The notes beneath the pieces are model-generated. The model saw only the letters and a list, made by a program, of their open reading frames with translations, did not search any database and was not told the DNA's origin. From Oscillospiraceae bacterium (GTDB lineage Bacteria; Bacillota; Clostridia; UMGS1883), in assembly GCA_015069065.1 (NCBI GenBank), contig SVJI01000003.1, positions 1-33,761 of the forward strand: a stretch of DNA of 33,761 nt, read 5' to 3'. Shown piece by piece: positions 1 to 33,761 of this stretch. Positions within the stretch are counted from its first letter, which is position 1. The number at the start of each line of letters is the position of its first letter. The position numbers were made by a program, and so were the translations under genes.

Positions 1-152
1 ACTTAAATGTGGAAGTTATTCTATTGTATTCCCACACTCTACATCAATTACGACTCTTACGTTAATGTAGTTTTTTATCTCCTTATTTCGGAATTTATCG
101 CCCTCTGCGTTAAACACCGTATGCTTCACAAAGTGCCTAAAATAAAGGATTT
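1..152. other. Window edge, no supportable gene
   Basis: These bases lie just past the stop codon of the minus-strand methyltransferase gene. On the minus strand a frame other than that of the methyltransferase stays open for about 45 codons here. It has no ribosome binding site or start codon of its own, so I do not call a gene. No terminator hairpin is evident. Confidence 0.4.
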
Positions 153-1502
153 CTACGTATTTTGTCTTTGTAGCAAAACCACAGTCTCGACGTGGCTTGT
201 CTGCGGGAATTGGTCAAAGACGTGAGTTTCTCTTAATTTATAGCCGTACTTTGTCAGATGCTTTGCATCCCTTGCCATAGTAGCACAGTCACAGGAAACA
301 TAGACAATGCGTTTGGGGCACATTTTTCCTATTGCATCAAGGAGCTTTACATCACATCCCTTTCTCGGCGGGTCAAGAACTACTATGTCGGCAGTGTCCC
401 CCTGCTTAATAAGCGCAGGTGCAATTTCCTCTGCCGCGCCGCAATGAAACTCTGCATTCACGATTGAGTTAAGCTGAGCGTTCTCCCGTGCATTTTCAAC
501 GGCATCTTCAACAATCTCTATGCCCACAACCTTTTCCGCCGCTCTGGCAAGAAACAGACTGATGCTGCCTGTTCCGCAGTAGAGGTCAAATACTGTGCTG
601 TTTTTGTCACAATCGGCAAGCTCCAGTGCCTTTTCGTAGAGAAGCCTTGTAGTGTAGGAATTGACCTGATAAAAGCTTTTGTAATGAACCTTATATTTTA
701 CATCACCGATGCAGTCATACATATAAGGAACGCCGTAAATGACAATATTCGTTTCTCCGTAAACATTATTTGTCCGGTCGGGATTTATATTTATTACTAT
801 TCCCTTTACGAATGGAAAATCTCTGGTAATTTTATCAACAAGACCCTCTGTGGATGGCAGAGCTTTCTTTGAAACGAGAACGAGTACCGCCTCGTCTTTT
901 CCGCAGCGGACGCATATTCTGCGCAGTGTACCCTTGCCGCTTTCTTCATTATACACACTGATGCCCTCGGCACTTGCCCAGTTGCAGACAGCTTCTACGA
1001 GCTGATTGATGCGTTCATCCTGCAGTGAACATTCTTCGGGTACAACCACTCGATGGCTGTGGGGTGCATAAAACCCTGCCTTTACACCCTCCGGTGTCTG
1101 AATGACAGGGAATTGTGCTTTGTTCCTGTAATGATAGCACTTGGGACTTCCTGTAACACTGTTTATTTCAGCCTTTTCAAAACCACCTATTCTGCGTAAT
1201 GCCTGAAGTACAAGATTTTTTTTATACTCAAGCTGATGTGTGTAGAGAACACTTTGCATACTGCAGCCGCCGCATTTTTCAAAGATATCGCACTCAGGTT
1301 TTGTACGCAGCGGTGAAGGCTCAATTATTTCAAGCAGCTTACCGTAGCCGAAATTCTTATTTTCCTTGACAATGAGAATTCTCACTAAATCACCCTTTAC
1401 TGCGGAGGGAACAAAAACGGTGTAGCCCTCAGGCTTTGCAATACCCTCGCCGTTAGAGCCGAAATCTATTATTCTTACTGTATGTTCTGTATTTTTGTAC
1501 AT
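153..1502 (-). CDS. rlmD: 23S rRNA (uracil-5-)-methyltransferase, TrmA/RlmD family
   Basis: This SAM-dependent enzyme methylates C5 of a uridine in 23S rRNA, using a cysteine nucleophile. Order in the 449-residue protein: an N-terminal TRAM domain (about 1-58); an iron-sulfur cluster motif with C71, C77, C80 and C158; an SAM-binding motif FDLYCGTGSISLF near 305-317; DPPRKG at 377-382; and the nucleophile in YVSC404. The length is normal for the family. In the usual motif the residue two after the nucleophile is not Cys, while here it reads SCDC. The ATG start follows a purine-rich GGAAGAAAG and lies inside the end of the upstream glycosidase gene (28-base overlap), so the two are probably co-transcribed. 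The family has several uridine targets (U747, U1939, tRNA U54), and sequence alone does not say which is used; RlmD and RlmCD-like are equally fair names. Confidence 0.93.
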   Translation of the reverse strand: MYKNTEHTVRIIDFGSNGEGIAKPEGYTVFVPSAVKGDLVRILIVKENKNFGYGKLLEIIEPSPLRTKPECDIFEKCGGCSMQSVLYTHQLEYKKNLVLQALRRIGGFEKAEINSVTGSPKCYHYRNKAQFPVIQTPEGVKAGFYAPHSHRVVVPEECSLQDERINQLVEAVCNWASAEGISVYNEESGKGTLRRICVRCGKDEAVLVLVSKKALPSTEGLVDKITRDFPFVKGIVININPDRTNNVYGETNIVIYGVPYMYDCIGDVKYKVHYKSFYQVNSYTTRLLYEKALELADCDKNSTVFDLYCGTGSISLFLARAAEKVVGIEIVEDAVENARENAQLNSIVNAEFHCGAAEEIAPALIKQGDTADIVVLDPPRKGCDVKLLDAIGKMCPKRIVYVSCDCATMARDAKHLTKYGYKLRETHVFDQFPQTSHVETVVLLQRQNT

Positions 1503-3418
1503 ATTTCTTTCTTCCTTTCAGGGGAGAGAAGTCTGTAGGAAAGGGGGGCAAGCTCAAGTGAAACTATGCCGCTTTCCGAAATAAGCTCACCGCTCAGGGA
1601 ATCCTTGACGGCACATACGTGCAGGTGCTCAAGCGATAAACTGATATGTGTGCTGCTCTCTGCGGCATTTATTAGCACAATTATATCTTCCCCATCGCAT
1701 TCCTTGCCGAAAACGTCTTTTCCGTTGTCAGTACCGCGCAGAAAGGCGGTAACACTACCCTGTGCATAAAGAGGCATATAAAATCCTGTTCTGAGAGCGG
1801 CGTTATTTTTACGCAGATGTGTAAAAAGCTTTATTTGGCGAGAAATTTCGTTTTCTGTGTTTTCCCAATCCATGGGCTTGCGGTTAAAGGGGTCTGCATA
1901 ACCGTGCATTTGTGCCTCGTCTCCGTAATAGACAGATGGCACCCCGGGTAGCGTCATCTGCAGTGCAACGGCAAGCACGGCCCGACGTTTTGCCAGATGA
2001 AGTTTTTCATCGGGAATCACATAATCGTGTTGCTCAATGCGTGACATACTGCGAAAATCGGGGGAATCTGCAAGGACGGTCAGCGCCCTTGGAACATCGT
2101 GGGATGAAATCAGATTCATTGCAGTGTAAAGAGACTGAAGAGGATAGTTTTCAATCATGGAGCCTATGCGCATGGAGAAAAGCCATGCATCACAGCCTGT
2201 CAGGTATCCAAGCACTGCTTCGCGAAATACGTAGTTCATTACACAGTCAAGCTCTTTTCCCCACAAAAATGCGCGCTGCTCTCCGTAGCTGACTTTATTG
2301 CTGGCATCCTCCCACACTTCACCCATAAGAAGTGCATCGGGATTTTCATTTTTCAGTGCAGAGCGGAGCTTTTCAATAAATTTGTCGGGCAATTCATCCG
2401 CCACGTCGAGGCGGAAGCCATCAGCACCGCGCCTGAGCCATTTGCGTATAACAGAGTCTTTCCCCTCGGCAATGTAGCGGACAAAATTTTCATCAAGCTC
2501 ATTTACGTTAGGGAGTGTTTCAAACCCCCACCATGAATCATATTTATTTGGAAAATCAGAAAAATTGTACCAACTGTAGTAGGGGGAATCCTTGCTCTGG
2601 TATGCACCCAGACTGCCGTAGGTGTTATATTTGTTGAAATATCTGCTGTCTGCTCCTGTGTGGCTGAATACACCGTCGAGGATTATTCTTATTCCCATCT
2701 TTTTTGCCGCAGCAGAGAGTTTTTTGAAATCCTCAACACTTCCTAAAAGCGGGTCGGGATTTTCATAATCACCTGTATCGTAGCGGTGATTTGAGAATGC
2801 TTTTGATATTGGGTTAAGATATATTGCTGTTATTCCAAGCTCCTTAAGGTAGGGGAGCTTTTGTCTTATGCCGTCAAAATTACCGCCGTAAAAATCATTG
2901 GACAGATATTCACCGCCAAATTGCTCGGCACGGTAGAAAGGCTCATCGGACCAATTATGCTTTATCCCGTGAAAGGGGGTTTCTTCACCGCGGAAGAATC
3001 TGTCAGGGAAAATCTGGTAAACCACCGCGTTTTTCATCCAGTCGGGAGTTTCGTAATCCTTTGTGTGAACCGTTATCTGGAATTTGCTTTCGGGCGGGTT
3101 ATCATACATGCCGCCCTCACCGCCCAGATGCAGACTATTGTTTCCGTAATAGGCGCAATTACCGTCTGCAAGTGCATAAAATGAGTAAAAGAGAAGCCCC
3201 GGCGAAGATGGAGTTTCGATAATACACTCATACATACGGATGCCGCTCAGGTTGAAAACAAAGTGCATGGGAATTTCTTCGCCTGATATGATACAGCAAA
3301 CCTTTTGAGGCGCGGCAAAAGACTCTACCGCAAGGCGGAGAGTTATTTTTGTATCTACACTGCAAGCTCCGACAGGATTTCTGTAGAGAAGCTCGCGGGA
3401 ATTATGCTCTAAACGCAA
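1475..3418 (-). CDS. GH13 alpha-glycosidase, neopullulanase/cyclomaltodextrinase-like
   Basis: This 647-residue intracellular glycosidase probably hydrolyses alpha-1,4 (and some alpha-1,6) links in maltodextrins, cyclodextrins or pullulan fragments. Residues about 1-120 resemble a CBM34-like N-terminal domain. The (beta/alpha)8 barrel starts at WMKNAVVYQIFPDRF, and the catalytic triad is visible: D338 in GFRLDVAD, E367 in MGEVW and D441 in SSHDVPR. There is no signal peptide, so it acts in the cytoplasm. The TTG start at 3418 is chosen because AGAGGTGA lies six bases upstream and the N-terminal domain begins at once. It has its own promoter (3440-3467), divergent from the THUMP methyltransferase gene, and overlaps the rRNA methyltransferase gene downstream. 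No sugar transporter is next to it, so the exact substrate is open. Confidence 0.92.
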   Translation of the reverse strand: MRLEHNSRELLYRNPVGACSVDTKITLRLAVESFAAPQKVCCIISGEEIPMHFVFNLSGIRMYECIIETPSSPGLLFYSFYALADGNCAYYGNNSLHLGGEGGMYDNPPESKFQITVHTKDYETPDWMKNAVVYQIFPDRFFRGEETPFHGIKHNWSDEPFYRAEQFGGEYLSNDFYGGNFDGIRQKLPYLKELGITAIYLNPISKAFSNHRYDTGDYENPDPLLGSVEDFKKLSAAAKKMGIRIILDGVFSHTGADSRYFNKYNTYGSLGAYQSKDSPYYSWYNFSDFPNKYDSWWGFETLPNVNELDENFVRYIAEGKDSVIRKWLRRGADGFRLDVADELPDKFIEKLRSALKNENPDALLMGEVWEDASNKVSYGEQRAFLWGKELDCVMNYVFREAVLGYLTGCDAWLFSMRIGSMIENYPLQSLYTAMNLISSHDVPRALTVLADSPDFRSMSRIEQHDYVIPDEKLHLAKRRAVLAVALQMTLPGVPSVYYGDEAQMHGYADPFNRKPMDWENTENEISRQIKLFTHLRKNNAALRTGFYMPLYAQGSVTAFLRGTDNGKDVFGKECDGEDIIVLINAAESSTHISLSLEHLHVCAVKDSLSGELISESGIVSLELAPLSYRLLSPERKKEICTKIQNIQ

Positions 3419-3439
3419 AGCAAATCACCTCTTTATAAT

Positions 3440-3467
3440 ATTATAAACGATTTTTCGTAAAAGGCAA
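3440..3467 (-). promoter_or_regulatory. Sigma-A-type promoter for the GH13 gene
   Basis: On the minus strand a TTGCCT -35 box and a TATAAT -10 box are separated by 16 bases, about 20 bases before the TTG start. It is back to back with the plus-strand promoter at 3476-3504. Confidence 0.6.
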
Positions 3468-3475
3468 TAAATTTC

Positions 3476-3504
3476 TTGTAAAAACGGCTTTTATACTATA
3501 TAAT
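3476..3504 (+). promoter_or_regulatory. Sigma-A-type promoter for the THUMP methyltransferase operon
   Basis: TTGTAA and a consensus TATAAT are separated by 17 bases. The -10 box is 30 bases before the ATG at 3535. Confidence 0.7.
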
Positions 3505-3534
3505 AATAAGGATAAAGTATAAGGGGGAAGACTT

Positions 3535-4659
3535 ATGGCAGGAAGTAGACTGCTTCTTACGGTGCCCACATTTTTCGGAACTGAATCAATACTTGCCCAC
3601 GAGGTGCGTTCGCTTGGTTACGAAACGACGGAGGTTACCGACGGTAAGGTAACTTTTGAGGGCGATTTTGAGGCAATTGCTCTGGCAAACGTGAATATAC
3701 GCTGCGGTCAGCGCGTGCTGATTAAAATGGCGCAGTTTACTGCCGAAACCTTTGAAGAATTGTTCGAGGGCGTGAATAAAATCCGCTGGGAACAGTTTAT
3801 TCAGAAGGATTGTGCATTTCCGGTTAAGGGAAGCTCCCTTAAAAGCGTTCTTTCCAGTGTGCCTGCCTGTACAAGCATAGTGAAAAAGGCTGTGGTAAAA
3901 AGGCTGGTGGAAAAATACGGCATTGAGTATTTTGAGGAAACAGGTCCGATGATGCGCATACAATTTACTATTATGCGTAACACGGTTACAATATATCTTG
4001 ACACCACAGGTGAGCCTCTTTATAAACGCGGCTACAGGGAAAAGGGAGTTGTAGCTCCAATGCGTGAAACACTGGCTTTTGCCATGGTGGATATAACCAG
4101 ATGGCGAGGTGACAGGCCATTTGCAGACCCCTTTTGCGGCAGCGGTACAATCCCCATTGAGGCAGCTCTTTATGCAAAGAAGATTGCCCCCGGTCTGAGG
4201 CGCAGCTTTGTGAGCGAAAAGTGGAGGATTATGGGGCAGGGTATTTACGAGGATGTCCGGGAGGAGGCACGAAGCCTCATTGACAGAGAGCTTCAGCCCA
4301 GAATATATGCATCGGACATAGACAGTGCTGCCGTGTCACTTGCCAAGGAGAATGCACGCAAAGCAGGGGTGCTTGAATATATAGATTTTTCAGTGTGTGA
4401 TGCTGCAAAAGCGCCACTTTTTACCGATAAGGGCGTGATTGTATGTAACCCACCCTATGGCGAGCGGCTTATGGATAATACAAGCTGCGAATCATTGTAC
4501 AGGAAAATAGGACGGCATTTCTCGCAGTTTGATAATGCAGGCAAGTATATTCTTACCAGTCATGAGGGCTTTGAAGATTGCTACGGAAAGGCAGCAGACA
4601 AAAAGAGAAAACTTTATAACGGAATGTTAAAATGTTATTTATATCAATATTTTAGATGA
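3535..4659 (+). CDS. THUMP-domain class I RNA methyltransferase (RlmL/YpsC type)
   Basis: This 374-residue protein is likely an SAM-dependent RNA N2-guanine methyltransferase. The N-terminal part (about 50-160) fits a THUMP RNA-binding domain. The catalytic Rossmann domain has DPFCGSGTIPIEAA at 198-211 and the N6/N2-methyltransferase signature NPPYGERL from 305. Members of this family in Firmicutes are annotated as RlmL-like or YpsC; E. coli RlmL modifies G2445 of 23S rRNA but is fused to a second domain, absent here. The start is clear: GGGGGAAG lies just before the ATG, downstream of a good promoter. It begins a plus-strand run with the small membrane protein and the radical-SAM pair. Confidence 0.92.
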   Translation: MAGSRLLLTVPTFFGTESILAHEVRSLGYETTEVTDGKVTFEGDFEAIALANVNIRCGQRVLIKMAQFTAETFEELFEGVNKIRWEQFIQKDCAFPVKGSSLKSVLSSVPACTSIVKKAVVKRLVEKYGIEYFEETGPMMRIQFTIMRNTVTIYLDTTGEPLYKRGYREKGVVAPMRETLAFAMVDITRWRGDRPFADPFCGSGTIPIEAALYAKKIAPGLRRSFVSEKWRIMGQGIYEDVREEARSLIDRELQPRIYASDIDSAAVSLAKENARKAGVLEYIDFSVCDAAKAPLFTDKGVIVCNPPYGERLMDNTSCESLYRKIGRHFSQFDNAGKYILTSHEGFEDCYGKAADKKRKLYNGMLKCYLYQYFR

Positions 4660-4702
4660 TAAAAAAGTCTTACCGCGCATACCTTGTAGAGAGGTGAGCG
4701 TG

Positions 4703-4912
4703 ATGAAGATGAATGAAAGATTAAGAAAATTCTTACTGTCACTTGCATACCGCACTATCGCGGCGGTAGTATTGTTTGCAGTGCTGTGGGTGCTTCGGGA
4801 TATTTCAAAAACGGCACTGGAGAAGGTAAGTGCGGTGTGGACCAAAAATACGGATATTAAAAAGGCGGCAGAGCTTCTGTCTGAGCTTATGAGGATGAGT
4901 GTGCCTTTTTAA
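4703..4912 (+). CDS. Small single-span membrane protein, unknown
   Basis: This 69-residue protein has a basic start (MKMNERLRKF), one hydrophobic segment at about residues 14-30, and a soluble amphipathic tail ending in SVPF. The ATG at 4703 is preferred over an upstream in-frame GTG at 4694 because AGAGGTGA (4690-4697) sits at the right distance for 4703 and overlaps the GTG. It lies 43 bases after the THUMP methyltransferase and 23 bases before the radical-SAM gene, so it is probably part of the same transcript. I do not recognise a family. It could be a small membrane regulator or scaffold, but nothing in the sequence settles this. Confidence 0.7.
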   Translation: MKMNERLRKFLLSLAYRTIAAVVLFAVLWVLRDISKTALEKVSAVWTKNTDIKKAAELLSELMRMSVPF

Positions 4913-4935
4913 AAGAAGAAAAACAGGAGAAAATT

Positions 4936-6786
4936 ATGAGTATAAAAAATCTGGACAAGCTTTTGTCACGTGTACAGAAAGCCACCCACTACAGCGGAGG
5001 GGAGCTTAACAGTGTAATAAAGAATCCTGACGAGGTTGAAATCAGGTATGCATTTGCATTTCCTGACACCTACGAGGTAGGAATGAGCCATCTGGGAATG
5101 AAAATTCTTTACCACATACTTAATATGCGTCAGGATACCTATTGTGAAAGGGTTTTTGCACCGTGGATTGACATGGAGGAGGAAATGCGTAAGGAGGGTG
5201 TACCCCTCTTTTCAAATGAAACCCACACTCCTGTCAGGGAATTTGATTTTTTAGGAATAACACTGCAGTATGAGATGTGTTATTCAAACATTCTGAATAT
5301 GCTGGAGCTTTCGGGTATTCCCCTGCGCTCTGTGGACAGGGGGGAGGATGACCCATTTGTAAATGCAGGTGGCCCCTGTGCATATAATCCCGAACCGCTT
5401 GCAGATATTGTTGACTTTTTCACCATGGGCGAGGGTGAGGAAGTCATCGGCGAGCTTATGGATGCCTTTAAAGAGTGGAAGAAATCAGGCGGGAGGAGAA
5501 TCGATTACTTAAAGCGTATTGCGCAGATTGAGGGTATATATGTCCCCTGCTTGTATGATGTTGAGTATAACGAGGATAACACAATCAGAAGTATCACTCC
5601 CAATTGTCCTGAGGCAAAGCCCAGAATAAAGAAAAGAATTATATCAGACCTTGATAAGGTTGTATTCCCCGATAAATTCATAGTTCCGTTCTGTGATATA
5701 GTGCATGACAGGTCAAACATTGAGGTTTTCCGTGGATGTATCCGCGGCTGCAGATTTTGTCAGGCAGGAATGATTTACCGTCCTGTCCGTGAAAAATCAC
5801 CCGACACGCTTCTTATGGATGCCTGCGCGCTTATCAATTCAACAGGCTATGAGGAAATGGGGCTTTCGAGTCTGTCAACAAGTGACTATACGCGTCTGGA
5901 GGAGCTTACGGACAAGCTTTTGGAGCTTACAGAAAAGGAAAAGGTAAGCTTGTCGTTGCCGTCGTTGAGGGTGGATAATTTCAGCCTTGATTTAATGCAG
6001 CGCGTCCAGAAGGTGCGTAAGAGCGGACTTACCTTTGCCCCTGAGGCAGGAAGTCAGCGTATGCGTGACGTTATAAATAAAAATGTAGAGGAAAAAGACC
6101 TTATAAAATCAGCTACACTTGCCTTTGAGGGCGGATGGAGCAATGTAAAGCTGTATTTCATGATAGGACTTCCCTATGAGGAGTATGACGATATCGCAGG
6201 AATAGCACGCCTTGCCGAAAAGGTGGTTGATTGTTATTACCAAAGTGATAAAACAAATAAGAGGCGACCTGTCAGCGTGCATCTGAGTGTGGCAGGCTTT
6301 GTGCCAAAGCCCTTTACTCCATTCCAGTGGGCGGCACAAAATACCATGGAGGAGCTTTCCGAGAAACAGCAGTTCCTTAAAAATGAAATCAGAAACAGAA
6401 AAATCCGCTACAACTATCACCAGAGTGATATAAGCGTGCTTGAGGGCGTTTTTGCCAGAGGTGACAGACGTTTGGGAGAGGTGCTTATCCGCGCCCACGA
6501 AAAAGGATGTAAGCTTGACGGATGGAACGAATGCTTTAACCTTGATGCATGGAAGCAGGCGTTTGATGAATGTAATATTGATATGGCATTTTATACACGC
6601 GCCAGAGAGTATGATGAAATTCTCCCCTGGGATATTGTGGATATAGGTGTTTCACGTGAGTTTATGATAAGTGAAAACGAAAAGGCTAAAAAAGCCGCGA
6701 CAACGCCTAACTGCCGCGAAAAATGCAGTGGCTGCGGAGCGGCTGCACTGTGCAAAACGAAGGAGAGGTGTGTCTGCTTTGAATAA
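4936..6786 (+). CDS. Radical SAM protein with B12-binding-like N-terminus (TIGR03960 family)
   Basis: This 616-residue protein has an N-terminal region resembling a B12-binding fold (about 1-190), then a radical-SAM core with the cluster motif CIRGCRFC (Cys at about 268, 272 and 275) that would bind a [4Fe-4S] cluster and cleave SAM. The barrel continues through FAPEAGSQRMRDVINK and PVSVHLSVAGFVPKPFTPFQW. The C-terminus is cysteine-rich (CREKCSGCG...C...CVC), suggesting a second metal site. AGGAGA precedes the ATG. Homologs are usually fused to, or followed by, the TIGR03936 partner, as here. The chemistry of this conserved pair is not established; a link to translation is often assumed because in many Clostridia it precedes rng and rplU, which are not next here. 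Confidence 0.9.
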   Translation: MSIKNLDKLLSRVQKATHYSGGELNSVIKNPDEVEIRYAFAFPDTYEVGMSHLGMKILYHILNMRQDTYCERVFAPWIDMEEEMRKEGVPLFSNETHTPVREFDFLGITLQYEMCYSNILNMLELSGIPLRSVDRGEDDPFVNAGGPCAYNPEPLADIVDFFTMGEGEEVIGELMDAFKEWKKSGGRRIDYLKRIAQIEGIYVPCLYDVEYNEDNTIRSITPNCPEAKPRIKKRIISDLDKVVFPDKFIVPFCDIVHDRSNIEVFRGCIRGCRFCQAGMIYRPVREKSPDTLLMDACALINSTGYEEMGLSSLSTSDYTRLEELTDKLLELTEKEKVSLSLPSLRVDNFSLDLMQRVQKVRKSGLTFAPEAGSQRMRDVINKNVEEKDLIKSATLAFEGGWSNVKLYFMIGLPYEEYDDIAGIARLAEKVVDCYYQSDKTNKRRPVSVHLSVAGFVPKPFTPFQWAAQNTMEELSEKQQFLKNEIRNRKIRYNYHQSDISVLEGVFARGDRRLGEVLIRAHEKGCKLDGWNECFNLDAWKQAFDECNIDMAFYTRAREYDEILPWDIVDIGVSREFMISENEKAKKAATTPNCREKCSGCGAAALCKTKERCVCFE

Positions 6787-7405
6787 TTATTACATGCGAT
6801 ATGAGAAAACAGAAAATGCAAAGTATGTATCCCATCTGGATTTTGTAAGAATGTTTGGCAGAGCGATGCGCAGAGCGCATCTTCCCATCGCGTATTCAGA
6901 GGGATTTAATCCGCATCCGCTCCTCGGATTTGCGCTGCCCTTGTCTGTTGGCTATACCAGTGAGTGCGAGCTTCTTGAAATCACGCTGACAGAGGCAGTT
7001 CCCTGTGAGGAAATTATGCATAGGCTCAACAGTGTTTTACCCATTGGGGTAAAAATAAACGAAGTTTTTGAGGGGAAAAGCCGCATGAAAAAGCTGGAAA
7101 TTGCGCGCTATGCCGTTTACCCCGAAAAAACGCCGTCGGGAATTGCTCTGTTTATGGCGATGGATGAAATCCGTATAGACAAAAAGACGAAGAGCGGAGT
7201 TAAGGAATGTGATATTCGCCCTGATATAAAGGATATAAAGGTAACATGTGGGAAAATAGAAATGGTTCTCAGTGCAGGAAGTCGTGCCAATCTGAAGCCC
7301 GAGGTAGTTATAAGTGCTATGAATAAGTATATTTCGGGGTATTCAAGCGGTGATTGCCACTATCACAGAATGGAAATTTACGATGCGGATATGAATATTA
7401 TCTGA
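6779..7405 (+). CDS. TIGR03936-family (DUF2344) radical-SAM-associated protein
   Basis: This is the usual partner of the upstream radical-SAM enzyme. The diagnostic N-terminal segment MRYEKTENAKYVSHLDF, with RAMRRAHLPIAYSEGFNPHP after it, matches the family. The start is uncertain. A TTG at 6779 has AGGAGAGG ten bases upstream and overlaps the previous gene by eight bases; an ATG at 6794 starts exactly at the conserved block. From 6779 the protein is 208 residues. The overlap implies translational coupling with the radical-SAM gene, as expected for a two-component unit. In many relatives ribonuclease G and ribosomal protein L21 genes follow; here the cluster stops and a new promoter begins. 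Confidence 0.85.
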   Translation: MNNYYMRYEKTENAKYVSHLDFVRMFGRAMRRAHLPIAYSEGFNPHPLLGFALPLSVGYTSECELLEITLTEAVPCEEIMHRLNSVLPIGVKINEVFEGKSRMKKLEIARYAVYPEKTPSGIALFMAMDEIRIDKKTKSGVKECDIRPDIKDIKVTCGKIEMVLSAGSRANLKPEVVISAMNKYISGYSSGDCHYHRMEIYDADMNII

Positions 7406-7428
7406 TTGTAAATTTTAGTCCCCTCTGC

Positions 7429-7457
7429 TTGCACATGAAAAAAACTTGTGTTATACT
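7429..7457 (+). promoter_or_regulatory. Sigma-A-type promoter for the DUF624-spoVB-mazG run
   Basis: TTGCAC and TATACT are separated by 17 bases, 33 bases before the ATG at 7491. Confidence 0.65.
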
Positions 7458-7490
7458 TACTATAAATGTTTACTTAGGAGGAAAAAGAAA

Positions 7491-8399
7491 ATGGCAGGCT
7501 TTTTCGGATTTTTCGATTATACAAAGCCCGGAAAGGGTCTTAGTAAGGAAGATGTTGACAAGAAAGGCGTCGCACTGTATTTTGATATACTGGGAAGAAG
7601 ATTCTGGAAATTTATTCAGCTTAATCTACTGTTTCTCGCAGCATCAATTCCTGCGATAATAATAGGCTGGCTTATATCATTGTTTGGGGTGACGTGGCTT
7701 GCGGCACTTTCGCAGGTTGAACTCAGTCAGGAGTGGATTAACGGACTCACTCTGCTCGGAGCATTCGTGACGGTTATATTTTTGCAGTTATGCGGCAGCG
7801 GACCTGCAAGTGCAGGCATGAGCTATGTTCTGCGTAAATATGCCAACGATACTCATTCATGGGTATGGAGCGATTTTTGGGATAATTTCAAGAGTAACTT
7901 TAAGCAGTCTGTGGCAGTATATATTATCAATGTATTTGTTACCTGCATCATGGCGGTAAGCTTCGTTTTCTACCGAAGAGTTATGGAGGGGTTTTCCGCA
8001 ACACTGCTGTCAACTGTTATCGCAATAGCTTTTGCTATATTTTATATGATGCAGATGTACACATATCAGCTTATGGTAAGCTTTGAGCTTAAACTAAAGG
8101 ATATATATCGTAATGCACTGATTCTTGTCCTTGCCAAGCTGCCGTGGAATGTTCTTACTGTGGTTGTGACATTCTTTTTATTCCGCGGACTTTTTGCACT
8201 TGCCATGTCAGTGCCGATTGGTGCAGTAGCTATTGTTTTTGTGATTTTTTACGTTCTTGTAAATTTCACTCAGATATTTATGTCTAACAACGTTATTAAA
8301 AAGCTCTTGCTTGAACCTGCACTGGAAAGGACGCAGAACGATTCTGCTGAAGAAACAGAGACAGAAGAAACAGCGGAAGAAGAAAATACGGAAGAATGA
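7491..8399 (+). CDS. DUF624 (YesL-type) membrane protein
   Basis: This 302-residue protein begins MAGFFGFFDYTKPGKGLSK and continues with ALYFDILGRRFWKFIQLNLLF, the pattern of DUF624/YesL proteins. I count about five to six hydrophobic segments (roughly residues 40-65, 85-110, 140-165, 175-200, 220-265). The tail (from about 278) is strongly acidic, rich in Glu and Thr, and probably cytoplasmic. AGGAGG lies ten bases before the ATG. YesL-type proteins are often found beside carbohydrate ABC transporters, but there is none here; instead spoVB follows six bases later, so they are likely co-transcribed. The function of the family is not known in detail. Confidence 0.85.
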   Translation: MAGFFGFFDYTKPGKGLSKEDVDKKGVALYFDILGRRFWKFIQLNLLFLAASIPAIIIGWLISLFGVTWLAALSQVELSQEWINGLTLLGAFVTVIFLQLCGSGPASAGMSYVLRKYANDTHSWVWSDFWDNFKSNFKQSVAVYIINVFVTCIMAVSFVFYRRVMEGFSATLLSTVIAIAFAIFYMMQMYTYQLMVSFELKLKDIYRNALILVLAKLPWNVLTVVVTFFLFRGLFALAMSVPIGAVAIVFVIFYVLVNFTQIFMSNNVIKKLLLEPALERTQNDSAEETETEETAEEENTEE

Positions 8400-8405
8400 T
8401 TTTTT

Positions 8406-9887
8406 ATGAAGAAACAAAGCTTTGTTCATGGAGCGGCGGTTTTGGCCGCCGCTTCTATTTTATGTAAAATAATGAGTGCAGCACTCAAAATACCGCTTGA
8501 CCGTTTTTTTCTGCATGAAGAGGGTATAGCAGTTTACCAGAGTGCGTATTCCATTTATAACGTTTTTCTTGCAATTTGTGTGACAGGAATCCCCATTGCA
8601 CTCTCCAGCCTTGTTGCAGGAAGTGACAAGCGGGAGGCTGCAACGTTGTGCAAATCCACCTTTGTTGTGATAACCGTGTTTTCCGGCTTGGGAGGAGTGC
8701 TTTTGTTCCTGTTTGCAAATCCGCTGGCAAGACTCCTTTCGGGCGGAGGACGCCCTGTGGCGGCGCTTTCCTTAATGATACTCTCTGCAGCACTTCCTTT
8801 GATGGGATTTATAAGCTCGCGCAGGGGGTATTTTCAGGGAATCGGGAATATGACTCCGTCGGCACTTAGTCAGCTTGCAGAAAGTCTGGCAAAGGTTGTT
8901 CTGGGAATAGGCATTTGTGCTCTCCTTGTGGGAAAAGGCATTTCCTACGGTGCCGCAGGTGCGATTTGCGGTGTTACGATTGGCGCATTTGCAGCGGCAA
9001 TGGTGCTTGAAATATATTTTCGCCGTGAAAAATGCGAAAAGGGAAGCTTCTCCATGCAAAAGGCTCTTTTGGTGGTTAAAACCTCTATCCCCATGACCTT
9101 GGGTGCTTTTGGTTTTACAGCGGTACTGCTGACAGACACTCTTACTGTTCCGAAGTTGCTTGCCGTAGCAGGGGTGGAAACATTGGACAGGCTCAGGATG
9201 TTTGGCTATCTGACACGCGCAAACACCGTATATAATCTTCCTGCTACGATAATTACAGCATTTACGGCGAGTGCCGTACCTGCCATTGCGGCAGCGCGTG
9301 CGGAAAATAACGAAAAGTCACTGGGGGAAAATTCGCTTAAGGCAATAACTCTTATCTTTCTGGCAGCGATGCCCTGTACGCTCGGCATGGTTTTGTTTTC
9401 TCGTGAAATATTGACACTTCTCTATTCTTCGGGGGTGTACAGTATTCTCCTTGCGATGACAGGGGTGATGGTTCTCATCATGCCCTATATACAAACATCT
9501 ACGGCGATGCTTCAGACCTTGGGAAAGGTATGGGCGCCCATCCTTGTAAGCGGTGGGGCAGTTGTTTTAAAAGCCGTGCTGAATTTTGCCCTGATACCTG
9601 CTTTGGGAGTAGTGGGAGCTACAGTTGCAACTGTAGCAGCATTTTTGCCCGCACTTGTTATAAATACGGTCATGCTTTCTAAGTCGGTTTCGCTCAAAGG
9701 AGCAGGGATTGTTCTTTGTAAAATTGCTTTTTGCAGTGTTGCTGCGTGCACTGCGGCAAAGCTCATATACGTTTTGACAGGCGGTACTTTGGCACTTTTG
9801 GGCTCGCTTGGTGCTGCAGTTATAATATACGGTATTCTCGTGGTATTATTAAGGTGTATTACCGCAGAAGATTTAAGGGGAAAGTAA
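8406..9887 (+). CDS. spoVB: SpoVB-type MOP-superfamily flippase
   Basis: This 493-residue multi-span protein starts MKKQSFVHGAAVLAAASILCKI and runs through a typical MATE/MOP fold with about 12-14 hydrophobic helices. It resembles SpoVB/YabM, a lipid-linked precursor exporter related to MurJ and used in spore cortex synthesis. Placement directly before mazG and hup is the usual genomic setting of spoVB in Clostridia, which supports orthology over a generic polysaccharide exporter. The ATG start has a weak GA-rich upstream sequence and sits six bases after the DUF624 stop, suggesting coupling. Because sporulation cannot be judged from this window, it could instead export another undecaprenyl-linked glycan. 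Confidence 0.85.
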   Translation: MKKQSFVHGAAVLAAASILCKIMSAALKIPLDRFFLHEEGIAVYQSAYSIYNVFLAICVTGIPIALSSLVAGSDKREAATLCKSTFVVITVFSGLGGVLLFLFANPLARLLSGGGRPVAALSLMILSAALPLMGFISSRRGYFQGIGNMTPSALSQLAESLAKVVLGIGICALLVGKGISYGAAGAICGVTIGAFAAAMVLEIYFRREKCEKGSFSMQKALLVVKTSIPMTLGAFGFTAVLLTDTLTVPKLLAVAGVETLDRLRMFGYLTRANTVYNLPATIITAFTASAVPAIAAARAENNEKSLGENSLKAITLIFLAAMPCTLGMVLFSREILTLLYSSGVYSILLAMTGVMVLIMPYIQTSTAMLQTLGKVWAPILVSGGAVVLKAVLNFALIPALGVVGATVATVAAFLPALVINTVMLSKSVSLKGAGIVLCKIAFCSVAACTAAKLIYVLTGGTLALLGSLGAAVIIYGILVVLLRCITAEDLRGK

Positions 9888-9889
9888 AT

Positions 9890-10531
9890 ATGAAAAAGAA
9901 AAAGGATTTTTATGAATTGTGTAATATAGTGGAAAAGCTTCGCGCTCCTGAAGGATGTCCGTGGGACAGTGAACAGACTCATAAAACCCTCGCAAAGCAT
10001 TTGTTGGAGGAGGCATATGAGGCGTGCGATGCCATTGATGACGCAGTGCCTGAGAAAATGGCAGATGAACTGGGAGATGTTTTGCTGCAGGTTGTTATGC
10101 ATGCGCAAATCGGTAAGGAAGAGGGAACGTTTGATATTGACGATGTCACAGATGCAATATCAAATAAAATGATAGAGCGACATCCTCATGTTTTTGGAGA
10201 TGTCAGCGTCAAAAACAGTCAGGAGGTATTAGATAACTGGGAGGAGATAAAGAAGACTCAGCGCGGGCAAAAAAGCGCTTATGAGGCAATGCTTTCTGTA
10301 ACCAAATCTCTGCCTGCACTATCTAAAACGGAGAAAATTATAGGCAAGGCAGTAAAGGCGGGACTTTACTGCACAGAGGATATCCCCACCTTTGCAGCAG
10401 ACGAAATAGGTGAGCGGTTGTTTGAGCTTTGCGCACTTGCCTATATGAATGGAATTGACGCGGAAGAGGAACTTAGTGCCTATACGAAAAAATTTATCAA
10501 AAATTTGAAGAATATTGCAGAAAACACTTGA
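9890..10531 (+). CDS. mazG: MazG nucleotide pyrophosphohydrolase
   Basis: This 213-residue protein hydrolyses NTPs (and possibly oxidised dNTPs) to NMP and pyrophosphate. The all-alpha MazG fold is shown by LRAPEGCPWDSEQTHKTL, then the metal-binding helix pair LLEEAYEACDAID and DELGDVLLQVVMHAQ (the EExxE and ExxD motifs), followed by ERHPHVFGDV. The start at 9890 follows AAGGGGAAAG, two bases after the spoVB stop, and gives the family-typical N-terminus. It is shorter than E. coli MazG (263 residues) because the second MazG-like half is reduced after about residue 130. Its last codons overlap the -35 box of the hup promoter. Confidence 0.95.
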   Translation: MKKKKDFYELCNIVEKLRAPEGCPWDSEQTHKTLAKHLLEEAYEACDAIDDAVPEKMADELGDVLLQVVMHAQIGKEEGTFDIDDVTDAISNKMIERHPHVFGDVSVKNSQEVLDNWEEIKKTQRGQKSAYEAMLSVTKSLPALSKTEKIIGKAVKAGLYCTEDIPTFAADEIGERLFELCALAYMNGIDAEEELSAYTKKFIKNLKNIAENT

Positions 10532-10556
10532 ATATGGCAAAATCTTATGATATTAT
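10528..10556 (+). promoter_or_regulatory. Sigma-A-type promoter for hup
   Basis: TTGAAT and TATTAT are separated by 17 bases. The -35 box overlaps the mazG stop codon. The resulting leader is about 60 bases long and ends in AGGAGGAG before the hup ATG. Confidence 0.7.
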
Positions 10557-10623
10557 ATGAAAGACGGAATGTTGCGAATAGGTAGCAAGACATATTAAAT
10601 AATATATTTTAGGAGGAGAAATT

Positions 10624-10896
10624 ATGAATAAGACAGAACTCGTAGCAGCTATTGCTGCAAAAGCAGAAATTTCTAAGAAGGATGCAGAAAAGGCTCTCAA
10701 CGCTTTCGTTGGCACAGTTGAGGACGCTCTTAAGAAGGGCGAAAAGATTCAGCTCGTTGGCTTCGGTACTTTCGAAGTTAGAGAGAGAGCAGCTCGTGAG
10801 TGCATCAACCCCCAGACTAAGGCTAAGGTTAAGGTTCCTGCTTCTAAGGTTCCCGCTTTCAAGGCTGGTCAGGCTCTTAAGAACACTGTTAAATAA
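10624..10896 (+). CDS. hup: HU-family DNA-binding protein
   Basis: This 90-residue histone-like protein bends and compacts DNA as a dimer. It matches HU along its full length: MNKTELVAAIAAKAEISKKDA, then GEKIQLVGFGTFEVRERAAR, and the beta-arm with the conserved NPQT and a lysine-rich PASKVPAFKAG end. Codon use is strikingly biased towards GCT, GTT and AAG, unlike the neighbouring genes, which fits high expression. It has its own promoter, an ideal AGGAGGAG site and a strong terminator, so it can be expressed apart from mazG. In many Clostridia rqcP (yabO), yabP and yabQ follow; they are absent here. Confidence 0.97.
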   Translation: MNKTELVAAIAAKAEISKKDAEKALNAFVGTVEDALKKGEKIQLVGFGTFEVRERAARECINPQTKAKVKVPASKVPAFKAGQALKNTVK

Positions 10897-10899
10897 GTT

Positions 10900-10956
10900 A
10901 ATTAACATAATAAAACAGGGTATCCAATTTGGATACCCTGTTTTATTATGTTAATT
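10900..10956. terminator. Bidirectional terminator, 27-bp inverted repeat
   Basis: The arms 10900-10926 and 10930-10956 are perfect inverted repeats around a three-base centre. The core is CAGGGTATCC, with AATAAAA on one side and TTTTATT on the other, so the stem ends in a U-tract for either direction. It ends the hup transcript and the minus-strand transcript from the convergent membrane-protein gene. Confidence 0.9.
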
Positions 10957-10988
10957 TTAAATATCAAAGTTCAGTTGTGTGCAGAGGA

Positions 10989-11483
10989 TTAAAAGTTTAC
11001 CACGTTCCACATCTGCAGCGGAAAACAACCCAAAGCAAGCACTGCAATAAAAGCTATGCATACGCCAACGAATACATTTTTAATAATTTTGCTGTCAAAC
11101 TTACTGCGGATTTTAAGTGCGTAGTAAATCTGAGCCATAACGAAAGCAAATGCCAGTGCGATATAGTTTATCGGATAAGCTCTGTTATCATTAACGAAGA
11201 TAAGAACTGTCGTACTGAAAAATACAAAGATGCACATTGCACAGTAAAGGAAGAAATCCTTCTTCTCCTTATATGCACTCCATGCGGCGCAAGCCATCGC
11301 ACCACAGAGAGAGGACCATCTCAAAAGACTTATAAGAGCCACAGCACCACTCACCGTCAAAGAGGATGATGCCATTTTCTGAATAAATAAAAGCAATAAT
11401 GCGTAAGAAATCGTAACAGAGGAGAAAAAGACAGTCTTATTACTCAGACGCTCCTTATCCTGCTTGGTAAGCTTAGTTTTCAT
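10989..11483 (-). CDS. Membrane protein of unknown function
   Basis: This 164-residue protein has a basic N-terminus (MKTKLTKQDKERLSNK) and about five hydrophobic segments (roughly 17-36, 42-66, 77-97, 103-123, 134-155). I do not recognise a family. The ATG follows GGAGGG at a good distance, and a convincing promoter (11516-11544) lies just upstream, so it is a real single-gene unit. It converges on hup with the shared terminator between them. No catalytic or binding motif stands out. Confidence 0.75.
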   Translation of the reverse strand: MKTKLTKQDKERLSNKTVFFSSVTISYALLLLFIQKMASSSLTVSGAVALISLLRWSSLCGAMACAAWSAYKEKKDFFLYCAMCIFVFFSTTVLIFVNDNRAYPINYIALAFAFVMAQIYYALKIRSKFDSKIIKNVFVGVCIAFIAVLALGCFPLQMWNVVNF

Positions 11484-11515
11484 TTTATCCCTCCGGGTAT
11501 TTTATCTACCTGTTT

Positions 11516-11544
11516 ATTTTACAATGCATGGGGGAAAAAGTCAA
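11516..11544 (-). promoter_or_regulatory. Sigma-A-type promoter for the 164-residue membrane protein
   Basis: On the minus strand TTGACT and TAAAAT are separated by 17 bases, about 33 bases before the ATG at 11483. Confidence 0.7.
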
Positions 11545-11592
11545 TGTTTTTAATTAAAAATTCACATAATTTACTAAATATGCCGTAAATTT

Positions 11593-12642
11593 TTAGCGGT
11601 AAAATCTATCTTTTATATTCTCGAAAAAGCTGTCCATACGGCTGAAATCCATAGCTTGCACATAGTATGCTTCCAGCTCGTCATGCAGCCTTTTTGCCTT
11701 TTCTACATTGTTACAGGCGCGTGCAAGAAGCTTTTCTGCGCTGGCCAGACGTTCCTCCATAACTCCCTCGAGCGGCATTGAGTGATAAAACTTCAGGCAG
11801 TCTGTACGCGCCCCTGATGAAAATGGGAGAAAATTGTTCTCCGTTACCACGGCAAGACTCTTTTCAGGGAAAATAAGGTGGTCGGTTTTCTGGGGAATGA
11901 TTGAGCATGGGCAGTGGATAAAATCACTTCCGCTCAGCTTCGCTGCGTCATAAATACGGCTTAATATATAGCTTGATGCTCCGCCCCAATTGTCCTCAAG
12001 GATATAAATTTTATCGGCAAAGGCATTGGGAGTTTTGGAAAATAGCTTGATTTCCCCCACACTGACCGCACTGAGTAGCCGATGCTTTTCAGCTGAAAAC
12101 TTTCCGTCATCAAGCTTTTTAACTATTTTCTTAATAAATTCAGCGGCAGCATCTTTGTTGATATAGTTTTCTGAGTAACGGATATTTTCCTGAAGAAGTG
12201 ACGCTGCTGCCTTTATATATGCGCCTGCACCCATGTGAAGGTCAGAGATACTCTGACTCAGCTTTTTTATCTTATCTTTATTTTTATACAGCTTATCAGT
12301 ATCCCACAGGTCACCTGTGTAAATAATATGGTGGAGCGCCCCCGGGACAGAGGGGTCCTGTATATGCGGAGCGGTTCCGTCCATCATGGCAAAATTTGCA
12401 GTAAGGTCAATCAAAGCATCCAGAGAACTGGGGTCTGATGCGCAGGGGATAATTTCAAGCATATGTCCCCTCTCCTGTGCGAAAGCGGCAACACGCTTCA
12501 TCAGAGAGGATTTACCGCTGCCCGGTCCTCCTTTTAAAATAAGCAGCTGCATGGAGTCTGATTGCTCCTGCAGCTGCTTAAAGTAAGAAACAAAACCCAT
12601 ATTTGAATTAGCACCGAGAAAAAAGTTTGATTTGTAATTCAT
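11593..12642 (-). CDS. P-loop ATPase/NTPase, PRK06851-like
   Basis: This 349-residue cytoplasmic protein has a clear Walker A, KGGPGSGKSSLMKR, at about residues 38-51 and begins MNYKSNFFLGANSNMGFVSYF. It resembles Clostridia proteins collected as PRK06851, whose role is unknown. A later segment (CPCSIIPQKTDHLIFPEKSLAVVTENNF) also matches my memory of that family. The ATG at 12642 is chosen over an upstream start at 12678 because AGGAGGC lies eight bases before it and the family N-terminus starts there. A TATAAT at 12668-12673 (minus strand) could be a -10 box, although no good -35 is seen. The gene follows the two secreted stalk-domain genes on the same strand, 51 bases downstream. Confidence 0.8.
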   Translation of the reverse strand: MNYKSNFFLGANSNMGFVSYFKQLQEQSDSMQLLILKGGPGSGKSSLMKRVAAFAQERGHMLEIIPCASDPSSLDALIDLTANFAMMDGTAPHIQDPSVPGALHHIIYTGDLWDTDKLYKNKDKIKKLSQSISDLHMGAGAYIKAAASLLQENIRYSENYINKDAAAEFIKKIVKKLDDGKFSAEKHRLLSAVSVGEIKLFSKTPNAFADKIYILEDNWGGASSYILSRIYDAAKLSGSDFIHCPCSIIPQKTDHLIFPEKSLAVVTENNFLPFSSGARTDCLKFYHSMPLEGVMEERLASAEKLLARACNNVEKAKRLHDELEAYYVQAMDFSRMDSFFENIKDRFYR

Positions 12643-12693
12643 TATATTCAGCCTCCTTGTCACATTTATTATATGCAAAAGGCTGCTTTTAAG

Positions 12694-13107
12694 TTATTTT
12701 TCTATTGTAACTGTAGAAGTTTCCTTGTCCCAGTTAACTGTTGCACCGAGTCCCTTTTCAAGAACAACGTTATTTACCAGTGTTCTGTCTGTGGAAAGAA
12801 TGGGTGCATTGTCCAGAAGAACCTCTTCATCATTTAAAAACATCTTATTGTTTCCAATCTGGATTGTTGTCAGAACATCGCCGCAGCTTGTAAATATTGT
12901 CTGGGTTTCACCCTGCCAGTTTACAATCGCTCCAAGCTTTTCTGCAACAAAACGAAGCGGAATCATAACGGTTTCTCCGTCAAGAACAGGCTGGCGGTCA
13001 AATTCTACAGCCTCGCCGTTTACCAGGACCTTAATATCTGCTGCAAGTGATGCAGTTGCGGTGAAAATCATCACCATAGCAAGTAATAATGTTACTACCT
13101 TTTTCAT
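12694..13107 (-). CDS. Secreted copper-amine-oxidase-N-like (stalk) domain protein
   Basis: This 137-residue protein has a signal peptide (MKKVVTLLLAMVMIFTATASLA, cleavage near residue 22). It then has a copper amine oxidase N-terminal-like domain (PF07833 type): IKVLVNGEAVEFDRQPVLDG, IPLRFVAEKLGA and VNWDKETSTVTIEK are the usual landmarks. Such domains are extracellular beta-rich stalks, common in Clostridia; they are not oxidases. The gene start overlaps the stop of the upstream gene as ATGA, with GGAGG about ten bases before, so the two are translationally coupled. It is essentially the domain alone, so it may be a binding or scaffold partner of the upstream product. Confidence 0.88.
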   Translation of the reverse strand: MKKVVTLLLAMVMIFTATASLAADIKVLVNGEAVEFDRQPVLDGETVMIPLRFVAEKLGAIVNWQGETQTIFTSCGDVLTTIQIGNNKMFLNDEEVLLDNAPILSTDRTLVNNVVLEKGLGATVNWDKETSTVTIEK

Positions 13108-14957
13108 ATTCCATCTACCTCCGTAATTTTATCTTTCTCGGGCTTTGTTTGTTCGTTTTTGGGATTTTCCTGCGAAGTGTCGGTATCCATGCTGTCATTT
13201 TTTAAATTTTCAGAATCAGCCATGATAGCTGAAACATCTGCATCAATGCTGTAAAACTCGCGTCCGTTTTCACTGTTTACGTACCATACAACCTTTCCGT
13301 TAGAAACCACAGGCTTACAGCTTGAAGAAAGTCTGCCGCTGACAGAGTATGTTTTTCCGAGCTGATTTCCCTCGCTGTCTGCTATTGCATAGCACAATGT
13401 GTTACTGTCCTCGCTGTAATCGTTAAAGCGCTGCCATAATACCATGAATTTTGAATCGGGCAGCTTAACGAGGTAGGGAACACTGCCACTTGAGCCTACT
13501 CCTGTGTAACGTGCCAGACAGGTGTGGCGCTGCTCCCATGTGTTCTTGTCTGTCCAAAGGAGGTATATATCGCGGTTTTCGCGGTCTATGCCCTCAATAT
13601 TAACATTACTGTAGCCTGTTGCGAGGGCGTGGTCAATTGTGTTCATCGAAACCAGATAACCCTCAGGCGAAACCTCAAAACCGCCTATCATTGCGCCTGT
13701 GCAGTTGGCACCTGCAGGACCGCCTACATTAAATATGCTTTGAGTATAAAGTACCTTTCCGCTAAAGTCAAGCTCCTGCAAAAAAGCTCCGCGCAGCGGT
13801 GCGGCATCAGAGAAGTTAGCGGTTATGAGCCTGCCGTCGTCAATGCGTACAAATTCACGCAGAGCGTGACTTGTGTGGTTGTATTGGAATTTTGACAGGA
13901 TATTAACCGGTTTCCATGAGGTCTTGTCTATTATAACTGTCAGCTGTGTTTGCGGGCGGGAGCCGTTTTCATCAGCATACTGACTGCGTGATGTATGGAG
14001 TACAAGATACCTCTCATCCTCAAACATTTCTCCTCCCGATGCGTCAAACGGAACAGCGGTTTTGCAGTTGTTTATTGAAACCTCACTGATTTTTACAAAG
14101 CTTTTATCGTAAATTGCGATTTTTATAACCTCGCGCGAATTATCCTCCAGCAAATTTTCCTGTCCGAATGCAATGTAGTTATAATCCTTGCCGACATAAA
14201 GTCCGCCAAAGAGCGGAAGCTCCTTTTTAATTGCAAAGGAGGAAAGGTGATTAAAGGATGAATCGTAATTTTCTATGTTTATATGCTCGGAAACTTCTAC
14301 CGCAGTAAAGGAGCCGTCACTGTTTGGTATAAGATGTGACGTTGCCGCCTTTCCCCACCTGTCAAAGGTTTGGCTTTTTGTTATCACAGAATCATCTGCA
14401 TCCAGAACGTGGTAGGAATTAACCTTGCTGATTGACGGAACATAAACTCCATCACGGTAAACATTTACCGTGCGGGCAGCTTCATCCCATACATATGTTC
14501 CGCACTGCTTTGCCAGATCGTCGGAGTATATACAGGTAAAACCGCCTATATTAAAGCTTTCAAGCACGGCAGTGTTAAAAACTGTCTTTATATCTGTGTA
14601 CAAAACGTCCATTACAGGAGTTCCCACAGGGAGAGAGGACACACTGTTTTCAAAGTGGAAATAACCGCGCCCGCCTGTTTGATAAATATCGCTGCCGGCT
14701 ATTGTGAGCATACGGTTGGAATCGTCGTAGTTTACACCGAAGGATAGCCCCATGGCGTTAAGGTTTTCCACGACAATAGCTGTTCGTCCGTTTATGTTAA
14801 AGGACGGAACCTGTATGCCGTCAATATATGTTACAATATCGGTGCTGAGAACTTTCCCCACAACATCACCCACATTTGCGGAGAAAACCGCGTGGCTTGA
14901 CAGTGTTAAAATGGAGGCAAGCGCACTGCATAGTATTTTTTTTGTTTTATTATTCAT
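13104..14957 (-). CDS. Secreted protein with two stalk-like domains and a beta-rich (propeller-like) C-terminus
   Basis: This 617-residue protein starts at 14957, where AGGAGG precedes an ATG and a signal peptide follows (MNNKTKKILCSALASILTLS, cleavage near SHAVFSA). The frame stays open upstream to 15143, but that part has no ribosome binding site and runs across the element boundary. Residues about 30-165 carry two copies of a copper-amine-oxidase-N-like motif (IDGIQVPSFNINGRTAIVVENL and FNTAVLESFNIGGFTCIYSDDL, each followed by a VNYDD/VWDEAARTVNVY strand). The rest is rich in short strand motifs such as LYVGKDYNYIAFG and ends in an acidic, Asn/Thr-rich tail, suggesting a beta-propeller. 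No enzyme motif is seen. It is probably exported and acts with the coupled downstream protein. Confidence 0.82.
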   Translation of the reverse strand: MNNKTKKILCSALASILTLSSHAVFSANVGDVVGKVLSTDIVTYIDGIQVPSFNINGRTAIVVENLNAMGLSFGVNYDDSNRMLTIAGSDIYQTGGRGYFHFENSVSSLPVGTPVMDVLYTDIKTVFNTAVLESFNIGGFTCIYSDDLAKQCGTYVWDEAARTVNVYRDGVYVPSISKVNSYHVLDADDSVITKSQTFDRWGKAATSHLIPNSDGSFTAVEVSEHINIENYDSSFNHLSSFAIKKELPLFGGLYVGKDYNYIAFGQENLLEDNSREVIKIAIYDKSFVKISEVSINNCKTAVPFDASGGEMFEDERYLVLHTSRSQYADENGSRPQTQLTVIIDKTSWKPVNILSKFQYNHTSHALREFVRIDDGRLITANFSDAAPLRGAFLQELDFSGKVLYTQSIFNVGGPAGANCTGAMIGGFEVSPEGYLVSMNTIDHALATGYSNVNIEGIDRENRDIYLLWTDKNTWEQRHTCLARYTGVGSSGSVPYLVKLPDSKFMVLWQRFNDYSEDSNTLCYAIADSEGNQLGKTYSVSGRLSSSCKPVVSNGKVVWYVNSENGREFYSIDADVSAIMADSENLKNDSMDTDTSQENPKNEQTKPEKDKITEVDGI

Positions 14958-15012
14958 TTTATCCTCCTTTTTCGGGGACAGAATCTTTTCTACAGAACAA
15001 AAGTCCAGAAAT

Positions 15013-15041
15013 ATTGTAACATAACGTACGATATTATTCAA
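15013..15041 (-). promoter_or_regulatory. Sigma-A-type promoter for the secreted protein pair
   Basis: On the minus strand TTGAAT and TACAAT are separated by 17 bases, with a TG one base before the -10 box (extended -10). It lies 44 bases from the left target duplication of the mobile element, so the insertion spared it. Confidence 0.65.
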
Positions 15042-15084
15042 CAATTTTAAAGAAAATTTAAAAAGTTTAGGACACATCGCGTTC

Positions 15085-15092
15085 AACTCTTC
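15085..15092. repeat. Target-site duplication, left copy
   Basis: AACTCTTC is repeated exactly at 25991-25998. The match ends at both sides, giving the 8-bp length expected for IS1595-family insertion. Note that AACTCTT also occurs inside the terminal repeat itself, so some of the resemblance could be target preference. Confidence 0.8.
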
Positions 15093-15148
15093 CCCATAAC
15101 TCTTAATTTTTGTGGAATGGAAGAAAATGTTGAGATTACACACAAAAA
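15093..15148 (+). repeat. Left terminal inverted repeat, bipartite
   Basis: Compared with the right end read in reverse, the outer 23 bases match at 19 positions without gaps (core ATAACTCTT and TGTGG). The next 11 bases do not match, and then ATGTTGAGATTACA (15127-15140) is identical. The spacing of the two blocks is the same at both ends, which suggests two separate transposase contacts. Confidence 0.85.
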
Positions 15149-15197
15149 TTGATTTAAGGTGTTGCGAAAATCAGCAGAGTTCGTTGGTGTGCTGAAA

Positions 15198-15288
15198 ATA
15201 TTTTTTGTCGGCTTTTTATATAGCCGATGTCAAGTCTTTTATAACAAAGACGAAAAGTTTTATAAAATTATCAAACTTTTTTATAAAA
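15198..15288 (+). repeat. Left subterminal array of TTTTATAAAA iterons
   Basis: Copies begin at 15214 (degenerate), 15237 (TTTTATAACA), 15258 and 15279 (both perfect), with steps of 23, 21 and 21 bases. ATATTTTTTGTC (15198-15209) precedes the array, and the same 12 bases precede the right array in the same orientation. A short hairpin, TCGGCT/AGCCGA (15208-15227), overlaps the first copy. This stretch between the terminal repeat and the transposase has no gene. Confidence 0.7.
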
Positions 15289-15320
15289 CGGCATCTGTCC
15301 ATCCAAATTTGTGTCTTCTA

Positions 15321-15349
15321 TTGAAATCATGCCCCTTTTACGCTATAAT
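15321..15349 (+). promoter_or_regulatory. Transposase promoter
   Basis: TTGAAA and TATAAT are separated by 17 bases. The expected transcription start is about 15355-15357, inside the loop of the hairpin at 15331-15373. Confidence 0.75.
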
Positions 15350-15373
15350 ATAAGAAAAGTAGCGTAAAGGGGC
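15331..15373 (+). promoter_or_regulatory. Hairpin overlapping the transposase promoter and ribosome binding site
   Basis: GCCCCTTTTACGCT (15331-15344) pairs with AGCGTAAAGGGGC (15361-15373) with one bulged T, plus an outer A-T at the loop end. The -10 box forms the end of the left arm, while the right arm contains AAAGGGG, the best Shine-Dalgarno candidate. RNA begun at the native promoter would lack the left arm; RNA read through from outside would contain both arms and hide the site. Confidence 0.65.
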
Positions 15374-15401
15374 GTTTGTCATAAGTATAAAGAAAAAAGC
15401 A

Positions 15402-17033
15402 TTGGAATTACGGGCGAAACAACAACGGCAAGCCGAGCTTGATGAAATTGCCGAGAGGCTGACACCCGAAGAGATTGAAAGACTAATTTCGGTCTATGAG
15501 AAAAAGACGGGAAGAAAGGCACTAAATCCAGCACCACAGCCTGACAAATTTGTGCAGTTCTTGAAACGGCAGGATTTTCACATGCTCTGCCCGTTCTGTA
15601 AAGGCAGAAATTATTATTCGCACAGCAATCCTCTTAGTCGGGATATTAGATTTTATTGTAATGATTGTAAAAAGGCATTCTCACCTTTTATAGGGACATT
15701 GGTTCAAGGGTCAGGGCTCTCTTGGGATGCATGGGTTGAATTGGTGCGTTGTACTTTGGAAAATAAGTCACTTGTAGCAACCAAACATCTACTTGAAGCT
15801 GATTATGGTGTATCTATGAACCAACAAACAATACTATCATACCGCCACAAAATACAAAAGGCAATCACCCTGACATTCCCGATGCCAAAGCTTTCGGGAG
15901 TAGTACAGGTTGATGAAACTTACTTTCGGGAGGGGCAAAAAGGCTCAAGAAGCCTTGTAAATGTTGCACCCACCGCCATTGACAAGAGAGAGGCACGCCT
16001 GCATACAAAATCACATCCAGGGAAAATGGGTATCAATGGTTCAGAATATTCCTGCATTGTTACTGGATATGAGAGTTCATCGGGAGGTGGAGGTCATATA
16101 GCAGCCGTGATGACAGGCCTTGGCAAAAGTTCCTCACAGCCTTTTGAAGATTATTTTGCAGACTACCTTGGTGATGTTACCTTTTTATGTAGTGACGGGT
16201 TTGAGGCATATAGCAGATACGCCGACAAACACGCTATTCCGCATTATGTGCAGATGTCTGAGGCAAGGTCAATAATTAAGAAAGAAATGCAGGATTATAA
16301 AGAACGCTATAAAACCGCAACAACAGCCGAAGCAGTAAGGGAAAGGCTTTATGGAACAAGACAGCTTGACTATATAGACAATTATAGCAATCTGAATTAT
16401 AAGCAGTTTGTAGAATTAAAAGTGGCAAAAGGTTTAACCTTAGATAATATTGACAACTACCACGCCGAGTTGAAACTTCGTATTAATAAAGAATTAAGGG
16501 GTGTTTCAACTGTTTATCTGCCTTTATATATAGGTTTTAGGGTATTTATACATAATTGGCGGGTAGACCACAATGACACCCCACCATCTTCAAGGGCTGA
16601 TGCTGAACAAATTTTTACTGCTTTACTTATGGCAGGTGATAATTATGTAAGCCGCAAAGATTTTGAGGGACTGTCAATTCTTGATTTTAATAGACCTGCA
16701 ACTAAATATATAAATCACCTGAAAAAATCACTTGATGAAATCCGCAGACAATCGGGAATAAAAGGTTTTACCTTTGATGATAATGACAGATTACTGACCT
16801 TTAATAAAAGAAAATATTTTGAAGATACACCAATGGCAAGATTAAAAGAAATCAGTAAGCAGTATCATATAAAAGGATATACTAAAATGACGGCGTATCA
16901 ACTGGCACGGGAAATTTGCAAGTTGCCCGAAGTTAATGACATTTTCCTGCGGCTTGTGGCAGCGGACGCCGTCCACTCACACTATATAGATGATTTAGCG
17001 GAATTGCTAAAAAAAGAAGAACAGGGAATTTAA
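15402..17033 (+). CDS. ISXO2/IS1595-type DDE transposase with N-terminal zinc ribbon
   Basis: The 543-residue protein has a coiled, charged start, a zinc ribbon (C63, C66, C86, C89), a helical segment, and an ISXO2-like catalytic domain with D171 in QVDETYF, D265 in CSDGFEAY, then N352, H354 and K358 in DNYHAELKLR and RGVSTVYLPLYIGF. This gives the family pattern of two Asp followed by an N/H/E position and Lys. About 150 residues follow the catalytic domain, longer than the usual family length (around 250-350 residues in total), and I do not recognise this extension. The TTG at 15402 has a poor ribosome binding site. An in-frame ATA at 15381 lies eight bases after AAAGGGG and would give the natural-looking start (M)SIKKKALELR, so the true start may be there. 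The terminator is at 17279. Confidence 0.92.
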   Translation: MELRAKQQRQAELDEIAERLTPEEIERLISVYEKKTGRKALNPAPQPDKFVQFLKRQDFHMLCPFCKGRNYYSHSNPLSRDIRFYCNDCKKAFSPFIGTLVQGSGLSWDAWVELVRCTLENKSLVATKHLLEADYGVSMNQQTILSYRHKIQKAITLTFPMPKLSGVVQVDETYFREGQKGSRSLVNVAPTAIDKREARLHTKSHPGKMGINGSEYSCIVTGYESSSGGGGHIAAVMTGLGKSSSQPFEDYFADYLGDVTFLCSDGFEAYSRYADKHAIPHYVQMSEARSIIKKEMQDYKERYKTATTAEAVRERLYGTRQLDYIDNYSNLNYKQFVELKVAKGLTLDNIDNYHAELKLRINKELRGVSTVYLPLYIGFRVFIHNWRVDHNDTPPSSRADAEQIFTALLMAGDNYVSRKDFEGLSILDFNRPATKYINHLKKSLDEIRRQSGIKGFTFDDNDRLLTFNKRKYFEDTPMARLKEISKQYHIKGYTKMTAYQLAREICKLPEVNDIFLRLVAADAVHSHYIDDLAELLKKEEQGI

Positions 17034-17067
17034 AATTCGCTGAATGACGGCATTCCCCGAAAATTCA

Positions 17068-17204
17068 AAAAGTGTTTGTCTAAAAGTGTTTGAAAATCGG
17101 CGAATAATGACCGAACCGCCGTTTTTGATGTTTTTTTGCCTGCTTTTTCATAAAAATTTAAAGATATCAGAGGTTAGAATTCCAAAAAAGTTAAAAAGTG
17201 TTTG
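17068..17204 (+). repeat. Three direct copies of AAAAGTGTTTG downstream of the transposase
   Basis: Copies are at 17068-17078, 17082-17092 and 17194-17204. The shorter AAAAGTGT recurs at 17449 and 17505, inside the structured leader. The 600-base gap between transposase and surface-protein genes holds these repeats, a terminator, a promoter, the leader RNA and a second terminator, but no gene I can support. Confidence 0.45.
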
Positions 17205-17278
17205 ACAGTTTTTTCAGCGTGGTTTTTTCTTCAACCAATACAGATAGTGTTTCCGGCACCGGAAGATGTGCCGATATG

Positions 17279-17320
17279 CAAATAAGGTTATCTCTAAACA
17301 GAGGTAGCCTTTATTTTTTG
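17279..17320 (+). terminator. Terminator of the transposase transcript
   Basis: AAATAAGGTTATCTCT pairs with AGAGGTAGCCTTTATT through a long stem with two G-U pairs and one bulge, loop AAAC, followed by a run of T. It separates transposase from cargo transcription. Confidence 0.75.
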
Positions 17321-17348
17321 TGCAAAAGTGAAAAAATCATAATTTTTA

Positions 17349-17377
17349 TTGTAATTACGGCAGCATTGTGGTATAAT
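17349..17377 (+). promoter_or_regulatory. Promoter of the giant surface-protein gene
   Basis: TTGTAA and TATAAT are separated by 17 bases. The predicted start, about 17384, coincides with the first base of the leader stem. Confidence 0.75.
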
Positions 17378-17383
17378 ATGTAA

Positions 17384-17517
17384 GCTACAACTTTTAATTT
17401 TTAAAACACAATTTAATATTTTACTTGCGTGAGGAGTACACTACTGTAAAAAGTGTACACTCTTGTTTCTCATACCCTTATGCAAGTAAGTTGTGTTATG
17501 AATTAAAAGTGTGTAGC
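17384..17517 (+). ncRNA. Structured leader RNA (candidate riboswitch or attenuator)
   Basis: The closing helix is GCTACA (17384-17389) with TGTAGC (17512-17517), continued past one bulged G by ACTTTTAATT (17390-17399) with AATTAAAAGT (17501-17510). Inside are AACACAA (17405-17411) with TTGTGTT (17491-17497), TTACTTGC (17421-17428) with GCAAGTAA (17482-17489), and a hairpin GTACACT/AGTGTAC (17436-17442, 17452-17458). The strand 17511-17517 can instead pair with the 3' arm of the following terminator. I cannot match it to a known riboswitch class or T-box. It could also be a stand-alone small RNA of about 200 bases. Confidence 0.65.
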
Positions 17518-17550
17518 AACCTTTTGAAACAGAGTCACTGCATTTTTTGG

Positions 17551-17589
17551 TGTGTGGCTCTTCTTTCGGGGGGAGCTACACATTTTTTT
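17551..17589 (+). terminator. Intrinsic terminator inside the leader
   Basis: TGTGTGGCTC (17551-17560) pairs with GAGCTACACA (17573-17582) with one G-U pair, followed by seven T. It stands between the promoter and the start codon at 17642, so the surface-protein gene can only be expressed by read-through or antitermination. Confidence 0.75.
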
Positions 17590-17641
17590 AATTCTTGAAA
17601 AATTAAAGTGTAAATATTTTATATAAAGGAGTTCAAGAAAA

Positions 17642-20600
17642 ATGAAACGGAAACAAAGTAAAGTATTGTCAATTCTGCTTTCGATTGCTATGCTGTGCAG
17701 CATGGTTGTGCCTACTGCTTTTGCAGCTGATAGCAGATATATTGACACAACCGACCATTGGGCAGAAACAGCCATTGAGCGGTGGAGTGATTACGGGATT
17801 ATTGAGGGATACGGCGATGCCTTTAACCCCGACTACTCAATCACACGCGGGCAAATGGCAACTATTCTGTCAAAGACATTAGGGCTAACAGAAGAAGCAG
17901 AAAATCCATTTAGTGATATCTCTGCCGATGAATGGTATGCTCCCTATGTTCTGCGTTGCTATAAAGCAGGCATAATGCTTGGAGATAACGGCAAGGCTAA
18001 TCCCGATGCGGAAATTACCAGACAAGAGGCAATGACTATGTTTTGCCGTGCTTTTGGTATTAAAGCAGATGAATCAGCAGACTTGACCTCTTTCAAGGAC
18101 AGCAGAGAAATTGCTGATTGGGCTTTACCTTATGTTTCCGCTTTAATAGACGGCGGTATTGTAAGCGGTGTTTCAAGTGATATGATTGCACCTGCTGAAA
18201 GTATGAGCAGAGCGGCACTTGTAACCATACTTGACCGTGCTGTGGTACAGTATGTTAATACAAGCGGGGAATATGACCTGACAGACAGCAATGGCATTAT
18301 TCTTGTAACTGCTGGCGATACCATCTTAAAGGGTGAGACAAAGGCTGACATTCTTATCACACAGGCGGCTGACGGAAAAGCTGTAACCTTTAAGGATGCA
18401 GCTGTTACGGGCGAGGTTACAGTTCAGGCTGACACAAAAATTATAAGTAACAATTCCAAGCTTCCCCAAATTGATGCAACTGTTGAGGAGGTTAAAAAGG
18501 AAACCCCTAAAAAACCTAGCGGTGGAAGCTCTGGTGGTAGTTCCAGACCCACTATCTCTAACCTGACAATCAGCGAGGAAAAAGCCTTAACAAGCGGTAC
18601 ATACAACAATGTAACTATAACCGATGCAGTAGCAGATGGTGAAGTTACTTTGAGCAATGTAACAATAAATGGTGATTTAACAATCAAAGGCGGTGGCTCA
18701 AGTTCTATCAAACTTGATAATTGTACCATTCAGGGTAAGGTTATTATGGCAAAAGAAACGGGCGAGACTCCCCGTCTTGAATTGACAAATACACCTGTTG
18801 CAACTGTTGAGGTACAGAAACCCGCTATCATTGAGGCAGTAGATAATGCCTCTGCTGTTACAAAGATTGAGGCAACCGCGAACATTGAAATCAAGGGTGA
18901 AAACACAAAGATTGAAACACTTGCAGTTCCTGAAACTGCGGAAAGTGCCGTAGCTGTAATTGTAACGGCTGGTAATGTTGCAACTGTTGAGGCAAAGGCT
19001 GAAACAAGTGTAACAGGTGCAAGCAATTCAGTTAATACAATCGTAGCAATAGCAGCGGTAACTGCTGATTCTGAGACAGTTCAAAAGGTGGAAATCCCCG
19101 AAACTGCAACAGAGAGCGTAAGCGTAACTGTGACAGGCGATGCATCTGTTGATGTTGAAATCAACTCAACAAGTGGTGCGGCTGTTATGGGTACAAATGT
19201 AACTGTTTCAACTACTCTTGAAACCGCTCCCGATAATATAACAGTAGGCGGTGAGGCTGTAAGTCACATCCATAAGTGGGGTGAGCCTGTTACCACACCT
19301 GCAACCTGTGAGCAGGATGGCGAAAATGTATATACCTGTATTGCTGACGGATGCGATGATACTGCTAAAACAAAGACAGAAGTAATCCATTCATTAGGTC
19401 ATAAATATGGTGATTGGAAGAAATCGGATGATGATTTGCATGTCCGTGAGTGTGCTAATGATAAAGACCACTATGAAAAACAAGAGCATACTTGGGACGA
19501 GGGTAAAATAACAACAGAAGCAAACTGCGGCCAAGATGGTGTAAAGACCTATACCTGCTCTGTATGTAAAGGTACAAAGACAGAAACAATAGGTAAACCT
19601 GAACATAACTGGGGTGACTGGGTAAAGGTAGATGCTACAAGCCACAAGAGGGTATGTAAGAACAATGCAACTCATATCGAAACAGCGGACCATACACCGA
19701 TTATTGATAGTGCAGTAGATGCTACCTGTACCGAAACAGGAAAAACAGAAGGCTCACATTGCGATGTTTGTAAGAGCGTGATTGTTGAGCAAACCACAAC
19801 ACCCGCATTAAAACACGATTTCACAGGGGAATATGAGAAGGATGCTGATGGTCATTGGCATATCTGCGAGCGTGATAACTGCGAAGAAACCGACACAAAG
19901 GCAGGTCATACCTACAACACAACAAATTGTGCAGAGGTTGCAACCTGTACTGAATGTAAATATGAAAAGCCAGCGGGCGAGCATACTTGGAGTGATTGGG
20001 AAAAGGTAGATGATACCAACCACAAACACACCTGCTCCTGTACCGCAACAGAAACAGAAGAGCATAAATGGGATGACGGCGAAATCACAACCGAGCCGAC
20101 AGAAACAACAGAGGGTGTAAAAACCTATACTTGCTCTGAATGTAAAGGAACAAAGACCGAGGCTGTGCCTGTGATTGTTTCAGCAAATTATGCATTTGTT
20201 GAAAACCACGAAGGGAATCCATTAAGAATTTCTTGGAAAGAATCTGCTCTTGCTGCTGAAAATGGATACAAGCTGAAATTTGATGGATATAATACGACTA
20301 TGGGAACAGCACGCACTGTAGTTAATTTAGCACCTATTTTAGTGCTTGATAGTTTGCAAAACGGAAAGCTTTCTATGGCGGTTTATACAGGTCCTGATTG
20401 GGTAAATCTTACACCGATATATTCTTCAAAGGAAATAGGAAATATTACTATTAACAACAAAACACCTGAATTCGAAATTGAGAAGGATGAAAGCGGAAAT
20501 TACAACTTCGTTTCTGAATTGACAGGCGGAATGTGGGTTTACGAGCTTTATAATAATGACACCATCTATTATGCAAATAATGATGTTAATGGTGCTATCG

Positions 20601-23600
20601 ATTCGTATGCTAATTTTGCTGACGGACATACTGTAAAAGCACGTTATGTTACTTGGACACTTAACGATGATAAAACTTTTGCTGAATTTACGGTGTCTAA
20701 CATTGCAACCTATACCTACAAGGAATCTGTTGCAAGCGATGTAACAATCACATTAGTTCAGGAAGGCGACAGTATTAAGGCAACTTGGACGGGAACAGAC
20801 TTACCCAATTACTATTTCGAAATTGAAGATAGCAACGGAAAATATGTAACAAGCGGCTGGACAAATGGAGATGAATGTTGCATAGCAGACCTTTCGCTTT
20901 ATCTTCCCAGAGCGGATGAGGACAGTAATTACACTCTTGTAGTATATTCTGCGAACGAGAATTGGATTGTAGTTGAAGAAATAGCAAGGTTGTACAACTG
21001 CTTTGAAATTACTGTTTTAGGAAATGTCGTTGAATATAATATGGTATTTAATGATGGCGAAGACGGCGTGCATAGTGTTACGCTGGCAGGTGATACATTA
21101 CCCAGCGGTATTCGATTGCTTGATGCTTGGTATGATAGTTTAGGAAAGCTAAGAAGTTCTGGGTCTTCAAGCATAAGTAGAAATAAAACGGAACATCAGG
21201 CAATTCAAAATGGCTATGATTATGATTTAAGAGTTTTAACTGCCTATGCGCTTGATGGGCAGACTATAAAGGCAACAATGACTCCTCCTTCAAAGAAAAC
21301 ATATGTAAATGAAGATGAACCGAAAATTAAATGGAATGACGGCGGAACAATTGCATGGCAGGCAGTAGCAAATGCCGATGATTACAAGTTGAATATCTAT
21401 TCAGGAGATACTGTTGACAGCACCAAGCTTGTCGCAACCAAAAACATAGGTACTTATAGCACAGTATATCAAATTAGCAGTAATTTTGATATAGCAGAAC
21501 TGGCTGACAATAAAGATGCTACCTTTACTGTTGAACTCTTGGCACTTGATACAAATGATAATGTAATCGAAACTGTCGGGGTATTGGCAGAGGGTATAAA
21601 TTTAACCTTTACCGAATCCGCTCCCGAATTCAGCTTTGAAGTAACAGGCGAAAAGACCTACACCATAACCTTTGCCGAGGGAACACCCAACGGAATGCGA
21701 TACAGCCAATGGTATGATGCTGAAGGAAATAAGTCGGGTGGAATGTCAGGTTTTGGCATGACACAATTAACAAATGCTGGAGAAAGAGCCTATGCCTTTG
21801 CTGATGGAGATACAATCAAAGTTTATATTGCAACAGTAGATACTATCACAGATACTGTATGGACTATTACCAGAACACCTGATGCGGTACAGATATATAC
21901 CACAGAAGAAACAGATGCTTCTCTTATTTCATTCCGCAAATGGAATACAGACATAATGTTTGACGGATACGATGATGTTGCAGATACAAAGAGCCTTGAA
22001 GTAGACGGAATTAAGGTGTTGTCAAAGAAGACAGAAACAATGAGTGAGTTTCTCTTTGATTATGACCAGACAAAAGGAAATATTACAGATGCAGATTTCG
22101 TTGTAGAACTTGATGGCGTTGAAAAGGAAAGAATTAAGGGAAATGTTGATGTAACACTTTCAAATACAGATGTTGCATTTACAATAAATACAGACGGAAC
22201 ATTGTCTTTTGATGCAACCACACACGGCAGCTTTGCTTATGAGACAACAACAAAGGACGGAATGACTCATCAAGTAGGTAGAATAGCCTTTAATAATGGT
22301 ACATTGGTGGATGGTTGGACGCTTCCGACTCTTGCTGATGGTGAAACAATTGACATTATGCACATTGATTGTACCTATGACGAAACCACTAAATCAATTT
22401 CTGCAACTATATCAAAGCATACAACAAAAACCCATACCGCAACAAGTGATAAAAACATTTGGTTTAGTGAAGATGGCGACGGAATATATGTAGAGTGGAA
22501 AGAAACAGAGCTTGCAGATGGTGAAAAGTATTTTATCACAATGCGGAACCCCGAAAGCCTGTTTACCCGAACAAAAGCAAAGTTGGATTTAGGTACTTTT
22601 TTTGATGAAAGTGATATTGTAAACGGCAAACTTGCAATAAAGGTTGATACAGGAACAAGCTGGAGCGATGTTGAAAATCTTTATGATGAAAAGGAATTTG
22701 CCAATGTTACTTTAACCAATACTACCCCCGACTTCACTATTGAAAAAGATAGTACAGGAAAATATAAGTTTGTATCCGACCTATCAGGTGGAGCTTGGGT
22801 TTATACCACATATGACGAAAATAGCAACCTTATGTATGTAGGAAATGTGGTTAATGGAGCAATAGATACTTATGCTAATTTTGCTGACGGACATACTGTA
22901 AAAGCACGCTATATAACTTGGACACTTAACGATGATAAAACTTTTGCTGAATTTACGGTGTCTAACCTTGCAACATACACCTACAATGAGCCTGTCGCAA
23001 GCGATACAAATGCCCATCTTATGATGGACGGTGATTATCTTTATCTTGTGTTTGAGGATGAAGAGGGACTCGGAGCAAATGAGTGGTATTATGTTCTTCA
23101 AAACGGGGAGAATATCACAAGCGAAGACCTTAAGGAAATAGAACTCACATGGCTTTTGCCGGGAATTAGCGAAAATACGGTCTTAAATTACGAAATTCAA
23201 AAAGGAACATGGCAGACAAAGGAAACTTTTGTAAAGCTTGACAATGCAATCAATATTACTGTAACTGATTCTGCACCTAATCTGTCACTTGTTCCACAAG
23301 CAGATGGTACATACAAAATAACAGGCGGCGGGGACACAGGATATTTTTACCGTGTGACAACACCCGAGGGCGACCGCCTTGCAACAGATTATACACTTGA
23401 CGATACATTCCTTTGTTCAATATACGAAGGATGCACAGTAGAACTCCAGACCGGAACAATAACAGTTGCCGAGGATGGACTTTCTGCAAATATCACAATG
23501 AGTCCGGTTGTTAAAATAGAAAATCCCACACTCCCGACAGGACTTAACACTGTGGTTGAAGTTGATACGGCAGACAAGCTTCTTGATGCGGTAAACAGAG

Positions 23601-24553
23601 GTGCGATTGCAACGCTTACCGCAGATATCACAAGCGAAAATGTGTTTAAGTTCAAAACCGGCGCACCTGCAACAATTGACCTTAACGGGCATACACTTAC
23701 TGCACCTACTGTGAGAGCATATTACGGTAAAGAGCTTACAATTGATGCAACCAAGGCCGGCAGTGCTATTAACGCAACTCTTACGACCAATCTCAAGGGA
23801 AGCTTTATTTTAACCGGCGGAACATATGAGCGTATCAGACTCAGTGGAGGTAAAAAGTTTATAGCAAACGGAATTACGGTACAAAGCTCCGGGGCATATG
23901 AACCTGTAGAAATAGGCGCTATGGATTATGTTGAAATAAACAACTCAAGTTGCATAAGCACATCAACCGCCGAACTAACAAGTGGTCTATACATATGGGA
24001 ATGTAACGAAGTAAAGCTTACTAATGTTACTGCAAGTGCAATAAGTAATTGGTTTGGTGCAGACATTGCATGGTGCGAAAAGGTGAATATCACCGGCGGA
24101 AGTTTCAGCGCAGAGAACAACGATGGACTTCGTTTTGTGGAATGCGAAAGTGCAACTATTGATGGTGCAAGCGTAAGCGGTAGCACAACTGCGCTTCTTG
24201 TTCAGGATGGAGCGGTTGCAGAGATTAATGGTGGAACATTTACATCAGCAGGGAACTCAGCAATTCAGCTTTCAAGAGAAGATTCTGCGCTTACGATAAA
24301 CAACGGAACATTCATTGCAAATGGTGATGGCTCTATAAAGAATATTGTAATAATGGAAGATACAAATACTTTCATTATTAATGGTGGAACATTTGAAGGA
24401 TTTTCCGGTGTTACATACTCTGATACTGCTACTGTAAGTATAAACGGTGGCACATTCAGCTTTGACCCCACAGAATATGTGGATACTGCTACTCATACTG
24501 TAACTGATAACGGAGACGGAACATTCGTAGTAACGGCAATCAAAACTGAGTAA
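17642..24553 (+). CDS. Giant SLH-domain surface protein with repeats and C-terminal beta-helix
   Basis: This 2303-residue secreted protein has a signal peptide ending near residue 28 (VVPTAFA) and then three SLH domains (about 32-75, 95-137, 150-198) that should bind pyruvylated wall polymer. Next comes a strand-rich region with a Gly/Ser linker (SGGSSGGSS, near 292-300). Residues 543-845 hold repeats with HxW and paired CxxC motifs (CSVCKG, CDVCKS, CTECKY, CSECKG). Two homologous modules follow (about 848-1100 and 1603-1860) with beta-sandwich-like sequence between and after. The C-terminal 330 residues look like a parallel beta-helix, with repeated INGGTF motifs. There is no LPXTG anchor, so SLH is the anchor. 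The start has AAAGGAG upstream. It is the main cargo of the element; adhesion or glycan binding is a reasonable guess, not shown. Confidence 0.9.
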   Translation: MKRKQSKVLSILLSIAMLCSMVVPTAFAADSRYIDTTDHWAETAIERWSDYGIIEGYGDAFNPDYSITRGQMATILSKTLGLTEEAENPFSDISADEWYAPYVLRCYKAGIMLGDNGKANPDAEITRQEAMTMFCRAFGIKADESADLTSFKDSREIADWALPYVSALIDGGIVSGVSSDMIAPAESMSRAALVTILDRAVVQYVNTSGEYDLTDSNGIILVTAGDTILKGETKADILITQAADGKAVTFKDAAVTGEVTVQADTKIISNNSKLPQIDATVEEVKKETPKKPSGGSSGGSSRPTISNLTISEEKALTSGTYNNVTITDAVADGEVTLSNVTINGDLTIKGGGSSSIKLDNCTIQGKVIMAKETGETPRLELTNTPVATVEVQKPAIIEAVDNASAVTKIEATANIEIKGENTKIETLAVPETAESAVAVIVTAGNVATVEAKAETSVTGASNSVNTIVAIAAVTADSETVQKVEIPETATESVSVTVTGDASVDVEINSTSGAAVMGTNVTVSTTLETAPDNITVGGEAVSHIHKWGEPVTTPATCEQDGENVYTCIADGCDDTAKTKTEVIHSLGHKYGDWKKSDDDLHVRECANDKDHYEKQEHTWDEGKITTEANCGQDGVKTYTCSVCKGTKTETIGKPEHNWGDWVKVDATSHKRVCKNNATHIETADHTPIIDSAVDATCTETGKTEGSHCDVCKSVIVEQTTTPALKHDFTGEYEKDADGHWHICERDNCEETDTKAGHTYNTTNCAEVATCTECKYEKPAGEHTWSDWEKVDDTNHKHTCSCTATETEEHKWDDGEITTEPTETTEGVKTYTCSECKGTKTEAVPVIVSANYAFVENHEGNPLRISWKESALAAENGYKLKFDGYNTTMGTARTVVNLAPILVLDSLQNGKLSMAVYTGPDWVNLTPIYSSKEIGNITINNKTPEFEIEKDESGNYNFVSELTGGMWVYELYNNDTIYYANNDVNGAIDSYANFADGHTVKARYVTWTLNDDKTFAEFTVSNIATYTYKESVASDVTITLVQEGDSIKATWTGTDLPNYYFEIEDSNGKYVTSGWTNGDECCIADLSLYLPRADEDSNYTLVVYSANENWIVVEEIARLYNCFEITVLGNVVEYNMVFNDGEDGVHSVTLAGDTLPSGIRLLDAWYDSLGKLRSSGSSSISRNKTEHQAIQNGYDYDLRVLTAYALDGQTIKATMTPPSKKTYVNEDEPKIKWNDGGTIAWQAVANADDYKLNIYSGDTVDSTKLVATKNIGTYSTVYQISSNFDIAELADNKDATFTVELLALDTNDNVIETVGVLAEGINLTFTESAPEFSFEVTGEKTYTITFAEGTPNGMRYSQWYDAEGNKSGGMSGFGMTQLTNAGERAYAFADGDTIKVYIATVDTITDTVWTITRTPDAVQIYTTEETDASLISFRKWNTDIMFDGYDDVADTKSLEVDGIKVLSKKTETMSEFLFDYDQTKGNITDADFVVELDGVEKERIKGNVDVTLSNTDVAFTINTDGTLSFDATTHGSFAYETTTKDGMTHQVGRIAFNNGTLVDGWTLPTLADGETIDIMHIDCTYDETTKSISATISKHTTKTHTATSDKNIWFSEDGDGIYVEWKETELADGEKYFITMRNPESLFTRTKAKLDLGTFFDESDIVNGKLAIKVDTGTSWSDVENLYDEKEFANVTLTNTTPDFTIEKDSTGKYKFVSDLSGGAWVYTTYDENSNLMYVGNVVNGAIDTYANFADGHTVKARYITWTLNDDKTFAEFTVSNLATYTYNEPVASDTNAHLMMDGDYLYLVFEDEEGLGANEWYYVLQNGENITSEDLKEIELTWLLPGISENTVLNYEIQKGTWQTKETFVKLDNAINITVTDSAPNLSLVPQADGTYKITGGGDTGYFYRVTTPEGDRLATDYTLDDTFLCSIYEGCTVELQTGTITVAEDGLSANITMSPVVKIENPTLPTGLNTVVEVDTADKLLDAVNRGAIATLTADITSENVFKFKTGAPATIDLNGHTLTAPTVRAYYGKELTIDATKAGSAINATLTTNLKGSFILTGGTYERIRLSGGKKFIANGITVQSSGAYEPVEIGAMDYVEINNSSCISTSTAELTSGLYIWECNEVKLTNVTASAISNWFGADIAWCEKVNITGGSFSAENNDGLRFVECESATIDGASVSGSTTALLVQDGAVAEINGGTFTSAGNSAIQLSREDSALTINNGTFIANGDGSIKNIVIMEDTNTFIINGGTFEGFSGVTYSDTATVSINGGTFSFDPTEYVDTATHTVTDNGDGTFVVTAIKTE
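20606..20701 (+). repeat. Internal 96-bp near-identical repeat, copy 1
   Basis: This segment encodes YANFADGHTVKARYVTW and the following TLNDDKTFAEFTVSN. It matches 22871-22966 at 93 of 96 bases, including synonymous positions, much closer than the surrounding modules. Confidence 0.85.
22871..22966 (+). repeat. Internal 96-bp near-identical repeat, copy 2
   Basis: Second copy of the segment at 20606-20701, 2265 bases downstream in the same frame and at the same place in the second homologous module. Confidence 0.85.
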
Positions 24554-24568
24554 AATTAGATGATTTTG

Positions 24569-24609
24569 GCGGCACCCTTGCGAAATGCAAGCGGTGCCGC
24601 TGTTTTTTT
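24569..24609 (+). terminator. Terminator of the giant surface-protein gene
   Basis: GCGGCACC (24569-24576) pairs with GGTGCCGC (24593-24600), with TTGC/GCAA inside, followed by a run of eight T. The 190 bases after it, up to 24801, hold a small TTTCAC/GTGAAA hairpin but no clear promoter. Confidence 0.85.
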
Positions 24610-24801
24610 TGTTCCGATAAGAAATGAGTGAAAATTTTTAAATTTAAAAAGGAGAACTGGACATATACAGGCTTGGGGTGGTCAACAAAATATATTTTTA
24701 TACAGAAGCAAAAAATCAAGAAAACAGTTTTTGCTGTGATTTCAAGGTTTTATGTTTCACTCACCAACAGGTGAAATTTAATATAGAAGGAGGGTTGGAA
24801 A

Positions 24802-25230
24802 ATGAAAAAAGATTATGTAATTAAAAATGAAGCTACTAATGATTTTTCTGCTATGGGTACTCTTAATGTTAAAGTGGGTCCAAGATTTGGTAGGGTTTTA
24901 AGAGATTTAATAGAGGAAAATTTAATTGCTGGCGCTACTGTTGATATGGCTAATGAAAATCAGATGGCAATTCATTTTATTGCAGGTGACCCTATGGCTA
25001 CCAGTGATGAAAATGATAATGGTTTTGTTAATGGTTTTTCTGGTGATAATGGTTTTTTAGTTAAAGTAGGCTCACGCATAGGTAGAGTTTTAGTAAAGCT
25101 TGGTGAAGATTTTCTTTTAACAAGTGCAAGTTTGTCTATGATAAATGAGACAACAGTTTCAGTTAATCTTAATATCGGGGATATTGGTATTGAGTTAATA
25201 GAAACAGATAATGTGGAAGGAGATGATTGA
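24802..25230 (+). CDS. Small cargo protein with two 43-residue repeats, unknown
   Basis: This 142-residue acidic protein consists of two tandem repeats, residues 21-63 (starting LNVKVGPRFGRVLRDL) and 85-127 (starting FLVKVGSRIGRVLVKL), both ending in GD. They are joined by an Asp/Asn/Gly-rich linker, and an acidic tail follows. The repeat pattern is strand, basic GRVL helix, then two strands, so a beta-alpha-beta-beta unit is likely. There is no signal peptide or membrane segment. GGAGGG precedes the ATG. Base composition is more AT-rich than in host genes. It overlaps the ribosome binding region of the next gene, which suggests the two work together. I do not recognise a family. Confidence 0.75.
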   Translation: MKKDYVIKNEATNDFSAMGTLNVKVGPRFGRVLRDLIEENLIAGATVDMANENQMAIHFIAGDPMATSDENDNGFVNGFSGDNGFLVKVGSRIGRVLVKLGEDFLLTSASLSMINETTVSVNLNIGDIGIELIETDNVEGDD

Positions 25231-25232
25231 GT

Positions 25233-25616
25233 ATGAGTCAATCAAATGCTTTTACAGGTGTGCCTTATGTGTATGCAAATAGAAGGGGTTATCCCGACAT
25301 TGCATACACAAAGGCAATGTATCTAAACATAGAGGTTCCAAGAGAGAACTATTATGTTGATAATGCTGGTGAAGACAAACAGCTAATGTATTTATTTCAA
25401 GAGTTAAATGATGGTGATGTTGTTATTATTGGTACAATAACAGACCTTATGATACCTGAAATTAGTGATATGTTAAACCATTTAGAGCATTTTGATGAAT
25501 TAGGAGTGCAGGTTATATCAGCTTTACAACCAGACTATAACATAGAAGATTACAGAGAGATAGTAAGGTTAGCTGATATAATCAGCAGGGTAAGATTAGG
25601 GCAAAAGCCTGTATAA
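25233..25616 (+). CDS. Resolvase-fold protein lacking serine-recombinase catalytic residues
   Basis: This 127-residue protein aligns by eye with the N-terminal domain of serine resolvases: PYVYANRRGYPDIAYTKAMY stands where YARVSTxxQ would be, and LNDGDVVIIGTITDLM, then ISDMLNHLEHFDELGVQVIS, match the conserved GD-strand, the usual DRLGR site and the GV-strand. The catalytic Ser and the Arg residues of YARVS and DRLGR are missing, and there is no C-terminal DNA-binding domain. It should therefore be a non-catalytic, possibly regulatory, protein. The ATG at 25233 is preferred (GGAAGGAG ten bases before); a TTG at 25227 would add two residues. It starts three bases after the preceding stop, indicating coupling. 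The assignment is by pattern only. Confidence 0.7.
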   Translation: MSQSNAFTGVPYVYANRRGYPDIAYTKAMYLNIEVPRENYYVDNAGEDKQLMYLFQELNDGDVVIIGTITDLMIPEISDMLNHLEHFDELGVQVISALQPDYNIEDYREIVRLADIISRVRLGQKPV

Positions 25617-25625
25617 GTTAAATTT

Positions 25626-25671
25626 AAAGTAGCAGTTGTGTAGGTAGGAGCGCACAACTGCTACTTTTTTT
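25626..25671 (+). terminator. Terminator of the small cargo gene pair
   Basis: AAAGTAGCAGTTGTG (25626-25640) and CACAACTGCTACTTT (25653-25667) form a perfect 15-bp stem with a 12-base loop and a T-run. Confidence 0.9.
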
Positions 25672-25683
25672 GATAATTTTTTA

Positions 25684-25755
25684 CGATGCCGGAAATCAGC
25701 ATCGCATTTGTACGGAATTCGTGCATCGGGGGTATAAAGCTCCCGATATTTTTTG
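25684..25755 (+). terminator. Two overlapping hairpins, the second terminator-like
   Basis: CGATGC (25684-25689) can pair with GCATCG at 25699-25704 or with a second GCATCG at 25723-25728. The second copy overlaps ATCGGG (25725-25730), which pairs with CCCGAT (25742-25747) before a T-run. The pairings exclude each other. No gene follows before the element end, so its role is unclear; the 25672-25990 stretch otherwise holds only the iteron array and the terminal repeat. Confidence 0.5.
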
Positions 25756-25903
25756 TCTTAATATTTTATAAAAAATCCGCTGCTTTTTATAAATAAAGCG
25801 AAATATTTTATAAAAGCTTATAGTCATTTTTATAAAATCATATGAAAAGTTTTATAAAAAGGCAAAAAAACTTAACCACACCATAACAACAAACTTTATA
25901 AAA
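25746..25903 (+). repeat. Right subterminal array of TTTTATAAAA iterons
   Basis: Copies begin at 25764, 25785 (TTTTATAAAT), 25806, 25828, 25850 and 25894 (first base C), with steps of 21, 21, 22, 22 and 44 bases. The 44-base step equals two periods and leaves room for a decayed copy near 25872. ATATTTTTTGTC (25746-25757) precedes the array, as on the left. Confidence 0.8.
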
Positions 25904-25934
25904 TTATGAGCATTTTAAAGCGGTAGAAACAGCG

Positions 25935-25990
25935 TTTTTTGTTGTAATCTCAACATAAAAATTTTTCCCACAGAAAAAAAGAGTTATAGG
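25935..25990 (-). repeat. Right terminal inverted repeat, bipartite
   Basis: This is the inverted partner of 15093-15148. The inner block TGTAATCTCAACAT (25943-25956) is the exact complement of the left inner block, and the outer 23 bases match at 19 positions. Confidence 0.85.
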
Positions 25991-25998
25991 AACTCTTC
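25991..25998. repeat. Target-site duplication, right copy
   Basis: AACTCTTC, identical to 15085-15092. Removing the element and one copy would join GCGTTC, AACTCTTC and AAAATTCTTGAC into one short divergent-promoter region. Confidence 0.8.
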
Positions 25999-26005
25999 AA
26001 AATTC

Positions 26006-26034
26006 TTGACTTATATATTTGAAAATGTTAAAAT
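26006..26034 (+). promoter_or_regulatory. Promoter of thyA-folA
   Basis: TTGACT and TAAAAT are separated by 17 bases, with an extended -10 (TG one base before). The -35 box starts only eight bases after the right target duplication. Confidence 0.75.
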
Positions 26035-26066
26035 CAAGAGAGGTAATGAAAGCGAGGATTAACATT

Positions 26067-26897
26067 ATGAGCTATGCTGATATTGTATTCAAACAAAATT
26101 GTGAGGATATACTGCGCAACGGTTATTCTGACGAGGCACTTGACGTGCGTCCTGTCTGGGAGGACGGTGCCAAGGCACATACAGTAAAAAGATTTTGTAT
26201 AGTAAACCGTTACAATCTTCAGGAGGAATTTCCTGTTATCACTCTGCGTAAAACGAACCTCACCGCCGCAGTTGATGAGCTTTTGTGGATATGGCAGAAG
26301 AAAAGTAATAATATAAAGGACCTTTCCAGTCATATCTGGGATTCATGGGCAGATGAAAACGGCTCCATAGGAAAGGCATACGGTTATCAGCTGGGAGTGA
26401 AGCATAAGTATAAAGAGGGCGAGTTTGATCAGGTTGACAGGGTGCTTTACGACCTTAAGCATAATCCCCAGAGCAGGCGCATTATGACAAATATATATAA
26501 CCACAGTGACCTCAGTGAAATGGGACTTTACCCATGCGCTTATTCTGTAACGTTCAATGTAAGCGGAGATACCTTAAACGCAATTCTTAACCAAAGGTCA
26601 CAGGATATGCTGACGGCAAACAACTGGAATGTGTGTCAGTATGCCGTTCTTGTCCATATGATGGCACAGGTGAGCGGACTTAAGGCGGGCGAGCTTGTAC
26701 ATGTAATTGCCGACGCTCATATATATGACAGGCATATCCCGATTGTAGAGGAGATTTTGTCAAAAAATCCTTATGATGCGCCCGAGTTTAAGATGGACAA
26801 ATCTATTGATGATTTTTACAAGTTTACAACCGAGAGCTTCTCTTTTGAAAATTATAATTTCCATACTTTGGGTAAGAAGATTCCTGTCGCCATTTAA
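26067..26897 (+). CDS. thyA: Thymidylate synthase
   Basis: This enzyme methylates dUMP to dTMP using methylene-tetrahydrofolate. The ATG at 26067 (276 residues) is chosen because it begins the family N-terminus (MSYADIVFKQNCEDIL) after a GAGG site; earlier in-frame starts fall inside or right beside the promoter. The catalytic Cys is C157 in GLYPCAYSVTF, followed by the substrate loop ILNQRSQDML and NNWNVCQYAVLVHMMAQ. The latter resembles the B. subtilis ThyA/phage phi3T branch rather than E. coli ThyA, whose loop reads RS-D-LG-PFN. DAHIYDRHIP near the end is also conserved. folA follows 18 bases later, the standard pairing, since thyA turns the cofactor into dihydrofolate. Confidence 0.96.
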   Translation: MSYADIVFKQNCEDILRNGYSDEALDVRPVWEDGAKAHTVKRFCIVNRYNLQEEFPVITLRKTNLTAAVDELLWIWQKKSNNIKDLSSHIWDSWADENGSIGKAYGYQLGVKHKYKEGEFDQVDRVLYDLKHNPQSRRIMTNIYNHSDLSEMGLYPCAYSVTFNVSGDTLNAILNQRSQDMLTANNWNVCQYAVLVHMMAQVSGLKAGELVHVIADAHIYDRHIPIVEEILSKNPYDAPEFKMDKSIDDFYKFTTESFSFENYNFHTLGKKIPVAI

Positions 26898-26915
26898 TTT
26901 AAAGGACTGATTTTT

Positions 26916-27419
26916 ATGAAAATGATAGTTTGTGTTGCTGAAAATTTCGGCATAGGTTTAAATAACGATTTGCTGTTTTCACTACCGCCTGATATGAAAC
27001 TTTTTCGTGAGACAACCATGGGAAAGGTTATTATTATGGGCAGGGGAACACTGGATTCATTTCCCGGGGGAAAGGCACTGAAAAACAGAGTTAATATAGT
27101 CCTCACACGGGATAAAGACTTTGAGAGGGAGAATGTGACGGTTCTTCATTCCAAACAGGAAGTTCTTGATTATGCAGGGCAGTTTAAAAGTGACGATGTT
27201 TATGTAATAGGCGGCGGACAGATTTATGAAATGTTTAAGGATTGCTGCGACTGTGCCATTGTAACCAAAGTCAGGAAAACAGTTCCCTGTGACACTTACT
27301 TTTTTAATATTGACGAAGAGCCTTCGTGGGAGCTTGCAGAGGAAAGTGAGCTTATGGAGTACGAGGGCACTCAGTTTAGTTTCTGCACATATAAAAAGTT
27401 GACAAATTCTCAAAATTAA
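26916..27419 (+). CDS. folA: Dihydrofolate reductase
   Basis: This 167-residue enzyme reduces dihydrofolate to tetrahydrofolate with NADPH. Conserved features: MIVCVAENFGIGLNNDLLFSLPPDMKLFR at the N-terminus (the acidic residue at the substrate site is D26 in PPDMKLF), the NADPH-binding GKVIIMGRGTLDSFPGG, NIVLTRD, and DVYVIGGGQIYEMF. Length is normal. It is downstream of thyA in one operon and recycles the dihydrofolate that ThyA makes. The last codons contain the -35 box of the next promoter. Confidence 0.96.
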   Translation: MKMIVCVAENFGIGLNNDLLFSLPPDMKLFRETTMGKVIIMGRGTLDSFPGGKALKNRVNIVLTRDKDFERENVTVLHSKQEVLDYAGQFKSDDVYVIGGGQIYEMFKDCCDCAIVTKVRKTVPCDTYFFNIDEEPSWELAEESELMEYEGTQFSFCTYKKLTNSQN

Positions 27420-27426
27420 GTATAAT
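27399..27426 (+). promoter_or_regulatory. Promoter with consensus hexamers for the zinc-ribbon/LtaS-like pair
   Basis: TTGACA and TATAAT are separated by 16 bases. The -35 box lies inside the end of folA. Confidence 0.75.
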
Positions 27427-27459
27427 ACAGATAGTATTTGTTGAAAGGTGGCCAAGAAT

Positions 27460-27687
27460 ATGTTTTGTCCAAAATGCGGTAAAATAAACCCAGACGATGC
27501 ACAGATGTGCAGTGGATGTGAGGCTGCGCTGCAGGAAGAGCATGCAGTAAAAACTCCTAAGAAAAAGAAAAACACAATAAAGTTTTTTTTGGTAGGACTG
27601 GCACTTTTGATAATAGTTTTCGTTATAGTATTTCTTCTGAGCGGATGCGCAGGCACAGAACTGCCGCCGGAGAAGATGACATTCTAA
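27460..27687 (+). CDS. Small zinc-ribbon membrane protein
   Basis: This 75-residue protein begins MFCPKCGKINPDDAQMCSGC, a classic zinc ribbon of two CxxC pairs (C3, C6, C17, C20). A lysine-rich stretch (KTPKKKKN), one membrane helix (about 43-62) and a short tail follow. The ATG at 27460 fits AAAGGTGG eight bases upstream; a GTG at 27448 would overlap that site. Thirteen bases separate it from the LtaS-like gene. Such short proteins are common in Firmicutes, and their role is unknown. By position it may help regulate or place the synthase. The helix ends in LLSGCAG, but with the cysteine internal this is not a lipoprotein signal. Confidence 0.8.
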   Translation: MFCPKCGKINPDDAQMCSGCEAALQEEHAVKTPKKKKNTIKFFLVGLALLIIVFVIVFLLSGCAGTELPPEKMTF

Positions 27688-27699
27688 GAAGGTGTTTTT

Positions 27700-29766
27700 T
27701 TGAAAGTTGCAAAAAATATTTTTTCTTTTCTGAAAAGGGCGCTTGATGCACATCCGATTATTTTCTTCTGTGTGTTGAGCGTTGTGGAGAATTTTATTAT
27801 CGAGAGTATGAGCCGGCACAGCGTAATTGCCGGTTTTGAGCATGTTTTTGAAACACCGGTGGTGTTTTTTTATAACTCATTGATAATAATGCTGACATTA
27901 TCGTTTTCGCTCCTTTTCAGGAGAAGAGTTTTCGGCGTGGTGCTTCTTTCAGCACCGTGGCTGATTTGCGGATTGATAAACAGTGTAGTGCTTACCTACA
28001 GGGTTACTCCCTTGGGAGCTATTGATTTTCAGGTGGCAAAGCTCAGCCTTATTCTCATGTATCTTACAAAGCCGCAGCGTATAATGCTCTACTTTGCTGT
28101 AGGATTTCTTTTAGTAGCGATTGTGGCACTGTGGATTGTAGGCCCTAAAATCAGCGGAAAGCTTAGCTACGGCAGAAATGTGGCGTCAATTGTAGGAGTT
28201 CTTGCGGCGGTTTTGGTTGCAACGGGCGTTGCCCACAGCATAAGTGCAGTAAGCACTGATTTTGGTAATCTTGTCGGTGCGTATAACAACTACGGATTTG
28301 TGTACTGTTTTTCCAGCAGTATGATTGATACAGGTATCAATAAGCCCGATGGCTACGGTGAAGAAAAGACGGCAGAGATACTCGCACAATTTTCAGGAAA
28401 TGAGAGCTTACAGCAGGGCGTAAAGCCGGATGTTATACTCATTCAGCTTGAGTCATTTCTCGATCCAAAGACCATCCGCGATATGTCGTTTTCCGATGAC
28501 CCTGCGCCTATTCATACTTATTTAAGAGAACGCTTTTCAGGAGGAATGTTATCGGTTCCGTCCTTTGGCGGAGGTACTGCAAATACGGAGTTTGAGGTTC
28601 TGACAGGAATAAATCTTGACAATTTTGGTCCGGGTGAATATCCGTATAAGACCATAATGCTTGAGGAAACCTGTGAATCTCTGGCATATAATCTTAAAGA
28701 GCAGGGGTACAGCGCGCACGCTATCCACAATCATACAGGTAATTTTTATGACCGTGACAAGGTTTATCCCAGAATGGGATTCGACAGCTTCCAGTCAAAG
28801 GAATACATGTACGATTTTGAAACAACCCCCTACGGCTGGTGTAAGGACAAGGTCCTGACAGAGGAAATAATGACTGCATTAACCTATACAGACGAGGAAA
28901 AGGGAGTCACTGCTGACAACCCGCGTTTTGTGTGGACGGTATCCGTTCAGGGGCACGGGGCATATCCGTCAGAGCCGATAGCGGGCAGTGATAATGTCAT
29001 AAAAATACAGAGTGATAATTTCACACCTCAGGAGCTTTGCGCACTGCAATACTACATCAATCAGGTGTGGGAAATGGATATGTTTCTCGGAAGTCTGATT
29101 TCCGCTCTTGAAGAGAGGGGCAAGCCTACTTTATTGATAGCATACGGTGACCATTTGCCGTCAATCGGGCTTGAAGCACAGGACCTTACTACAAATGACG
29201 CATATGTAACAGAATACGTTACATGGAATAACTTCGGGCTGGAGAAGAATGTTCGGGATTTGCGTACTTATGAACTGGCAGGGGAAATTATGAGAATGCT
29301 GGGATATAACAACGGAAATCTGACTAAGCTTCATCAACTGAAAAACAGTGAGAATTCACCCCTCGATGAAGAAACGTATCAAAAACAGATTGCATATCTG
29401 GCATATGATATGCTTTATGGTGACAATATGCAGTTTGGCGGAGTTAAGCCGTTTGAAAAAACAGATATGCGCATGGGTACTCGCCCCATTACGGCTGACA
29501 GCATAAAGGTTATGGGAGACTCGCTTTATCTGCAGGGAACAGGCTTTACTGAAAAAAGTAAGGTTTTCATAAACGGCGAAAAAAAGTCTACAACGATGCT
29601 GAGTCAGTACAGTCTTATGGTGTCGGGAGTAACACTTTCTGAGGGGGATGAAATAACAGTCGGACAATCCTCCAGTAAGAGAGAGGTACTCAGTTATTCA
29701 AACCCGATTATATATAACGAAGAGGAGCATTTTGTTCCCGAAGAAAATGATGTCGTAGCACAATAA
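27700..29766 (+). CDS. LTA synthase-like sulfatase-family phosphoglycerol transferase
   Basis: This 688-residue membrane enzyme likely polymerises glycerol phosphate from phosphatidylglycerol onto an outer-leaflet acceptor. About five membrane helices fill residues 18-180. The external sulfatase-fold domain has the LtaS-type residues: E251 in QLESF, nucleophile T293 in FGGGTANTE, and metal ligands D484/H485 in YGDHLP, with SVQGHGAYP in between. The C-terminal 90 residues form a beta-rich (Ig/IPT-like) segment, MGDSLYLQGTGFTEKSKVFING, which is not part of a standard LtaS. The start is TTG at 27700 with AGAAGGTG five bases upstream. Clostridia have several such paralogs, so this may decorate a secondary polymer rather than make the main LTA. 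Confidence 0.9.
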   Translation: MKVAKNIFSFLKRALDAHPIIFFCVLSVVENFIIESMSRHSVIAGFEHVFETPVVFFYNSLIIMLTLSFSLLFRRRVFGVVLLSAPWLICGLINSVVLTYRVTPLGAIDFQVAKLSLILMYLTKPQRIMLYFAVGFLLVAIVALWIVGPKISGKLSYGRNVASIVGVLAAVLVATGVAHSISAVSTDFGNLVGAYNNYGFVYCFSSSMIDTGINKPDGYGEEKTAEILAQFSGNESLQQGVKPDVILIQLESFLDPKTIRDMSFSDDPAPIHTYLRERFSGGMLSVPSFGGGTANTEFEVLTGINLDNFGPGEYPYKTIMLEETCESLAYNLKEQGYSAHAIHNHTGNFYDRDKVYPRMGFDSFQSKEYMYDFETTPYGWCKDKVLTEEIMTALTYTDEEKGVTADNPRFVWTVSVQGHGAYPSEPIAGSDNVIKIQSDNFTPQELCALQYYINQVWEMDMFLGSLISALEERGKPTLLIAYGDHLPSIGLEAQDLTTNDAYVTEYVTWNNFGLEKNVRDLRTYELAGEIMRMLGYNNGNLTKLHQLKNSENSPLDEETYQKQIAYLAYDMLYGDNMQFGGVKPFEKTDMRMGTRPITADSIKVMGDSLYLQGTGFTEKSKVFINGEKKSTTMLSQYSLMVSGVTLSEGDEITVGQSSSKREVLSYSNPIIYNEEEHFVPEENDVVAQ

Positions 29767-29771
29767 CAAAC

Positions 29772-29803
29772 ACCGCTCTTTGGCTTCTGCCAAAGGGCGG
29801 TTT
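29772..29803 (+). terminator. Terminator of the LtaS-like gene
   Basis: ACCGCTCTTTGG pairs with CCAAAGGGCGGT through 12 pairs (one G-U) and a six-base loop. The T-run is short. Confidence 0.7.
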
Positions 29804-29807
29804 CATG

Positions 29808-29836
29808 TTGATTTTCTTGTCACTGAATGATATAAT
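29808..29836 (+). promoter_or_regulatory. Promoter of the small membrane gene pair
   Basis: TTGATT and TATAAT are separated by 17 bases, 19 bases before the start codon at 29856. Confidence 0.7.
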
Positions 29837-29855
29837 AAAAATGAGGTGAGTAGGC

Positions 29856-30221
29856 ATGAAAAAAGCATTGATAAGAATGTTGCTGGTTTTACTTTATTGT
29901 ATTCCTTTTGTATTTTTAGCAATGAACGAGGATGCGACGGCAGGAACATTGTGGTTTTACCTTGTTATGATAATCAGCTTTGGTGCTTTATGTTTCGGAA
30001 GTGTAAGGGCTAAAGCCCCATGGATGGTAGCTGTCGGCAATATATTGAGCTTTGTTTCTTCGTGCATCTTTGTGTGCTTTTTTCAAACAAAAAAATGGGG
30101 ATGGTACTTTAAACCATTTACCCCATATCAGTTTGTTATTTTTGAAACGATGATTGCATTTGTAATTCAGATTATAATTACGGCTTGTCTTGTTAAAAAA
30201 TACAGGGAGGACGGAAAATGA
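29856..30221 (+). CDS. Four-helix membrane protein, unknown
   Basis: This 121-residue protein has four hydrophobic segments (about 5-22, 30-47, 54-76, 90-112) and a basic C-terminus (KKYREDGK). It has a strong ribosome binding site (GAGGTGAG) and its own promoter. Its stop overlaps the next start as ATGA, so the pair is translationally coupled and probably works together. I do not recognise a family; an immunity-like or small transporter-like protein cannot be excluded. Confidence 0.75.
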   Translation: MKKALIRMLLVLLYCIPFVFLAMNEDATAGTLWFYLVMIISFGALCFGSVRAKAPWMVAVGNILSFVSSCIFVCFFQTKKWGWYFKPFTPYQFVIFETMIAFVIQIIITACLVKKYREDGK

Positions 30222-30664
30222 GAATATTAAAAAAGATGTCACCGATTATTATACCAGTTTTAATCATAGTACTTATTTATTCGTTTTTCCATATCAGCGG
30301 TTGGGAGATTAGAAACGCGAAGAGGCTTAGCTCAGCAAAGGATGTTACTGTTATCGTCAGAAACGAAGAAAGTAACGAAAGCACAGAATATGATTTAAAT
30401 ACAAAGCAGATAAAGCTTCTCCAGAAACTTCTGGAGGAAAATTCATACACACGGAGAATTACCTCTACAATTATAGGCGTATTGCCTGATAAGAGGTACA
30501 CTATATTTGCAAACTGGAATGATAACGGACAGAAGCATTTACATATAAGCATAATAGGCGGAGAATACATACAGTTCCTAGGACAGTTTGGAAGTAATTA
30601 TCACAAAATCAAAAATCCTGATTTTGAAAAGGAGTTAATTTTTATTCTGCAAACGGAGAAATAG
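30218..30664 (+). CDS. Membrane-anchored small protein, unknown
   Basis: This 148-residue protein has one N-terminal membrane anchor (about residues 8-27, uncleaved type) and a soluble beta-rich domain outside the membrane: VTVIVRNEESNESTEYDLNT, a helix KQIKLLQKLLEEN, then strands up to IGGEYIQFLGQFG. The overall shape resembles small substrate- or metal-sensing lipoprotein-like domains, but I cannot name a family. GGGAGGACGG lies before the ATG inside the previous gene, and the four-base overlap shows coupling. Confidence 0.75.
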   Translation: MRILKKMSPIIIPVLIIVLIYSFFHISGWEIRNAKRLSSAKDVTVIVRNEESNESTEYDLNTKQIKLLQKLLEENSYTRRITSTIIGVLPDKRYTIFANWNDNGQKHLHISIIGGEYIQFLGQFGSNYHKIKNPDFEKELIFILQTEK

Positions 30665-30725
30665 GCGGCGCGGAATTGTTTGTGCGCACTGCATGGATAG
30701 TTCACATTTAAATATTGAAACTAAG

Positions 30726-30763
30726 AAAAGAGAAGAAACCCTACTTTGTAGAGATTCTTCTCT
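30726..30763 (-). terminator. Possible minus-strand terminator
   Basis: AGAGAAGAA (30729-30737) pairs with TTCTTCTCT (30755-30763), with CTAC/GTAG inside. On the minus strand it is followed by TTTTC. It could end the ferritin transcript after a 300-base untranslated tail. Confidence 0.4.
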
Positions 30764-30764
30764 C

Positions 30765-30794
30765 TTGAACCTGCGGCATCCTGCTCCCAAACGG
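30765..30794 (-). pseudogene. Decayed tRNA-Pro-like fragment (anticodon arm to T-loop)
   Basis: On the minus strand CGTTTGGGAGCAGGATG followed by CCGCAGGTTCAA closely matches the anticodon loop (GGG), variable region and T-arm start of bacterial tRNA-Pro. The acceptor stem, D-arm and the rest of the T-arm are not recognisable, and the 5' side of the anticodon stem does not pair. It is therefore a remnant, not a working tRNA. Such fragments can mark old integration sites. Confidence 0.5.
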
Positions 30795-31057
30795 ATAGGC
30801 GGCAGCGTGAGAAATTTTCTGTAAATTCAATTTTTCTATGATAAAACATTCGGGTTTAGAGGCAGGAACAGCCGCATTCCGGCTTTCCTGCCTTAATTGC
30901 AATATAGCACGGATTTTAGCCCTTTTCGCTACATTCAAAATACTCTTTAGCCATCTTATCTCCACTGTTTCCGTCTGTTGCATTTCTAGCTGTGGGATAA
31001 ACTGTGGTCAAAAAGTTCATCCATAATATGAAATATAACGGTCTGCTTTGACAAAAA

Positions 31058-31570
31058 TTATAAAACCAACGACGGAGCGGTATAAACTCGTGCCGCAAGT
31101 TCCTGATTAAGCATATAAAGACTTTTTGGATCCGAACCAAAAAGTTCCATCTTTGTGATCAAATCATTTGCGTTTGTTTCCTCTTCCCCTTGTTCCTTAA
31201 CAAACCAATCAAGGAACTGCATTGTACGGAAATCTTTAACATTGTATGCTGCTGCATAAATATCATTTATAAGAGAGGTTACATATTCTTCGTGTTCAAG
31301 TCCCGCCTTTAAAACATCCATGTGACAGGAAAACACCTTGTCAGGCTTTGCGATAGCCTCAAGAGTTACTTTTTGATTCTCGTTTTGAAGATACTGATAG
31401 AAAAGCATTGCATGGTCACGTTCCTCCTGAGCCTGAATCTTATACCAGTTGGCAAATCCATCAAGACCTACATCCTCAAAATAGTTTGAGAAATCAAGGT
31501 AGAGGTACGCAGAATAGAATTCTTTGTTAATCTGTTGATTTAGAAGTTCATGTACTTTTTCGTTCATCAT
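31058..31570 (-). CDS. ftnA: Ferritin, FtnA type
   Basis: This 170-residue iron-storage protein forms 24-mer shells that oxidise and store iron. All ferroxidase residues are present: E17, E50, H53, E94, Q127 and E130. There are no haem-binding features, so it is a bacterial non-haem ferritin rather than bacterioferritin. The ATG at 31570 has GGAGGTG nine bases upstream; a second Met is at position 2. Promoter at 31598-31626. No Fur-box-like palindrome is obvious. The C-terminus (ARVYTAPSLVL) is normal in length. Confidence 0.96.
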   Translation of the reverse strand: MMNEKVHELLNQQINKEFYSAYLYLDFSNYFEDVGLDGFANWYKIQAQEERDHAMLFYQYLQNENQKVTLEAIAKPDKVFSCHMDVLKAGLEHEEYVTSLINDIYAAAYNVKDFRTMQFLDWFVKEQGEEETNANDLITKMELFGSDPKSLYMLNQELAARVYTAPSLVL

Positions 31571-31597
31571 AATATAACACCTCCATTATTTGTTTTT

Positions 31598-31626
31598 ATT
31601 ATACTATGGATACGGAAAAAAATCAA
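31598..31626 (-). promoter_or_regulatory. Promoter of ferritin
   Basis: On the minus strand TTGATT and TATAAT are separated by 17 bases, 28 bases before the ATG. It directly abuts the terminator of the upstream SDR/MFS operon. Confidence 0.7.
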
Positions 31627-31627
31627 C

Positions 31628-31668
31628 AAAAAAACACAGATGGATAAATTATACTCCGTCTGTGTTTT
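31628..31668 (-). terminator. Terminator of the MFS-SDR operon
   Basis: AAAACACAGATGGA (31631-31644) pairs with TCCGTCTGTGTTTT (31655-31668) with one G-T pair. It has a T-run on the minus strand and also on the plus strand, four bases after the SDR stop. Confidence 0.85.
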
Positions 31669-31672
31669 TTGT

Positions 31673-32470
31673 CTATCTACGGCTTGTTTTATCCGATAAA
31701 TCTCCATATACAGGTGTTGCCAAACCAAACCCGCCAGAAACTGTCAGTATTTGCCCCGTGGTATAAGCAGAGTCGTCTGATGCAAAATAAACAGCGGCAG
31801 CAGCAATTTCTTCTGGTGTACCCATTCTTTTAAAGGGAATATGGCGCATAAATAGTTCTCTGAATCCCTCTGTAAGATTTTTCTCTACTGCATCAGTCGC
31901 AGTCATTCCCGGCAATATTGCATTACATCGAATGTTATTTTTTGCTTCGTGTACTGCTATCAGCTTTGTCAGGTAGTTGATAGCAGCTTTACTTGTTCCG
32001 TATGCAACCTGAGAAATATCAGGAACAAGACCTCCTACAGAGGAGATATTTATAATACTTCCTCCGCCGTTTTTCGCCATATGGTTTGCTGCCTTTTTGC
32101 TTGCCATAAAAACGCTTCTTAAATTGATATTTACAATATCAAAGAAAACCTCTGTATCGGTATTTGAAAAGTCAAGGTCTTTTCCTGGATTTGAAGTTCC
32201 GAAGTTATTAACCAGTACATCAATACGGCCTGCATCTTTTATCACTTCATCGGTCATGGAAATATAAGATTCGCTCTTGCTCGCATCGTTGTAAACATAT
32301 TTTACTCTGCATCCCTGGTCATTTAGCTTGTCAGCTTCTTGTTTTGCAAGCTCCAAATTCCTTGCCGCCATATAAACTATGGCACCCTCTTTGGCAAAGA
32401 CTTTGGTAATGGCAAGACCTATTCCTCGGGTTGAGGCAGTAATTAAAACTACTTTGTCTTTTAATTTCAT
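31673..32470 (-). CDS. Short-chain dehydrogenase, 7alpha-hydroxysteroid dehydrogenase-like
   Basis: This 265-residue SDR has the cofactor motif TASTRGIGLA (residues 11-20), an Arg after the second strand (AARNLE) that favours NADP(H), LVNNFGT (86-92), and the catalytic S144, Y157 and K161 (NISSVGG, YGTSK). Several long blocks (NNFGT with KDLD, NISSVGG with PDIS, IRCNA-LPG with ATDA, the DDS-Y-TG-IL-VSGG end) match what I remember of the 7alpha-hydroxysteroid dehydrogenases of Clostridium sordellii/absonum, which oxidise the 7-hydroxyl of cholate and chenodeoxycholate. The start overlaps the stop of the MFS gene as ATGA. Another secondary-alcohol substrate is possible; the SDR assignment itself is firm. 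Confidence 0.85.
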   Translation of the reverse strand: MKLKDKVVLITASTRGIGLAITKVFAKEGAIVYMAARNLELAKQEADKLNDQGCRVKYVYNDASKSESYISMTDEVIKDAGRIDVLVNNFGTSNPGKDLDFSNTDTEVFFDIVNINLRSVFMASKKAANHMAKNGGGSIINISSVGGLVPDISQVAYGTSKAAINYLTKLIAVHEAKNNIRCNAILPGMTATDAVEKNLTEGFRELFMRHIPFKRMGTPEEIAAAAVYFASDDSAYTTGQILTVSGGFGLATPVYGDLSDKTSRR

Positions 32471-33761
32471 GATTGTTCTCCTTTTTTGATATAAATTTTA
32501 GGCAGGAACAACACTATCGCAATTCCTGCAACAATACAAATAATTTCCGCTGCAGCAAGAAACTTTATGGATTTTACTGCGGCGGTTATTTCACTTGCAC
32601 CGCTACTTATAATATTTGTTACTCTGTTTGTGAAAAGAGGAACAAATATTGCTACACCAAAGGGTGCTGCAAGGTCACGGAATAAGCCATAAGTTCCGGT
32701 TCCTGCTCCTGCAGTTTCAGCAGGCATACCTGACAGTACAACTTTCATAAAAATTGCGGCATTTCCGCCAAGCCCAAAGCCCAAGATGCCAAGAGATGCG
32801 GCAAGAATAATTACAGAAGTTTGGGCAGCAAATAAAAGCATAATAGCGCATCCAACCCCTGTAAGAGTCAGAGAATCAGCCAAAACCTTTTTAGGCTCTA
32901 TGCGGTCTGCTAACGGTCCTAAAACAACTGAACCGAGGGACATTCCGATATACATAATTGAAATTGCATAGCTGGATATAATAGTATTATCAGGCTGTGT
33001 GTAGTTGATAAATACAATTATATTTGTCATATTCGCCTGCATAAGTCCCTGAGTAAGAAACAGAGCAATAACAGAAAGAAAAAACTTTTTTCTCTTCATA
33101 AACTTCCAACTGAGAATTGGATTTATTGCCTTTTTTTCTGCATAAAACAAACCGACAAATGAAATTACCGATGCAATAAAAATAATTAAAAACCATATTG
33201 ACCTGATACCAAAATTCTGACCAAAGGACGGCAGGCACAACATAAGAGTAAAGAAAATCAATACCCATACAGAACCGATGCCGTCAAAATCTGTAAGCGG
33301 TCTTATGCTTAGGCCATCTTTTCTGTGTGTTACAAGGCAAAGCAAAAAAATGATAACGGAAATTGCAACGCATACCCACATCATTGCACGCCAGCCGTAA
33401 AATTCAATAAGTAATCCACCAAGTGTAGGTCCGAAAATTACTGCACTGCTTGAAATAAGCATATATAAAGAAAAACCCTTTGCAATTTTCTCACGCGGAA
33501 ACTCTGTAACAATGTATGACATTACCACCGGTGCAACGGCTGCACTTCCTATTCCTACAATAAAACGGGCAACAATCATAAAAAATAGCGATGGAGCTAC
33601 TGCCGTAAGTATATTACCCAAAGTAAAAATCGCTATACCAATCAATAATGTTGCTTTCCTGCCTATTACATCACCCAGCTTGCCGAGAATAGGTGCAAAC
33701 GCTGCTGTTGAAGCTGCCATTGCTAAAGCGGTCCATGTTGTGTTATTATACGGCAAATTCA
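32467..33761 (-). CDS. MFS transporter (N-terminus cut by the window edge)
   Basis: About 430 residues are visible, and the frame is still open at the last base of the window, so the first helix and a few dozen residues are missing. The visible part starts in the WTALAMAASTAAFAPILGKLGD region and has the MFS motif A (GKLGDVIGRK), then about 11 more hydrophobic helices, fitting a drug:H+ antiporter-type member with 12 or 14 spans. It overlaps the SDR gene by four bases, so the two are translationally coupled. With a bile-acid-type dehydrogenase as partner, bile-salt uptake or efflux is the most natural guess, comparable in idea to BaiG; multidrug efflux remains the alternative. Confidence 0.85.
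   Translation of the reverse strand, partial: NLPYNNTTWTALAMAASTAAFAPILGKLGDVIGRKATLLIGIAIFTLGNILTAVAPSLFFMIVARFIVGIGSAAVAPVVMSYIVTEFPREKIAKGFSLYMLISSSAVIFGPTLGGLLIEFYGWRAMMWVCVAISVIIFLLCLVTHRKDGLSIRPLTDFDGIGSVWVLIFFTLMLCLPSFGQNFGIRSIWFLIIFIASVISFVGLFYAEKKAINPILSWKFMKRKKFFLSVIALFLTQGLMQANMTNIIVFINYTQPDNTIISSYAISIMYIGMSLGSVVLGPLADRIEPKKVLADSLTLTGVGCAIMLLFAAQTSVIILAASLGILGFGLGGNAAIFMKVVLSGMPAETAGAGTGTYGLFRDLAAPFGVAIFVPLFTNRVTNIISSGASEITAAVKSIKFLAAAEIICIVAGIAIVLFLPKIYIKKGEQS

Follow-up and report, generated by a model that had tools for sequence, protein, structure and literature searches.

A predicted hairpin over the promoter of an IS1595-like transposase gene may block translation of transcripts entering from outside

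In the window, the whole stretch of 33,761 nucleotides of Oscillospiraceae DNA analysed here, an IS1595-like transposase gene is preceded by a predicted RNA hairpin whose left arm consists mostly of the -35/-10 spacer of the gene's promoter and whose right arm contains the entire Shine-Dalgarno sequence (SD). On balance, we lean toward the reading that this hairpin acts as a translational block, directed at RNA that reaches the transposase gene from outside. Polymerase initiating at the element's own promoter would start within the hairpin loop, yielding a native mRNA that would lack the left arm and keep the SD free; a transcript initiated further upstream would carry both arms, fold immediately and bury the SD. 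A guard against outside transcription is sensible at this site because the gene encodes a transposase within an element that has TIRs and an 8-bp duplication. Although it was picked post hoc, chance alone would not be expected to produce SD hiding of this magnitude within 34 kb. Where transcription starts, how translation is affected and whether selection built the hairpin are all inferred, and the proposed function appears plausible though unproven; it is of a known kind and may or may not be an adaptation of the transposon.

The transposase promoter (15321-15349, plus strand, as are all features below unless stated) carries 11 of 12 consensus bases, with a TTGAAA -35 box (15321-15326), a 17-nt spacer and a TATAAT -10 box (15344-15349), and this match at 17-nt spacing places the expected transcription start at 15356-15357, inside the hairpin loop. 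The stem extends over 15329-15375 and comprises 17 bp, formed between 15329-15338 and 15340-15346 of the left arm (15329-15346) and the right arm given by the fold prediction (15359-15375), with one bulged base (U15339) and a 12-nt loop. Its MFE was -25.6 kcal/mol, shuffled sequences averaged -11.3 (z -5.16), and none of 200 shuffles was as low. A sequence-only reading of this DNA had assigned the -10 box to the left arm, which holds only for its first three bases (15344-15346), the remainder lying in the loop; the same reading put the SD, AAAGGGG (15366-15372), in the right arm, and this motif is indeed wholly within the paired region. A 12-codon frame without an SD of its own crosses the hairpin from an ATG at 15329 and stops on the SD with a TAA at 15367. 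Neither strand carries a terminator-like site at the stem, and an Rfam search of the hairpin gave no match.

When evaluating the energy required to open the SD, we obtained a predicted cost of 2.1 kcal/mol for native starts at 15356-15358 and of 16.1-17.8 kcal/mol for read-through starts at 15327, 15321, 15237, 15093 and 14900, in agreement, on predicted thermodynamics, with the earlier proposal that an outside transcript would hide the site. RNA beginning at 15357 is predicted to fold at -11.1 kcal/mol (z +0.7), forming neither the hairpin nor any comparable structure. With the 40 nt upstream dinucleotide-shuffled and the native transcript kept constant, the observed opening cost of 15.0 kcal/mol was reached by 1 of 2000 shuffles, whose mean was 4.5 kcal/mol. 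Additionally, this promoter ranked second for SD hiding among 210 short-leader promoter-gene pairs drawn from four genomes of the family.

The low native opening cost fits the accompanying claim that a native transcript without the left arm would be translatable, but that claim is weakened by an AUA start. The 550-codon transposase frame (15381-17033) is intact and opens with an ATA at 15381, 8 nt past the SD and ahead of the conserved N-terminal region, where relatives have ATG or GTG; the sequence-only reading was silent on this ATA at the conserved start position. There are two possibilities: AUA serves as a weak start, or a G-to-A change abolished the start, leaving as the next usable in-frame codon a TTG at 15402 that has no clear SD. 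Because the start codon is AUA, native translation is probably weak: the native transposase mRNA may be poorly translated, and the codon suggests low transposase output even from the element's own promoter.

The transposase matched the IS1595 transposase model NF033547 at E 7e-19 and 68.5 bits, a score below the curated cut-off of 75, and Zn_ribbon_IS1595 at E 0.035, also under its cut-off, while weak matches to Pfam DDE_Tnp_IS1595 were obtained for relatives only. Four cysteines (C70, C73, C93 and C96) are invariant in transposase alignment A1. Siguier et al. 2009 reportedly include members with passenger genes in the IS1595 family. The family is characterised by an 8-bp target duplication and an N-terminal zinc finger (PMC8101967), and the present element shares the 8-bp duplication and TIRs and has a candidate zinc ribbon and IS1595-type DDE domain, both scoring below cut-offs. 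It differs in its longer, 550-aa transposase below the NCBIfam cut-off, in ends that begin CCYATAACT and in a very large surface-protein cargo. Its earlier assignment to the IS1595 kind is thus upheld by the 8-bp duplication and the model E-value and tempered by the sub-cut-off score and by its being a cargo transposon, not a plain IS.

Present in one copy in its genome, the element is a 10,898-bp transposon (15093-25990) delimited by TIRs and by a perfectly duplicated 8-bp target, AACTCTTC. The left TIR (CCCATAACTCTTAATTTTTGTGG..., 15093-15148) adjoins the AACTCTTC copy at 15085-15092 and has a 75% inverted match to the right TIR (25936-25990), which terminates in AGTTATAGG, adjoins the AACTCTTC copy at 25991-25998 and shares 86% identity with the corresponding end of the related locus L009. 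These ends (CCTATAACT...AGTTATAGG) and the 8-bp duplications were defined by comparing L003, L005 and L009, in which the duplications are perfect, and the target duplications in relatives are TTTTTTGT, AAATGGTA, ATTTTAGG and CTTTAATA. Repeats of the TTTTATAA type lie inside the left end (15237-15288), with similar ones near the right end (25760-25860), and are possibly transposase-binding sites; numerous TTTTATAA repeats were also seen upstream of L013-L019.

The cargo comprises a secreted 2303-aa protein with three S-layer homology (SLH) domains (17642-24553) and two ORFs of 142 aa (24802-25230) and 129 aa (25227-25616), neither with a family match; a resemblance of these two right-end ORFs to ORFs of L012 was unsupported by BLASTP. 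Relatives with matching ends carry other cargo, namely a lipoprotein, small membrane proteins or, in L012, a 1237-aa BspA-type LRR protein. Ahead of the cargo gene is a strongly structured leader RNA (17380-17589, -75 kcal/mol) with a terminator-like hairpin at its end, which matched neither an Rfam family nor any of the viral contigs searched. A long stem may form within this leader, and its 3' strand would share nucleotides with the 5' strand of the terminator-like stem, in an attenuator-like manner. A counterpart RNA (-67 kcal/mol) occurs at about 7990-8180 of L018, and the two have the block GTGTGTAGCAACCTTWTG...CAGAGT in common with different cargo.

The proposed block has precedents among mobile elements and phages. 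In IS10 (Tn10) and IS50 (Tn5), the transposase promoter starts transcription inside inverted sequence, so that longer transcripts from outside fold and hide the initiation region. The present layout is alike in that the left arm would lie upstream of the native start with the SD in the right arm, and in that the native transcript is predicted to leave the SD free at the cost of 2.1 kcal/mol; however, here the left arm sits between the -35 and -10 boxes, and whereas the protection of IS10 and IS50 was tested experimentally, the present case is a prediction whose pairing is not kept among relatives. Late genes of phage T4 such as e are similar in that their ribosome site is buried in early read-through RNA and a promoter internal to the hairpin frees it, although T4 uses the arrangement for timing in a lytic phage and not as a transposase guard. 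The transposase mRNA of ISPpu9 has an inhibitory 5'-UTR structure, with small RNAs taking part (PMC8450116), and so does that of IS200 according to the account given in the same article; these resemble the present case in that structure in the mRNA leader limits transposase translation, but their structure resides in their own 5'-UTR, whereas here the native mRNA is predicted to be free of it. Upstream transcription raises IS1 transposition (PMC12428005), so a guard of this kind could matter. At its present site, the element is expected to receive little read-through because the left neighbour gene (13104-14957, minus strand) is transcribed away from it.

An alignment-based scan yielded L011-L019. 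We compared the promoter region with nine aligned relatives, with transposase identities of 57-60% (L011, L012), 45-52% (L005, L013, L015, L016, L017) and 41-42% (L018, L019). The nine have a common layout of a TTGA-type -35 box and TATAAT, with an SD following within some 20 nt: TTGA stands at the same place in all nine, TATAAT is invariant in the alignment, and AAAAGGGGG or GGAGG occupies the place matching the SD. The left arm is not present in the relatives, and none of the nine, whose transposases are 41-60% identical, has an SD-hiding stem or a left arm complementary to its SD. Pairing is therefore not conserved in these related elements, an outcome that the sequence-only reading had named as one that would refute its proposal. 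The SD-opening costs of the relatives' read-through RNAs were inside the shuffle range, and weaker SD hiding by CCCTTTTATAA repeats in those RNAs, considered as a candidate, was no greater than in shuffles. On the nine-relative alignment, 66% of pair cells were standard and several core pairs were broken in most relatives. A pair-count test exceeded shuffled and slid controls on an alignment that is gapped, holds few independent lineages and has A/U-rich columns that pair readily; the shared stem suggested by these counts was rejected on the folding energies.

Because the nine aligned relatives are without an SD-hiding stem, the stem probably belongs to this copy or its near lineage alone, as far as the relatives found (41-60%) can tell, and the hairpin seems to have arisen recently. 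No close relatives turned up in single-protein scans of genome and viral contigs, whole-genome searches across the family, order, class and phylum found nearest transposases at 43-53% and nothing closer, and plasmids and phages held only distant IS1595 members at about 20-28%. In L012, the transposase is split into two frames at about 7350, the end of the first frame, and is probably broken.

This privacy also suits a neutral quasi-palindrome, in which template switching during replication copied the SD region into an unconstrained spacer and any block is an unselected side effect. Consistent with such an event, comparison with the relatives marks the left arm as the new part, the right arm being the ancestral SD, and near-perfect inverted repeats occur at other promoters with the SD outside the stem (L158, L108). 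We nonetheless regard a neutral origin as unlikely, given that the outer stem covers the SD exactly, that promoter spacing and hexamers were left intact, and that host spacers specifically hiding the SD exceed permuted spacers.

That last observation raises a further alternative, a clade-wide habit in which an anti-SD spacer in a subset of the family's genes allows only own-promoter transcripts to be translated and the transposon uses or acquired this local style. The layout is not transposase-specific: in the loci compared, it is also seen at unrelated genes of hosts from this bacterial family. Promoter spacers complementary to their own SD precede a GDPD-type gene (L076), a lipoprotein gene (L068) and a sirtuin-like gene (L077), as well as a secreted-protein gene at about 2340-2396 of L012; the GDPD example, one of several host-gene cases from a pattern search, reads TTGACT-TTTGCCCCCTTTGACTT-TATAAT-ATAGTCAAAGGGGGTTTTATAATG. 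At thioredoxin-reductase-like orthologs of one genus (L084 and L073), the outer pairs are kept with one compensatory change, and two genomes conserve the layout at L080 and L071, where no clear ORF follows. The gene names given here are putative, taken from the translations. Comparing own with permuted spacers at the 210 short-leader pairs, which have predicted promoters and come from about 1.7 Mb of four genomes of one family, we observed SD hiding of at least 5 kcal/mol in 9 of 210 compared with 3.2 expected; excluding two previously known cases left 7 against 3.1 expected, a number that none of 60 permutations reached. The motif CCCTT-TATAAT-AAGGG had 19 matches versus 9, 10 and 2 for controls among the 13 family genomes listed, in a hand count that includes some matches inside genes and one palindrome counted twice.

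Against a general habit, however, the layout concerns only a few percent of short-leader genes, in four genomes and with predicted promoters. Class-wide, among 391 genomes, the pattern was barely commoner than its control (247 versus 223 genomes). An ortholog search for the GDPD gene of L076 found none, and among the reductase orthologs the layout is not kept outside the one genus. The excess at host genes is therefore modest and suggestive, not proof of a clade habit, and we consider it improbable that such a habit accounts for the transposase hairpin. A DNA operator, in which a repressor (the transposase or a host regulator) would bind the promoter dyad and the RNA fold would be a by-product, is more improbable still: the arms do flank the -10 box, the usual operator position, and a short dyad ATACTT...AAGTAT surrounds the -10 box in some relatives, but the one-base bulge makes the half-sites differ, which is awkward for a symmetric dimer, the whole dyad was not found elsewhere in the loci examined and is not kept by relatives, and the left arm matches two viral contigs that both lack the right arm, a number about that expected by chance.

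We return, then, to the translational block as the favored reading. A broader version, which we hold to be rather unlikely, is that in a subset of the family's genes, mobile and host alike, an anti-SD segment in the -35/-10 spacer silences translation of read-through from neighbours, a promoter-coupled translational insulation of which the transposase would be one case. If the host cases are real, they would represent a cheap and simple bacterial way to keep neighbouring transcription untranslated. If the block at the transposase gene works, an IS1595-type cargo transposon would join the few elements known to use RNA folding to silence transcription from outside, and such a guard could emerge in one lineage with few promoter-spacer changes needed.
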